Part shown: piece after piece, positions 1 to 64,000 of the stretch
Layout of the letters: each line of letters begins with the position of its first letter
How positions within the stretch are numbered: position 1 is the stretch's first letter
Assembly (NCBI GenBank): GCA_902576045.1
Contig: CACGTU010000003.1
Coordinates: 17,749-81,748, forward strand
Source: an uncultured Pelagibacteraceae bacterium
Lineage (GTDB): Bacteria; Pseudomonadota; Alphaproteobacteria; Pelagibacterales; Pelagibacteraceae
Direction: 5' to 3'
DNA length: 64,000 nucleotides
The notes under the pieces: generated by a model
What the model was told of the DNA's origin: nothing
The model's database searches: none
What the model saw: the letters and a program-made list of their open reading frames with translations, nothing else
Translations under genes and position numbers: made by a program

Positions 1-1
1 G

Positions 2-1522
2 GATAAAGTTGCAGAAGGTACCTCAGTGTCAGTTCTTCTTGAAAAAATTGAGGACAAAAATGGTGATGTGGTAGTTTCTGCTCAAAAAGCACAAAAGATT
101 AAAGGTTGGTACGAATTGGAAAAAGCTTATGAAGATAACCAATCTATTAATGGAAAAATAACTTCAAAATGTAAAGGGGGAGTTATAGTAGAACACATTG
201 AAACTGGTTCTTTAATGTTCTGTCCTGGTTCACAAATTTCAGATAAACCAATGAAAAGTATAGATCACTTAATTGGTGTAGAACAAAAATTTGCGATTAT
301 AAAATTAGATAAAGTAAGAGGAAATGCATGCGTATCCAGAAGACAAATAGTTTCTTCTCATAAAAAAGAGGATAAAGCTAAAATTATAGAAAAATTCAAA
401 GTAGGTGACATTATTAAAGATGCCGTAGTCAAAGGATACTCTTCTTTTGGATGTTTTTTTGAAGTTAATAACGAGATAGATGTATTGGTTCATCTTCAGG
501 AAATTTCTTATTCAAGAGTAAATCACCCAGACGAAATATTTAATATTGGTGAAAAACATGACTTAAAAGTTATTTCAATAGATATGGAAAAACTTCAAAT
601 TGGTTGTTCAATTAAACAGTTGTCTCCAGATCCTTTTGAACATATTTCAAACTATGAAATTGGAAAACCTTATAAAGTTAAGGTGGTTAAAATTACAGAT
701 TATGGTTGTTTCTGCGAGCTGGAACCAGGTCTTAGTACATTATTACACAGTAGTGAGATTAGTTGGACAAAAAAAAATATTTCACCTAAGAAATTATTTA
801 AAGTTGGTGATCAGATTGATTGCGTAATTACTGAAATTGATAAAGATAAAAGAAGAGTTGCAATTTCTCATAGATTAACAAATGAAAACCCATATACAAC
901 TTTAGAAAAAAAATATCCAGTTGGTTCAGATATAGATGGTGTTGTAACGAGTGCAAATGAATATGCTCTTTATGTGAAGCTTGGAGATTTTGACATTGAC
1001 GGTTTCTTACACTCAAATGATCTTTCATATTCTGGCAAACCTGAAGATGAATTAAAGAAACATAAAAAAGGTGAAAAGTTAAAAGTAAGAGTTTTAGAAA
1101 TTAAGAAAGAAGAACAAAAAGTAAGAGTTGGGTTAAAACAGTTAGAGAAAGACCCATTTGATTTCTTTAAAGGAAAAAAAGTTAATGATATTATAACTGT
1201 TCAAGTTATATCATCTGATAGCAAAGGCTTAATGGTGAAACCAGAGGGTTGTGATTTGGAATTTTTAATTAAGAAATCCCAAATCGCAGTAAGTGCTGCA
1301 GATGCAAGACCTTCAAGATTTGTAGGAGGTGAAAGAATAGACTCTGCAATTTCAGAAATAAATTTTGATAAAAGAAAAATAAATTTCAGTATTAAATTAC
1401 TTGAAGAGCTTCAAAACAAAGAAGCCGTTGACAAATTTAGCTCACCACTTTCAGGTAAGAATCTTCCATTTTCATCGCTTTCTGAAAAATTAGACGATAA
1501 AAAGAAAAAGGAAACTGAATAA
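2..1522 (+). CDS. rpsA: 30S ribosomal protein S1, 5' end missing
   Basis: S1 binds mRNA on the small ribosomal subunit and helps start translation. The reading frame is open to the left edge: codons before the track's GTG at 26 read DKVAEGTS and continue smoothly into it, so that GTG is internal. About 506 codons are visible of a family near 560, so most of the first S1 repeat is lost. Repeated OB-fold S1 motifs are clear, for example 'GDIIKDAVVKGYSSFGCFFE', 'KVVKITDYGCFCELE' and 'GVVTSANEYALYVKLG'. The ihfB start lies 8 bases after the stop, the usual rpsA–ihfB pairing in proteobacteria. The tail is Lys-rich. Confidence 0.96.
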   Translation, partial: DKVAEGTSVSVLLEKIEDKNGDVVVSAQKAQKIKGWYELEKAYEDNQSINGKITSKCKGGVIVEHIETGSLMFCPGSQISDKPMKSIDHLIGVEQKFAIIKLDKVRGNACVSRRQIVSSHKKEDKAKIIEKFKVGDIIKDAVVKGYSSFGCFFEVNNEIDVLVHLQEISYSRVNHPDEIFNIGEKHDLKVISIDMEKLQIGCSIKQLSPDPFEHISNYEIGKPYKVKVVKITDYGCFCELEPGLSTLLHSSEISWTKKNISPKKLFKVGDQIDCVITEIDKDKRRVAISHRLTNENPYTTLEKKYPVGSDIDGVVTSANEYALYVKLGDFDIDGFLHSNDLSYSGKPEDELKKHKKGEKLKVRVLEIKKEEQKVRVGLKQLEKDPFDFFKGKKVNDIITVQVISSDSKGLMVKPEGCDLEFLIKKSQIAVSAADARPSRFVGGERIDSAISEINFDKRKINFSIKLLEELQNKEAVDKFSSPLSGKNLPFSSLSEKLDDKKKKETE

Positions 1523-1530
1523 AAAATAAA

Positions 1531-1821
1531 TTGTCAGTAGTAAAATCAGACTTAATCAAAGAACTCGCCGACAACTACCCAAATTTTCTAAGAAAAGATC
1601 TAACTAAGTTAGTTGATATAATTCTTTATGAAATGCAAAATTCATTAAAGCGTGGTGAAAGAGTCGAATTAAGAGATATTTTTACTTTAGATCCAAAAAT
1701 ACAAAAAGAAGGTATAAGAAGGAACCCAAAAACAGGAGAGAAAGTATTTGTTAAAGAAAAAAAGAGCGTTTTATTTAAGATGTCAAAAGAATGGGCCAAC
1801 AAAATAAATGAAAAAGAATAA
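1531..1821 (+). CDS. ihfB: Integration host factor beta subunit (HU family)
   Basis: A 96-residue DNA-bending protein of the HU/IHF family, which acts on the nucleoid. It has the family layout: an N-terminal helical region ('SDLIKELADNYPNFLRKDL') and a beta arm carrying 'RRNPKTGEKV', whose proline inserts between DNA bases in IHF. The start is a TTG, fixed by the conserved N-terminus and the 8-base gap after rpsA. The 'ELRGFGSF'-like stretch is 'ELRDIFTL', a mild divergence. The beta assignment rests on the rpsA neighbour and the basic arm; a diverged HU cannot be fully excluded. Its end overlaps pyrF by 14 bases. Confidence 0.88.
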   Translation: MSVVKSDLIKELADNYPNFLRKDLTKLVDIILYEMQNSLKRGERVELRDIFTLDPKIQKEGIRRNPKTGEKVFVKEKKSVLFKMSKEWANKINEKE

Positions 1822-2479
1822 GATATTCGTTGCTTGCGATACAACAAATATAAAAAAAATTAAAGAAATAATTAATAAAACCCAAAATTCAAAATTAAAG
1901 GTCGGTTACAAATTTGGTCTTGAGTTTTTAAATTCAAAAAATGGAAGAACTTTTGTTTCAAAAGTAAAAAATAAAACAATTTTTGCCGACTTGAAACTTC
2001 ATGATATTCCAAATACCTGTGCGTCAACTATTAAAGCAATAAAAGACCTGAAAGTTGATTATTTAACAATTCATATAAGTTCTGGTTTAGATGCTCTTAA
2101 AGCTGCAAAAAAAGTATCTGGAAAAATTAAATTAATTGGTGTAACAATTTTAACTTCATTAGATAATAAGGCTTTGAAAGAAATTGGCTTTAATAAAGAC
2201 GTTAAAAAAATAGTGCATCATCAAGCAAGATTAGCAAGTAAAGCTAAACTTGATGCCATAGTGTGTAGTGCTCAAGAAGTAAAAATAGTAAAAAAAGTAT
2301 TTAAAAAAGAAATAATAACTCCGGGGATAAGATTTAGTTCAAATACAAATGATCAAAAAAGAACTTTAAGTCCAAAACAAGCATTTAAAAATGGGAGTGA
2401 TTGGCTAGTTATAGGAAGACCCATCACAAAAGGAAATATTAGAAAAAATATCCAAACATTAATAAAACACTTAAATTAA
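1808..2479 (+). CDS. pyrF: Orotidine 5'-phosphate decarboxylase
   Basis: It catalyses the last step of UMP synthesis, decarboxylating OMP in the cytoplasm. The catalytic D-x-K-x-x-D element is visible as 'DLKLHDIPNT', and the phosphate-binding end reads 'TPGIRF' followed by 'WLVIGRPIT'. Its 223 residues fit a single TIM barrel. The ATG lies inside the end of ihfB (14-base overlap), suggesting translational coupling. trpF follows after one base. An alphaproteobacterial pyrF next to trpF and trpBA is a normal arrangement. Confidence 0.95.
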   Translation: MKKNKIFVACDTTNIKKIKEIINKTQNSKLKVGYKFGLEFLNSKNGRTFVSKVKNKTIFADLKLHDIPNTCASTIKAIKDLKVDYLTIHISSGLDALKAAKKVSGKIKLIGVTILTSLDNKALKEIGFNKDVKKIVHHQARLASKAKLDAIVCSAQEVKIVKKVFKKEIITPGIRFSSNTNDQKRTLSPKQAFKNGSDWLVIGRPITKGNIRKNIQTLIKHLN

Positions 2480-2480
2480 A

Positions 2481-3104
2481 ATGGATGCAAAGATTTGTGG
2501 TGTCAAAGATCCAAAAACTTTAGACTATATAATTAATCATAATTACCCCCCAAAGTTTATTGGATTTATTGCTAACTACCCAAAATCAAAAAGGTATTTA
2601 GAATTTAATCAACTCAAAGAAATTTTAAATGTTGATAAAAAAAATATCAATTTTGTTTGTGTGTTAGTGGAACCTGATGACGAAACACTTGAAAAAATAA
2701 ATAAGTTAAGTTTTGATTATCTCCAACTCTATAAAGTTTCACCAGATAGGACAAAAAAAATAAAAGAATTATTTGATATAAAAATAATTACTGCTCTTAC
2801 AATAGAAGATATTAATGATGTTTTGATTTATAAACAATATGAGAAAATTTCAGATATAATTTTATTTGATAGTAAAGGTTATGAAAAATCTGTTGGCTTT
2901 AATCATGAACTGCTAAATGAAGTGCCTGCATCAATAAATAAAATGTTAGCAGGTAACATTAAGTATAATGATAGGCTTGATAAATATATTAAAATAACAG
3001 ATATTATTGATATTTCAGGAAGCTTGGAAACCACTGGAGAAAAAGATATTTCTAAAATTAATATTTTTTTAAATAACATAAAAAAATTAAATGATGAAAC
3101 TTAA
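2481..3104 (+). CDS. trpF: Phosphoribosylanthranilate isomerase, divergent
   Basis: TrpF performs the Amadori rearrangement in tryptophan synthesis. The catalytic cysteine motif 'KICG' is at residues 4–7 and the presumed catalytic Asp lies in 'LFDSKG'. Length (207) is normal. Several motifs are altered: the usual QLHG is 'LQLYK', the glycine-rich GGTG loop after the Asp is replaced by 'YEKSVGF', and the phosphate-binding end reads 'DISGSLETTGEKD' rather than the usual SSGVE pattern. Position directly before trpB and trpA supports the call. Function as an isomerase is inferred; see the finding on the whole trp module. Confidence 0.82.
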   Translation: MDAKICGVKDPKTLDYIINHNYPPKFIGFIANYPKSKRYLEFNQLKEILNVDKKNINFVCVLVEPDDETLEKINKLSFDYLQLYKVSPDRTKKIKELFDIKIITALTIEDINDVLIYKQYEKISDIILFDSKGYEKSVGFNHELLNEVPASINKMLAGNIKYNDRLDKYIKITDIIDISGSLETTGEKDISKINIFLNNIKKLNDET

Positions 3105-4326
3105 AAAAAATATTCCACTTATTGATCAACATGATAAATATGGTTTCTGGGGCGGTAAATTTGGTGGAAGTTATATTCCTGAAACATTAAAAAAACCTGT
3201 AGATGATCTTACAAAAGAATTCTCTAAATTAAGAAAAAACAAAAACTTTATAAAAAAAAGGGACTTTTATTTCAATAATTACATTGGTGTACCTACTCGT
3301 TTTATTAAATTAGAAAATCTTTCTAAGCATTTAGGTGGTGCTCAAATTTGGGCTAAAGTAGTTTCTGACGCAAATGGTGGTGCTCACAAAATATATAATG
3401 CTACTGTTCACGCTTTACTTTGTAAAAGTATGGGAAAAAAATACATTGTTGGTGATACTGGAGCAGGATACGCAGGCAAGATGTTAAGCATGGCTGCAAA
3501 AAAATTTGGGCTTAAATGCAAAATATTTATGGGGGCTAAAGACATTAAACGTCAAAAGCCAAATTGCGATGCCATGAAAAAAAATGGTGCTGAGATTGTC
3601 CCAGTTACAACGGGGAGTCAAACTTTAGTTGATGCAGTTAGTGAATGTATGAGATACTGGGTATCAAATTGTGATACTACTCATATGTGTGTAGGTTCTA
3701 CAGTTGGTCCAAATATATTCGTAAAAATTTGTGGCTGGAGTACAGCACAAATTTCAAGAGAATTAAAAAATCAAATAAAGATTCAATTTAAAAAAATTCC
3801 AAAAAAAATTAAATTGATTAATTGTGTTGGTGGTGGAAGTTCAGCTTATGGATTCTGGAGCGAATTTATCGATTTTCCAAAGTCTCAAATTGAATTAATA
3901 GGTGTTGAAGCAGGAGGTCCTAAAAACTCAAAATTACATGCAGCCCCATTAAGCAGAGGAGCAAAATTAGGAGTGTTGCATGGGGCAGCCTCATACGTTT
4001 GTCAAAATAATGAGGGACAAATAAATGAGACGGAGTCTATAAGTGCTGGATTGGATTATCCTGGGGTAAGTCCAATCCATTGTTTTCTAAAAGATACAAA
4101 AAGAGCAAGATACACATATGCAACAGATGAAGATGCATTGAATGCTTATAAACTTGTTACAAAATTCGAGAAACTTAACCCAAGTTTAGAACCCAGTCAC
4201 GCATTTGCAGAGGCAATTAGGATTGCGCCAAGATTAAACAAAGATACTGTCATAATTGTAAATTCATGTGGAGACGCCAAAAAAGATAGGGATATTTTGA
4301 AAAAAAGATTAGGAAAAAGAATATGA
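3091..4326 (+). CDS. trpB: Tryptophan synthase beta chain, divergent
   Basis: TrpB is a PLP enzyme that joins indole and serine to make tryptophan. The PLP lysine is visible in 'GGAHKIYNA', the glycine-rich phosphate loop in 'VGGGSSAYG', and 'SISAGLDYPGV' is well kept. The normally near-invariant ETGAGQHG reads 'DTGAGYAGKM', putting Asp where the catalytic Glu (E109 in Salmonella) belongs, and the usual GRGDKD end reads 'NSCGDAKKD'. Length (411) is normal. It overlaps trpF by 14 bases (two adjacent ATGs, 3091 and 3094, are possible starts) and trpA by 4. It may represent an unusual TrpB subgroup. Confidence 0.88.
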   Translation: MMKLKKNIPLIDQHDKYGFWGGKFGGSYIPETLKKPVDDLTKEFSKLRKNKNFIKKRDFYFNNYIGVPTRFIKLENLSKHLGGAQIWAKVVSDANGGAHKIYNATVHALLCKSMGKKYIVGDTGAGYAGKMLSMAAKKFGLKCKIFMGAKDIKRQKPNCDAMKKNGAEIVPVTTGSQTLVDAVSECMRYWVSNCDTTHMCVGSTVGPNIFVKICGWSTAQISRELKNQIKIQFKKIPKKIKLINCVGGGSSAYGFWSEFIDFPKSQIELIGVEAGGPKNSKLHAAPLSRGAKLGVLHGAASYVCQNNEGQINETESISAGLDYPGVSPIHCFLKDTKRARYTYATDEDALNAYKLVTKFEKLNPSLEPSHAFAEAIRIAPRLNKDTVIIVNSCGDAKKDRDILKKRLGKRI

Positions 4327-5123
4327 TTAACCCAATAAACTTGGCCTTTAAAAATGCAAAAGAAAAAAAAAGACCAGCTTTATTAACCTATACCGTAGCA
4401 GGCGATAACACTAAAAAGAAATCTTTAGAAATATTAAAATCAATTTCAAAGGATATTGATATTTGTGAAATTGGATTTCCTCACAACACACCCATAGCTG
4501 ATGGAGGTCAAATTCAGACAAGCGCATATAGAGCGCTGAAAAATGGATTAAAAATTTCTGATGTGTTTCAAATAGTTAATGATTTTAAAAAAACAAAAAA
4601 TTCAAAACCAGTAATATTGATGGGTTATTACAATATGATTTATCAATATGGGGAAAATAATTTTATTAAAAAATGTAAAAGTTCTGGAGTAAATGGATTA
4701 ATTGTTGTTGATTTACCTTGGCCAGAAAATAAAGGATTTGCAAAAAAGTGTAAAGCTAAAGCTATTAGCTTTGTACAATTACTATCTCCTACTACATCTA
4801 AAGAAAGACTAAAAAATATAATTAAAGATTCTCATGATATGATTTACTATATAAGTATGTTATCAACTACAGGAGGGAAGCTTAAAGTATCTCCAAAACA
4901 AATTTTAAATAATTATAATAAAATAAAAAAAATTGATCCAAAAAAGAATTGTGTAATTGGCTTTGGAATAACTGAAAAAACTATTGCAAAGTTAAGATCT
5001 GCTGACGGATTGGTGGTTGGAAGTGCTATTTGCAAAGAAATAACAAGGAGTTTAAACAATAGACAAAATCCTGTCACAAATGTAAGTAAAGTGGTGGCTA
5101 AATTAAGAAATAAAATTTCATGA
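4323..5123 (+). CDS. trpA: Tryptophan synthase alpha chain, divergent
   Basis: TrpA cleaves indole-3-glycerol phosphate and passes indole to TrpB. Both catalytic acids appear kept: the Glu of 'CEIGFP' and the Asp of 'PIADGGQIQ'. 'GYYNMIYQYG', 'VVDLPWPE' and 'GFGITEK' match family landmarks. Differences include HNTPIADG for the common FSDPLADG and 'YISMLSTTGGK' where the family has a GVTG loop. Length 266 is usual. The start overlaps the trpB stop (ATGA) and the end overlaps accD in the same way, so trpFBA-accD-folC look cotranscribed. Confidence 0.9.
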   Translation: MINPINLAFKNAKEKKRPALLTYTVAGDNTKKKSLEILKSISKDIDICEIGFPHNTPIADGGQIQTSAYRALKNGLKISDVFQIVNDFKKTKNSKPVILMGYYNMIYQYGENNFIKKCKSSGVNGLIVVDLPWPENKGFAKKCKAKAISFVQLLSPTTSKERLKNIIKDSHDMIYYISMLSTTGGKLKVSPKQILNNYNKIKKIDPKKNCVIGFGITEKTIAKLRSADGLVVGSAICKEITRSLNNRQNPVTNVSKVVAKLRNKIS

Positions 5124-6052
5124 ACTGGTTAACAAAAGCAATTAAATTTGGTGAAAAAATAAAAAAGGTTTTAAAGAAAAGACCTTCAAAAGAAGATATT
5201 GAGAATTCAGATTGGACGAGTTGTTGCAAAGGTCCTGTTTTAAAAAAAGAACTTGAAGATAATTTATGGGTATGTGGTTCTTGTGGTAAACACCATCGAA
5301 TAAGTTGTAGACAAAGATTTGACATTTTATTTGGTAAGAATGCTTATGAAATTCTTGAAACGCCTATACCAGCTGAAGATCCTTTAAATTGGGTCGATAC
5401 AAAATCTTATAAAGATAGGTTAAAGGCCGCTAGAAAGAAAACTAATCAGAACTGTGCTGTAATGATTGCAAGAGGAAAAGTTGATGGAATTGAAATCACT
5501 GCAGGTGCAATTAATTTTGATTTTATTGGTGGATCAGTGGGAGCAGCGGAAGGGGAAGCTATTATTTATGGCGTTCAACACGCAATAGACAATCAAACTC
5601 CATATGTTTTCTTTCCTTGTGGGGGTGGCCAAAGAATGTTCGAGTCGCCTATTGCATTAGCAAATATGACTAGAACAACCTTGGCAATTAATGAATTAAA
5701 GAAAAATAATTTACCTTACTTAGTTTGTTTTACTGATCCAACTGCAGGAGGTATTACAGCATCATTTGCAATGTTAGGTGATATTCATTTTGCTGAACCT
5801 GGATGCTTGATTGCATTTGCTGGTAAAAGAGTAATTCAAGCAACAGTTAAAGAGGAATTGAGCGCAGACTTTCAAACGTCAGAGTTCGTCGAAAAACATG
5901 GATTTGTTGACAGAGTTATTCAACGGAAAGATATAAAAAAAGAAATCAGCACCCTTTTATCAATATTGCTTAAGAGAGAAACTGAGTTAAATTCAGAAAA
6001 ATTAAATGACTCTTCAGACAATATTGAACCGCTTACAAAAGCTGCATCCTAA
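5120..6052 (+). CDS. accD: Acetyl-CoA carboxylase carboxyltransferase beta subunit
   Basis: With AccA it transfers the carboxyl group from biotin to acetyl-CoA for fatty-acid synthesis. The crotonase-type core is clear ('FDFIGGSVGAAEGEAI', 'FPCGGGQRMFESP', 'DPTAGGITASFAMLGD'). The N-terminal zinc ribbon is odd: the second pair 'CGSC' is intact, but the first CxxC is contracted to 'TSCCKGP'. trpA overlaps it by 4 bases upstream; folC starts 47 bases inside its 3' end. The trp–accD–folC order is common in proteobacteria. Length 310 is usual. Confidence 0.95.
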   Translation: MNWLTKAIKFGEKIKKVLKKRPSKEDIENSDWTSCCKGPVLKKELEDNLWVCGSCGKHHRISCRQRFDILFGKNAYEILETPIPAEDPLNWVDTKSYKDRLKAARKKTNQNCAVMIARGKVDGIEITAGAINFDFIGGSVGAAEGEAIIYGVQHAIDNQTPYVFFPCGGGQRMFESPIALANMTRTTLAINELKKNNLPYLVCFTDPTAGGITASFAMLGDIHFAEPGCLIAFAGKRVIQATVKEELSADFQTSEFVEKHGFVDRVIQRKDIKKEISTLLSILLKRETELNSEKLNDSSDNIEPLTKAAS

Positions 6053-7271
6053 AGAAATAGATTTAAGTTTAGATAGAGTTAAAAATCTTTGCAAAAAACT
6101 TGGTAATCCTCAAAAAGATTTAAAATATATTTCTGTTGTTGGAACAAATGGAAAGTATTCAACAATTCAGGCGCTAAGAGCAATTTTAAAAGAAGCCAAC
6201 ATTAAATGTAATATTTATACTAGCCCCCATATTCAAAGAATTAATGAAAGATTTATATTTAATGATGAGGAAATTTCAGATTCTGATCTTTCAGATTTAT
6301 TAGTAAAAGTTGAGGAAGTGAACAATGGAGAGGAAATTACTTATTTTGAAATTTTAACTGCAGCCTATTTTTTTCATGCAAGCAAATATAGGGAAAATAT
6401 AAATATAATTGAAAGCGGTTTATTTCACAGGTTTGATGCAACTAATATAATTGATAAAAATATATTAAGTATTGTTACTGCTATAGGCTTAGATCATTTA
6501 GATTGGCTTCCTAAAGACGAACAAACCATTGAAAAAATTATTTTTGAAAAAACTTCGGCTCTTTTAAATTCCAAGATTGTTGTAGCCAAACAAAGTAGTG
6601 AAAATACACAAAAATTAATAAAACAATCCTTATCCTCAAATGAAGCAAAAAAGGTCATGTTTAATGATAACTTTAGTTATTCAATTAATGAAAATGAATT
6701 TATTTATTTTGAAGATGAGTTCGGAGGAATAAAATTACCTCAACCAAATTTAATGGGACAATTTCAAGTTGATAATTCAGCAACAGCAGTTGCAGCTGCT
6801 AGAAATCTAAATTTAAATATAACTGATGAAAATATTAAATCTGGAATTACAAAAATTAAAAGTATTGCAAGACTTCAAGAAATTAAATCAGGTAAATTAA
6901 AGAATTTATGTAAAAATAATCAACTATTTGTTGATGGATCTCATAACCCTTTGGGAGCAAAAGTATTAAATGATTATTTACAAACACTGAAATGTAAAAA
7001 ACATATAATTTTAGGTATGATGGCTAATAAAGATCATGAAGAATACATGAGCTATTTTAAGAATATTTCTTCATTAACAACAATTGATATTCCAAATCAA
7101 CCTAACTCAATTAAAGGTAAGGATCTGAAAAATAAGTTAGATAAATTTCCAAATCTAAATTATGAAAAATCTATTGAAGATGCTTTAAAGAAAATTTCTA
7201 CTAACAAAGATGACATTATACTTATCACAGGATCTCTTTATCTCGCCGGGGAAGTTTTAAATTTAAATTAG
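6006..7271 (+). CDS. folC: Dihydrofolate synthase / folylpolyglutamate synthase
   Basis: A Mur-ligase-family enzyme that adds glutamate to folates. It has an ATP loop 'GTNGKYST', where the usual residue after Lys is Gly, a 'RFDATN' motif, 'DHLDWLP' and 'DGSHNPLGA' before the C-terminal domain. Length 421 is normal. The ATG at 6006 lies 47 bases inside accD and gives the expected N-terminus ('[16 protein letters not shown]'). The stop overlaps the convergent trxA by 4 bases. The glycine-rich stretch before the DATN motif is '[10 protein letters not shown]' instead of a GGRLDATN-like form. Confidence 0.93.
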
Positions 7272-7588
7272 ATATTTTCTTTTATCCAAGAAACAATATC
7301 TGATTTTGGTGTTGCTCCAACTTTAGTCGATTTTAACTCTCCATCTTTGAAAAGTAACATTGTAGGTATACCTCTAACACCGTATTTTGTTGGCGTATTA
7401 GGCTCTTCATCAATGTTATGTTTTGCAATAGATACATCGTTTGCCATTTCATCTGAGATTTCCTCTAAAATCGGTCCGACCATTTTGCAAGGTCCGCACC
7501 ATTCTGCCCAAAAATCAACTACAATTGGTTTGGATGATTTTAAGACTTCTGTGTCAAAATTTTCGTCTGTAATTTTTAAAGTTGCCAT
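7268..7588 (-). CDS. trxA: Thioredoxin
   Basis: A 106-residue cytoplasmic disulfide reductant with the classic active site '[10 protein letters not shown]' and the cis-proline loop 'RGIPTML'. It is the last gene of a minus-strand run after sbcB, with a 66-base gap, and converges on folC. Function follows directly from the family. Confidence 0.97.
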
Positions 7589-7654
7589 ATGGTTTATATA
7601 TAAATTTAATTTTTTAATTCAATACTTAATATAGATATGTTCAAATTATCCACA

Positions 7655-9088
7655 TCATACATTTTCATATTTTTTCTGTATTGACATTGCGTAATTATTG
7701 AATTCATCAAGCAGATTTAATTTTTCCTCATCATTTTCATTTGTATACTTTTCTCTTAGGGTATCTATCTCAGTGTAAAGAGTAGGAATAGTCCACCATT
7801 TTTCTTTTCTTTCACTCAATATTCTTTTAGCGATATCTCTTTTCATAGATTTAAGTATGTCAGGCGGTAAAGTTTCAGGTGCCTCTTGATAAATAATTTT
7901 TTTTCCAAAGCCAACTAATCTATCATCTTCGAATTTGTCTAATAACTTTAATTTATCTTTCCATGATGCAGCATGCCAGGCTGGGAATAATGCGGTATCT
8001 TTGTTTGAAGTAAACTTTGTATAAATACTTTCTTCAGCATAAATATCTTCTTGTGATTTTGAGTGTTCTTTTTCTTCTGCCACCTCTCTTAAAGCAACAA
8101 GGATATTTTGAGAAAATTTTTCATTTTTTTGAACTATTTCTGCCCTTTTCTTTATTAAACTTTCATCCATTGCATTATAGGGTTCTGCTTTCATTCCAAA
8201 TTTTGCATCGACAATGATTGGAGCTTTATTTGATCTAATAGTTCTTAAAAACTTAGGTGATTTTTTCATTTCTATCTTTAATTCATTTATTGATAAATTT
8301 AACAATGGCTCAACATCTGTTCTTAAATCAACAGAATAATACCAACCTTGGTAGATTGGATGCATGCAATATTTTGGATGCAGTGGAACTACTAGATGAA
8401 GCCGTGACTTTCCATAATAATATTCGTTTAAAGTAAAAATATCACCTTTTTTAATAATAGTTTCGGTATCAGATTTATTCGCTGTCTTTAAAAAATCATT
8501 CCAAGTATGTTCTTGTTTTTTTTTAACAATGCTTAAAACTTTAGCAGTCATTTCTGCATCGGCTAGTGCCGAGTGAGCATCACTTGAATCGATCCCCTGC
8601 ATACGTGCAAGAGATTCTAATTTAAATACAGCATTATTTTTTTCATTAAATTCTACCTCTAAAATATTTGGATCTACTGCATAAGCTGCTCGGGCAATAT
8701 TTATTCCATCATGTCTTTTATTTGGTGCTGCATTAGTTAAATAAGGATATCTTATACCTTTAAAGAATTCTTTTCTGATCATTTCATCATCAAAACCAAT
8801 ATTTGACCAACCAAGAAAAATTGCGGGACTCCATTTTTTGAAGATTTTCTCAACTTCGGCCAACATTTGATAATGACTTAAATTTGCTTGAGTAAGTTTT
8901 TTAATTGAGGTTTTATTTACAATTAATGCCATAGCCTGAAAAATTTCACCTTCTGGCAAACGACACCTTAAATTAAATCTGTCTTTTTCTTTAAAGTTTT
9001 CATCAACAAGTACTCCACCAATTTCAATTATGCTACCAAAGTCAGTGCTGGCGCTTGATGATTCTATATCCCAAATTGCTAAATTCAT
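7655..9088 (-). CDS. sbcB: Exodeoxyribonuclease I (ExoI family)
   Basis: A DnaQ-fold 3'-5' single-strand DNA exonuclease of the ExoI type. The first acidic motif is 'WDIESSS' near the N-terminus, the second is 'NIGFDDEMIRKEF', and the third is 'DAHSALADAEMT', matching the HDALxDVEMT pattern of ExoI. The long C-terminal part (about 270 residues, including 'TLPPDILKSMKRDIAKRI') fits the ExoI SH3-like and helical domains rather than a bare DnaQ. Length 477 is close to the E. coli enzyme. It follows rmuC and a PD-(D/E)XK nuclease on the same strand, a DNA-end-processing group. Confidence 0.87.
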   Translation of the reverse strand: MNLAIWDIESSSASTDFGSIIEIGGVLVDENFKEKDRFNLRCRLPEGEIFQAMALIVNKTSIKKLTQANLSHYQMLAEVEKIFKKWSPAIFLGWSNIGFDDEMIRKEFFKGIRYPYLTNAAPNKRHDGINIARAAYAVDPNILEVEFNEKNNAVFKLESLARMQGIDSSDAHSALADAEMTAKVLSIVKKKQEHTWNDFLKTANKSDTETIIKKGDIFTLNEYYYGKSRLHLVVPLHPKYCMHPIYQGWYYSVDLRTDVEPLLNLSINELKIEMKKSPKFLRTIRSNKAPIIVDAKFGMKAEPYNAMDESLIKKRAEIVQKNEKFSQNILVALREVAEEKEHSKSQEDIYAEESIYTKFTSNKDTALFPAWHAASWKDKLKLLDKFEDDRLVGFGKKIIYQEAPETLPPDILKSMKRDIAKRILSERKEKWWTIPTLYTEIDTLREKYTNENDEEKLNLLDEFNNYAMSIQKKYENV

Positions 9089-9215
9089 AATTTAATCCTT
9101 AAATTAGCTAAGTTTTGATGGGTATTTGGAAAGTTTTTATTTGAACTAAACCTTTTGCATCTAAACAAGTAGCTTCTAGTTAGTAATATCTCTTTTATGA
9201 ATTGGAAAATTAAAG

Positions 9216-9902
9216 TCAAGATATATTATTCATCTCGTAAAATTTTTTTACCCTTCCCATAAATAAATTTTGATACATTTCTAATTCGGCCCCTTCAATT
9301 TTAAATTCTTGAAATAAATTGTCTTTAGTACATAGAAGTATTATTCCTGCTTTCATTTTTGTTTGATGTACTACATCGTGAGCTAAAGTGTATGCTCCAA
9401 GTTGTAAAAAATAATCTTGAATATAATCAACTTTTTTTGGTTTATTTGCTTGTTTAAAATCTACAACAACATCTTTTCCTTCATAAAAACCAATAAGGTC
9501 TGCAGTCCCTGCATATTGTTCGGGGTAATAAAGTGTTTCCTCCATACCATAAATTTCATGTAATCTTCCTTTGATTCCTTTTTCAATTATTTCTTTTGCC
9601 ATATTTTTATATTGTTCATTCGTTTCAAAAAAACTTTCGTTAATTCTTCCTCTTAAAAAATCTTCAATGTATGAATGCATTGATGTGCCTCTGGTTGAAG
9701 CTTCGGTTTTTATTCTATTAGCTTCTTTGTGACCAACTCTTTCTTTCCAATTTGCAAGAGCCGCTTTTTCTTCCTCAGATTTGGTAGCACTTAAAATAGT
9801 TGTTACACTTGGTAATTTTTCATCTCCAAATAAATATTTTCTATATCCATTCTCTATTGATCTTGATGACTTTGGGTAAGTATATTTATTATTCCACTCC
9901 AT
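9216..9902 (-). CDS. PD-(D/E)XK nuclease, MGME1-like
   Basis: A 228-residue nuclease-fold protein. The PD-(D/E)XK core is visible: Glu in 'GMEETLYYP', Asp in 'AGTADLIGFYEG', then 'VVVDFKQANKPKK', followed by 'QLGAYTLAHD', a RecB-type QxxxY-like helix. The front end 'LPSVTTILSATKS' with 'NWKERVG' and 'RGTSMHSYIEDFL' lines up from memory with the layout of mitochondrial genome maintenance exonuclease 1 (MGME1/Ddk1), as does the end 'GIILLCTKDN'. Phages infecting SAR11 also carry related exonucleases, so the lineage is open. It lies between rmuC (37-base gap) and sbcB (127 bases). Exonuclease activity is inferred. Confidence 0.72.
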   Translation of the reverse strand: MEWNNKYTYPKSSRSIENGYRKYLFGDEKLPSVTTILSATKSEEEKAALANWKERVGHKEANRIKTEASTRGTSMHSYIEDFLRGRINESFFETNEQYKNMAKEIIEKGIKGRLHEIYGMEETLYYPEQYAGTADLIGFYEGKDVVVDFKQANKPKKVDYIQDYFLQLGAYTLAHDVVHQTKMKAGIILLCTKDNLFQEFKIEGAELEMYQNLFMGRVKKFYEMNNIS

Positions 9903-9939
9903 TAAATTTCTTATATTTAGATTTAAACTAAAAATGAAA

Positions 9940-11034
9940 CTAATTTTTGAGTTGTTTTGGATGGTTCTCTAGTCTTTCAACATTTTCAGTTTTTATAGCT
10001 TTTTCTATTTGTTCAGGATCTTTAATGTTTTCTAGTGTTCTTGTAATTGATCTTGCATCCGTTCCAAATTTATCAACTACAGTCATTGCTTCTTCTAATT
10101 TTTTTCTTAGTGAGATTATATTATCAAAATGTTTAGCAAATCTTGTACTTATTGTTTTTAAATGATTATAAATTTCAGTTGCACCCTTTTGGACTTTTAG
10201 AGATTGAAAACCCATATGAAGAGATTGAAGATATGCTGAGAGTGTATTTGGTCCACAAATTACAACTTTATATTTTTTCATTAGTTCTTGAGTTAATAAC
10301 TCTTTAGTACTTGGATCTTGATATTCAGTTAACTCTTTATACAAACTTTCGGTAGGAGCATATACAATTGCAAAATCTGTTGTTTTCGGTGGAACAATAT
10401 ATTTTTCATTCACACTTTTTGCTTTTGCTTTAAATGCGGATGCTAGTTTTGTTTTAGCATCTGCGACTGCTTTTTTATCATCTGCATCATAACCATCTGT
10501 AATTGCTTTATATTTTTCAACTGGAAAATAGGAATCTACTGGAACCAAAACATCTCCTTGAAGTTTAATTGCAAATTCAACATTCTCGCTGGTACTCTCC
10601 TTCATCTTCACATTTGTCATAAATTGTGAGGCTGGCAATAAATCTTTTATCAAAGCATCCAAACTAAATTCTGCCAAAACTCCATATTTCTTCACACCTG
10701 CTAAGATTTTAGTTATTCCTTCTTGGCTTTGATTTAATAATTGTACTTGCTGATTAAAATTTCCAACTTTTTCATCCACTTTTGTTAGTGCTTCGGTCAT
10801 GTCTTTTGTAACACCAGTTGACAGGTTATTAAATGAGGTCGACATTGCACCAAGTGAGCTATTAATAGTAGAATTAAGCGTATCTTTTAAACTTGAAATT
10901 TCTGATTTTAGATTTGCAATTTCCTCTGCTTCCTTTTTTTGATCTTTTTTTTGGTTAGATTTCAAAATTATGAACAGTATTGCTAAAGCAACACCAAATA
11001 TTAAAACTAGAATAATTAATAAAATTACATCCAT
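9940..11034 (-). CDS. rmuC: RmuC family DNA recombination protein
   Basis: RmuC proteins limit inversion and rearrangement at short repeats in E. coli; they carry a nuclease-like core behind a coiled coil. Here one N-terminal membrane segment ('ILLIILVLIFGVALAILF') is followed by a Lys/Glu coiled coil (residues about 28–110) and the RmuC domain, with landmarks 'VPVDSYFPVEKY' and 'VICGPNTLSAYLQSL'. Length 364 is typical of alphaproteobacterial members. It sits between hisG and the MGME1-like gene, all on the minus strand. Confidence 0.9.
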   Translation of the reverse strand: MDVILLIILVLIFGVALAILFIILKSNQKKDQKKEAEEIANLKSEISSLKDTLNSTINSSLGAMSTSFNNLSTGVTKDMTEALTKVDEKVGNFNQQVQLLNQSQEGITKILAGVKKYGVLAEFSLDALIKDLLPASQFMTNVKMKESTSENVEFAIKLQGDVLVPVDSYFPVEKYKAITDGYDADDKKAVADAKTKLASAFKAKAKSVNEKYIVPPKTTDFAIVYAPTESLYKELTEYQDPSTKELLTQELMKKYKVVICGPNTLSAYLQSLHMGFQSLKVQKGATEIYNHLKTISTRFAKHFDNIISLRKKLEEAMTVVDKFGTDARSITRTLENIKDPEQIEKAIKTENVERLENHPKQLKN

Positions 11035-11072
11035 GATTCGTAAGTAGTTATTAATAATTAGACTAAAGTTTT

Positions 11073-11750
11073 TTATTTTGAAATCAAATTAATAACTTTT
11101 TTAATTCCCTTAATTTTCACACTTTTTTTAGATATCATTAAACAAGCTTGAGATTTTAAAATTTCACCATCTTTAAGAATTCTAAGATTATTAGCCCTTA
11201 AAGTTTCACCAGTTGAAGTTATGTCTGTTATGATTTCAGAAGATCCTGTAAATGGATAAATTTCTGTTGCACCAAGACTTTTAACTAACTTAAATTGAGT
11301 TACACCTCTTTGAAATAGAAATTCTCTGGTTAAGTTAGGATATTTAGTTGCAACTCTTAATCTACTTTTCTTTTTATCTTTGAACTCAAAAGCTATTTCT
11401 TCTAAATCAGCTAATGTCTGAACATCAATCCAATCATCAGGAACAGCTATTACTAATGTTGCATTGCCAAAATTATATTTTTTTTTAACTAAGATTTGTT
11501 TTTGAATATTAATTTCACTTTCTTTCAGTAAATCATAGCCTGAGAAACCAATATCTAGAGATCCATCTCCTAATCTTTCTACAATTTCTCTTGCATGCAG
11601 GTAAGTAACATTAATATTTTTAAATCCTTTAATATAACCAAATAAATCTCTCTCTCCTCGCTCAGATAAAAGTTTTAATTTTTTTTTTGAAAAAACTTTT
11701 AAAACATCTTTTCTTAATCTTCCCTTGCTTGGTATTCCAATATTAATCAT
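11073..11750 (-). CDS. hisG: ATP phosphoribosyltransferase, short (HisZ-dependent) form
   Basis: First step of histidine synthesis: condensation of ATP with PRPP. At 225 residues this is the short HisG lacking the regulatory domain, which works with HisZ; hisZ is directly upstream and overlaps it by 8 bases. Visible signatures are 'INIGIPSKGRLRKD' at the start, 'DGSLDIGFSGYD' and the PRPP-binding 'EIITDITSTGETLRAN'. It ends the tRNA-His–hisS–hisZ–hisG block. Confidence 0.94.
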   Translation of the reverse strand: MINIGIPSKGRLRKDVLKVFSKKKLKLLSERGERDLFGYIKGFKNINVTYLHAREIVERLGDGSLDIGFSGYDLLKESEINIQKQILVKKKYNFGNATLVIAVPDDWIDVQTLADLEEIAFEFKDKKKSRLRVATKYPNLTREFLFQRGVTQFKLVKSLGATEIYPFTGSSEIITDITSTGETLRANNLRILKDGEILKSQACLMISKKSVKIKGIKKVINLISK

Positions 11751-12795
11751 TTAAATTTATTGCAGCTCCTACCGCTGGTATTTTTTTGTTTGATCCAAGA
11801 TCTCCAATTAAATTATCGTACCTACCACCATTGATAATATTTATATTTTTATATTTTTTTTTAATTTCAATTTTAAATACAAGGCCAGTATAATATTCCA
11901 GTTGCCTTCCAAATGAAGCCGAATATCTAATATTTAATTTTGAAACTTTGTTTTTAGTTATTGGAAAATAGTTATTCTCAACTCGTAAATTAATTTTATT
12001 TTTTTTAAAAAAATAATTTAATTTATTTGCTGCTTGATCTATTGAACATTTTATTTTGAGAAAATCTTTAATGATTTTTGCAACATTTTTTCCTTTTTTG
12101 GCTCTTCTTGGATCTTTTATTTTATTATTAAACCTCTCTAAAATTTCATTAACAGATCTTCCTGCAATCATTTTCAATTGATCTTGTTTAAGCATTTGTT
12201 GATATCTTTTTTTATCAATCTCAACAATTGTCGGATCAACATCGGAATTTGTTTCAAGACGTTTTAATAATTCATTAAAATAATTTTCTCTCCAAAAATG
12301 TCTTTGAAGTCTCAATCTCCATCTCTTTGGTATATCTAATTTATTCAAAAGAAGTTTGAATATCTCTACATTGCCGATAGTGAGACTTCCTGAAGTATAG
12401 TTAAATTTTGATAATGATTTAATAGCAGTTTCTAAAATTTTTTTATCATCTTCTTTTTCTTTTTTGGAACCAATGATTTCAAATCCGATCTGATTTCTTA
12501 TTATAGGATCTGTTCTGTTCAAGGTTTTCCTAAATGCTTGACCATTGTAAAATACTTTTCTAGTCCCTTTTGCTTTATCGTTTAAATATTTTAAACAGGA
12601 TGCAATCGTTAAGTCAGGTCTTAAACAAAGTTCATTTCCATTTTGATCATTAAAAGAGAATATAAATCTTCTAAAACTTTCACCTGATCTCTCCACAATA
12701 TGATTAGTTTCAATAACAGAATCTAATTCAATATATTTGAATCCTTTTGATCTTACAGATTTAAGAATATTTTCAGATAAGTTTTTTGATTTCAT
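11743..12795 (-). CDS. hisZ: ATP phosphoribosyltransferase regulatory subunit
   Basis: HisZ is a catalytically inactive relative of histidyl-tRNA synthetase that gives short HisG its activity and histidine feedback. The class II fold is recognisable ('LCLRPDLTIASCLKYL', 'AFRKTLNRTDPIIRNQIGFE', 'ASFGRQLEYYTGLVF', 'NGGRYDNLIGDLG'). Length 350 is usual. It overlaps hisS upstream by 23 bases and hisG downstream by 8. A second true HisRS is unlikely because the real hisS is adjacent and this one lacks the C-terminal anticodon domain. Confidence 0.9.
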   Translation of the reverse strand: MKSKNLSENILKSVRSKGFKYIELDSVIETNHIVERSGESFRRFIFSFNDQNGNELCLRPDLTIASCLKYLNDKAKGTRKVFYNGQAFRKTLNRTDPIIRNQIGFEIIGSKKEKEDDKKILETAIKSLSKFNYTSGSLTIGNVEIFKLLLNKLDIPKRWRLRLQRHFWRENYFNELLKRLETNSDVDPTIVEIDKKRYQQMLKQDQLKMIAGRSVNEILERFNNKIKDPRRAKKGKNVAKIIKDFLKIKCSIDQAANKLNYFFKKNKINLRVENNYFPITKNKVSKLNIRYSASFGRQLEYYTGLVFKIEIKKKYKNINIINGGRYDNLIGDLGSNKKIPAVGAAINLND

Positions 12796-14161
12796 TTATA
12801 AGTTCATTTCTACTTATTAAAAGCTGATCGTTTTCTTTTGAAGAATTTAGTTTTTTTATTGTTAGCTTTTCATCTTTAAACTCGTTTTCACCACAAATAA
12901 TTGATAAATCTAATTTTTTTCTATCGGCATACTGAAGTTGTTTTTTAAGATTTTTGTTTTGATCTAAATATATTTCTGCAGGAATATTGTTATTTCTTAA
13001 TTCATTTACTATTTCATAATATTTTTGAATAAATTTTTTATCTAAAATACATACTAATACTGGTTTAGTTTTATTTACTTTAATTTTTCCTAATTGATTA
13101 ACAGCATATAAAAGTCTGTCTATGCCGATAGACATTCCGCTCCCTTTGTAATCAGCACCTTTAAATCTTGCAATTAAGTTGTCATAACGCCCACCACTTG
13201 CAACGCTACCAATATTTATTTCTTTACCTTTCGCATTTGTTACCTTGAAGTTTAGATTAGTCTCAACCAAGAACCCTGTATAATAGCTAAGACCCCTAAT
13301 TTTTGTAACATCAATACTAATTGAATCTTGATTGTTTCCAAAAGATAATACCTCAAATAACTCCTCTAATTCATTAATTCCTTCAATTGATAATTCATTT
13401 TTAAGATTAAATTTTAAATCTTTTATCTCTTTTAAATTAAGAAAATTTATTATTTCTAAAACTTGATTATCTGATAGATCACAACCTTTAGTGAAAGCAC
13501 CAGATTGATCTTCCCTTCCCTTTTTAAGCAATTCTTCTACACCTTTAATTCCTAACCTATCTAATTTATCTATCGATTTTAGAACTTTGTATTGTTTATT
13601 TTCTTCAATTTTAAGATCATTAATTAAACCCTGAAGAATTTTTTTATTTGAAACATTGATAGTGAACTGTTTATCAGTAAGCCCAATTTTTTTAAATGAC
13701 TCGCTAATAATATTGCATATTTCTGCATCAGCCTGTGATGGGTTTACATCTCCAATTATATCAGCATCTAACTGAGCAAATGAACGGAACCTTGCGCTAT
13801 CTGCCTTTTCTTGTCTAAATACATTTCCATAAGCAAACCTTTTATAAGGAAATACTAAATTTCTAAAATTCTCTGCACAAAAGCGAGCTAAAGGAGCACT
13901 TAAATCATACCTTAATGTTAAAGACTCTTTTTCATTCACAAATGAAAAAACATCACTCATTGGGTTGGTTTCGTCTTCTGCTAGAAATGAACCTATATTT
14001 TCGCTCTTTTCAAATTCTGGGGTCTCTAATTGCTCGAAACTATAATTAATAAATACGTCTTTTATAGTATCTACTAATTTATTCTTAAGATTTAGTTCAT
14101 CACCCCAACGATCTTTGAAACCTTTAGGTAAAGAGGCTTGAAGTTTTTTTTCTTTATTCAT
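12773..14161 (-). CDS. hisS: Histidyl-tRNA synthetase, alphaproteobacterial type
   Basis: It charges tRNA-His with histidine. The start is set at 14161 (MNKEKKLQ); the longer ORF in the track would translate through tRNA-His. Motif 2 region reads 'LRYDLSAPLARF' and 'YKRFAYGNVFRQEKADSARF', the form typical of the alphaproteobacterial HisRS group that charges a tRNA lacking G-1; 'GLSYYTGFLVETN' and 'ASGGRYDNLI' are also present. An anticodon-binding domain follows from about residue 375. Only four bases separate the encoded CCA of tRNA-His from the ATG, so no normal ribosome binding site fits between. Length is 462 residues. Confidence 0.94.
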   Translation of the reverse strand: MNKEKKLQASLPKGFKDRWGDELNLKNKLVDTIKDVFINYSFEQLETPEFEKSENIGSFLAEDETNPMSDVFSFVNEKESLTLRYDLSAPLARFCAENFRNLVFPYKRFAYGNVFRQEKADSARFRSFAQLDADIIGDVNPSQADAEICNIISESFKKIGLTDKQFTINVSNKKILQGLINDLKIEENKQYKVLKSIDKLDRLGIKGVEELLKKGREDQSGAFTKGCDLSDNQVLEIINFLNLKEIKDLKFNLKNELSIEGINELEELFEVLSFGNNQDSISIDVTKIRGLSYYTGFLVETNLNFKVTNAKGKEINIGSVASGGRYDNLIARFKGADYKGSGMSIGIDRLLYAVNQLGKIKVNKTKPVLVCILDKKFIQKYYEIVNELRNNNIPAEIYLDQNKNLKKQLQYADRKKLDLSIICGENEFKDEKLTIKKLNSSKENDQLLISRNELINEIKKLI

Positions 14162-14165
14162 TTTT

Positions 14166-14242
14166 TGGTACACGGGGACAGATTCGAACTGTCGACCTTC
14201 GGTTCCACAAACCGCTGCTCTAACCAACTGAGCTACCCGTGC
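14166..14242 (-). tRNA. tRNA-His (GTG)
   Basis: The cloverleaf is clear on the minus strand: acceptor GCACGGG paired with CCCGTGT, anticodon loop TTGTGGA giving anticodon GTG, T arm GACAG/CTGTC, and an encoded CCA. The base before G1 is A, not G, position 73 is A, and the first pair is G1:U72. This lack of the usual G-1:C73 identity pair is known for a group of alphaproteobacteria, whose HisRS is specialised to match. It lies just upstream of hisS. Confidence 0.95.
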
Positions 14243-14293
14243 TCCTTTTTATTGTTTTATACTAATTGTGGAAAAAATTAAATTTATAAATAA

Positions 14294-14386
14294 TTAAATA
14301 GCTAGCGTGCAGCCAGCATGGAAATGATGTCTGTGTGTACTTCTAGATGTTTCAGTTTTTTTAATCATCGGTGAGTGGTTTAGCAT
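14294..14386 (-). CDS. Possible histidine leader peptide (30 codons)
   Basis: This ORF is too short for the ORF track. From ATG 14386 it encodes 30 residues, or 24 from the in-frame ATG at 14368, and stops 51 bases before tRNA-His. Four of six consecutive residues near the middle are His ('STHRHHFHAGC'), with a fifth at position 4 of the longer form, in a genome where His is rare. The His codons sit next to a GC-richer segment able to form a hairpin (GCUGGC with GCUAGC). Position ahead of tRNA-His, hisS, hisZ and hisG suggests a charging-sensitive leader. No strong ribosome binding site is seen and no clean terminator follows, so the role is inference. Confidence 0.4.
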   Translation of the reverse strand: MLNHSPMIKKTETSRSTHRHHFHAGCTLAI

Positions 14387-14402
14387 TTTAAATCTAAAAT
14401 GC
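14383..14402 (-). repeat. Perfect hairpin over the leader ORF start
   Basis: GCATTTTA and TAAAATGC form an 8-bp perfect stem with a 4-base loop. On the minus strand the second arm contains the ATG at 14386, so pairing would hide that start codon and favour the ATG at 14368. It is not followed by a U run, so it does not look like a simple terminator. Confidence 0.55.
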
Positions 14403-14411
14403 AATACTGAA

Positions 14412-14457
14412 TTGTATAGGAATAAAAATGCTAATTTAGCAATCTATCCCTATACAA
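14412..14457 (-). repeat. Nested inverted repeat downstream of cspA
   Basis: Outer arms TTGTATAGG and CCTATACAA (9 bp, perfect) enclose an inner palindrome GCTAATTTAGC. It lies 22 bases past the cspA stop on the minus strand. It may be a 3'-end structure for cspA mRNA or part of the leader of the tRNA-His unit; no clear U tract follows it. Confidence 0.5.
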
Positions 14458-14479
14458 ATGTTTTAAATGAAATAAATTT

Positions 14480-14692
14480 TTAAGAAATTTTCTTTAAATT
14501 TACTGCGCTTGGACCTTTGTCTCCGTCCTGAATTTCGAATTCTATTGCATCATTTTCATTCAAAAAACGAAGTCCTGCTTCACGAACTGCGCTCGCATGA
14601 ACGAAACAATCCTTTTCACCGTCTTCTCTTTCTATAAAACCGTAGCCCTTCTTACCGTTGAACCACTTAACTTTACCTTTTAATGTACTCAT
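14480..14692 (-). CDS. cspA: Cold shock domain protein
   Basis: A 70-residue single-strand nucleic-acid-binding OB-fold protein. Both RNA-binding motifs are present: '[10 protein letters not shown]' (RNP1-like) and 'DCFVHASAV' (RNP2-like). It acts as an RNA chaperone in this family. It stands alone between two tRNA genes, with inverted repeats on both sides. Which paralogue of the Csp family it matches cannot be told from the sequence. Confidence 0.93.
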
Positions 14693-14729
14693 ACTTATAT
14701 TTTACTCTTTCTTATTAGTTTATTTACTC

Positions 14730-14744
14730 GCTAATTAAATTAGC
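14730..14744 (-). repeat. Palindrome in the cspA 5' leader
   Basis: GCTAAT and ATTAGC with a 3-base spacer, 37 bases before the cspA start. The flanking CTCG/CGCTGAG could lengthen the stem with a bulge. A similar GCTAA/TTAGC palindrome recurs downstream of cspA (14430–14440). A role in cold-shock leader folding is possible but unproven. Confidence 0.4.
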
Positions 14745-14821
14745 AGTCGCTGAGTATAAGAAATTGCCAGATATAGCAAGATTATATTTAGTCTGGATTT
14801 ATTTATTTTACCACCAAGATG

Positions 14822-14897
14822 TGGTGGCTTCGGCGGGACTCGAACCAGCGACACAAGCCTTTTCAGGGCTCTGCTCTACCACCTGAGCTACGAAGCC
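14822..14897 (-). tRNA. tRNA-Phe (GAA)
   Basis: Minus-strand cloverleaf with acceptor GGCTTCG/CGAAGCC, anticodon stem GAGCC/GGCTT, loop CTGAAAA (anticodon GAA), T loop TTCGAGT and an encoded CCA after discriminator A. It lies 6 bases after infA on the same strand and is probably cut from the hisD–infA transcript. Confidence 0.96.
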
Positions 14898-14903
14898 ATC
14901 ATT

Positions 14904-15119
14904 TTAAGATCTAAAAATTATCCTACCTTTAGATAAATCGTAGGGACTAACTTCTAATTTAACTCTGTCACCTTGTAAAACTCTGATACGGTTTTTTCTA
15001 AGTTTACCTGCAGTATGAGCGGTTACGTTGTGCCCATTGTCTAGCTTTACTCTAAACATTGCATTTGGAAGCAGGTCAGTTACGACGCCTTCAAATTCTA
15101 ACGTATCTTGTTTTCCCAA
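14904..15119 (-). CDS. infA: Translation initiation factor IF-1
   Basis: A 71-residue OB-fold factor that binds the ribosomal A site during initiation. The sequence is almost standard: '[20 protein letters not shown]', '[19 protein letters not shown]' and 'GRIIFRS' at the end. The start is TTG, directly after the hisD stop, which implies coupling to hisD. tRNA-Phe follows 6 bases later. Confidence 0.97.
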
Positions 15120-16385
15120 TTATTTACCTTTCATTCTAGATCTAATACTTTGAGCATGATTATCTAGATCTTCATACTCAGCGAGATGTGTAGCGGATTC
15201 TCCTAATTTCTCAATACCTTTTTTTGTAAGAGTTATATGGCTAATTTTTTTATAAAACTCACTTGAGTTTAATCCAGATGAAAACTTTGCAGAGCCTAAA
15301 GTTGGTAAAACATGGTTAGTACCAACATTATAATCTGAAACAGCCATTGGAGAATATTTTCCAATCATAATACTTCCTGCATTATAAATTTGATTTAAAT
15401 ACTTTTTATAATTAGACACATTAATTTCTAAGTGTTCAGGAGCTACTTCATTAATTGCTTCTATTATTTGCTTATCAGTTTGAGCTAATACAATTAATCC
15501 ATTATTTTTCAAACTTTTTAAAACAACAGTCTTTCTCTGAACTTTTTGTATCCTGCCTTTAATTTCAAGATTAAATTTATTTACTAATTTTTTATCTTTT
15601 GTAATTAAAACACATTGTGAGTTAATGTCATGCTCTGCTTGACCAATCATGGATGTTATGACTTGATTTAGATCAGTTTTTCCATCTGCTAATACACAAA
15701 TTTCACTAGGCCCAGCTACCATTCCCTCTGTTCCTACATCACCGAAAACTTCACGTTTGCTTCTTGCAACATATATATTTCCAGGCCCAACAATTTTGTT
15801 CACTTTTTGAATATATGCTAAACTCGCTATAGCTTGTGCTCCTCCCATTGAATAGATTTCCTTAATTCCAACTTTTTTAGCTGCATAAAGAACAGCAGGA
15901 TTAAGTTTTCCATCAAGTTTTGGGTTAGCTAAAACAATTCTTTTAACACCTGAAATTTTTGCAGGCACTGCATTCATTAATAACGTAGATGGTAAATTAG
16001 CTGGAACATAAATTCCCACTGACTGTAAAGGCACATGCTTATATTCAAGTTTATTTTTTAAATTATCTACATATTTAATGTCTTTTGGTTTTTGTAGTGA
16101 ATGAAACTTAAAAATTCTATTATAGGCTAAATCGATACTTGTTTTAATCTTGGGGTTTAATGCTCTTATTGCTTTGTTTACTTTATCCTTTGAAGGAACT
16201 ATCTCTCTATTTTTACTAAATTTTTTCTCATACTTTAAAAGAGCTTTTTTCCCATTTTTTCTTATATCTTTTATAATTATTGGGACTATTGATGTATCTA
16301 CCTCTTTTCCATATCTTCTTTTATCTAAAAAAGATTGTAGTTCTCTTTTATAATTTTTTTTCTTACAATTAATTACTTTTATCAT
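15120..16385 (-). CDS. hisD: Histidinol dehydrogenase
   Basis: It oxidises L-histidinol to histidine in two NAD-dependent steps with a bound zinc. Diagnostic stretches include 'GIYVPANLPSTLLMNAVPA', 'IVGPGNIYVARSKREVFG', 'AGPSEICVLAD', 'GQAEHDINSQCVL' and 'VGTNHVLPTLG'. Length 421 is standard. It overlaps the DUF2948 gene by 17 bases and abuts infA. The murA–DUF2948–hisD order is characteristic of alphaproteobacteria. Confidence 0.97.
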   Translation of the reverse strand: MIKVINCKKKNYKRELQSFLDKRRYGKEVDTSIVPIIIKDIRKNGKKALLKYEKKFSKNREIVPSKDKVNKAIRALNPKIKTSIDLAYNRIFKFHSLQKPKDIKYVDNLKNKLEYKHVPLQSVGIYVPANLPSTLLMNAVPAKISGVKRIVLANPKLDGKLNPAVLYAAKKVGIKEIYSMGGAQAIASLAYIQKVNKIVGPGNIYVARSKREVFGDVGTEGMVAGPSEICVLADGKTDLNQVITSMIGQAEHDINSQCVLITKDKKLVNKFNLEIKGRIQKVQRKTVVLKSLKNNGLIVLAQTDKQIIEAINEVAPEHLEINVSNYKKYLNQIYNAGSIMIGKYSPMAVSDYNVGTNHVLPTLGSAKFSSGLNSSEFYKKISHITLTKKGIEKLGESATHLAEYEDLDNHAQSIRSRMKGK

Positions 16386-16776
16386 TCTCTATTTTTTGGT
16401 CTTCCAATACTGCTTCTATAATTTCAGAAGTGAGTGTTATAAATCTATTTTTTGAAAATAATAGGGTTATTTCAAAATTATGTTCTCTTTTAAATAAATC
16501 TATTGCTAACAATTCAAGTTCTGTTTCTGGTTCATTTTGATCAATGTTTTTTGATTTAGTGGATTGAACAAATTCAAACTTTATAATGCTATTTATTATT
16601 TTGTTGTCATCTTCATTTTCTCTATCTTTTCTTAAAATTGAGATTAGAAATATTTTATTTGAAGGGAGGTATTTAATATCTGATATTTTTACTTTACCTT
16701 CAGAGCAACATGCAGATATCATTTGAAGATCTTCTGGAGATTGAGCAATAATTTTTTTTAAAAACTTTTTATCCAT
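16369..16776 (-). CDS. DUF2948 family protein
   Basis: A 135-residue protein of unknown function. The opening 'SPEDLQMISACCSEGKVKI' and the later 'ELLAIDLF' and 'IIEAVLEDQ' match my recollection of DUF2948, which sits between murA and hisD in many alphaproteobacteria. There is no signal peptide or membrane segment. It touches murA (shared base at 16776) and overlaps hisD by 17 bases, so it is very probably translated with them. No reaction can be assigned. Confidence 0.78.
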   Translation of the reverse strand: MDKKFLKKIIAQSPEDLQMISACCSEGKVKISDIKYLPSNKIFLISILRKDRENEDDNKIINSIIKFEFVQSTKSKNIDQNEPETELELLAIDLFKREHNFEITLLFSKNRFITLTSEIIEAVLEDQKIENDKSN

Positions 16777-18038
16777 TAAGATAATCTTTTTATTCTAACT
16801 CCTATTTTTTTCAGTTTATTTTCAATCCTTTCATACCCTCTGTCTAAATGGTATATTCTATTAATTACTGACCGCCCCTTTGAAATAATTGCAGCTAAAA
16901 CTAAAGCAACTGAAGCTCTTAAGTCACTGGACATTAACTCTGCCCCGGTAAACTCTGTATTGCCTTCCATAGTCGCTTTGTTATCTTTTATAACTATTTT
17001 TGCGCCTAATCTTCTTAACTCAGCGACATGCATAAATCTATTTTCAAAAATACTTTCAGTTATCGAGCTTCTTCCATTAGCTTTGCACATCAAAACCATA
17101 AACTGTGCTTGTAAATCAGTTGGAAAATTTGGATATTGTTTTGTAACTATACTATTTATACTTTTAATTTTTTGTGGTCCTTTAATCTTTATTTCGTTTT
17201 TACTCGTCTTTATTTTTGCACCAGATCTTTTTAATAGATTTAATTCCGTCTGGATCAATTTTGGATTAAAGTTTTTAATTGTCAGATCACCTTTTGTTAA
17301 AGTTGCTGCAACACAAAAAGTTCCTGTTTCTATTCTGTCTCCCATTACAGAATAACTGGTAGAGTTCAAAGAATTTACACCAATTATTTGACAAGTCCTT
17401 TTTCCAATCCATTTTATATTTGCACCTGCTGACTTAAGAAAATTTGTTAGATCCTTTATTTCAGGTTCAATCGCACAATTTTTTAATGTAGTTTTTCCTT
17501 GTGCTAGAGTGGCTGCAATAATTGAATTTTCTGTTGCTCCAACACTAATTTTTGAAAATTTAATTTTTGTGCCCTTTAGTTTTCCTTTTGAACTTGCATG
17601 AATATATCCTTTTTTAATTTCGTATTTCATTCCAAGTTTTTTAAGTGCACTTAAATGAAAATTTACTGGTCTTGCTCCGATTAAGCATCCTCCTGGTAAT
17701 GATGTTATGGATTTATGATATTTTGAAATTAAAGGTCCTAAAACCAATATACCTGCTCTCATGGTTTTAACTAGCGAGTAAGAAGCAAAATAATTTTGCT
17801 TTTTTGTTTTGTAAATTTTTACAGTTTTTTTATTTTTTGAGAATTTAATTTTTGAGCCAAGAGACTTTAGAAGATTTAACATTGTATCTATATCTCTAAC
17901 CCTTGGAAGATTTTCTATAACCACAGGTTTATCAAATAATAATGTTGAAGCTAAAATTGGTAATGCTGCGTTTTTTGAACCACTGATTGAGACTTGTCCC
18001 TTGACTTTACAAGGACCCGTAATCAAAAACTTGTCCAT
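16776..18038 (-). CDS. murA: UDP-N-acetylglucosamine 1-carboxyvinyltransferase
   Basis: First committed step of peptidoglycan synthesis: enolpyruvyl transfer from PEP to UDP-GlcNAc. The catalytic cysteine (fosfomycin target) is present in 'PGGCLIGARPVNFH'. 'GSKNAALPILASTLL' at the N-terminus and 'DLRASVALVLAA' and 'HLDRGYERI' near the end are classic. Length 420 is normal. dcd ends one base upstream. Confidence 0.97.
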   Translation of the reverse strand: MDKFLITGPCKVKGQVSISGSKNAALPILASTLLFDKPVVIENLPRVRDIDTMLNLLKSLGSKIKFSKNKKTVKIYKTKKQNYFASYSLVKTMRAGILVLGPLISKYHKSITSLPGGCLIGARPVNFHLSALKKLGMKYEIKKGYIHASSKGKLKGTKIKFSKISVGATENSIIAATLAQGKTTLKNCAIEPEIKDLTNFLKSAGANIKWIGKRTCQIIGVNSLNSTSYSVMGDRIETGTFCVAATLTKGDLTIKNFNPKLIQTELNLLKRSGAKIKTSKNEIKIKGPQKIKSINSIVTKQYPNFPTDLQAQFMVLMCKANGRSSITESIFENRFMHVAELRRLGAKIVIKDNKATMEGNTEFTGAELMSSDLRASVALVLAAIISKGRSVINRIYHLDRGYERIENKLKKIGVRIKRLS

Positions 18039-18039
18039 T

Positions 18040-18597
18040 TTATTTTATTTTTGCGACCTGAATAGTTGTTTGACCCTGATATTTTCCGTTCTTAGATTTA
18101 TATGTAGTTTCTGGTTCTGTCTCTGATTTAAAAAATAAAAACTGAGCTATTCCTTCATTAGAATAAATTTTTGCAGGATTAGGTGTTGTATTGCTTAGCT
18201 CTATAACAATATTGCCTTCAAACTCATTTTCAATTGGAGTTACATTACAAATAATGCCAGTCCTTGCGTAAGTACTTTTTCCTACGCATATGCATAACAC
18301 GTTGCTGGGAATTCTAAAATATTCAACTGTTTTTGCTAAAACAAAAGAATTAGGTGGAATTATGCAGTGGGGGCCTTTTCTTTCAATAAAATTTTCATCA
18401 GAGAAGTTTTTAGGGTCTACTAACGAACTATTTACATTTGTAAAAATTCTGTATTCATCTGAAATTCTGACATCATAACCCATACTACTTAATCCATAAG
18501 ATATTTTTCCCTCAGAAACTTGATGATCTAAAAACGGTTCGATCATATTGTGTTCTTTGCACATTTTCTTAATCCAAGTATCGGGTTGAATGGACAT
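18040..18597 (-). CDS. dcd: dCTP deaminase
   Basis: It deaminates dCTP to dUTP, feeding dTMP synthesis. Conserved blocks are '[12 protein letters not shown]', '[17 protein letters not shown]', '[10 protein letters not shown]' and '[19 protein letters not shown]', which hold the catalytic Glu and nucleotide contacts. Length 185 is usual. One base separates it from murA and two from a tiny upstream ORF. Confidence 0.96.
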
Positions 18598-18599
18598 AT

Positions 18600-18704
18600 C
18601 TATTTATTATTTTTCTTTTGTTTCTTTTGAAATATTTTTCTCTTTTTTAAATTCTTTTTTAATGCAATTTCAAGTTTACTAAGCTTATCCTTCTTAGAAT
18701 TCAT
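18600..18704 (-). CDS. Small lysine-rich protein (34 aa)
   Basis: Below the ORF-track cut-off. It opens with ATG four bases after the stop of the 65-residue gene and ends two bases before dcd, a snug fit typical of a real gene here. The sequence is very basic ('[16 protein letters not shown]'), resembling short '[10 protein letters not shown]' proteins I associate with alphaproteobacteria. A role in nucleic acid binding would be a guess. Because AT-rich DNA gives Lys codons by chance, conservation is needed for certainty. Confidence 0.5.
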
Positions 18705-18708
18705 TGAA

Positions 18709-18906
18709 TTACTTTTTATCAGGATTTGTAAGATGATCTAAAGTTATAACTTGGTCTATAGGAATTGTTTTATCTTCTTCTTTTTTTACTTCTCCATGCT
18801 TAGCTTGTTTTTTAGCTCTTTTTTCAGCAAGCTTCTTTTCTCTTTTAGCTTGCTTCTCCATAGCTTTTGCGCCTCGAGTAGATTTATAGTCGTAGTGAAT
18901 TCCCAT
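18709..18906 (-). CDS. Small charged protein of unknown function (65 aa)
   Basis: I do not recognise a characterised family. The first half is a run of Lys, Arg, Glu and Ala ('KAMEKQAKREKKLAEKRAKK') likely to form one long charged helix. The second half 'IPIDQVITLDHLTNPDKK' is more ordinary and looks constrained. It heads the dcd–murA–hisD minus-strand run and is followed by a 34-codon ORF. There is no signal peptide or membrane segment. Confidence 0.6.
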   Translation of the reverse strand: MGIHYDYKSTRGAKAMEKQAKREKKLAEKRAKKQAKHGEVKKEEDKTIPIDQVITLDHLTNPDKK

Positions 18907-19003
18907 AGCATTTCCTTAAGAATAGATATAACTCATTTTTTGAAAAAATTAAGGCAATAATTTGAAAAAATTAATTTTATACACTAAATTTAAAATAGAA
19001 TTA

Positions 19004-19077
19004 GCCCCTATAGTTAAATGGTATAACACATCCATGGTAAGGATGAGTTTCCAGTTCAATTCTGGGTGGGGGCACCA
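19004..19077 (+). tRNA. tRNA-Thr (GGT)
   Basis: Plus-strand cloverleaf: acceptor GCCCCTA/TGGGGGC, anticodon stem CATCC/GGATG with loop ATGGTAA (anticodon GGT), T loop TTCAATT, discriminator A and encoded CCA. It ends four bases before the stop of the convergent TVP38-type gene. Confidence 0.94.
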
Positions 19078-19080
19078 GAA

Positions 19081-19800
19081 TTATTTTGAGTAAAATTTTT
19101 TTCTTAAAAGAAATCCAATCAAAACTAAAGTTATAATTCCTATAATTGGTAAATAGATATCTGGTGTCAAAAGTAATTGTAAAAGACTAGGTGCCTCAGA
19201 ATTTTCCTCCAAAATTTTATTTAGGCCAGCGCCTAGAGAAGCTCCTACAAACAATTGGGGCGTCATTCCAATAACTGAACCTAGAAAGAAATTTCTTATC
19301 TTAACATTAAAAATTGTAGGTAAAATATTTGATATGAAAAAAGGTATACCACCTATAAATCTATAAATTAAAAAAAATGTAAATTCATTCTCTTTAAATT
19401 TTTCAGTTAAATTATTAAAACGAGATGAAAACTTTTCTTCAATTAAATCTTTTAAAAAATAATTAGCAAACATATACAAAAATGTTGCACCAATTGATAA
19501 TCCAAAAACAATTATTAAAGTACCTAGCCATTTACCAAAGATAAAACCCCCTACCAAAAAAACTGGGGACCCGAATCCCAATAATAAGACCCAAATAATT
19601 GTTCCTAATAGAAATAAAATACTTGATATAAAAATATTACTATTTTTAACTTGCTCTAATGTATCTCTATTGTCTCTGATTAATTCATAACTTGAGAAAT
19701 CTTGAAATGAAAATTTGCTAAAAAAGAACCATAAAAAAATAGATACAATCAAAATATAAGCAGAACCTAAAAATATTTTAATTTTTTTTTCCTTATTCAT
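19081..19800 (-). CDS. TVP38/TMEM64 family membrane protein
   Basis: A 239-residue inner-membrane protein of the VTT (SNARE-associated, DedA-like) group. There is an N-terminal membrane segment, a hydrophobic pair around 'GSPVFLVGGFIFGKWLGT', and the signature 'RFIGGIPFFISNILPTI' with 'GSVIGMTPQLFVGASLGA', then a final membrane helix. The family is linked to lipid scrambling and membrane homeostasis; the substrate here is unknown. It is transcribed away from rpmH. Confidence 0.85.
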   Translation of the reverse strand: MNKEKKIKIFLGSAYILIVSIFLWFFFSKFSFQDFSSYELIRDNRDTLEQVKNSNIFISSILFLLGTIIWVLLLGFGSPVFLVGGFIFGKWLGTLIIVFGLSIGATFLYMFANYFLKDLIEEKFSSRFNNLTEKFKENEFTFFLIYRFIGGIPFFISNILPTIFNVKIRNFFLGSVIGMTPQLFVGASLGAGLNKILEENSEAPSLLQLLLTPDIYLPIIGIITLVLIGFLLRKKFYSK

Positions 19801-19826
19801 TGAGCTCTAATTTATTAAAAATCGCT

Positions 19827-19856
19827 GTACTTATATATATTTATTTGTATAAGTAC
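19827..19856. promoter_or_regulatory. Dyad element between TVP38 gene and rpmH
   Basis: A perfect 9-bp inverted repeat GTACTTATA / TATAAGTAC with a 12-base spacer in the 83-base divergent intergenic region. Each arm carries TATAAG, close to a -10 box, reading outward on both strands. It could be a symmetric divergent promoter or an operator serving the rpmH-rnpA-yidD-yidC unit. No good -35 box was found at standard spacing. Confidence 0.45.
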
Positions 19857-19883
19857 GTGAATTTAACAATAAATTGACTAACC

Positions 19884-20021
19884 ATGAAACGTACATATCA
19901 ACCAAGTAATCGAGTTCGTAAAAAATCTGTGGGGTTCAGGGCTAAAATGAAAACCAAAGGTGGAAGAAAAGTTCTTAAAAGAAGAAGAGCTAAAGGTAGA
20001 AAAAAGTTAACTAATGCTTAA
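19884..20021 (+). CDS. rpmH: 50S ribosomal protein L34
   Basis: A 45-residue protein below the ORF-track cut-off. The sequence is unmistakable: '[20 protein letters not shown]' followed by 'RAKGRKKL'. It is the first gene of the rpmH-rnpA-yidD-yidC block. The stop TAA overlaps the rnpA start (TAATG). Confidence 0.98.
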
Positions 20022-20362
20022 TGAAAAGCAAAATAGTAAGCCTTTCTAAAAACGAAGAATTTAAATCAATCCTTAGTGGAAAAAAAATATCCAATAAATA
20101 TTTAACAATTTTTTTTAAGAGATTATCTGGTAAGAACAACAAAAAATTAAATATTAGCTTTGTTACTAAAAAAAAAATTGGTAACGCTGTTAGTAGAAAC
20201 AAAATAAAAAGAAGACTTAAAAATATTATGAATGATGCTGTGAAATCAATTAATATAAACTTTAATTATTCATATCTTTTGATCACTCGAAAATCTGTTT
20301 TGGATGACAATTATAAAATTATAAAAGAGAAAGTTTTTCAAGATTTTGAAAAAATAAAATAA
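20021..20362 (+). CDS. rnpA: Ribonuclease P protein component
   Basis: The protein subunit of RNase P, which matures tRNA 5' ends. Family marks are 'FVTKKKIGNAVSRNKIKRRL', the RNR-type basic helix that contacts the RNA. Length 113 is normal. It shares TAATG overlaps with rpmH before it and yidD after it, so the block is tightly coupled. Confidence 0.96.
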   Translation: MKSKIVSLSKNEEFKSILSGKKISNKYLTIFFKRLSGKNNKKLNISFVTKKKIGNAVSRNKIKRRLKNIMNDAVKSININFNYSYLLITRKSVLDDNYKIIKEKVFQDFEKIK

Positions 20363-20610
20363 TGAGAGTAATTAATTATATTTTTATTTTTCTAATTAAG
20401 GCTTACAAATTTTTATTAAGTCCCTTTTTTTATAATTCGTGTAAATTCCATCCAACTTGTAGCAGTTATTGTTTAGAATGTTTTGAAAAATACAATTTTA
20501 TTAAAGCAATATATAAGTCGTTTCTAAGAATTTTAAGATGTAATCCATGGTTTGGCCGTGGAGGGCATGATCCTGTTGAAAAGATAAGAGGTAAAAAAAT
20601 TGGACTCTAA
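20362..20610 (+). CDS. yidD: Membrane protein insertion efficiency factor
   Basis: A small YidD/HlpA-family protein that aids insertion by YidC. It shows the conserved cysteines in 'CKFHPTCSSYCLECFEKY' and the 'RILRCNPWFGRGGHDPV' end. Length 82 is typical. It overlaps yidC by 11 bases. Confidence 0.95.
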   Translation: MRVINYIFIFLIKAYKFLLSPFFYNSCKFHPTCSSYCLECFEKYNFIKAIYKSFLRILRCNPWFGRGGHDPVEKIRGKKIGL

Positions 20611-22282
20611 AAATGTCATAGCAGCAATTTCATTGAGTGCAGCAGTAATAATAATTTATGGATTATTTTTTGCTCCTCCACCTCCGGATCCAAAAAAAAT
20701 CAATAATGAAAAAAATAATATTGTTGAATCGACGAGTGAAGCACCATCATTAGATCAAAATGTCGAGGTTTCAAAAATTTCTCGAAATGAGGCTATTGAA
20801 AATGAAGATAGAGTTCAATTTGAAAATAGTACAGTAATTGGATCAATTTCTTTAGTTGGTGCATCTATAGATGATTTAACATTTAAAAAGTACACTGATA
20901 CCCTAAATGGTGATGATAATGTTATTTTGTTAAACCCAAAAAAGGTAGAGGATGGTTATTATATTGAAACCGGATGGGCAACAGCAAACAAAAATATTAA
21001 TCTTCCTAATTCTAAAACAATTTGGACAATTGAAGGAAATAATAAATTAACCCCTAATTCTCCAATAAAGCTCTCATGGACAAATGATCAAAATATTAAA
21101 TTTATAAAAGATATTAGTATTGATGATCAATATTTATTTAGAGTAAACCAAACAATAATTAATAATTCAGAAAAAACTTATAATTTTTACCCCTATGGCC
21201 AAATTATAAGAAACCTAGCACCGGAAATAATTGATTTTTTTATTCTACACGAAGGTCTTATAGGTGTATTTGATGATCAATTAGTAGAGGAAGACTATGA
21301 TGATATAGAAGAAAAAAAATTTTCAATTAATGCTGATAAAGGATGGTTAGGAATTACTGACAAGTACTGGATTACAAGTTTAATACCACAAGAAAATAGA
21401 AAATTTAGAACTGACTTTGATTATAAAAATAAGTTTAGAGCAAACTTTATTGAGACAAGTGCAACAGAAATTGGAGCTAATGAAACAAAATCTAACGAGA
21501 TTAAGATTATAATAGCAGCTAAAGAGGTTGATATTATTGATGGATACGCTGAAAATCTCAATATAAGCAAATATGACCTAGCGATTGATTGGGGTTGGTT
21601 TTATTTCTTAGTTAAACCACTTTTCTTCTTAATAGACTATTTTTTCAAACTAACTGGTAATTTTGGTATAGCAATCATTCTAATAACTATTTGTATTAGA
21701 ATAGTATTTTTCCCACTTGCAAATTACTCATTTAAATCAATGGCAAAAATGAAAGTTCTACAACCTGAAATGACAAGACTAAAAGAACTTCATAAGGAAG
21801 ATAAAATGAAACTCCAGCAAGAAATGATGGCATTGTATAAAAAGGAAAAAGTAAATCCAGTAAGTGGATGCCTTCCAATTTTTATACAGATACCTTTCTT
21901 CTTTGCAATTTATAAAGTTTTGTTTGTAACTTTAGAAATGAGACATCAGCCATTTTATGGATGGATAAAAGACTTAAGCGAACGTGATCCAACTTCAATA
22001 TTTAATTTATTTGGACTTATCCCATGGGACCCACCATCATTTTTACTTATTGGTGTATGGCCGTGTTTAATGGGTCTAAGTATGTATTTTCAACAAAAAC
22101 TAAATCCAACTCCTCCTGATCCAATTCAGGCAAAAATATTTGCGTTCTTTCCTTTATTCCTTACAGTTATATTAGCACCTTTCCCGTCTGGCTTGGTAAT
22201 TTATTGGACAATTAACAACATACTTACTATGGCACAGCAGTACGTCATAATAAAAAGAACTACTGTAAAAACTGCCCAATAA
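20600..22282 (+). CDS. yidC: Membrane protein insertase YidC
   Basis: YidC inserts and folds inner-membrane proteins. There is an N-terminal anchor (about residues 5–25), a periplasmic beta domain, then the conserved core with 'GNFGIAIILITICIRIVFFP', the hairpin 'MKVLQPEMTRLKELHKEDK', and 'PVSGCLPIFIQIPFFFAIYK'. Length 560 fits the Gram-negative form. The start is TTG at 20600, inside the end of yidD. argB begins on the next base after the stop; the engB gene often found here in relatives is absent from this position. Confidence 0.96.
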   Translation: MDSKNVIAAISLSAAVIIIYGLFFAPPPPDPKKINNEKNNIVESTSEAPSLDQNVEVSKISRNEAIENEDRVQFENSTVIGSISLVGASIDDLTFKKYTDTLNGDDNVILLNPKKVEDGYYIETGWATANKNINLPNSKTIWTIEGNNKLTPNSPIKLSWTNDQNIKFIKDISIDDQYLFRVNQTIINNSEKTYNFYPYGQIIRNLAPEIIDFFILHEGLIGVFDDQLVEEDYDDIEEKKFSINADKGWLGITDKYWITSLIPQENRKFRTDFDYKNKFRANFIETSATEIGANETKSNEIKIIIAAKEVDIIDGYAENLNISKYDLAIDWGWFYFLVKPLFFLIDYFFKLTGNFGIAIILITICIRIVFFPLANYSFKSMAKMKVLQPEMTRLKELHKEDKMKLQQEMMALYKKEKVNPVSGCLPIFIQIPFFFAIYKVLFVTLEMRHQPFYGWIKDLSERDPTSIFNLFGLIPWDPPSFLLIGVWPCLMGLSMYFQQKLNPTPPDPIQAKIFAFFPLFLTVILAPFPSGLVIYWTINNILTMAQQYVIIKRTTVKTAQ

Positions 22283-23131
22283 ATGGAATTAGAAAAAATT
22301 CTTCCTGAAAATGGACCACCAATCGATGAGGTAAATAAATATATCGAAAAATATAAAAATGACTTGATAGTCATTAAGTATGGGGGAAATGTTCTAATTG
22401 ATAGAGATATCTTTGACAATTTTATTTCTGATTTAAGTATTTTAAATAAATTAGGTCTTTCAGCTATTGTGGTTCACGGAGGAGGTCCCAGAATCAAAAG
22501 AGAATTAGATAAATCTAATATTCAATCAAGATTCATAAGAGGGCTAAGAGTAACTGATAAAAAAATTATAAATATTGTTGAGTCAGTTTTAATAGATTTT
22601 AATAATGATATTGTAACTTCTTTAGAAAAAAAAAATACAGAGGCAGTTTCAATTCACACTAAAAAAGATAATATTATAGAAGTCGTGCCAGAGGCAAAAG
22701 AACTTGGTTTTGTTGGTCTACCAAGTAAAATTAATAAAAGTATTTTATTAGATGTTATTAAACAAAATAAAATACCCATTGTTTCCCCATTGGGCTTGGA
22801 TAAAAATGGTCAAACACATAATATTAATGGCGATACTGCGGCTATGGCTGTAGCAAAATCTGTTAAATCAAGAAGATTATTATTGATGACAAATGTTGAT
22901 GGTGTTTTAGATAAAGAAAAAAAACTTATAGATGAGATATCCTCATCTGAAATATTAGAGATGGTAAGAGATGAAATAGTTACTGAGGGTATGATACCTA
23001 AAATAAATGCTTGTCTAGAGGCTGTAAATAATGGAGTTACAGCAGCTGGTATAATTAATGGCACAAAACAACATTCATGTTTATGGGAGATTTTCTCTGA
23101 TAAGGGATCAGGTACATTAATACGAAAATGA
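22283..23131 (+). CDS. argB: Acetylglutamate kinase
   Basis: It phosphorylates N-acetylglutamate in arginine synthesis. Characteristic motifs are 'VIKYGGNVL', 'VVHGGGPRI', 'NINGDTAAMAVA' and 'LLLMTNVDGVL', with 'GMIPKINACLEAVNNGV' near the end. Length 282 is normal. It directly follows yidC and overlaps the HAD gene by 4 bases. Confidence 0.97.
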   Translation: MELEKILPENGPPIDEVNKYIEKYKNDLIVIKYGGNVLIDRDIFDNFISDLSILNKLGLSAIVVHGGGPRIKRELDKSNIQSRFIRGLRVTDKKIINIVESVLIDFNNDIVTSLEKKNTEAVSIHTKKDNIIEVVPEAKELGFVGLPSKINKSILLDVIKQNKIPIVSPLGLDKNGQTHNINGDTAAMAVAKSVKSRRLLLMTNVDGVLDKEKKLIDEISSSEILEMVRDEIVTEGMIPKINACLEAVNNGVTAAGIINGTKQHSCLWEIFSDKGSGTLIRK

Positions 23132-23817
23132 ATTTAAAAGAAAAAAAATATCTGCTTCTTGATCTTGATGGTGTTTGTTATGGAAAGCACAATAACTACT
23201 CTTTAGAGCGTGTATTTGGCCAAGTTTCAAAAAGGATGACACAATTTATATCTGAAAAACTTAAAATTGATAAAAATAAAGCCAAGGAACTACAAACAAA
23301 TTATTTCTATAAATATAATACATCATTAAGAGGATTAATGGTCCATGATGGAATATCACCCGATGAATTTTTATCTTACGTTCACGATATTGATTTATCG
23401 TTTATGAAAGAAGATGAAATTATGAGAAATGAGCTTCAACAATTAAATATGGAAAAATTTATCTTTACCAATGGTAGTGCTGAACATGCTGCCAATATAT
23501 TAACTCACCTAGGTGTGTATGATTTATTTGGTAGAGATAAAGTTTTTGATATTAAAGACGCTGGCTATGTACCCAAACCAGAAGCTGAAACTTTCGACTT
23601 AATGGTTAAAAAATTTGGTATAAATCCTAAAGAGACTATTTACATTGAAGATATAGCTAAAAATTTAAGTATAGGTCACGAACGAGGGTGCACAACTGTT
23701 TGGTTAATTAATGACGAACATTTTGGAAAAATGGATGCAGATAAAGATTTTATTTCACACAAAATCGAAAATCTGTCTTTATTTTTAAAAGAAATAAGGT
23801 TATTAAAAAACTCATAA
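23128..23817 (+). CDS. HAD-family phosphatase, pyrimidine 5'-nucleotidase type
   Basis: HAD fold with motif I 'LLLDLDGVCYG', motif II 'FTNGSAEHA', the Lys in 'YVPKPEAETFDL' and motif IV 'TIYIEDIAKNL'. The layout matches the Ssm1/pyrimidine 5'-nucleotidase group common in alphaproteobacteria next to argB and dapD. The second Asp of motif I is Asp (DLDG), so catalysis is plausible. The true substrate cannot be read from sequence. Confidence 0.85.
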   Translation: MNLKEKKYLLLDLDGVCYGKHNNYSLERVFGQVSKRMTQFISEKLKIDKNKAKELQTNYFYKYNTSLRGLMVHDGISPDEFLSYVHDIDLSFMKEDEIMRNELQQLNMEKFIFTNGSAEHAANILTHLGVYDLFGRDKVFDIKDAGYVPKPEAETFDLMVKKFGINPKETIYIEDIAKNLSIGHERGCTTVWLINDEHFGKMDADKDFISHKIENLSLFLKEIRLLKNS

Positions 23818-23821
23818 AATT

Positions 23822-24649
23822 ATGAGTATAGAAAACATTATAAATGAAGCTTGGGAGAAAAGAGATCACGTAAATCAAGACTCTGATCAAAATTTAAAAG
23901 ACACGGTTAATCAAATTATTGACAATTTAGATAGTGGAAAAGTAAGAGTAGCTGAAAAAATAAATGGTGAATGGGTTACACATCAGCATATTAAAAAAGC
24001 TATTATGCTTAGTTTTAGAATTCATGGAATGGAGACTCTGGCAGGGCCATATTCGAGTTGGAGAGATAAGAGTAATATTTTAAAAGGCAAAACAGCTGGC
24101 TGGGGAGATAAAGAATTTGAACAAGCTGGATTTAGGATGGTTCCAAATTCTCCTGTAAGAAAAGGATCATTCATAGGTAAGAATGTAGTTTTGATGCCAT
24201 GTTTTGTTAACATTGGTGCATACATTGATACAGGAACAATGATGGACACTTTTAGTCGTGCTGGAAGCTGTTGTCAGATAGGAAAAAACTGCCATATCTC
24301 AGCAGGTAGTGGCGTTGGTGGTGTACTAGAACCAGCACAAGCATTACCAACAATTATTGAGGACAATGTTTTCTTAGGTGCAATGTCTGAGGTGGTCGAG
24401 GGAGTTGTTGTAGGTGAGGGTTCAGTTTTAAGTATGGGAATGTACATAGGTCAATCTACTAAAATAGTGAATAGAAAAACTGGTGAAATAACATATGGAA
24501 AAATTCCACCTTATTCAGTAGTTGTCCCGGGCTCATTGCCAGATAAAAATAATGCTTCAGCACCATCATTATATTGTGCGGTTATAATTAAACAGGTTGA
24601 TGAAAAAACAAGATCAAAAACATCTATCAACGATCTTTTAAGAGAATAA
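23822..24649 (+). CDS. dapD: Tetrahydrodipicolinate N-succinyltransferase
   Basis: It succinylates tetrahydrodipicolinate in the succinylase route to diaminopimelate and lysine. The left-handed beta helix is clear in 'MPCFVNIGAYIDTGTMMDTF' and 'NCHISAGSGVGGVLEP'; 'RIHGMETLAGPYSSW' is typical of the N-terminal domain. Length 275 is usual. dapE follows after one base, so the two pathway steps are coupled. Confidence 0.97.
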   Translation: MSIENIINEAWEKRDHVNQDSDQNLKDTVNQIIDNLDSGKVRVAEKINGEWVTHQHIKKAIMLSFRIHGMETLAGPYSSWRDKSNILKGKTAGWGDKEFEQAGFRMVPNSPVRKGSFIGKNVVLMPCFVNIGAYIDTGTMMDTFSRAGSCCQIGKNCHISAGSGVGGVLEPAQALPTIIEDNVFLGAMSEVVEGVVVGEGSVLSMGMYIGQSTKIVNRKTGEITYGKIPPYSVVVPGSLPDKNNASAPSLYCAVIIKQVDEKTRSKTSINDLLRE

Positions 24650-24650
24650 A

Positions 24651-25808
24651 ATGTTTAGACTAAATGAACTTCAATTAGCTAAGGAGCTAATTAGATTTCC
24701 TTCTGTTACTCCAGTTGATGCAGGAGTAATGAGTTTCCTTGAAAAGAAATTAAAAAAACTTGGCTTTAGAACAAAAATACTTGAATTTAGGGAAAAAAAC
24801 ACAAAACCTGTAAAAAATCTTTACGCGAGACTTGGAAACAAAGGTCCAAATTTTTGCTATGCAGGTCATTTAGATGTGGTTCCAGCAGGAAATTTAAAAG
24901 ATTGGACGGTAAATCCATTCAAACCATCCATTAAAAACGGTCATTTAATCGGTAGAGGTGCCAATGATATGAAAAGTTCTATAGCAGCATTTGTTACAGC
25001 TGTAAGCACGTTTATTCAAAAAAATAAAAAATTTAATGGCTCCATTAGTCTCCTGATCACTGGAGATGAAGAAGGTGTTGCAATTAATGGAACTAAAAAA
25101 GTCGTAGAATATTTAAAAAAGAAAAAAGAAAAAATAAATTTTTGTTTAGTTGGTGAGCCAACTAATCCAAATAAACTTGGAGAGATGATTAAAATCGGTC
25201 GAAGAGGTAGTATAACAGGGAAACTAACTGTGATTGGAGTACAAGGTCACGTTGCCTATCCAAACAGAGCAAATAATCCATCAACAGCTCTAGTCCAAAT
25301 TCTAAAAGAATTAAAAGGAATTAAATTTGATAAAGGAACAAAAGATTTTCAACCTACAAACTTAGAAATAACTAAAATTAATATTGATAATTCGGCTGAC
25401 AATGTAATTCCTGGTTTAGCGTATGCAAGCTTCAATATTAGATTTAATAATAAACATTCATCTAATACGTTGAAGAGTAAAATTAATAAAATTGTTAAAA
25501 AAATTTGTAATAAAAATAAATCAAAATATAAAATTGAATATAATGTTTCTGGTGAAGCTTTCTTAACCAGTCCAAATGAGACTACCTATATGATACAAAA
25601 TACAATAAAAAAAATAACAAAAATTAAACCTAAGCTGTCAACAACTGGTGGTACATCTGATGCAAGATTTATTCGAAAGATTTCTCCATGCTTAGAATTT
25701 GGTTTGGTTGGAAAAACAATGCACAAAGTGGATGAAGTTGTTGCGCTAAAAGATTTAAAAAAATTAACTTTAATATACTCAAATATTTTAGAAAATTATT
25801 TTAAGTGA
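24651..25808 (+). CDS. dapE: Succinyl-diaminopimelate desuccinylase
   Basis: A dinuclear-zinc M20 peptidase-family enzyme that removes succinate from succinyl-DAP. Metal ligands are in 'YAGHLDVVPAG', 'GRGANDMKSSIAAF', 'TGDEEGVAINGT' and 'LVGEPTN'; 'TTGGTSDARFI' lies in the second half. Length 385 is normal. It partners with dapD directly upstream. The stop overlaps the GTG start of the next gene. Confidence 0.96.
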   Translation: MFRLNELQLAKELIRFPSVTPVDAGVMSFLEKKLKKLGFRTKILEFREKNTKPVKNLYARLGNKGPNFCYAGHLDVVPAGNLKDWTVNPFKPSIKNGHLIGRGANDMKSSIAAFVTAVSTFIQKNKKFNGSISLLITGDEEGVAINGTKKVVEYLKKKKEKINFCLVGEPTNPNKLGEMIKIGRRGSITGKLTVIGVQGHVAYPNRANNPSTALVQILKELKGIKFDKGTKDFQPTNLEITKINIDNSADNVIPGLAYASFNIRFNNKHSSNTLKSKINKIVKKICNKNKSKYKIEYNVSGEAFLTSPNETTYMIQNTIKKITKIKPKLSTTGGTSDARFIRKISPCLEFGLVGKTMHKVDEVVALKDLKKLTLIYSNILENYFK

Positions 25809-26734
25809 AAACTGGTCTAATTACTTCAGATACTTATCAAAATCATAATACTGGAGAAGGACATCCAGAAAAAATAGATCGTGTTACGGCTGTAATTGAA
25901 TATTTTAAAAAATTAGATAACAAAAATCTTGTTTGGAAAAAACCGTCAAATTTCGAGCAGTCCATTTTAATTAAAACCCACACAAAAGATTATATTAAAC
26001 AGGTTAACTTATCTTTTCCTCAGAGTGGTTTAAAATTTCTTGACGGTGATACAGTTGTCTCTCCTGGTAGTAAAGATGCAACGAAAGATGCGGTAGGATC
26101 AATTATATCAGCAATTGAAGGTGTTGAAAAAAAAGAATTTAAAAACGCTTTTTGTTGCGTAAGACCTCCTGGACACCACGCTGAAAAAGAGAAAGCCATG
26201 GGATTTTGTATATTTAATAATGTTGCAGTTGGAGCAAATTATTTAATAGAGAAATACAAATATAAAAAAATTGCTATCATTGATTTTGATGTGCATCATG
26301 GAAATGGTACTCAAGATATTTTTTATAACGACAAAAATGTTTTATATATATCTACCCATCAGTATCCCTACTATCCAGGTTCTGGCTCTGAAAAAGAAAA
26401 TGGAAAATACAATAATGTTCTTAATATTCCTTTAGAAGCGGGCACTACTGGGAATGAGTATCTTAATGCTTATGAAAAAGTTTTAGATAAAATAAAAGAA
26501 TTTAAACCAGAATTTTTACTATTTTCAGCGGGTTTTGATGCGCATATTGATGATCCACTTGCTCAGTTAAGATTAAGTTCAGAGGACTTTTATAAGATTA
26601 CAAAAAGGACATTGGAAGTTTCAAAACCTTTTTGTAACGGAAATATTGTATCTATACTCGAAGGTGGATATGACCTTAGGGCCCTTCAAAAAAGTACTCA
26701 ACGTCATGTAGATGCACTTATCGAATTTAATTGA
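25805..26734 (+). CDS. Histone deacetylase superfamily amidohydrolase
   Basis: A zinc amidohydrolase of the HDAC/acetylpolyamine/acetoin-utilisation superfamily. The charge-relay histidines are in 'RPPGHHAEKEKAMGFCIFNN', zinc ligands in 'IDFDVHHGNGTQDIF' and 'SAGFDAHIDDPLA', and the end has 'SILEGGYDL'. Length 309 fits the bacterial class. Bacterial members often act on acetylpolyamines or acetyl-lysine; the substrate is unknown. It starts with GTG inside the dapE stop, and a SET-domain gene follows 32 bases later, so an acyl-lysine role is worth testing. Confidence 0.9.
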   Translation: MKTGLITSDTYQNHNTGEGHPEKIDRVTAVIEYFKKLDNKNLVWKKPSNFEQSILIKTHTKDYIKQVNLSFPQSGLKFLDGDTVVSPGSKDATKDAVGSIISAIEGVEKKEFKNAFCCVRPPGHHAEKEKAMGFCIFNNVAVGANYLIEKYKYKKIAIIDFDVHHGNGTQDIFYNDKNVLYISTHQYPYYPGSGSEKENGKYNNVLNIPLEAGTTGNEYLNAYEKVLDKIKEFKPEFLLFSAGFDAHIDDPLAQLRLSSEDFYKITKRTLEVSKPFCNGNIVSILEGGYDLRALQKSTQRHVDALIEFN

Positions 26735-26766
26735 TTAATTAATTCATATATCTAAATAGAAACTTA

Positions 26767-27240
26767 ATGAAATTGTACAAAATTAAAAAATCTGACATCG
26801 ATAAAAAAGGTAAAGGTCTTTATGCATCAAAGAATATTAAAGCTGGAACAAAAATAATAGATTACATAGGAAAAATAGTTACCAATAAACAAATCGATGA
26901 GTCAGATAAATATGATAATTCAAAGCCCATTTATCTTTTCACTCTAAACAAGAGATATACTTTGGATGGAGACTTCTCTTGGAACATAGCGGGATTAATA
27001 AATCATTCATGTGAAAATAATTGTGAATATGAAGGGAAAGGTTTGAAAATATGGGTTACCGCTATCAAAGATATTAAAAAAGGTGAAGAACTGACTTGTG
27101 ATTATGGGTTCGGATATGACAAAGATTACAGGCAGTTTCCTTGTAAATGTAGATCAAAAAGTTGTTGTGGTTACATAGTTAGAGCAGAGTCAAGGTGGAG
27201 AATAAATAAAAAATTTGCAATGAGTAATAAAAAAAGCTAA
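26767..27240 (+). CDS. SET-domain protein methyltransferase
   Basis: A 157-residue SET domain with post-SET cysteines. 'GKGLYASKNIKAGTKIIDYIG' opens the domain, 'GLINHSCENNCEYEG' matches the NHSCxPN cofactor and knot motif, 'GEELTCDYGF' is the ELxxDY motif, and 'PCKCRSKSCCGYI' forms the post-SET zinc site. All elements needed for lysine methylation are present, so it is probably active. The target is unknown; ribosomal or nucleoid proteins are plausible. It converges on truA with a 4-base overlap. Confidence 0.88.
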   Translation: MKLYKIKKSDIDKKGKGLYASKNIKAGTKIIDYIGKIVTNKQIDESDKYDNSKPIYLFTLNKRYTLDGDFSWNIAGLINHSCENNCEYEGKGLKIWVTAIKDIKKGEELTCDYGFGYDKDYRQFPCKCRSKSCCGYIVRAESRWRINKKFAMSNKKS

Positions 27241-27977
27241 TAGCTAACCTTTTCTAAATAAAGCCCGTGTGCTGGGGCTAGTGGTGCACAATTTTTTCTA
27301 TCTTTTGAATTAAAGACATCTTCAAATTTTTTTAAATTCCATTTATTTTCAGATAAATATTTTAATGACCCTACCATTGATCTTACCTGACTTTTTAAAA
27401 AGGACTGGGATTTAATTCTAATTTTAATTTGTTTTTTTGATTTTAAAATTTGTATTTTTTTTATAGTTCTTATTGGACTTTTCGCACCACAGTTTGCTGC
27501 TCTGAAAGTAGAAAAATTGTGTGTTCCAACTAATTTTTTAGCACCTTTTTTCATCATATTGAGATCTAATTTATTTCGGATATTCCATTCTCTATTATGA
27601 TTTATTGTTGACGGAGATTGATCATTTCTAATTATATATAAGTAAGTTCTCTCTTTTGCAGAAAATCTTGAATGAAAATTATTCTTTTTTAATTTTATTT
27701 TAAGAATTGAAATACTTTTTTTATTTAAAAAAAAATTAAGGGATTTGACTAATTTATTAATATCATTTATTTTATTTTGACAGTCAAAGTGGGCTGATTG
27801 TTCTATAGCATGAACACCCTTATCGGTTCTTCCAGATCCATGAAGTTTAATATTTTCCTTTAATAGTTTTGAAATAAAATTTTGAATTGTTTTTTGAATT
27901 GAATTTCCCTTTTTCTGAGTTTGCCAACCAATATATGAAGTACCAACGTATTCTATGAGTATTTGATATCTATTCAT
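27237..27977 (-). CDS. truA: tRNA pseudouridine synthase A
   Basis: It forms pseudouridine at positions 38–40 of the tRNA anticodon arm. The catalytic Asp is in 'GSGRTDKGVHAIEQSAHF', with 'FHSRFSAKERTYLYII' and 'FLKSQVRSMVGSL' as other family blocks. Length 246 is standard. It overlaps fmt by 8 bases; def, fmt and truA read together. Confidence 0.97.
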   Translation of the reverse strand: MNRYQILIEYVGTSYIGWQTQKKGNSIQKTIQNFISKLLKENIKLHGSGRTDKGVHAIEQSAHFDCQNKINDINKLVKSLNFFLNKKSISILKIKLKKNNFHSRFSAKERTYLYIIRNDQSPSTINHNREWNIRNKLDLNMMKKGAKKLVGTHNFSTFRAANCGAKSPIRTIKKIQILKSKKQIKIRIKSQSFLKSQVRSMVGSLKYLSENKWNLKKFEDVFNSKDRKNCAPLAPAHGLYLEKVSY

Positions 27978-28890
27978 TTTTTAAGATGATCCCTTTTTTT
28001 AGTTTGCTACCAAAAAGAAAATCCCTAGTTTTTTGTGGCTTTTTCCCTTCTCTCTGAATTTCAGTTACTTTGATTGATTTATTGCCACAAGAAATCGTTA
28101 GTTCATCGTCAATTATTTCACCAGGTTTCATTGTAGTTTTTGATAAACTGGCTCTCAATATTTTGTGCCTCTCATTCTCGAAATTAAACCAAGCACCAGG
28201 TTGAGGATACAATCCATTTATCTTTGCCAAAATTTCATCAGCTCCATTATTCCAGTTTATTTTACCTTCGATTTTTTGAATTTTTTTTGCATATGTAGCC
28301 ATTGAAGAGTCTTGTTCCTCAAAATTAGCTTTTTCTTGTAAAATATTTTCAATATTAGTTAATATTTTTTCAGCAGCCAAATTTGAAAGCCTATCAGCCA
28401 AACTCTTAGCATTTTCGTTTTCCAATATATCTAATGGATATTTGTTACAAACTGGACCCTCATCTAACTTTGGATTTATTTTCATAATACTTAAGCCTGT
28501 AATTTTATCCATATTGATTAACGATCTTTGTATGGGTGCTGCTCCTCTCCACTTTGGCAGCAGAGATGCATGAATATTTATAAAACCATTTTTGCTTAAA
28601 CTTAAAATATCCTTTGAAAGAATTTGTCCATAAGCAACTACAATTGCTAAATCCAAATTTAAAGATTTTATGTAATCTATTTCTTTTTCAATATTTTCAG
28701 GTGTTTTTATTTCAATGCCTAATTCTTCAGATAATAAATGTATAGGAGATTTATTTAATTTATGTCCTCTATTTGACTTTCTTGGAGGTTGACTGAATAC
28801 ACAAGATATTTTGTAATTACTTTGATGGATAGATTTTAAGATAGAAACTGCAAAATTAGGTGTCCCTAAAAAAGCTATTTTTTTATCCAT
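27970..28890 (-). CDS. fmt: Methionyl-tRNA formyltransferase
   Basis: It formylates initiator Met-tRNA. The formyl-folate-binding and catalytic region is 'FINIHASLLPKWRGAAPIQR', followed by 'GLSIMKINPKLDEGP'; the N-terminus 'KIAFLGTPNFAV' is classic. The C-terminal RNA-binding domain includes 'INGLYPQPGAWF'. Length 306 is normal. def is three bases upstream. Confidence 0.97.
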   Translation of the reverse strand: MDKKIAFLGTPNFAVSILKSIHQSNYKISCVFSQPPRKSNRGHKLNKSPIHLLSEELGIEIKTPENIEKEIDYIKSLNLDLAIVVAYGQILSKDILSLSKNGFINIHASLLPKWRGAAPIQRSLINMDKITGLSIMKINPKLDEGPVCNKYPLDILENENAKSLADRLSNLAAEKILTNIENILQEKANFEEQDSSMATYAKKIQKIEGKINWNNGADEILAKINGLYPQPGAWFNFENERHKILRASLSKTTMKPGEIIDDELTISCGNKSIKVTEIQREGKKPQKTRDFLFGSKLKKGIILKNE

Positions 28891-28893
28891 TTA

Positions 28894-29418
28894 TCAAACA
28901 ATAATTCTATCGGGCTTCTCTTTTTGTTTTGAAAGCTTTTTGATAATCATTGTTTTTTTTAATTTTGATAAATAATCTATAAATAGTATTCCCTCTAAAT
29001 GATCCATTTCATGTTGGATACATGTTGCCAACAAACCCTCAGCATTCAAAACTTTTTTTTTACCGTTATAATCTAAATATTCAACATCACATTTTTTTGG
29101 GCGATCAATTTCTGCAAAATAATTTGGAACTGATAAGCAACCTTCTTCATATGTTGAAAGTTCAGTATTTTTATTTTTGATAACTGGATTTACAAAGTAC
29201 AAAGGATTTTTTTTTTCTTCACCTTTAGAAATATCCATTACAATAATCCTCTTTGGTATACCTATTTGAATTGCGGCTAACCCTATTCCATTTGCAGCAT
29301 ACATTGTGTCTAACATATCATCCATCAATTTCTGTTCATCTCTACCAACCGAAATTACATCTTTGGATTTTTGCCTTAATATTTTATTAGGTTCTGTGAT
29401 TATCGTTTTAATTGACAT
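28894..29418 (-). CDS. def: Peptide deformylase
   Basis: It removes the formyl group from nascent proteins. All three motifs are present: 'GIGLAAIQIG', 'EEGCLSVPN' (metal Cys) and 'QHEMDHLEGILFID' (HExxH). Length 174 fits a Gram-negative class enzyme. The def–fmt–truA order is common in alphaproteobacteria. Confidence 0.97.
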   Translation of the reverse strand: MSIKTIITEPNKILRQKSKDVISVGRDEQKLMDDMLDTMYAANGIGLAAIQIGIPKRIIVMDISKGEEKKNPLYFVNPVIKNKNTELSTYEEGCLSVPNYFAEIDRPKKCDVEYLDYNGKKKVLNAEGLLATCIQHEMDHLEGILFIDYLSKLKKTMIIKKLSKQKEKPDRIIV

Positions 29419-29438
29419 AACTAATTTTATAACAAATT

Positions 29439-31176
29439 TTAGACTTTTAAAGGCAGAACTTTTAGTAAAATTTCATTCCTCAAATCTACCAGTTTTAATT
29501 CATTCAAGATACTAACAATGTAATCTACAGATTCTATGCCAAGATCTTCTAAATTATCTTCTCCAATAATTTCAGAAATTTTTAAAAGTACCAATCCAGT
29601 TTCTCCATTTACAATCATGGTATTTATTTCTGACGGTAAATTGTAATTGTAATCATACAACTTTTGATATTTTCTCAATATTTGAACTCCGTCTGATTTT
29701 AGTGATTCTACTACAATTATATCCTTTAGAGAAAAAACATATTTTTTGTTTTTTTTTATTTTTTTGAGTAAATCATTAGTCTCTTTTTCTACCTGTGGAA
29801 GACTAGTTTTATTTTGAAAATAGTTCAAAACTTTTGATTGATGAAAAACTTTATTATTCAATTTAATTTTTAGCTCTGCAAGTTTCTCTGGCTCCTTATT
29901 TTTCATAAAAAAAGTTGTGTAATTTGAGGGTATTTCATCCTCTGGGATATTTTTAAGAAGACTTGCAAGTTTTTCATCAAAAGCATTAGGTAGATTTGAT
30001 TGATCAAATGATTTTTTTAGTAAAGAAAGCAAATTTAATTTCTTTGGGATTTCGCTGGTCAATAATAATCTTTGATATAATAATGCTCTTGCTTCGTAAT
30101 CTTCTAGCAGTTTATATGCATTTCTGTAATTTAGTAGTTGATTGATATCAAATTGAAATCTCATATATAATTTAAACAAATCTTCTTCTTTATAAACTTC
30201 ATCATTAGTTGCTATCTCAATTAATTTAATTTGTTCTTCATTTTCTATATCAACAAATTCCATATTTTTGAGTAAATTGGATGTCGCTAAATAGTTCCAT
30301 ATAAATTTAGGAGTTTCAATTTTGGGTTCATATTCAAAATCCTTAATAGTTTTGTGGGATAAATGGAAATAAAGAATATTTTTTTCTGAAAGTTCTTCAC
30401 TTGATTTTTTATAACCCATTAAAATATTAAATTTATTTACGAAAAATTTATCTAGATCTCCAAGCTCAGTTTTAAGATCGAATAATAATTGTGCTTCGTC
30501 TCTCCTATCTTGATGTATTAAACAATATATTTTAAAATTTGTGAGGTAATCACTAGAAATTAAATTTGTTATCTCAAATATTTCACATGATTTATCTAAC
30601 TGAGAGTTCGACAAATAATGGTCCGTATAAAATTTAATTAATTTTTCACCCTCAATTAAATTTGGGTTTTTAATAAGAAATTCTTTTATTAAATCGAAAT
30701 TTTCTTTTTTAATTAAATAATCAAACTTAAAGTCCAAAAATTCTTTTGAGGAAATATTTGTATTTGGAATGTAAGAGTTTGTTAATAATGCAATATCAAG
30801 AATCTTTTCTGAAAACTTTGACAAATCCTTTGACGTCAAATTTTTTAAAGTGCTTTTGATATCTTCTCCATTGCTATTTGACCACATATCTATTGATAGT
30901 CCATTTTCTTCAGGATCATATAAACCAGCTAGTTTAATGTCTGATACACTTAAGGAGTTGTTTACTAATATTTTTTCGTTTTGTTGTTCAATTTTTATTC
31001 CTTGAATAACGTCAGTGCTATCTTCATTTTTATTTTGAATTATAGATTGATCTTCAGGGATTTCTTTTTTTTTCAATATTCCAAATATCTACTGGCTCAT
31101 TGGCTTTTATATTATTTATTGGATTACAAACTAAAAATACAAAAAAGAAACTACTTAATTGTTTTAAAATTTTCAT
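29439..31176 (-). CDS. Exported protein of unknown function, frameshifted at an A9 run
   Basis: The track ORF (TTG 31076) lacks a sensible start. Just upstream, in another frame, ATG 31176 opens a signal peptide ('MKILKQLSSFFFVFLVC', cut likely after 'NIKA'), and the frames join if one base is dropped from the A9 run (31065–31073 on the plus strand). The repaired protein is 578 residues. It looks helical and repeat-like, with 'GLYDPEENGLSIDMW' near the front, resembling a large alphaproteobacterial periplasmic protein family with no known role. The 61-residue membrane gene overlaps its start by 26 bases. Confidence 0.68.
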
Positions 31177-31336
31177 TAGGTATTACTTTTTCAATTTTTT
31201 TATTTGGTGCTGGAAAATCAACTTTAGCAACAAAAACAACTCCAATAAAAAGAACAATAACTACTAAAATAAGTTTAATTAAAAATTTACCTATAGCAAA
31301 TATTCCACCTGTGCTTGTTTTTTTTGTGAATTGCAT
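31151..31336 (-). CDS. Small single-pass membrane protein (61 aa)
   Basis: A short protein with one strong membrane helix ('FLIKLILVVIVLFIGVVFVA') and a conserved-looking tail 'DFPAPNKKIEKVIPNENF', which recalls short alphaproteobacterial membrane proteins ending in KVIPN-type motifs. It overlaps the signal-peptide start of the 578-residue exported protein by 26 bases, suggesting coupled translation of two envelope proteins. Function is unknown. It is divergent from aroK, with about 56 bases between. Confidence 0.6.
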   Translation of the reverse strand: MQFTKKTSTGGIFAIGKFLIKLILVVIVLFIGVVFVAKVDFPAPNKKIEKVIPNENFKTIK

Positions 31337-31392
31337 ATAGTTTAAGTAATTTCAAAATAAGACATATTTGTGTTTTTTCAATATAGAAACCT

Positions 31393-31905
31393 ATGAAATC
31401 AAAAAAAAACATCGTTTTAGTCGGTATGATGGGAGCTGGAAAATCCTCAATTGGAAAATTATTATCCAAGAAAATTGGATTTGATTTTGTTGATATCGAT
31501 AAATTAATAGAAGAAAAAGAAGATAAAACTATTGTAGAAATATTTAGAATAAATGGTGAGAAATATTTTAGAGATTTAGAGGAAAAGATTTCAATAGAAA
31601 AATTAAAAAATACTAATCAAGTGATTGCCTTAGGTGGAGGTGCATATTTAAATAGAAATATCAGAAAACAAACTTTAGCTAAATCAAATAGTTTTTGGTT
31701 AAACTGGAACTCATCTACACTAATAAAAAGAATTAAAGATAACAAAAAAAGACCATTAGTTTTAAATTTAAAAATAAATGAGATAAAGAAATTGATAGAT
31801 GAAAGATCAAAAATATATATTTCGTCTGATTATAAAATTAATTGTGATAAGCTTGATAAATTTGAAATTGTAAAAAAAATAAAAGATATATATGAAGGCT
31901 CATAA
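31393..31905 (+). CDS. aroK: Shikimate kinase
   Basis: It phosphorylates shikimate on the path to chorismate. The Walker A loop is 'GMMGAGKSSIGK', the Walker-B-like 'FVDIDKLIEE' binds shikimate, and 'VIALGGGAYLN' and 'RPLVLN' are family motifs. Length 170 is normal. It overlaps aroB by 14 bases, the usual aroKB pair. Confidence 0.96.
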   Translation: MKSKKNIVLVGMMGAGKSSIGKLLSKKIGFDFVDIDKLIEEKEDKTIVEIFRINGEKYFRDLEEKISIEKLKNTNQVIALGGGAYLNRNIRKQTLAKSNSFWLNWNSSTLIKRIKDNKKRPLVLNLKINEIKKLIDERSKIYISSDYKINCDKLDKFEIVKKIKDIYEGS

Positions 31906-32998
31906 TTTAAGTATTAATACTAAAACAAAAAAATATTCTATTTTTATTGGTTCAAATTTAATCTCAAATATAAACAGAATTTTTACATTACAAAAATTAT
32001 CATTTTCTAAAATTTTAATTGTAGTGGACAAGAATGTTCCTTTTAAATTTAAAAAAAAATTAATCAGTAATCTAAAAACTGACCTGAAAAAGATTCATGT
32101 ATTTAACCCTAGTGAAAAGAACAAAAGTCAAAAAACTGTTGAAATTATTCAAAATATTCTTTTTAAGAATAGATTTAATAGAGATGATTGTTTAATTGCA
32201 TTTGGAGGAGGTATCACTGGAGATGTTGCTGCATATTCTGCAAGCACATATAAAAGAGGTATTAAATTTGTTAACATTCCCACAACTCTGTTGGCTCAAG
32301 TAGATTCCTCTGTAGGTGGGAAAACAGGTATCAATAATTCATATGGCAAAAATCTAATTGGAAGTTTCTATCAACCTGACGCTGTGGTATCAGATATAAA
32401 TTTACTAAAATCATTAAATACTAGGGAAATTATTTGTGGATATGCTGAAATATTAAAAAGTAGCCTATTAGAGAGCTATCAAAGTTTTAACTACTTAGAC
32501 AAAAATATTAAGGATATTTTAAAGCTTAAAGAGCCATTTATAAACAAAGCTATTCTCAAGAGTTGTAATTTGAAAAAAAAAATAGTTCAAAAGGATGAAA
32601 CAGAGAAAAATTTAAGAAAAGTTTTAAATCTAGGACATACATTTGCACATGCTTATGAAAGTTGTTTAGGATTCTCAAAAAAACTAAATCATGGTGAGGC
32701 AGTTATAATTGGAATTAAGAATTCAATCGAATTTAGTAAAAAGCAAAATTTGATAAATATCAAATCTTATAAGTCCATTAAAAATCATATAAATAAAATA
32801 CCATTAAATAAAAATTTTAAATCATTATTTAAGAAAAAAGATATAAATAAAATCATATCCTTTATGAAATCTGACAAAAAAAATAGTTCAAAAAAAATTA
32901 ATTTAATACTATTTAAAAATTTTGGGAAAATAAAAACCGATTTTCAAATCACTGAATTTTCTTTAAAAAAATTTTTAAATTCTCAGCTAAGTAATTAA
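31892..32998 (+). CDS. aroB: 3-Dehydroquinate synthase
   Basis: Second step of the shikimate pathway, an NAD- and metal-dependent cyclase. 'AFGGGITGDVAAYSAS', 'NIPTTLLAQVDSSVGGKTGI', 'KNLIGSFYQP' and 'LNLGHTFAHAYES' are all present; the last two include metal ligands. Length 368 is normal. Its end overlaps the convergent bolA gene by 12 bases. Confidence 0.97.
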   Translation: MKAHNLSINTKTKKYSIFIGSNLISNINRIFTLQKLSFSKILIVVDKNVPFKFKKKLISNLKTDLKKIHVFNPSEKNKSQKTVEIIQNILFKNRFNRDDCLIAFGGGITGDVAAYSASTYKRGIKFVNIPTTLLAQVDSSVGGKTGINNSYGKNLIGSFYQPDAVVSDINLLKSLNTREIICGYAEILKSSLLESYQSFNYLDKNIKDILKLKEPFINKAILKSCNLKKKIVQKDETEKNLRKVLNLGHTFAHAYESCLGFSKKLNHGEAVIIGIKNSIEFSKKQNLINIKSYKSIKNHINKIPLNKNFKSLFKKKDINKIISFMKSDKKNSSKKINLILFKNFGKIKTDFQITEFSLKKFLNSQLSN

Positions 32999-33247
32999 AA
33001 TCTGTAACGAATGTATATATTCTCTCATTTCATTCTCTAATATTTTAAAAATTAGTCTATTAGATTGCACTTTATTCATTTTTTTTAGTTTTTCTGACTT
33101 AATTTTTAATTTTATATGAAATTTTTTAGGATCATTATTTTTATGATTTTTATGTAAAAAGGATTTATCTTCTAGATAAATTTCTTCGACTGATTGATTT
33201 TCTTGGATTTTTTTTTTTACTATTTCTGAAAGTTGATTAATATCCAT
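32987..33247 (-). CDS. bolA: BolA family protein
   Basis: An 86-residue BolA-fold protein, a partner of monothiol glutaredoxins in iron–sulfur handling. The pattern 'KFHIKLKIKSEKLKKMNKVQSNRLIFKIL' fragment fits the FxVxVxSxxFxGxxxxxRHRxI signature in diverged form: the usual His is Asn or Ser in 'QSNRLIF'. The histidine-bearing 'FLHKNHKNN' loop is present. The bolA–J-domain–cobS–cobT neighbourhood is common in alphaproteobacteria. Confidence 0.82.
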   Translation of the reverse strand: MDINQLSEIVKKKIQENQSVEEIYLEDKSFLHKNHKNNDPKKFHIKLKIKSEKLKKMNKVQSNRLIFKILENEMREYIHSLQILIT

Positions 33248-33267
33248 TTAAATAAATATTATACTAC

Positions 33268-33795
33268 ATGAAAAATATCTGTGATTGGAACAATTGTTTT
33301 GAGGAAGGGTTGTATAAAGCACCCAAAGAAAGAGATAATAGTAAAAATTTTAGATTACTATGTTTAGAACATGTAAAAGAATTCAATAAAAATTGGAATT
33401 ATTTCTCTGGTATGAATGATCAGCAGATAATGGATTTTTTGAGATCAGATTTAACCTGGCACAAACCGACGCAGAGATTTAGTTCATCAGATAATTTTTT
33501 TAAAGTTTTATGGAATAACGCACTAAAAGATGAAATGGATAAAATGAAATTTGATAATGAATTTAACCATATGAACAAATTTAAGTTTAATAGTAATGAT
33601 ATTAAAGCATTTGGAATACTTGGAGTATCGGTAGGACTAAAATGGGAAAAAATTCAGGAAAAATTTAAAAAACTTGTTAAAAAATTTCACCCTGATATGA
33701 ATTCTGGAAATAAAAAATTTGAAGATAAACTTAAAGTAATAACTTTAGCTTATACTCAACTTAAAAATACTTATAAGGATAGAATTGACACCTAA
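33268..33795 (+). CDS. J-domain protein, CobS-neighbour type
   Basis: A 175-residue protein with a C-terminal J domain carrying 'KKFHPDMNSG' (HPD intact), so it should stimulate a DnaK ATPase. The N-terminus has a possible zinc site, 'CDWNNC' with 'LCLEHV'. It is the member that sits before cobS in many alphaproteobacteria. The cobS TTG start overlaps its end by 11 bases. It may act as a substrate adaptor for the downstream AAA/VWA pair, which is inference from position. Confidence 0.85.
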   Translation: MKNICDWNNCFEEGLYKAPKERDNSKNFRLLCLEHVKEFNKNWNYFSGMNDQQIMDFLRSDLTWHKPTQRFSSSDNFFKVLWNNALKDEMDKMKFDNEFNHMNKFKFNSNDIKAFGILGVSVGLKWEKIQEKFKKLVKKFHPDMNSGNKKFEDKLKVITLAYTQLKNTYKDRIDT

Positions 33796-34759
33796 TATTG
33801 AGAAAACTCCAGACATAAAATTATCAGTTAACCAAACTTTTGGTTTTGAAAGCGATATGGAAGTTGATGCATTTTCTGAAAAGTCAGAATATGTGCCTGA
33901 AATAGATAAAAGCTATAAATTTGATAAAGAAACAACTTTAGCAGTCTTAAGCGGTTTTGCTTTTAATAAAAGAGTTTTGGTTCAAGGCTATCATGGTACT
34001 GGAAAATCCACACATATTGAGCAAATAGCTGCGAGATTAAATTGGCCATGTATTAGAATTAATTTAGATAGTCATGTTAGTAGGATAGATTTAATTGGTA
34101 AAGATTCAATTGTAATTAAAGATGGGAAGCAAGTCACAGAGTTTAAAGAAGGTATCCTTCCTTGGTCTATTCAAAATCCAGTTGCTCTTGTTTTTGATGA
34201 GTATGATGCTGGTAGACCAGATGTAATGTTTGTAATTCAAAGAGTGTTAGAAGCAGAAGGTAATTTTACATTATTAGATAAAAATAAAGTAATAAAGCAA
34301 AATAAATTTTTTAGATTATTTGCAACATCAAATACTGTTGGTTTGGGCGATACAACTGGATTATATCATGGAACACAACAGATAAATCAAGGCCAAATGG
34401 ATAGATGGAATATAGTTACCACACTAAACTATCTAGGTTTAGAGAAGGAAATGGAAATCATTTTAAGCAAAAACAAAAATCTTAATAATGCTAAAGGTAA
34501 AGAAAAAGTCTCTAATATGATTAAAGTAGCAACACTTACGAGAAAAGGTTTTATGGCTGGTGATATTTCAACTGTTATGAGCCCACGTACTGTTTTGCAT
34601 TGGGCAGAAAATTCAGAAATATTTAAAGACACTGGATATGCATTTAGGCTTACATTTTTAAATAAATGTGATGATGTAGAAAAAAATATTATTGCTGAAT
34701 ACTATCAAAGATGTTTTGGAGAAGATTTACCCGAGTCCATGATAAATGTTCAAGTTTAA
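33785..34759 (+). CDS. cobS: CobS-type AAA+ ATPase (cobaltochelatase small subunit family)
   Basis: A MoxR-like AAA+ ATPase. Walker A is 'GYHGTGKSTHIEQ', Walker B 'ALVFDEYDAGRPD', with 'RLFATSNTVGLGD' as sensor 1. 'DMEVDAFSE' near the front and length 324 match CobS closely. In aerobic cobalamin makers CobS and CobT power CobN insertion of cobalt. Neither cobN nor other cobalamin genes are in this window, and SAR11 is known to lack full cobalamin synthesis, so the working substrate is uncertain. The start is TTG. Confidence 0.9.
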   Translation: MTPNIEKTPDIKLSVNQTFGFESDMEVDAFSEKSEYVPEIDKSYKFDKETTLAVLSGFAFNKRVLVQGYHGTGKSTHIEQIAARLNWPCIRINLDSHVSRIDLIGKDSIVIKDGKQVTEFKEGILPWSIQNPVALVFDEYDAGRPDVMFVIQRVLEAEGNFTLLDKNKVIKQNKFFRLFATSNTVGLGDTTGLYHGTQQINQGQMDRWNIVTTLNYLGLEKEMEIILSKNKNLNNAKGKEKVSNMIKVATLTRKGFMAGDISTVMSPRTVLHWAENSEIFKDTGYAFRLTFLNKCDDVEKNIIAEYYQRCFGEDLPESMINVQV

Positions 34760-36562
34760 ATGAACAAAGAAGACAGTTTCAAAGAAAAATTTAAGCAAGC
34801 AATATTATCGACCGTTAAAGTAATCTCTGAGGATAACTTTTCAAATCCTAAAAATAAGAAACAATTAAATGAAGAAAACCTCAAGGTAAATAACATTGAA
34901 AATATCAAAGATAAAAATGAATTTATAAAAATAAGAGCAGAAAATGATTCTGAAGCTTTAAAAAGAAAATTTTCAAATAAATCAATCTTTGAAAAAAATA
35001 TGCCATCTAATCATGGTTGCCAATCGTTATATAAATTGTCTGAAAAAATTAGATATGAAATATTAGGATCGGAAATGTTAATGGGAATTTCAAAGAATTT
35101 CCAAAATAACTATTCAAATAAATTAAGAAAAATTGATCTTACAAAAATTAAAAAAAAAGACGATGTAAATATTTCAGATGCATTTGAAATTTATATGTTA
35201 GAAAAATTTTTAAAAGTACAAATTGAGCCAGAGGCTCAAAAAATTTTAAGTTTTTGGGAGAAAGAGTTGAGGGATACTTTTGATAAACATATTACATACT
35301 TAAATAAAAACTTAGAAAATCAAGAGATCTACAATTCAAAATTTTCAGAAATATTAGAGAATATGGAAATTTTTGATAATGAAGAAAATGATGAAAAAAA
35401 AGAGACTCAAGAAGATAATAACCAAGATAATTCAAGCTCCAATAATCAAGATGATAATGATTCAGATAGTTCAGAAGATAAAAAAGAGGATGAGTCTTTA
35501 AATGAAGGGGTAGATGGTTTAGACGACATAAACGAATTTCGACTTGATGAACAGACAACAAGTGAAGAAAATGAAAACCAACAATCTGAAAGTGTTGTTC
35601 AAAAGAAAAATTTAGGTGTTGGAGATAAAGATTATAAAGTATTTACAACCGAATTTGATGAAGTTGCAAAAGCTGAAAACCTTGAAAGCCCCGAAGAAAT
35701 TTCTAAACTCAGAAAAAATTTGGACCAACAGCTAACAAGTTTCCAAGATATTATAACTAAACTTGCAAATAAGTTACAACGTCAATTATTAGCAAAACAA
35801 AACAGAGCATGGGAATTTGATTTAGAGGAAGGTTTATTAGATAGTTCTAAATTACCTAGAATTATTATTGATCCTTATAATTCCTTATCATTCAAAAAAG
35901 AGAAAGACTTAGATTTTAAAGATACCGTTGTAACATTATTGATTGATAATTCTGGATCAATGAGAGGTAGACCAATTACAATTGCCGCTCTATGTGCTGA
36001 TATTTTATCTAGAACTTTGGAAAGATGCTCAGTGAAAGTTGAAATTCTTGGGTTTACAACAAAAAACTGGAAAGGTGGATTGTCTAGAGAGGAATGGAAT
36101 AAATCTGGTAAAACAAAAAATCCTGGAAGATTAAATGATTTAAGGCACATAATTTATAAATCAGCAGATACACATTGGAGACAGTCAAAGAAAAATTTAG
36201 GACTTATGCTTAAAGAAGGTCTTCTAAAAGAAAACATTGATGGAGAGGCTATTACCTGGGCATTTAATAGACTTAAAAAAAGAAAAGAGGAAAGAAAGAT
36301 TATGATGGTAATTTCTGATGGTGCACCAGTAGACGATTCAACTTTATCAGTAAATTCTGGAGATTTTCTCGAGAAACATTTAAAGAAAATTGTTAAGTTT
36401 ATTGAAAACAAAAGTGATATTGAAATTTTAGCAATCGGTATTGGACACGATGTTTCTAGATATTATCAAAAAGCAATAAAAATAACTGACGTCCAAGAAT
36501 TAGGAGATGTGATGATTGGACAATTAAGTGGATTGTTTGAGAATAAAAAAAAATTACATTAA
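34760..36562 (+). CDS. cobT: CobT-type VWA protein (cobaltochelatase large-subunit family)
   Basis: A 600-residue partner of CobS. An N-terminal helical region is followed by a very acidic, low-complexity stretch (about residues 205–270, rich in Asp, Glu, Asn, Ser) and a C-terminal von Willebrand A domain with an intact MIDAS '[13 protein letters not shown]' and '[11 protein letters not shown]'. '[17 protein letters not shown]' is a CobT-typical block. It begins on the base after the cobS stop. Its end overlaps regB by 4 bases, convergently. Confidence 0.92.
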
Positions 36563-37836
36563 ATATTTGCTAAATTTTTATTCAGCCATTCTATTTTAAT
36601 TTCTGCTCCACCTCTTGTCTCTGAATTTCTAAATATTAGTTTAGCTTCATTTTTCTCAAGTAGAGTTTTGCCTATAAATATCCCTAAACCTAAGCCAGAC
36701 TTACTTTTATCCTTTGATTTTATTGATTTAATATAGGGTTCACCAATTTTACTAAAAACATCTTTTGGGAATCCTGGTCCATCATCTTCGATTGTTATTT
36801 CAGAGACCTCACTATCGCTTTTAATTGCAATATAGATGTTATTTTTCGCGAATTTATTCGCATTACCAATAAAATTTCTTATCCCATACACAATCTCAAT
36901 TGATTTTGTAACATTGAATGAGTTAGCATTTTGTTCGACATCAATATCGAAATTTTTATCGGAAATTTCTTGAAATGATGTAACTATTTCTTTGACGTAG
37001 TCTTGCAAACTCAAGTCTTTATCAATAAACTCATCTTCTACGATTGGATTTAATGTTAATCTTTTTAATATCTCATTACACCTATCTACTTGGCTTACAA
37101 GAAGGTCGATATCCTTTTTTACATCCTTATCATTTTTAAATTGTTCAAATAATTCTTGTGATATTATTTTAATTGTTGAAAGAGGTGTTCCTAATGAGTG
37201 TGCTGCTGCTGCGGCTTGACCTCCTAAAGATATAAGCTCATGTTCTTTAGAAATTTCCTCTTGTATCTTATCTAAAGCTTCTTTTCTAAGATTAGACTCT
37301 TTTCCAAATGATAAAGCAAAGTAATTTAGGAATAATAAAGCTATAATCAATGCTAAAGGAATTGAATAATAAATATAAATGTTTGTTATTGATTGATCTA
37401 GTGGTGCCGGTAAATGCTCATGATAAAAAGTTAGTAAAATTATACATAAAATAGTAAAACCTATAAGTATAATATTTGTTTTAATATCTAAACTGGATGA
37501 GGCAAACACACTTGGTATTAATAAAAATATAGCAAATGGATTTAATATTCCACCTGATAAATATAATAAAGCTGCTAATTGAATAATATCTATTAATAAA
37601 AAATTAAAAGCTGATCTGTTTGATAAGTATGTTTTCTTATAAAAAAAAATTAAAAATAAATTACTTATTGCACCAATCAAAATTATTAGGTTGGCAAAAA
37701 TATAATTGAATTCAAAATCAAATATAAATCTAACACTATTTATAGTTATAAATTGACCAATGATCCCTATCCATCTTAAATTTATATAAGTAGACTTATT
37801 CAATGAGTAAAGTTGTGAAGTTTTTCCAAACTCCAT
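36559..37836 (-). CDS. regB: RegB/PrrB-type redox sensor histidine kinase
   Basis: A 425-residue membrane kinase with about six N-terminal helices. '[14 protein letters not shown]' matches the quinone-sensing GGxxNPF loop of RegB, and the H box '[14 protein letters not shown]' is the RegB form; 'EDDGPGFP' and 'GLGLGIFI' are the ATP site. A cysteine lies in 'DRCNEIL' after the H box. RegB proteins sense quinone redox state and signal to RegA, which is not adjacent here. It follows gyrB by one base. Confidence 0.88.
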
Positions 37837-37837
37837 T

Positions 37838-39916
<2,079 letters not shown>

Positions 39917-40061
39917 TTATACCATTTTTGAAATTTTTAATAAAATGCAGAAGGTATTTAATAGTTAAAAACTGTTGATAATCAAAGCTTTTTTAACGTT
40001 TTTTAGTTTTTTTTTCTTGAATTTTAATTTTGGCAAAAAAGATCCGTTTTTTGATACAATT

Positions 40062-40808
40062 TCAACTTCTGACGGATGTATGAACAAAAACCAAATCAGA
40101 ATGAAGCCAATTCACAAAGTGATAGTTATTATTTATCATATATTTGTATATTGCTGAATCTAGCACACTATTAATACTTTGATTAGTAAACTCTAATTTT
40201 GATAGATCATTATCTAAGGACTCAATAATTATCATTTCTGGTGCATACTTTTTCAAATTAATACTTTTTATTACTTCAAGCTCATGTCCCTCTACATCAA
40301 TAAGCAATAAATTGATTTTTTTATCTCTAAACTTAGTTTTTTCTATAATCGAATTTAATGTAAAAGTTTTTATTTTTTTAATTTCATTTGCTAAATCTTT
40401 TCTTCCTTTATCTAGAGAATTAATTGCGGATCTATTGTGAAAAAAATACAATTCCCTTTCCCCTTCTTCCTCAGAAATTGCTGCACAAATATTTTCATCT
40501 CTTCGTCTTATGTGATTAAATAAGTCTATAGTGTGGAAATCTAAATCAATATTTATACCAGACCACCCTTTATCATATAATATTTTTGTGTTGTTTCCTT
40601 TAAAAGGATGAAAGCAGCCAACATCGATATAAACACCCCCCTTTTTTTTAAAAAAATAATCAACAATCAAATCTTGAGCTGCTACTGAATAAGATTTTTT
40701 AAAATGATTTGAGTATTTTATTTTTTGTGAAAGAAAATAAAAAAATTTTAAAATATTAAACCCTTTTCTATAAAGATATTTTTTTTTTAATTTTTCTTCA
40801 ATTTTCAT
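40062..40808 (-). CDS. FkbM-family methyltransferase
   Basis: A SAM-dependent methyltransferase domain of the FkbM type: 'GGVYIDVGCFHPFKGNNTKI' is motif I, and 'INLLLIDVEGHELEVIKSIN' is the hallmark DVEGxE block. Length 248. Family members often methylate sugars or lipids for surface polymers; the substrate is unknown. It sits between tRNA-Ser and gyrB, a cell-envelope gene among core genes, and may be a lineage-specific insertion. Confidence 0.85.
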   Translation of the reverse strand: MKIEEKLKKKYLYRKGFNILKFFYFLSQKIKYSNHFKKSYSVAAQDLIVDYFFKKKGGVYIDVGCFHPFKGNNTKILYDKGWSGINIDLDFHTIDLFNHIRRRDENICAAISEEEGERELYFFHNRSAINSLDKGRKDLANEIKKIKTFTLNSIIEKTKFRDKKINLLLIDVEGHELEVIKSINLKKYAPEMIIIESLDNDLSKLEFTNQSINSVLDSAIYKYMINNNYHFVNWLHSDLVFVHTSVRS

Positions 40809-40860
40809 TAATTTTTATTATCTTTTTATACGAGTGTTCATATTATTCATCAATTATTTG

Positions 40861-40950
40861 TGGCGGAGAGAATGGGATTCGAACCCATGAAAGGGTTTCC
40901 CCTTTACACGCTTTCCAAGCGTGCGCCTTCAACCACTCGGCCACCTCTCC
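40861..40950 (-). tRNA. tRNA-Ser (GGA)
   Basis: A class II tRNA on the minus strand with long variable arm (AAAGGGGAAACCCTTT region), acceptor GGAGAGG/TCTCTCC-type pairing, anticodon stem CACGC/GCGTG with loop TTGGAAA (anticodon GGA), T loop TTCGAAT, discriminator G and encoded CCA. It lies 6 bases after the lepA stop. Confidence 0.96.
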
Positions 40951-40956
40951 AAAAAA

Positions 40957-42769
40957 TCAACTTTCTTTTGAAATTTTTAATACACCTATAAATGCCTCTT
41001 GTGGTATTTCAACTTTTCCAAATTGTTTAGCTCTTGCTTTACCTTTTTTTTGTTTTTCAAGAAGTTTTCTTTTTCTATCTAGTGCTCCTCCACCATGTAT
41101 CTTTGTTAATACATCTTTTTTAAAGCCTTTTATGGTTTCTCTTGCAATAATTTTACCTCCAATAGCAGCCTGTATAGGTATCATAAAATTATGTCTTGGA
41201 ATTAAATCTTTCAATTTTTCGCAAACTTCTCTTCCAGTTGATTGCGCAAAGTCTGTATGTATCATCATTGCAAGCGCATCTACTGGTTCTGAATTTACTA
41301 AAATACTCATTTTTACTAAATCACCTTCTCTGTGTCCTATTATTTCATAGTCAAAACTTGCGTATCCGCTTGTCATTGATTTCAATCTATCATTAAAATC
41401 AAAAACAACTTCATTTAATGGTAGTTCGTAGTTGACAACTGCTCTATTTCCTGAGTAGCTTAAATTTGTTTGTATCCCTCTTTTGTCTTGGCATATTTTT
41501 ATAATTGAACCAAGATATTGATCAGGTGTGATAATAGTTGCTTTTATCCATGGCTCCTCAATAAAATTGATTAATGTAGGATCTGGCAAACTTGATGGAT
41601 TCTGTAAATCATTTACATCGCCATTGTTCATGTGAATTTTATAAACAACACCAGGAGTTGTTGTAAGAAGATTTATATCAAATTCTCTTTCTAATCTTTC
41701 AGTAACTATTTCTAAATGAAGGAGACCTAGAAACCCACACCTAAAACCTAATCCTAAAGCAGAAGAAGACTCTGGCTCATAGGAAAAACTAGCATCATTT
41801 AATTGTAACTTAGCTAAACCGTCTTTTAATTTTTGATATTCTGAACTATCTACTGGAAACAAACCACAAAATACAACGGGTTTACTTGGTTTAAAACCAG
41901 GCAAAGCCCCTTTAAGTGGGTAATTTGCATCACATATAGTGTCACCAACTTTTGTATCAGATAAAACTTTTATGCCAGTTGTTATAAAACCAATTTCACC
42001 TGCGTTTAACTCATTTATGTCTTTAGGTTTGGGTGTGAAAACACCAACTTTTTCCACAAAATAATCCTGGTTTGTAGACATCATTTTAATTTTCATATTT
42101 TTTGATATTTTTCCGTCTATAACTCTAACCAAAATCACCACTCCAAGGTAAGTGTCATACCAACTGTCAACTAAAAGACATTTTAATTTATTATTTGCTT
42201 CTCCTTTTGGACCAGGAAGTACATGAATTATTTGCTCTAATATATCTTCTATACCTTCTCCTGTTTTTTCCTGAGCAGGGAACTGCTCCAGTGGTATCAA
42301 TCCCTATAACATCTTCAATTTGTTTATTTGTTCTTTCAATATCAGATGCTGGTAAATCAATTTTGTTTAAGACAGGTATTATTTCATGATTTATATCAAG
42401 TGCTTGATAAACATTTGCAAGTGTTTGTGCCTCAACACCTTGAGTACTATCAACAATTAAAATTGAGCCTTCACATGCATATAATGACCTACTAACTTCA
42501 TAACTAAAATCAACATGTCCTGGTGTGTCAATTATATTTAAAACATAATTTTTTCCATCTTTAGCTTTATAGTTTAATTTTACTGTTTGTGCTTTAATTG
42601 TAATTCCTCTTTCCCTCTCAATATCCATAGAATCTAAAACTTGTGCCTTCATTTCTCTATCCGTAAGCCCGCCACATTTGTGAATTATTCTGTCAGCTAT
42701 AGTTGATTTACCGTGATCTATATGCGCAATAATAGCAAAATTTCTTATATTATTAATTGTAGTTGTCAT
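40957..42769 (-). CDS. lepA: Elongation factor 4 (LepA), frameshifted at an A6 run
   Basis: LepA is a ribosome-bound GTPase that promotes back-translocation or biogenesis. The N-terminal piece (from ATG 42769) has '[14 protein letters not shown]', '[13 protein letters not shown]' and 'VLNKIDLPA' but goes out of frame after 'GAVPCSGK'. The second piece resumes at '[20 protein letters not shown]' and carries the rest to the C-terminal domain. Dropping one base from T6 at 42264–42269 joins them into about 603 residues, the normal length. Nothing else is missing, so this is one gene. Confidence 0.92.
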
Positions 42770-42771
42770 TT

Positions 42772-45179
42772 TTAGGATCTTATTTTAGCGCCAGACTTAC
42801 TCTCGACTGTAGAAATAATTAAATTATTAATTTTTTCTAGATCTTTTTCGTTTAAAGTTTTTTCAGATGATTGTACTGTAACATTAAGTGCGATTGATTT
42901 TTTATCTTTTGGAATATTTTCCCCTTCATAAACATCAAAAACCTTAACATTTTTAATTAAATCTTTGTCTATAGATACAATTATATCTATCAAATCTTGT
43001 GCTTTAATTTTTTTATCAATTACAAATGCAAAATCTCTCTCAGATTTTTGATAATCAGAATACTCAAATTGAGACTTTTGATCTTTAAGTTTTTTCTTTG
43101 TTTCTTTAAAATAATCTAAATATATTTCAAATCCTATTAAAGCATCAGTTTTAATATCTAATTTTTTTACAATATTTGGATGAATTTCACCAAAAAATGC
43201 AATTGGCTTATCTTCTTCAGTGCTTAAAAAAACTGATCCTGATTTGCCTGGATGATAATAAGATGGGGCTTGATCTTTTATTATTAGTTTATTTTTACTA
43301 AATCCTGCCTCTACTATAGTTTTAATAGTATCTCTCTTTGCATCAAATACATCAACATTTCTCTCTGTTTCTTGCCAATTTAATCTAAAATATTTTCCAG
43401 CTTGCAAAGCACCTATTACTGTTAGTTGCTCACCTGGCCTAGTACCCAAAAAAACTGGCCCTATCTCAAAAAAAGATAAATCTTTAAATCCTCTGTCTAT
43501 ATTTTTTTTTAAATAAAAAATTAAATTTGGAAATATTGAATTTCTTAAAACATTTAAATCTGAACTAATTGGGTTAACAATTTTTATTTCATTATATTTT
43601 TCTCTAAATAAATTATTTATTTTAGAGTCTGTAAATGACCAAGTAACTGTCTCGTAAAAACCTTTAGACGCCACTGAACGTTGTAAGAAATGGAATAATT
43701 TTTGCTGCCTATTTAAAGTTGGTTTAAGTCTAGATTTTTCTGGTGTTAGTGTTTGAATATGTTCATAACCTTTAATTCGAACAATTTCTTCAACAATGTC
43801 AATTGGTTGCGTGATATCTGGTCTCCATGAGGGAATTTCTAAATCTAAACTTTCTTTATTCTCGTTGATTTTAAAACCAAGATTGGAAATTATTTTAATT
43901 ATTTCTTTTTTTTTCAATTTTAAATCCTGTTATTTTTTCAAATAAAGAAATTCCAAATTTTACTTTATTTGTTTTTTCTTCTTCCAATCTTTGTATATCA
44001 AATTTACTTACTTCGCCCCCACACACTTCTTTAATTAGATCCGCTGCTTTGATTAGTCCAGCTTCAATTGATTTTGGATCAATTCCTCTTTCAAATCTAA
44101 ATTTTGCGTCTGTATCTACATTTAGTAATTTTGAAGTTTTTCTAATTGATCTTGGTAAAAAATACGCTGACTCTAATAATATATTTTTTGTCTTTAGTTC
44201 AGTTCCTGACCGTGTTCCACCTATGATTCCACCTAGTCCTAACACTCCTGATTGGTCAGAAATTACACACATATCATCATCTAAGGAATATTTTTTATTG
44301 TCTAGTGCTTCAAAAGTTTCACCTTTTTTTTGAATTTCTTACTATAATTTCTTTACTTACTTTATCAGCATCATATGCGTGAAGTGGCCTATTTAAATCA
44401 ATCATCACATAGTTTGTTATATCTACAATTGCAGATATTGGTTTTTGCCCTAACGAAATAATTTTATCTTTTAACCACTGAGGACTTTCTTTATTTGAAA
44501 CCCCCTTTATTAAACAGCTACCAAAAATTGTGCAGCCTTGTTTTTTTTCTTTTTTAATAGTTACTTTTAAGTCCTGATCAAAATTTTGATTTAATTTACT
44601 ATTTTTTATTTTTTTTAAAGAACCAACTCCAGCTGCAGCAAGATCTCTTGCAATACCTCTTACACCAAGACAATCTGGTCGATTTGGTGTTATAGATAAA
44701 TCTACAACTTTAGGAGTTTTGGTATCAAAATATTTTTTCCCAATTTTTTCCTTATACTTTTCTGATAACTCTGTAATTCCCTCGCTTTCATCTGATAATT
44801 TAAGCTCAGCTTCAGAACACAACATTCCATAGGAAGTAACACCTCTTATTTTACTGATTGATAGTTTCATTTGATTTTTTGGTATTATTGCACCTGGTCC
44901 TGCATATACTGTGAATAAACCTTTTTTTGCATTGGGAGCTCCGCACACAACTTTAACAGTTTCACTTTTACCAATGTCAACTTCACAAACTCTTAATCTA
45001 TCTGCATTAGGATGTTGTTGCGCATTTATTATTTTTGCAACAATAAAATCATCTAACTCGGAAGGTGCATTTTCAAAACTCTCAACCTCGAGACCAACGT
45101 TCGTTAAATTATTAATTATCTCTTTATCATTAAGATCTGTATCTAAATGTTGTTTAAGCCAATCGATTGTAAATTTCAT
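42772..45179 (-). CDS. pheT: Phenylalanyl-tRNA synthetase beta subunit, two frameshifts
   Basis: The beta chain of PheRS, normally near 800 residues and essential. It appears in three pieces. Piece 1 (44319–45179) has the tRNA-binding domain and B3/B4 start; piece 2 joins it when one base is removed from T8 at 44324–44331, giving '[17 protein letters not shown]'; piece 3 joins when one base is removed from T9 at 43906–43914, giving '[16 protein letters not shown]'. The repaired protein is 801 residues, with 'VVCGAPNAK', 'GLGGIIGG' and the C-terminal ferredoxin-like anticodon domain. The start overlaps pheS by 4 bases. Confidence 0.93.
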
Positions 45180-46243
45180 CTACTCAATCCTCTGTAGCTT
45201 GATGGTACATCTAAAGGATCGAACCCAAAATGGCTTAGCCATCTATAATCTGTTTCAAAAAAAGCTCTTAAATCATTAATTCCATATTTTAGCATAGCTA
45301 ATCTATCTATTCCAATTCCAAAGGCGTAACCCTGAAATTTCGATGGATCAACATTTACATTTTTTAGGACGTTTGGATGAACCATTCCACATCCTAAAAT
45401 TTCTAACCATTTGTCTCCTTCACCTATGATTATTTTGCCATCTTTAATTTCATAACCTATATCAACCTCAGCTGATGGCTCTGTAAATGGAAAATGACTT
45501 GGTCTAAATCTCATCTTCAATTTATCCACTTCAAAAAACTCTTTAATAAAATAATTTAGACAACCTTTAAGATGTCCCATATTTATATCTTTATCTATAT
45601 GTAGTCCTTCAACTTGATGAAACATAGGTGCATGTGTTTGGTCACTGTCAGATCTGTAAGTTCTTCCAGGTGCAATTATTTTGAATGGAGGTTTGCCTTT
45701 TAACATAGTCCGAACTTGTACAGGAGAGGTATGTGTCCGTAGTAACAATTCTTTTTTTTCATCTAAGTAAAATGTATCATGCATATCTCTTGCTGGATGA
45801 TTGTCAGGCGTATTAAGCGCTGTAAAATTATTATATTCATTTTCTACGTCTGGACCCTCTTCAACGCTAAAACCTATTTCAGAAAAAATAGATGAAATTT
45901 CATCTATTACTTGTGAAACTGGATGAATCTTTCCTTGTTTAAAATCTCTTTCAGGTAAAGTGACATCTACTTTTTCATTTTCTAACTTTAGGTTTATCTC
46001 TTTTGTTTCGATTTCCTCAATTTTGCTTGTAATTTTATTTTGTAGCTCTTCTTTTATAAAATTTAAGTCCGATGCAAATTTTTTTCGCTCTTCTTGAGAG
46101 ACTGATCCTAAATTTTTGAACTCGTTAGAGACTATTCCATTTTTACCAAATAATTCAGTTTTAATTTGATTTATAGATTCTATATTTTGGTCTTTATCGA
46201 GTTTATTAAGATATTCGTCTTTTATTTTTTTAATATCAGACAT
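45176..46243 (-). CDS. pheS: Phenylalanyl-tRNA synthetase alpha subunit
   Basis: The catalytic class II subunit. Motif 2 is in '[20 protein letters not shown]', with '[20 protein letters not shown]' before it and motif 3 in '[18 protein letters not shown]'. An N-terminal coiled coil binds tRNA. Length 355 is normal and intact, unlike the neighbouring pheT. It overlaps pheT (ATGA) and follows rplT by 43 bases. Confidence 0.97.
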
Positions 46244-46286
46244 TTTAGTAGATTATTTGTTAACTTAAGAAAAACAATAGCGAAGA

Positions 46287-46643
46287 TTAATTTAGAGCTG
46301 CTTGTGCTTTTTTTACAATCGTTTTAAATGCTTGCGGATTATCGTATGCGATTTCTGCTAGAATTTTTCTATCTAATTTAATTCCTGATTTACTTAGACC
46401 ATTTATAAACTTAGAGTAAGTTAAACCCTCTTCTCTTACTCCTGCATTAATTCTTTGAATCCATAAAGATTTAAAATCTCTTTTTTTATTTCTTCTATCT
46501 CTATATGCATATTGCATAGCCTTTTCCATTGCTTGTCTTGCAACTCTTATTGTATTCTTTCTTCTTCCCCATTGGCCTTTTACAGCTTTAAGAACTTTTT
46601 TGTGTTTTGCTCTGCTGGTTACGCCTCTTTTAACTCTAGCCAT
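46287..46643 (-). CDS. rplT: 50S ribosomal protein L20
   Basis: A 118-residue rRNA-binding protein. The sequence is standard ('[19 protein letters not shown]', '[19 protein letters not shown]', '[16 protein letters not shown]'). In other bacteria L20 represses infC-rpmI-rplT translation; the same gene order is seen here. It starts one base after the rpmI stop. Confidence 0.98.
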
Positions 46644-46644
46644 T

Positions 46645-46851
46645 TTATCCTCTTAAACTATAGGGCATATAAGATTTCACAATTTTTCCATCTTGTTTTG
46701 CCATCACAGTTGTGCCCCTTTGTTTTCTTATTTGGGAATTAGTTCTTTTTATCATTCCATGCCTTTTACCAGCCTGTGCAGTAATCACTTTTCCTTTAGC
46801 TGAAATTTTAAATCTTTTTTTTGCTGAGCTTTTTGTTTTCAATTTAGGCAT
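46645..46851 (-). CDS. rpmI: 50S ribosomal protein L35
   Basis: A 68-residue ribosomal protein. The start is set at 46851 ([14 protein letters not shown]), the conserved N-terminus; the track ORF adds seven residues upstream. '[19 protein letters not shown]' is family-typical. It lies between infC and rplT. Confidence 0.97.
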
Positions 46852-46905
46852 AATTTTTGGAGCCTTATACAAATATTAATATTAATTTACAACTAGAAAT
46901 ATTAC

Positions 46906-47451
46906 TTATAATGGCTGAATAACCATTATCATTTGTTTGCCATCAAATTTAGGCTGTAATTCTACACGACCAATATCTTGCATATCTTGCTTGATTTTAT
47001 CCATTAACTCATTTCCTAAACTGGAGTGTTGCAGTTCTCTTCCTTTAAAACGTATTGTAAATTTTACTTTATCCCCTTTTGCTAAAAATTTTTGAGCGTT
47101 CTTTATTTTAAAAGTATAGTCATGTACCTCTGTCACAGGTCTTAATTTTATTTCCTTTAACTCAATTTTTTTTTGTTTCTTTTTTGCTTTGTTGGCTTTT
47201 TTCTGGGCATCATATTTATATTTACCCATATCCATTATTTTACACACAGGAGGTTTAGCGTTTGGCGCAATTTCAATCAAGTCAAGTCCTTCATCCCTAG
47301 CACGATTAATTGCGTCATTTAAATTTAAAATACCAAGATTTTCACCATCACTTGCAATTACCTGAACCTCATGTGAAGTAATCCTGTTGTTTGATCTTGG
47401 TCCTTTTGGTTTTGTTCTTTTCTGAAAATAATTTTGTTTGAAGTCTGGCAC
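46906..47451 (-). CDS. infC: Translation initiation factor IF-3
   Basis: IF-3 ensures start-codon fidelity and keeps subunits apart. 'RITSHEVQVIASDGENLGIL' opens the N domain and 'KEIKLRPVTEVHDYTFKIKN' begins the C domain; 'FRGRELQH'-like 'FKGRELQHSSLG' is present. Length 181. The start is a GTG immediately after, and in frame with, the thrS stop codon, so there is no room for its own ribosome binding site except inside thrS. Rare infC starts are a known regulatory feature elsewhere. Confidence 0.95.
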   Translation of the reverse strand: MPDFKQNYFQKRTKPKGPRSNNRITSHEVQVIASDGENLGILNLNDAINRARDEGLDLIEIAPNAKPPVCKIMDMGKYKYDAQKKANKAKKKQKKIELKEIKLRPVTEVHDYTFKIKNAQKFLAKGDKVKFTIRFKGRELQHSSLGNELMDKIKQDMQDIGRVELQPKFDGKQMIMVIQPL

Positions 47452-49368
47452 TTAAATTGAAGGCGCTTTGTTTAAAGCAGAGTATTTTTTTATAAACTCG
47501 TTAAAATCCATATTTTCTTGTTTATTAGAATCCAATCTTCTAATAGTTACTGTATTAGAGTCAACTTCTTTTTTCCCACAAATAAGTAATAAAGGTACTT
47601 TTGACAATGAATGTTCTCTAATTTTATAATTTAAATTATGATTTTTTAAATCAACTTCACTTGAGATACCAACTTTTTTTAATTCATGATTAATTTTTTT
47701 TGAATAGTCATCAAAGTCACTTGAAATTGGTATTACAACTACTTGTAATGGTGTGAGCCAAAAAGGTAATTTACCTGAATAATTTTCAATTAAGATTCCA
47801 ATAAATCTCTCTAAGGAACCAAACAATGCTCTATGCAACATAACAGGTATTTTCTTTGATCCATTTTTTTCAACATAAGTGGCTCCTAATCTTCCAGGTA
47901 AATTTAAATCTACTTGTAAGGTTCCACACTGCCAATCTCTTCCTATTGCATCTCTTAAAACAAACTCAATTTTTGGACCATAAAAAGCACCCTCACCTTT
48001 ATTTATAGTGTATTCTAGTTTTGTTTCTTTAATTGCCTCTAAAAGAGCAGCTTCTGATTTATCCCATACAGCATCATCTCCAACTCTTAGATCTGGTCGG
48101 TCTGAGTATTTTAATATTACATTTTCAAATCCCAGGTCTTTATAAATTTCTAAAATTAAATTTGTAACTGATAGGCATTCTTGAGTAATTTGCTCTTCTG
48201 TACAAAATATGTGTGCATCATCTTGGGTAAATGCTCTTACTCTTAACAGTCCATGTAATGCACCAGAAGGTTCATATCTATGAACTTTTCCAAATTCCGA
48301 CATTTTTAATGGTAAGTCTCTGTAACTTTTTAGTCCTTGATTAAACACTTGAACACATCCTGGACAGTTCATTGGTTTTATTGCAAAAACTTTTTCGTCA
48401 GGTGTTGTAGATGTATACATATTTGCACCAAATTTTTCCCAATGACCAGATTTTTCCCATAATGTACGATCAAGAATTTCTGGTGTATTTATCTCTTTAT
48501 ATCCTGCGTGATCTTGTTTAGTTCGCATATAAGAGATTAATTTCTGAAAAAGGTTCCATCCTTTTTCATGCCAAAATACAGATCCAGGGCTTTCTTCTCT
48601 AAAATGAAATAAGTCCATTTCTTTTCCTAACTTTCTGTGATCTCGTTTTTCAGCTTCTTCAATTCTATTTAAGTATTCATCAAGTTCTTTTTGTGTAGAC
48701 CAACTGGTGCCATAAACTCTTTGTAACATCTCATTATTCGAGTCTCCTCTCCAATAAGCACCTGATACTTTTGTTAATTTAAAATACTTTCCAATTTTGC
48801 CTGTAGAACTTAAGTGCGGACCTCTACACAAATCATGCCATTTTCCATGAAAATATATAGATACCTCTTCGCCTTCAGGAATGGAATTAATTATTTCGGC
48901 TTTGTAATGTTCTCCATTATTTTTGAAATGTTTTATAGCATCATTTCTCTTCCAAACTTCTCTATAAGTTTTTTCATTCCTATCAACAATATCTTTCATT
49001 TTGTTCTCTATCTTTTCTAAATCTTCTTGCGTGAATGGCTCTTTCCTTGCAAAGTCATAATAAAAACCATCTTCAATCACTGGACCTATTGTTACTTGCG
49101 TTCCAGGAAAAAGTTCTTGGACTGCCATTGCTAAAATATGGGCGGTATCATGCCTAATTGTTTCAAGCCCTTCTTTATCTTTTGATGTAAATATCTTTAC
49201 ATTAGAATCTTTTTCAATTTTAAAATCTAGGTCTTTAAGCTGACCATCAACACTAATAATTAATGCTTGCTTTGATAATGATTTACTTATTTTTTCAGCA
49301 AGCTGAAAACCAGTTACACTTTCACTAAAACTTAATTGTTTTCCGTCTGGTAGAGTAATATTTGGCAT
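47452..49368 (-). CDS. thrS: Threonyl-tRNA synthetase
   Basis: It charges tRNA-Thr. Domains in order: TGS ('PNITLPDGKQLSF'), editing domain ('HDTAHILAMAVQELFPG', 'GVIEDGFYYDF'), catalytic class II core ('RSYRDLPLKMSEFGKVHRYE'-type region, 'GLLRVRAFTQDDAHIFC') with zinc ligands, and the anticodon domain at the end. Length 638 is normal and the frame is intact. The ATG directly follows the repaired stop of the upstream glycosyltransferase. Confidence 0.97.
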   Translation of the reverse strand: MPNITLPDGKQLSFSESVTGFQLAEKISKSLSKQALIISVDGQLKDLDFKIEKDSNVKIFTSKDKEGLETIRHDTAHILAMAVQELFPGTQVTIGPVIEDGFYYDFARKEPFTQEDLEKIENKMKDIVDRNEKTYREVWKRNDAIKHFKNNGEHYKAEIINSIPEGEEVSIYFHGKWHDLCRGPHLSSTGKIGKYFKLTKVSGAYWRGDSNNEMLQRVYGTSWSTQKELDEYLNRIEEAEKRDHRKLGKEMDLFHFREESPGSVFWHEKGWNLFQKLISYMRTKQDHAGYKEINTPEILDRTLWEKSGHWEKFGANMYTSTTPDEKVFAIKPMNCPGCVQVFNQGLKSYRDLPLKMSEFGKVHRYEPSGALHGLLRVRAFTQDDAHIFCTEEQITQECLSVTNLILEIYKDLGFENVILKYSDRPDLRVGDDAVWDKSEAALLEAIKETKLEYTINKGEGAFYGPKIEFVLRDAIGRDWQCGTLQVDLNLPGRLGATYVEKNGSKKIPVMLHRALFGSLERFIGILIENYSGKLPFWLTPLQVVVIPISSDFDDYSKKINHELKKVGISSEVDLKNHNLNYKIREHSLSKVPLLLICGKKEVDSNTVTIRRLDSNKQENMDFNEFIKKYSALNKAPSI

Positions 49369-50524
49369 TTAATTAATTAATTTTTTGTACTCTGAATAAG
49401 TAGAAAAACACATTTTTTCAACATTAAACTTCGCAGAAACATTTTTTTCTACCCTCTTTTCCCATCTGTTCAATTGTTGATTTATCAAAATTGAAAAACT
49501 CAATTATTTTTTTACTTAAATCGTCTGAGTCTCCAGCATCAAATAAGATACCTGTTTTATTATTTACAATAGTTTCTTTCGAGCCACCCAGATTGCTTGC
49601 AATAATTGGTTTTTCCATTGATTGTGCTTCCACTGCTATTCTGCCAAATGCCTCAGGTTCAATTGATGTTGATACTATCAAGTCACTAATTTTATAAGCT
49701 AAAGGCATATTTTCACAATGATCAACAAATTTTATTTGATCATTCATTCGATACTGTTCTACTAGCCTAATAAGTTTTTTCTTATACAAATCTTTTCCTT
49801 GATCACTTCCAAGTATCACTGCTTTAAACGACTTGTGACCTAATTGAATATTTATTTTATTCATGGCTTCAATAAACATTTCGTGACCTTTCCACTCAGT
49901 AATTCTTCCAGGTAATAATATTGTTTTTTTTTCAACCTCAAGGTTCCAAGATTTAAACAGTTTATCTTCGTCTTCAGTAAAAGTTGTTGAAGCATCAAAA
50001 TAATCGATGTTTATTCCTCTAAAAATTACTAGAAATTTTTTGGAGTTATTTAGATATTCCTTATAATTTTCTTTAATATGAGAAAATATAAAATTTGATC
50101 CAGCTATAACTAAATCTGATCTTAACATTACAGAATTATAAAATTTTTTGATCTTACTTTTAAAATTATATGTACCATGAAAAGTTGTTACAAATTTTTT
50201 TCTAGTAATTTTAGAAGCTAAAAAACATGACCATGCTGGAGCCCTACTCCTAGCGTGAATTATGTCTATATTATAAAAAAAGACAATGACTGAAATCAAA
50301 ATTGCGTTTAATAACATTATAATAGGGTTTTTAGAGTTTACAGGAAGTCTTATGTATTTTACTTTTTTTTTATTTATGAATTTGGTTAATGGTCCACCAT
50401 TTGTAATTAAAAATGAGCTACAATTATTTTCAAATAGATAATGTGCTATATCAAAACAACCTGTCTCAGCCCCTCCGTAACCTAATTTTGGTATTACTTG
50501 TAGAACTTTTAATTTTGATGACAT
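49369..50524 (-). CDS. Glycosyltransferase family 4, frameshifted near its end
   Basis: A GT-B fold sugar transferase. The N-terminal half has 'VIPKLGYGGAETGCFDIA' and 'THFHG'-like 'TTFHGTYNFK'; the donor site has 'LLPGRITEWKGHEMFIEA' and the E-x7-E element 'EPEAFGRIAVEA'. The track ORF ends early at 'KKCFCEV'. Removing one base from T7 at 49442–49448 gives a natural end, 'NVSAKFNVEKMCFSTYSEYK', and 384 residues, with the stop touching the thrS ATG. The role is probably in envelope glycan or lipid glycosylation; the acceptor is unknown. Confidence 0.86.
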
Positions 50525-50566
50525 TAACTGTTGTTATATATTAATAAATAGAGCGTATAAACTTTT

Positions 50567-51319
50567 ATGAACAAGTATAAATTTTTGCAAATTTCTAAAA
50601 GCATTAAAATTAGATATCTACATCATAATTCAAGTAATAATTTATATATTGTTTTTCTTCATGGATTTATGTCTGATTTAAATGGTGAGAAACCAAAGAT
50701 TTTCAAAAGATTTTGTAAAAACAATAAATTAGGCTTTTTAGCAATTGAATATTCTGGGCACGGAAAATCAACAGGTGAGTTTACAAAAGGGAACGTAACA
50801 AAATGGACAAATCAAGTCAAAAAAGTAATTAAAAGAGTTTTAAAAAAAAAAGATTTTATACTTATTGGTTCAAGTATGGGTTCATGGATATCTGTCAATC
50901 AATTTAAGTTTTTTTCAAAACAGATTAAAGGTTTTATAGGAATAGGATCAGCACCAGAATTTTTAGAGAGGGTAATGTGGAAAAAATTTACAGTCAAAAT
51001 GAAAAAAGAAACCATAGATAAGGGTGTATACAACCTTAAACATGGTGGTTTTGAATATCCAATTACCTACCAACTTATTAAGGATGGAAGAAAAAATTTA
51101 GTATTGAACAAAAAAATTAATTCTAAAATACCTGTAACTCTTTTTCATGGATCAAAAGATGAGGCTGTTCCAGTAATTTTCTCAAAGAAACTTATTAAAA
51201 TCTTTAACAATGCAAATAAGAAACTTAATATTATTAAAAATGGTGATCACAGCCTTTTTGCAAAAAAATATCAATTAAAAATAATTAGAGAGTTAAAATC
51301 AATAATTTCTCAGTACTAA
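50567..51319 (+). CDS. Alpha/beta hydrolase, ABHD10-like
   Basis: A 250-residue alpha/beta hydrolase with nucleophile elbow 'IGSSMGSWISV', the acid in 'FHGSKDEAVPV' and the His in 'NGDHSLF'. 'FLHGFMSDLNGEKPK' with 'AIEYSGHGKSTGEF' is reminiscent of the ABHD10 mitochondrial thioesterase group. The substrate is unknown; an esterase or thioesterase activity is likely. It converges on gltB with no gap. Confidence 0.82.
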   Translation: MNKYKFLQISKSIKIRYLHHNSSNNLYIVFLHGFMSDLNGEKPKIFKRFCKNNKLGFLAIEYSGHGKSTGEFTKGNVTKWTNQVKKVIKRVLKKKDFILIGSSMGSWISVNQFKFFSKQIKGFIGIGSAPEFLERVMWKKFTVKMKKETIDKGVYNLKHGGFEYPITYQLIKDGRKNLVLNKKINSKIPVTLFHGSKDEAVPVIFSKKLIKIFNNANKKLNIIKNGDHSLFAKKYQLKIIRELKSIISQY

Positions 51320-54300
51320 TTAGCTTGCAAAGCTTTTGACTGACTTTAATGTTATAGGATTATCTAATTTATCAAGCATTTCTTTTGGACAAACTTGATA
51401 AAAGTTTTTTATCTCACCTTCAAAATTATCTAAAATTTTCTTTGCATACTCCGAGTGAGTTTCGCTCACGTGTTCTGAAATGACTTCCCTGAGGTAATTT
51501 TTCCAATAATCCGTTTCTGGTATCTGCCAGATAACACTCTCAGAATTTACACGCTTCTCAAAATTATTGTTTTTATCATAAACAAAAGCCATACCACCAG
51601 TCATACCAGCAGCAAAATTATCTCCAACATCTCCTAAAATAATAATATTTCCTCCTGTCATATACTCGCATCCATTTGAATCACAACCTTCAACTACGGC
51701 TGTGGCACCAGAGTTTCTCACAGCAAATCTTTCTCCTGCTTGTCCAGCTGCAAAGAGTTTTCCAGAGGTAGCACCATACAAAACTGTATTTCCAATTATT
51801 GTATTCTCATTTGAAATCAAATTACTCTCGTCTTGTAGTTTTATAGAAATAGATCCACCAGAAAGACCTTTACCTACATAGTCATTTGCATCACCTTTCA
51901 AATTCAATTTTAATCCCTTAATTGCAAAGGCTCCAAAAGATTGACCTGCCGAGCCTTTAAAATTCAGTGATAAATAATTTTCATCTAGTTTGTTGTTTCC
52001 AAATTTTTTATATAAGTGATAAGAGATTCTTGTACCTACAGCCCTATCAGTGTTTTTAATTTCAAATTCAGTCTCAATTGTTTTATTTTTGATCAATTAA
52101 TTTTTCTATGTCTGGCCATATTTTTTGATCTAAGGTGTCTGGAACCTCATTGATTTTTGGATGTTCACAATATCTTTTATTTTTTCCAGGATCTGCTTGA
52201 ACAAAAAGTGGATTTAAGTCTAAGTCATCTAAATTTGGAGATCCTTTGCTAACTTGTCTTAATAAGTCTGTTCTACCAATAACTTCATTCAATGATCTAA
52301 ATCCTAGTTCAGATAGAATTTGTCTTACCTCTTCTGCAATAAAAGTGAATAAGTTAACAACCTTATCTGGTGTGCCTGTAAATTTTTCTCTTAGTTTTTC
52401 GTCTTGGGTGCAAACTCCAACTGGACAAGTATTTGAGTGACACTGTCTAACCATTATGCAGCCCATAGCCACTAAAGCTGTAGTTGCTACTCCAAATTCC
52501 TCTGCTCCCATCATCGCTGCAATTACCACATCACGACCTGTTTTAATTCCTCCATCAGTTCTAAGTGTAACTTGGTGTCTTAAGTTGTTTAAAGTAAGAA
52601 CTTGATTTGCTTCTGTAAGTCCCATTTCCCAAGGTATTCCAACATATTTTACACTTGTTTGAGGGGTAGCCCCAGTTCCTCCTGAGTGACCAGAAATTAA
52701 AATTATATCTGCTTTAGCTTTTGCTACTCCAGCTGCAATTGTTCCGATACCTGATGAAGCTACCAACTTCACGCCTACTCTTGCTTTCGGATTTATTTGT
52801 TTAAGATCATAAATTAGTTGGGCCAAATCTTCTATGGAATAGATATCATGATGTGGTGGTGGTGAAATTAATGTAACTCCAGGTGTAGAGTGTCTTAATC
52901 TTGCAATTTCATTAGTAACTTTGAAGCCTGGTAACTGACCACCTTCACCAGGTTTTGCACCTTGGGCAATTTTGATTTCTATCTCGTTACAATTATTTAA
53001 ATAATTTATTGTTACCCCAAACCTAGCTGAAGCTATTTGTTTTACTCTTGAATTCGCACTATCTCCGTTTTCTCTAATTTTAAATCTATCTTCGTCTTCG
53101 CCTCCTTCTCCGCTACATGAGGCACCCTTTATTCTATTCATGCCAATCGCTAATGTTTCGTGTGCTTCTTTGGATAAAGCACCATGAGACATGCTTCCAC
53201 TACCAAATCTTTTCATAATCTCTTGCACATTTTCTACTTCATCAATTTTGATTGGATTTTTCGATTTAAAATCTATTAAGTCTCTTAAGCTGATTGGCTG
53301 TAGGTTATAAATTCCTTTAGTATATTTCTTATAAACCTCAAAAGAATTTTCAGTAACTGCAGTTTGTAAAAGATGAATTAATTTACCTTGGTATTGATGT
53401 GTCTCACCGTTTTTCCTGTAACGGTATATACCTCCAATTGGTAATATATTAGATTGGTTTTCGAATGCTTGTTTGTGAATATTTCTAATTTTTTTTTCAA
53501 TACCTGTTAGGCCAATTCCAGAGATTTTAGATAGAACACCAGGAAAAAAGTCTTTAACAATTGTTCTACTAAGGCCTACTGTTTCAAAATTACAACCTCC
53601 TCTGTAAGAACTAAGAACAGAAATTCCCATTTTTGACATAATTTTTAATAAACCTAAATTAACAGATTTGATAAATCTGGAAACACACTCATCAAAACTT
53701 AAATTTCCAAATAATTTTTTTGAATATCTTTCAAATAAACTGTCAAATGCCAAATAAGGATTAACAGTCGTTGCTCCTACACCAATTAAAGTTGCAAATG
53801 AATGTGTATCAAGAGCATCTCCAGTTTGGACGTTTATTGAAACGTATCCTCTTAAACCTAATTTTATTAGATGAGTATTTACAGCACCAATACAAAGTAG
53901 CATTGGCATTGGTAGCTTTTCACTTGAAATATTTTTATCAGTTAAAATAAGCTGTGTAATTCCCTCTCTTGCTGCTTGCTCTGCTTGATTTTTTAAATTC
54001 TCTAAAGTGCTTTCTAAATCTGAATTTTTATCAAATAAACACTCTAAAATTCTTTGATTTTTTTCAAAAAAAATCTATGAACTTATCAAACTGGGAATTC
54101 GATAGAACTGGGCTATCTAAAACGTAAATATTTTCTTCAGTAAGATTGTCAAAATCTAATATGTTACCAAGATTCCCAAATCTTGTTTTTAAACTCATCA
54201 CCTTATTTTCTCTTAAAGAGTCGATTGGTGGATTGGTTACTTGACTAAAATTTTGTCTAAAGTAGTGATACAAAGGTCTATATTTGTCAGAAAGTACTGC

Positions 54301-55818
54301 TAATGGAGTATCATCACCCATAGATCCAGTTGCTTCTTTTGCATCCTCTGCCATTGGATGTAAAATTAATTCTAAATCTTCTAAACTATATCCAAAACAA
54401 TGCTGTCTAGTTCTTAACTCTTCATTAAGAAATATATTTTTTTCGTTCTCGATTGGAAACTTTTTATCTAGATCAATTATTTGATTATTAAAATGTTTGT
54501 ACTCTTTTGCTAAGTAATTTTTAATATTGCTGTTTGTGAATACTTTACCTTTTTCAATTCTTACACCAATTATTTCTCCAGGTCCTAATCTTCCTTTGGT
54601 TACAATTTTTTTTTCATTAAGATCTACCATTCCAGTTTCTGATCCAGCAAATAATAATCTATCTCTTGTAACAGTATATCTCATTGGCCTTAGACCATTT
54701 CTATCAGTAGCTGCGATTACCCATTCATTGTCTGTCGCTGCTATAGCAGCAGGACCGTCCCAGGGCTCCATAGTGCTGTTAAGAAAATTAAATAGTTGGA
54801 GATGATCCTTTGGAAGAACTTTACTTTTTTTTGACCATGCATCAGGTATTAAAAGTAATTTAGCTAAAGGTGCGGGTTGTCCTGAAATATTTAGTAATTC
54901 AAATACATTATCTAGCGATGCAGAGTCTGAGTTTCCAGATGGGATTACAGGTTTTAAATTTTCCATATCATCAAATAATGGGCTGTGCATTTCTTGCTCA
55001 TGAACCTTCATCCAGTTAATATTTCCTTTTAGAGTATTTATCTCACCGTTATGAGCTATTGCTCTAAAAGGTTGTGCTAAATCCCAACTGGGTGCTGTGT
55101 TAGTAGAAAATCTTTGATGAAAAATAGCAAATCTTGAAATAAATCTCTCATCTTTAAGATCAGTATAAAAATCTGACAAAGCCTCAGCAAGAAACATTCC
55201 TTTATAAATAATTGATTTAGAACTAAACGAACAAATATAAAAGCCATTAAGCTGGTTGTTTAGAGCTTCCTTCTCAATTTTTCTTCTTGTTTCATATAGA
55301 ACTCTCTCTAAATTTTTACCAATTACTTTTTTATCATTATGTTTGAATAAAACTTGTGTAATCTCAGGTCTTGTATTTTCAGCTTTTTCGCCTAGCACAG
55401 AAGGATTTACAGGAACCTGACGCCAACCATAAATATTGAAGTTTTTTTTTGTTAATTCACTTTCTACAATTATTCTACATTGCTCCTGGCCTTGATAATC
55501 ATTTCTTGGCAAAAAAATCATTCCAACACACAAATCAGAGTCGTCATGTCTGTGGCCAGTTATTTCAATTTTTTCGATGAAAAAATCTTTTGGAATCTCA
55601 ATATGTATTCCTGCTCCATCACCAGTTTTACCATCTGCATCTATAGCTCCTCGATGCCATACGGCTTTTAGAGCTTGGATTCCATACTCGACAACTTTTC
55701 TAGACTTTACTCCCTCTGTTGATGCTACCAGTCCTACACCACAAGCATCATGCTCCATAGTCTCGTTGTAAACAAAATTTTGCTTTAACTGGTTCAGATT
55801 TTTTTTATAAATGTTCAT
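51320..55818 (-). CDS. gltB: Glutamate synthase large subunit, two frameshifts
   Basis: GltB transfers the amide of glutamine to 2-oxoglutarate. Domains in order: class II amidotransferase with the catalytic Cys in 'MEHDACGVGLVAS'; central domain; FMN domain with 'SGEGGEDEDRFK', 'GAKPGEGGQLPG' and the iron–sulfur cysteines 'RQCHSNTCPVGVC'; C-terminal GXGXG domain ('GQSFGAFAIKGL'). The frame breaks at A8 (54066–54073) and T5 (52086–52090); removing one base at each gives 'FIDFFEKNQRILECLF' and 'LIDQNKTIETEF' and a 1498-residue protein of normal size. The start overlaps gltD (TAATG). Confidence 0.93.
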
Positions 55819-57252
55819 TAAGCAACTTTTTGTTTTTGTTTTAATTGAAGATAATTTGAAATTGATAAAGCTGCGTCCCTACCATCTTTAATTGCCCAAA
55901 CAACTAACGAAGCTCCTCGCACAATATCACCAGCTGCAAAAACACCTGGAATATTTGTTTCCATGGTATCAAAATCAGCTTTAATTGTACCCCATTTTGT
56001 GACTTGTAATCTTTCCTCTTGGAATAGTTTAGGCAACTCCTCAGGATCAAACCCTAATGCTTTTATTACTAGGTCGGCTTTGATTTCAAATTCTGAATTT
56101 TCTTTTATAATTGGTTTTCTTCTTCCACTTTCATCTGGATCTCCTAGTTCTATCTTGTCTACCAGCAAACTTTCTACTTTATTTGTTCCTTTAAATTTTT
56201 TTGGACTACTTAACCAAACAAACTCAACTCCTTCTTCTTCTGCATTAGCAACTTCTCTTGCAGATCCTGGCATATTCACTTTGTCTCTTCTGTATAAACA
56301 TTTAACAGATTTTGCATCTTGTCTAATTGAGGTTCTAACACAGTCCATAGCAGTATCTCCACCACCAATTACAACTACATCTTTATCTTTAGCATTTAAT
56401 GTTCCATCATCGAAAAGTTCAACTTTATCTCCTAATCCTTTTTTATTCGAGGCAGTCAAAAAATTCCATCGCAGGAAATATATTACTAAGATCGTTTCCT
56501 GGAAGATTTACTTCTCTTGCTTTATAAACTCCAGTAGCAATTAAAATTGCATCATGTTTTTCATTCAACTCTTTTAAAGTAGCATCTTTACCTACCTCAA
56601 AGTTGTTTACGAATTGAATTCCACCTTCTTTTAAAAGTTTAATTCTTCTCTCTACAACATGCTTTTCTAGTTTGAAATTAGGGATACCATAAATCAATAG
56701 TCCACCAGATCGATCATAACGATCATAAATTGTAACTTGATAACCTTTTTTTCTTAATTCCTCTCCACAAGCAAGTCCTGCAGGTCCAGCCCCAATAATA
56801 CCAATACTTTGATTAATCTCATTGATTACTTTTATTGGCTTTACCCAACCATTTTCCCAAGCAGTCTCTGTAATATATTTTTCAATTGATCCAATAGTTA
56901 CAGTACCGTGTCCTGATTGCTCAATAACACAATTGCCCTCGCACAACCTATCTTGGGGACATATTCTCCCACATACCTCTGGCATATTGTTAGTGCTTTG
57001 TGATAGTTGATAAGCCTCTTCATGTCTGCCTTCAGCTGTTAACTTAAGCCAATCAGGTATATTGTTGCTTAATGGACAGTGAACTTGACAAAATGGGACT
57101 CCACATTGTGAACATCTGCTTGATTGCTCATTTGCTTTTCCTTTAATAAATTCTGAGTAAATTTCTTTAAAATCCTCTTTTCTAGAGTTTTTGTCTCTTT
57201 TAGGTGGGTTTTGTTGACCTATCTCAACAAACTTTAACATTTTTTCTGACAT
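55818..57252 (-). CDS. gltD: Glutamate synthase small subunit, one frameshift
   Basis: The NADPH-oxidising FAD/iron–sulfur partner of GltB. Cysteines for iron–sulfur clusters are in 'SSRCSQCGVPFCQVHCPLSN' and 'CGRICPQDRLCEGNCV'; FAD site 'GIIGAGPAGLACGEEL'; NADPH site 'VIGGGDTAMDCVRTS'; final 'GVFAAGDIVRGASLVVWAI'. One extra base in A6 (56458–56463) splits it; repair gives 'AMEFLTASNKKGLGDK' and 477 residues. The start is placed at 57252 (MSEKMLKFVE); the 42-residue extension in the track has no family match. Confidence 0.92.
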
Positions 57253-57429
57253 TGGAGGGGAGGTATATACTATTGTTAAAGGAGGATAAAGAAAATATAG
57301 GTCATATTTACTGACTAATAATTTCCATTTTATTATAAATTTTGCGATTTTTTCACTTTTTACATACTTGATATGCAATTTTGTAATTGCTTTATTTTGG
57401 TTAGAATTTGATTATTTATTAATTTCTCA
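57253..57429. promoter_or_regulatory. Divergent control region of gltD and uppP
   Basis: A 177-base AT-rich stretch between two diverging genes. It holds a perfect 6-bp inverted repeat with a 4-base spacer (GCAATT/AATTGC, 57375–57390), which might be an operator or hairpin for the gltDB unit. No riboswitch fold or convincing sigma-54 box was recognised. Confidence 0.35.
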
Positions 57430-58197
57430 ATGATTTCAAAATACATAGAAACTTCCATATTAGCAATAATTCAAGGTTTCTTTGAATTTATTCCAGTCAG
57501 TTCTTCTGCACACTTAATTTTAGTTACAAAAATTAATGATTTTCAGACAGCTTCACTACAATTAGATATTTGTCTTCATCTTGGTTCTTTATTAGCAATA
57601 ATTTTTTATTTTAGAAAAGACTTAATAAACATATTTGAAAACAAATCTTTAGCTGTTTTAATATTATTAGGATCAATTCCTCTAATTTTAGTTGGTTTTA
57701 TTTTGCACTCAACTGGTATTATAGAAAAATTAAGATCTATAGAAGTTATTGCGTGGACAACTTTGCTTTTTGGATTACTTCTTTTTTTTGCTGACAAACA
57801 GACTATTAAAAAAAAAATTGATTTAGATCTTAATTTAAAAAATGTAATTATAATTGGTTTATTTCAAGCCTTAGCTGTTATACCTGGTGTAAGTAGATCA
57901 GGTGTGATTATAACAGCCTCACGTTTTTTAAATTTTGATAGAATTGATTCCACCAAAATCGCCTTTTACTTATCTATCCCTGCCCTTGCAGGAGCAAGTG
58001 TTCTTGGTATCAGTGATTTAATAAGTGATGAAATCAAATTTGATTTCGTTTTTTTATTATCTATACTTTTATCATTCATAATTTCTTATTTAACAATTAA
58101 ATATTTTCTTATTTTTGTAAGTAAATTTAGTTTAAACTTGTTTGTTTATTATAGAATTTTTCTAAGTATTATTTTATTTGCACTTATTTACATTTAA
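57430..58197 (+). CDS. uppP: Undecaprenyl-diphosphatase
   Basis: It recycles the undecaprenyl carrier used for peptidoglycan. The two family signatures are present: 'IIQGFFEFIPVSSSAHLIL' and 'IPGVSRSGVIITASRFLNF', with about eight membrane helices. Length 255 is usual. It converges on the EamA gene with a 4-base overlap. Confidence 0.96.
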   Translation: MISKYIETSILAIIQGFFEFIPVSSSAHLILVTKINDFQTASLQLDICLHLGSLLAIIFYFRKDLINIFENKSLAVLILLGSIPLILVGFILHSTGIIEKLRSIEVIAWTTLLFGLLLFFADKQTIKKKIDLDLNLKNVIIIGLFQALAVIPGVSRSGVIITASRFLNFDRIDSTKIAFYLSIPALAGASVLGISDLISDEIKFDFVFLLSILLSFIISYLTIKYFLIFVSKFSLNLFVYYRIFLSIILFALIYI

Positions 58198-59085
58198 ACT
58201 TTCTTAACGGCTGAAGGAGCAATCTGTGATAAAATCACTGCAAATAATATTAGAAAGCATCCAATAATATTATCCAAATTTAAAATTTGATTAAGGATTA
58301 TCCAGCCTGCAAGTGCCGCAAAAACACCTTCTAATGAGTATATTATGGCTGCAGGGGCTTCATCGATATTTTTTTGTGCATACATCTGAAGAGTAAAAGC
58401 AACACCACCTGATAGAATTCCAGCATAAAGTATAGAACTGTATTCTAAAAGTATTTTTTGTATATCTATTTCCTCAAATACGTAAGCAGCTATTATAGAA
58501 AGTGAGAAAACAAAAATAGACTGTAAAGATGCATAAAATATAGGTAAATCAAATTTTTTCATAAATTTTCCCGCAAAAATTATGTGCAGTGCCCAAAATA
58601 AAGAGCACAGAATTACCAATGCATCGCCTAACATTATTTGTGAGTCTGAAAAATTACTTAGTAAATAAACTCCGATTATACACATTGCTATTGAGGGCCA
58701 GATACTCCAGTGAACTTTGATTTTATAAAAAAAAAAATAACAATATTGGAACAATCGGGACGTAGAAAATTGTAAAAAATGCTGCATTAGCAATATTGGT
58801 ATATTGTAAAGCAGCTTGTTGGAGCGAAGTACCCAAAAATAGAGATACTCCCATAAACATATAATATTTAAAAAAAAGTTTTTTGTTTGAATTAATTTCA
58901 GAGATTATTTTTTTTCTCTCAATTATTAAAGCAACTGGAAGCATAAAAAGAAAACCAACAAAAAACCTAGCAGAGTTAAAAGTCAGTGGACCAATGTTAT
59001 CCATTCCAGTATCTTGTGCAATAAAAGCTGTTCCCCAAATAAAGGTCGTTATTAGAGCACAAATTAATGATGCTGATTTACTCAT
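58194..59085 (-). CDS. EamA/DMT-family transporter, frameshifted at a T11 run
   Basis: A drug/metabolite transporter with ten predicted helices in two EamA repeats. The first piece starts at 59085 with 'ALITTFIWGTAFIAQDTGMD'; the second carries 'LGDALVILCSLFWALHIIFA' and 'EGVFAALAGWIILNQIL'. They join as 'PILLFFFYKIKVHWSIW' when one base is removed from A11 (58727–58737), giving 296 residues, the family norm. The substrate is unknown; it is next to an oxygenase that may act on a betaine or amine. Confidence 0.85.
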
Positions 59086-59097
59086 TTTGATTTAAAT

Positions 59098-60195
59098 TTA
59101 ATTAATTATGCTGTTCATTCTACAACAGCTATCAAAGTCTTCCTTGTTGATATAACAGCCAGCCATTTTTCTCTTTCCACTAAATGACCCTCTTCCATGC
59201 ATTACTCTCCAATTATTAAATATCAAAAGTTCTCCTGGTCGTAATATATGTCTCCACTGATATTTTTTACTATTAGCTAATTGGTCGAATTTTTTTATCG
59301 CATTATAAAATTCTAATGTTGATTTATATGGTAAGTCAATGGGAGCTCTATCATAATTATTAAAACTCACTTGTACAATTTCTTTATGATTATTTAATCT
59401 AAAAATTGGCCTCTCCGCTTCAAGATCAACACCATCTCCTAAATATTTACCTTTTACTTTTATTTCTGTGAGAGTTTTAAACAATTTTTGATGATTTTTT
59501 TTTAACTCTCTTGCTATAGATAAACCATCAACCATAATTGATGCTCCTCCTTTTGCATTATACTTACAACAAAGTAGTAATTGCAATCCAGGCGCATCAT
59601 TACTGTATGTTGAGTCTGTATGTGGTCTTAACTCTTCTTGTGAATATGCGCTGTCAGCTTTTTTATTATCTGACTCAAAAGTCCATAGACCACCAAAAAT
59701 TGAATTTCTTACATAACCTATTTTATTAGCGATTTTATTTACTGATTTAAGATTTGGCTTACAATTTTTTATAACTGCAAAACCGTATTTATGTAAACTC
59801 TCTAGCAAGTTTAAGAAATTTTTATTTTTGTCTATTTTATTGTAATCAATATAAATCTGGTTTTTGATATCACGAGCTATCCATGGTTTAATATTTTTCT
59901 TTAATTGCTTTTTCTCTGAATAATTCAACAGAAACTTATACGAATATTGTGCTGGCGAAGATGAATCTGACCAAGTTATACTTAAAAGTTTTCCATTTTC
60001 TAAAATTTTGCCCTTAACTGCCTTCAAATCTGGCGCTAGATTAGCTGTAAAAGTCTTTCTTTGGTTTGTTCTAAAATCCCAATTTTCGGTATTTTTGATA
60101 TGATCACGCAACCATACATTGGGATATATTTTTGATTTTCTGTTCACAAAAAAAATTTCAACATTTTTTTTTTTTAATTTGAAATTTTTAATCAT
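59098..60195 (-). CDS. Gamma-butyrobetaine / trimethyllysine dioxygenase family protein
   Basis: An Fe(II)/2-oxoglutarate oxygenase. The metal triad is His and Asp in 'ELRPHTDSTYSNDAPGLQLL' and the distal His in 'WRVMHGRGSFSGKRKMAGCY', which also has the 2-oxoglutarate Arg. 'YPNVWLRDHIKNTENWDFRT' recalls the N-terminal domain of BBOX1/TMLHE, but its usual zinc cysteines are absent. Length 365. It probably hydroxylates a trimethylammonium compound; the exact substrate is unknown. It follows aceF by 11 bases. Confidence 0.82.
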   Translation of the reverse strand: MIKNFKLKKKNVEIFFVNRKSKIYPNVWLRDHIKNTENWDFRTNQRKTFTANLAPDLKAVKGKILENGKLLSITWSDSSSPAQYSYKFLLNYSEKKQLKKNIKPWIARDIKNQIYIDYNKIDKNKNFLNLLESLHKYGFAVIKNCKPNLKSVNKIANKIGYVRNSIFGGLWTFESDNKKADSAYSQEELRPHTDSTYSNDAPGLQLLLCCKYNAKGGASIMVDGLSIARELKKNHQKLFKTLTEIKVKGKYLGDGVDLEAERPIFRLNNHKEIVQVSFNNYDRAPIDLPYKSTLEFYNAIKKFDQLANSKKYQWRHILRPGELLIFNNWRVMHGRGSFSGKRKMAGCYINKEDFDSCCRMNSIIN

Positions 60196-60206
60196 TTTCT
60201 TTTGTA

Positions 60207-61478
60207 TTAAATCGCCAATTTGTAAGCAAAATTTTTCCCTAAATTATCCTTCAGTTCGTTATTAAATCTTGCAGCTTCGGCACCATCAATTATTCTATGA
60301 TCATAAGATAAAGATAAAGGTAAAACAGTTCTGGTCATAAATTTATTATTAATATATATTTGTTTCTTATAAGATCTACCAATACCGAGAATAGCTACCT
60401 CTGGCAAATTGATTATAGGAGTAAAAAAAGATCCTCCTATTCCTCCAAGGCTCGTGATTGTCATAGATCCTCCAAAAAATTCTTTTTTATTAATTTTTAA
60501 TTCTCTGCAATCATTACTTACTTTTTTTAATTCATCCCCTAGCTGTGCAATATTCTTTATGTCAGCATTTCTAATTTTTGGAACCATAAGCCCATTAGGG
60601 GTATCTACTGCAATACCTATATGAAAATATTTTTTAAGTGTAATTTTTCCTTCCTCAATATTGTCTATGGAGGCGTTAAAATTTGGAAACTTTTTTAGTG
60701 TAGAAACCAAAGCTTTTATGATGAATGCTAAAGGTGTTATTTTCTTTTTTTTACCCGTGTAAATATCTGTTAAAGACTCCCTGAATTCGTCCATTTCAGT
60801 TATATCAGCTTCATCGTGGTTCGTCACATGAGGTATTTTATTCCAAGAATTTGTTAAATGAGGAGCTGCTATTTTTTTTATCCTGGAAAGATATTTTGTC
60901 TCTACAGCTCCAAATTCTGAATGTTGATATTCATCTTTAATCTCACCTTTTTTTTCGTAGTTTTCATACTTAGGAGGCTTGCTAATTCTATCAGCAACAA
61001 ATTTTTTAACATCACTTTCTACAACTCTGCCTAATCTCTCTGACCCCTTAATTTCTGATACATCTACTCCTAATTCACGGGCAAATTTTCTTGCTTTTGG
61101 ACTAGCAAGAGTTGCTGAGTTTTGATTATTTGAGGAAATATTTACCTCTTCACTTTTATTTATATTTATAGGAGCTTTTATTTCTTTTTTATTTTCATTT
61201 TTAATTTCAGAAATATTTTTAATTGTTTTTTGTTTTTCTTCTTCAGATGCGATAATAGCTATTAAACTTCCTTCTGATACTTTATCTCCGATTTTCACAT
61301 TTAATTTTTGAATTTTGCCTGAAAGTAAACTGGGTATCTCAACACTTGATTTATCACTTTCAATTGTGATCAAAGGATCATTTTTTTTTATAAAGTCACC
61401 TTCGTTTACTAGGACTTCAATTACCTCAACATCTTTGAATTCTCCAATATTTGGAACTATAAGGTTTTTATCTTCCAT
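60207..61478 (-). CDS. aceF: Pyruvate dehydrogenase E2 (dihydrolipoamide acetyltransferase)
   Basis: E2 carries acetyl groups on lipoate and passes them to CoA. One lipoyl domain (residues 1–75) has the lipoyl Lys in 'IESDKSSVEIPS'; a Lys/Glu linker follows; the E1/E3-binding domain has 'ASPKARKFARELGVDV'; the catalytic domain ends with 'LSYDHRIIDGAEAARF'. Length 423. It overlaps aceE (TAATG). With an AceE-type E1 beside it, the pyruvate complex is the most likely assignment. Confidence 0.94.
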   Translation of the reverse strand: MEDKNLIVPNIGEFKDVEVIEVLVNEGDFIKKNDPLITIESDKSSVEIPSLLSGKIQKLNVKIGDKVSEGSLIAIIASEEEKQKTIKNISEIKNENKKEIKAPININKSEEVNISSNNQNSATLASPKARKFARELGVDVSEIKGSERLGRVVESDVKKFVADRISKPPKYENYEKKGEIKDEYQHSEFGAVETKYLSRIKKIAAPHLTNSWNKIPHVTNHDEADITEMDEFRESLTDIYTGKKKKITPLAFIIKALVSTLKKFPNFNASIDNIEEGKITLKKYFHIGIAVDTPNGLMVPKIRNADIKNIAQLGDELKKVSNDCRELKINKKEFFGGSMTITSLGGIGGSFFTPIINLPEVAILGIGRSYKKQIYINNKFMTRTVLPLSLSYDHRIIDGAEAARFNNELKDNLGKNFAYKLAI

Positions 61479-64000
61479 TATAATTTGGTTGGCATTGGTT
61501 TTGCCTGATCAATTTTATATTTTTTAATTGCATCCTTGACGTATTTTGATGCAATTAGTTGCTCATTAGCTAATATGCTTAATCCATATGTAACTATATG
61601 TTCTTTATCTACTTCAAAAAATTTTCTTAAATTTTTTCTCGTATCGCTTCTTCCAAACCCATCTGTGCCGAGTGAGTAAAAGCTTTTCGATACATAAGGT
61701 CTGATTTGATCAGAATTCATCCTCATATAATCTGAAGCCGCAAGTATAGGTCCTCCGGTTTTACCAAGACACTTTTCAAGATAGGTTATTTTTTTTTCTT
61801 TATCAGGGTTCAACAAATTATATCTTTCTACCTCTAATCCATCTCTTCTAAGTTCATTAAAACTAGTAACACTCCAAATTTCACTGTCTATTTCGTAATC
61901 ATTTTGAAGAATTTCTGCAGCAGAAATCATTTCTCTTAAAATAGCTCCAGAACCGAGAAGTTGAATTTTATTTTTTTTGTGTTTTGAAAAATCCTTTATC
62001 CTATACATACCTTTTAAAATTCCATCTTCACACCCTTTTGGCATTTCAGGATGAGAGTAATTTTCATTCATAGTAGTTATGTAATAAAAAATATTCTCAT
62101 TATTCTCATGCATTCTTTTAAGGCCTTCTCTAAATATGACTGCTAACTCATAATGAAATGTTGGGTCATATGAAATACAGTTGGGAATAGTGGAAGCCAA
62201 TAAATGACTGTGTCCATCTTGATGCTGCAAACCTTCACCAGCTAAAGTTGTTCTACCTGCTGTAGCACCAATTAAAAATCCTCTAGCCTGACTATCTCCG
62301 GCTGCCCAAGCAAAATCTCCTGTTCTCTGAAATCCAAACATTGAATAGAATAGATATATTGGGATCATCTCTATATCATGATTTGTGTAAGATGTTCCTG
62401 CTGCTATCCATGAAGACATAGCACCTGCCTCATTAATACCTTCCTCTAGCACTTGACCACTTTTTTCCTCTCTATAAGAGCTCAATTGAGCTGCATCTTC
62501 TGGTTCATATTTTTGGCCTTCGTGTGCATAGATACCAATTTTTTGAAAGAATCCTTCCATTCCAAACGTTCTTGCTTCATCAGGAATTATTGGAACTAAT
62601 TTTTTTGCAACATGTTTATCTCTTAATAAACTTGTTAACATTCTGACTAATGCCATTGTGGTGGACATTTCTTTTTCTCCAGTTGATTTTGTCATAGTGT
62701 CAAAAATATTTTTTTCTGGCGTTTTAATTGGTTTAGAAAAAGTTGTTCTCTCTGGGATAAAGCCTCCTAAGTCATATCTACGCTGTTTTAAGTATTTTAT
62801 TTCAGGTGAATTTTCGTCAGGTTTAAAATATTCTATATTTTTAACCTGTTGATCGCTTAAAGGGACATCAAACCTATCTCTGTAATACATTAAGTCATCA
62901 ACATCTAATTTTTTTTGTTGATGTGTAGTATTTACACTTTCACCAGATTTACCCATCCCATATCCTTTTATTGTTTTTGCAATAATAACAGTTGGGCTGC
63001 CTATGTTTTTTACAGCTTTATCGTAAGCTGCATAAACTTTATGGGGATCGTGACCACCTCTGTTTAGTCTCCAAATATCTTTATCTGACATTGCAGATAC
63101 CATTTGAAAAGTCTCTGGAAATTTTCCAAAAAATTTCTCTCTTACATACAAACCATCTCTTGCCTTAAATGCCTGATATTCACCATCAATAGTTTCATTC
63201 ATTAATTTAACAAGATGACCAGATTTATCATTGGCTAATAAAGAGTCCCAATAAGATCCCCAGATAACTTTAATAACATTCCAGCCTGCACCTCTAAATA
63301 TTCCTTCTAGCTCTTGGATAATTTTACCGTTTCCTCTGACTGGTCCGTCAAGTCTTTGAAGATTACAATTCACTACGAATATTAAGTTATCTAATTTTTC
63401 TCGAGCTGCTAGACCAATTGCACCTAATGATTCTGGTTCATCCATTTCACCATCACCAAGAAAAGCCCAAACTTTTCTCCCTTCGTCTTTGATTAAACCT
63501 CTATTAATTAGATATTTCATAAAACGAGCTTGGTATATTGCTAGCATAGGACCTAGTCCCATTGAAACAGTTGGGAATTGCCAAAAATTAGGCATTAGCC
63601 AAGGGTGAGGGTATGAAGACAGTCCACCTTTATTAACTTCTTGTCTAAAACTGTCTAATTGTTTTTCGTTTAGTCTACCCTCTAGAAAAGCTCTTGCATA
63701 CATGCCTGGAGCGCTGTGACCTTGAAAATAGATTAAGTCTCCTCCAAAATTATCACTTTTTGCTCTCCAAAAGTGATTCATCCCAACATCATATAAGGTT
63801 GCAGCTGATGCAAAAGTTCCTATGTGGCCACCTAATTCAGGAAATTTTTTGTTAGCTCTGACAACCATTGCTGCTGCATTCCATCTAATTAATGATCTTA
63901 ACCTCCTCTCAATATTTTGGTCACCGGGAGATTTCGTTTCTTCCTCTGGAGGAATTGTATTTATATATGGAGTGCTTTGGGTGTAAGGAATTTTTGAACC
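61478..64000 (-). CDS. aceE: Pyruvate dehydrogenase E1, homodimeric (AceE) type, 5' end missing
   Basis: It decarboxylates pyruvate with thiamine diphosphate. The frame is open from the track's Met at 63868 to the right edge, reading 'RRLRSLIRWNAAAMVVRANK', so the start lies outside. Visible motifs are 'YFQGHSAPGMYARAFLEGRL', the ThDP site 'FLGDGEMDEPESLGA', 'GLQHQDGHSHLLAS' and 'SFYSLGTDGFGRSDTR' near the end. About 840 codons are seen of a family near 890. This is the single-chain E1 rather than the two-chain PdhA/PdhB form common in alphaproteobacteria. Confidence 0.96.
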   Translation of the reverse strand, partial: GSKIPYTQSTPYINTIPPEEETKSPGDQNIERRLRSLIRWNAAAMVVRANKKFPELGGHIGTFASAATLYDVGMNHFWRAKSDNFGGDLIYFQGHSAPGMYARAFLEGRLNEKQLDSFRQEVNKGGLSSYPHPWLMPNFWQFPTVSMGLGPMLAIYQARFMKYLINRGLIKDEGRKVWAFLGDGEMDEPESLGAIGLAAREKLDNLIFVVNCNLQRLDGPVRGNGKIIQELEGIFRGAGWNVIKVIWGSYWDSLLANDKSGHLVKLMNETIDGEYQAFKARDGLYVREKFFGKFPETFQMVSAMSDKDIWRLNRGGHDPHKVYAAYDKAVKNIGSPTVIIAKTIKGYGMGKSGESVNTTHQQKKLDVDDLMYYRDRFDVPLSDQQVKNIEYFKPDENSPEIKYLKQRRYDLGGFIPERTTFSKPIKTPEKNIFDTMTKSTGEKEMSTTMALVRMLTSLLRDKHVAKKLVPIIPDEARTFGMEGFFQKIGIYAHEGQKYEPEDAAQLSSYREEKSGQVLEEGINEAGAMSSWIAAGTSYTNHDIEMIPIYLFYSMFGFQRTGDFAWAAGDSQARGFLIGATAGRTTLAGEGLQHQDGHSHLLASTIPNCISYDPTFHYELAVIFREGLKRMHENNENIFYYITTMNENYSHPEMPKGCEDGILKGMYRIKDFSKHKKNKIQLLGSGAILREMISAAEILQNDYEIDSEIWSVTSFNELRRDGLEVERYNLLNPDKEKKITYLEKCLGKTGGPILAASDYMRMNSDQIRPYVSKSFYSLGTDGFGRSDTRKNLRKFFEVDKEHIVTYGLSILANEQLIASKYVKDAIKKYKIDQAKPMPTKL

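Follow-up and report, generated by a model that had tools for sequence, protein, structure and literature searches.

In the 64,000-nucleotide stretch of DNA from an uncultured Pelagibacteraceae bacterium analyzed here (the window), we identified a short leader ORF rich in histidine codons on the minus strand, upstream of tRNA-His, hisS, hisZ, and hisG. Comparison of the locus across SAR11 genomes points to ribosome-mediated histidine attenuation of these four genes by the leader, a reading to which we give a probability of about 0.75.

Leader ORF and operon

The leader and the genes that it precedes are as follows.

14294 to 14368, minus strand: leader ORF of 24 codons, MIKKTETSRSTHRHHFHAGCTLAI*, assigned from the fixed ATG phase and in-frame stop counts
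14318 to 14335, minus strand: His block, codons 12–17, CAC AGA CAT CAT TTC CAT (HRHHFH), kept across 127 distinct sequences
14166 to 14242, minus strand: tRNA-His (GTG), by ARAGORN; Rfam tRNA, 67.1 bits
12773 to 14161, minus strand: hisS, histidine–tRNA ligase; NCBIfam TIGR00442, 336.5 bits, above cut-off
11743 to 12795, minus strand: hisZ, ATP phosphoribosyltransferase regulatory subunit, overlapping hisS; NCBIfam NF008953
11073 to 11750, minus strand: hisG, ATP phosphoribosyltransferase, short form, overlapping hisZ; NCBIfam TIGR00070, 184.2 bits, above cut-off

The order on the minus strand is hisD – infA – tRNA-Phe – cold-shock gene – leader – tRNA-His – hisS – hisZ – hisG. The identity of hisZ was assigned by best match to NF008953 (E 6.9e-113), with a score of 377.5 bits that lies below the cut-off of 384. 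As only 4 nt separate the end of tRNA-His (14166) from the start of hisS (14161), there is no room for a separate hisS promoter outside the tRNA gene, which very probably places the two on a common transcript; with the overlaps between the following genes, it is very likely that tRNA-His, hisS, hisZ, and hisG are all transcribed as one unit. Processing of the tRNA 3′ end within the 4-nt gap (14161–14166) would leave the hisS message almost leaderless. The tRNA-His itself is extremely variable within the genus, and several copies upstream of hisS (loci L022, L031, L056, L058, L063, and others) have the T-loop AGCGTAA instead of TTCRANN; such copies were missed by ARAGORN, yet end in CCA beside hisS. 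Further upstream in the window, the leader promoter and the cold-shock gene are separated by a long inverted repeat (14457–14412, GTATAGGGATA...TATTCCTATAC), which relatives also have, with a loop that varies and without a U-tract; the cold-shock transcript probably ends there.

The initial annotation of this DNA had placed a 30-codon ORF at 14386–14294, with His at four of six consecutive positions plus one more. The ORF and its end at 14294 hold, but its length is 24 codons from ATG 14368; the four His within six codons (HRHHFH) are in the frame ending at 14294, while the extra His falls upstream of ATG 14368 and outside the leader. The earlier descriptions of the surroundings agree with our values: His makes up 1.6% of the long open stretches of the window, the ORF ends 51 bases before tRNA-His (14242–14166), and the GC content is 43% at 14300–14359 vs 15% at 14240–14299 and 22% at 14380–14439. 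Across its six frames, the window has eight stretches with at least four His per six codons vs 0.3 in shuffles, and all but the one in the leader are within or antisense to long ORFs. His density by itself is weak evidence, and the case for the leader rests on comparison across genomes.

Conservation and spread of the leader

In a leader-peptide search over 150 relatives, the leader was identified in 40, of which 39 belong to the same genus, and at each of the 30 loci fetched it was located immediately upstream of tRNA-His–hisS. DNA upstream of hisS was also taken from 40 further same-genus genomes, namely those missed or weakly scored by the first peptide search, giving an equivalent leader ORF before tRNA-His–hisS in 70/70 same-genus SAR11 genomes. 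Three forms were observed in the genus: the window type of 24 codons ending in HRHHFHAGCxLAI, a second form of 22 codons ending in THRNCFHSx*, and a third of 31–34 codons ending in VHxHFHAG*. One clade has merely two or three His left in its leader. In a second SAR11 family of the same order, all 18 genomes have an 11-codon leader (e.g., MFKFKHHHYHI*) directly upstream of hisS, which here has no tRNA-His in front. As is characteristic of ribosome-mediated amino-acid attenuators, a short ORF rich in His codons thus lies directly upstream of cognate genes at 88/88 loci in two SAR11 families. Relatives without the ORF or its His codons, which the initial annotation had named as evidence against a leader, were encountered neither among the 70 same-genus loci nor among the 18 of the second family. 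No His-rich ORF was found near hisS in 14 other Alphaproteobacteria, where a single three-His ORF, 818 nt off, was disregarded.

When the genome collection was scanned for stretches able to encode HRHHFHAG, at least 118 were obtained, and an in-phase ATG was present in 115 of the 118 matches listed. Among these listed matches, the three without such an ATG also had neither tRNA-His nor the promoter box described below, as expected of chance matches.

In four same-genus genomes (G016, G025, G035, and G073), HisS shares as little as 42–44% identity with that of the window, while the leaders upstream (L005, L011, L017, and L026) are still closely similar; this suggests that the hisS–tRNA-His cassette was swapped behind a resident leader.

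Predicted translation of the leader

In essentially all relatives with the window-type leader, the ATG is located exactly 33 nt upstream of the His block, and the residues at codons 2–11 vary freely. Despite this variation, not one of the 127 distinct window-type sequences has an in-frame stop within the nine codons after the ATG, whereas the other two frames have 62 and 125; for the other two leader types the corresponding values are 0/28 vs 26 and 26. The codons of the His block show synonymous changes, with codon 14 being CAT in 104 and CAC in 21 of the 127 sequences and codon 16 (Phe) being TTT in 100 and TTC in 18. An alignment across SAR11, proposed with the initial annotation as a check, gave the pattern anticipated there, the His codons being kept while other codons vary: in the 24-codon class, His accounts for 59% of codons 12–17 vs 2% of codons 2–11. 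The positions of the His residues move in some clades (HRHFHH, HRHYHH, HKRHHFH), with three or four His staying in nearly all window-type leaders, and length differences between leaders are whole codons. By the comparative criteria of stop avoidance (0/127) and synonymous change at His codons, the leader ORF is predicted to be translated.

Predicted promoters

Two elements bear on where transcription of the operon would start.

14377 to 14404, minus strand: predicted leader promoter, with −35 TTGCAT (14404–14399), a 16-nt spacer, and −10-like TAAACC (14382–14377), assigned from the TTG-box spacing
14256 to 14285, minus strand: conserved AAATTTAA (14285–14278) and −10-like TTAGTATAAAA (14264–14256), near-invariant in 30 sequences

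At 88/88 SAR11 loci the ATG has a TTG box 34–36 nt before it, with an AT-rich −10-like box 16–17 nt past the TTG box; for this count the script favored, among starts with a common stop, those having the TTG box. In an independent set, picked by the His-codon pattern alone, the TTG box was found at all 113 listed loci with sufficient upstream sequence. The −10 box of the leader in the window is weak. Based on the spacing, transcription is predicted to start at ATG 14368 or within a few bases of it, so that the leader message would be leaderless; at all loci the promoter is placed for a start at the AUG, as in leaderless leader ORFs of the Sinorhizobium meliloti trpL type. Such a start accounts for the lack of a clear ribosome-binding site, listed as a weak point in the initial annotation. 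The start codon and perfect start-codon hairpin originally proposed were discarded: ATG 14386 is not conserved, it falls within the spacer of the predicted promoter, and with a start at AUG 14368 both it and its hairpin would be outside the transcript.

The second element occurs in a related form (TAAGATAAAA/TAATATAAAA) before tRNA-His in other clades of the genus. It has no −35 box, and could possibly be a tRNA-His promoter consisting of a −10 only, or a processing site; the second family has no such element upstream of tRNA-His, which does not settle its role. The near-invariance of TTAGTATAAAA in the genus, at the distance from the tRNA that is usual for promoters here, could mean that a promoter of its own mainly drives tRNA-His and hisS, the leader just adding read-through or forming a separate short transcript. 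In favor of this reading, tRNA-Leu has TATAAAAC, with a proper −35 box. We consider the reading less likely than not, since TTAGTATAAAA has no −35 box, the element is absent before tRNA-His in the second family, and the constant place of the leader beside the operon in every genome would be left unexplained. If TTAGTATAAAA is a strong promoter, the attenuator would add to a basal supply of tRNA-His instead of controlling that supply. The original proposal that one leader governs the tRNA, its synthetase, and the first enzyme is therefore backed by the conserved leader and the very likely common transcript, but is qualified for tRNA-His by the possible second promoter at 14264–14256.

RNA structures

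Three pairings were considered in the leader transcript.

14301 to 14317, minus strand: P1, hairpin GCUGGC-UGCAC-GCUAGC, directly next to the last His codon, with UAUUUAAUUAUUU after it; at all 70 same-genus loci; −8.9 kcal/mol
14310 to 14333, minus strand: P0, CAGACA (14333–14328) with UGGCUG (14315–14310), which excludes P1; moderate support from pairing and covariation
14291 to 14367, minus strand: A:D, tentative, 5′ end including the start codon (14367–14360) with bases after P1 (14298–14291); from the minimum-free-energy fold

P1, the GCUGGC/GCUAGC hairpin already noted in the initial annotation, is found at 14317–14301 and is the sole terminator-like site in 14160–14760 (1 found, 0.2 expected). 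It is present at 70/70 same-genus loci with many compensatory changes, each of the stem positions 0, +1, +2, and +3 showing at least three pair types and the variants including GCUGGC/GCUAGC, AUAGCC/GGCUAU, ACGCAAGC/GCUUGCGU, GCUAGU/ACUAGC, and CGGUAGC/GCUAUCG. At 69 of the 70 loci, the stem start placed by the script lies within −3 to +1 nt of where a His codon ends; at the remaining one it picked a different stem, and P1 was found by inspection. In most relatives the tail is moderately U-rich (4–6 of its first 8 nt), and the leader stop codon is located either within the P1 loop, as in some leaders, or just past P1. That P1 is clearly an RNA-level feature, with some leaders stopping inside its loop, could be taken to mean that the locus is an RNA element whose open frame is a by-product of structure and is not translated. 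This is scarcely credible given the absence of in-frame stops in 127 sequences with freely varying codons, the fixed phase of the ATG, and the synonymous nature of the His changes. A pairing between CAUCAU and the upstream GAUGAU, also put forward initially, was rejected, as it is not maintained: the CAC found at codon 14 in 21/127 sequences breaks it.

P0 pairs the His-Arg-His codons with UGGCUG, and 99.3% of the cells in the alignment are paired. Its covariation consists of one double change from C-G to A-U, shared by four related sequences, and one U-A in L055, amounting to two independent compensatory changes; since most P0 pairs never vary, the support is moderate. This pairing explains the Arg codon and is relevant to a further reading, in which the locus would serve to make a small His/Cys peptide with a function of its own in trans, in metal binding or regulation. 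HRHHFHAGC is strongly conserved in the clade of the window, Arg and Phe included, and peTrpL of Sinorhizobium is a leaderless leader peptide with a role in trans (PMC7298713). With His positions that move, many leaders stopping before the Cys, an unconstrained N-terminal half, and quite different sequences in other clades, a trans-acting peptide nevertheless appears very improbable.

A:D appears in the minimum-free-energy fold of the leader in the window, and other clades show it in shifted register and with matched changes. In a pair count on the close 30-sequence alignment neither A:D nor P1 exceeded shuffles, and A:D is for this reason regarded as tentative, while the support for P1 stems from the wider locus set. 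RNAalifold on the same alignment returned P0 only, P1 being missed because four sequences have it unaligned; the test of P1 was then based on where the hairpin itself lies at each locus, outside this alignment.

In the second family (L095–L105 and L108–L114), a hairpin follows the leader MFKFKHHHYHI*, starting 6 nt past the last His codon, with a conserved A-C4/5-(U/A)n stretch behind it; these loci also have an AT-rich inverted repeat directly before the hisS start.

Proposed mechanism

In the attenuation that we propose, transcription would begin at the leader AUG, as predicted from promoter spacing, and a ribosome would start on the leaderless message. About ten filler codons, serving only to set the spacing, would precede the His codons, three or four in number, the final one lying directly against P1. 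With plentiful charged tRNA-His the ribosome would finish and leave, P1 would fold, and RNA polymerase would tend to stop in the U-rich stretch after P1, or be stopped by Rho. When charged tRNA-His is scarce, the ribosome would wait at the His codons with its leading edge over the left arm of P1, and with P1 blocked, transcription would continue into tRNA-His, hisS, hisZ, and hisG. The start codon may then be closed by pairing between the 5′ end and the bases beyond P1, although this step is tentative. Because the operon provides tRNA-His together with its synthetase and the enzyme for the first step of histidine biosynthesis, the loop would restore charged tRNA-His.

A ribosome stalled at the last His codon must, given the contact of this codon with P1, cover the left arm of the hairpin, and reasoning from footprint size favors P1 as a terminator to be blocked over P1 as an antiterminator. 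Two counterpoints apply. A terminating ribosome would also cover P1, so that the model needs its departure before polymerase escapes, and, by footprint estimate, stalling at the first His codon would leave the ribosome short of P1. The hairpin 6 nt past the last His codon in the second family may reflect a different division of labor.

The same His sensor could also operate without an intrinsic terminator, either with a stalled ribosome keeping Rho off or with P1 as an antiterminator or pause hairpin among the alternatives P0, P1, and A:D. Over the 20 kb scanned, canonical terminators are no more frequent than in shuffles (6 vs 6.7) and rho is present, which makes a Rho-dependent version viable; P0 cannot form together with P1 and has a double change, and in the second family the hairpin stands 6 nt past the last His codon, with C4–5 and then U/A behind it. 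Set against this are the terminator-like character of P1 itself and, for the antiterminator version, the awkward position of the last His codon, where throughout the genus a stalled ribosome would prevent P1. We hold this arrangement to be a serious but less probable alternative to an intrinsic terminator at P1.

Relation to known systems

The enterobacterial hisL is a short ORF with clustered His codons that precedes histidine genes and overlaps alternative RNA structures. The SAR11 leader resembles hisL (RF00514, His_leader) in these respects, but is predicted to be leaderless, has a terminator-like hairpin touching the His codons, and precedes tRNA-His/hisS/hisZ/hisG rather than a full his operon. 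An Rfam search of 13900–14900, up to E = 1, matched no family other than tRNA, with neither RF00514 nor a T-box among the matches. The SAR11 leader thus lies outside the Rfam His_leader model, yet very probably works like a His_leader. Like the T-box riboswitch of Firmicute hisS, it would subject hisS to control by tRNA-His charging; the T-box, however, binds the tRNA directly, where SAR11 has a translated leader. In E. coli pyrBI, the leader ORF runs through the terminator hairpin and UTP is sensed via polymerase pausing. The likeness here is that the position of the ribosome can act directly on a hairpin traversed by the ORF, the difference that pyrBI does not sense charged tRNA. Vitreschak and colleagues are said to have surveyed proteobacterial attenuators in 2004.

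His leader peptides have been predicted in Bacillus before hisZ and a hisS paralogue, and no similarity between leader-peptide sequences of Firmicutes and Proteobacteria was reported (Naville and Gautheret 2010, PMC2965389). The sensor and the downstream gene family are the same as in SAR11, but the Bacillus description includes no tRNA gene. Another attenuator from the Alphaproteobacteria, trpL of S. meliloti, is transcribed from the AUG of its leader ORF onward, and a trans-acting peptide and RNA were shown for it (PMC7298713); the start at the AUG is common to both systems, documented in S. meliloti and predicted from spacing in SAR11, whereas trpL differs by its Trp codons, its operon, a classical stop position, and its trans roles. 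His leaders before hisS/hisZ relatives and leaderless leaders are accordingly already known from Bacillus and Sinorhizobium, respectively, and the unusual part is a tRNA gene as the first member of the operon. A literature search that covered few subscription papers returned no paper combining SAR11, histidine, and leader-peptide attenuation. In a search for structured RNAs in Ca. Pelagibacter ubique, tRNA-containing intergenic regions had been removed from the candidate table, so the leader region would not have surfaced there (PMC2704228).

There is, in our estimation, about an even chance that the first gene regulated by this attenuator is the cognate tRNA, such that a shortage of charged tRNA-His would raise transcription of the tRNA, of its synthetase, and of the enzymes with which histidine synthesis begins, all under a single leaderless leader, forming a closed loop genus-wide in organisms with very few regulators. 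SAR11 are the most abundant bacteria of the ocean and have streamlined genomes with few regulators. A His attenuator in every sampled genome of two SAR11 families would indicate that amino-acid-specific control survives streamlining, and a leader ahead of a tRNA gene would unite tRNA supply, charging, and synthesis as one regulated unit.
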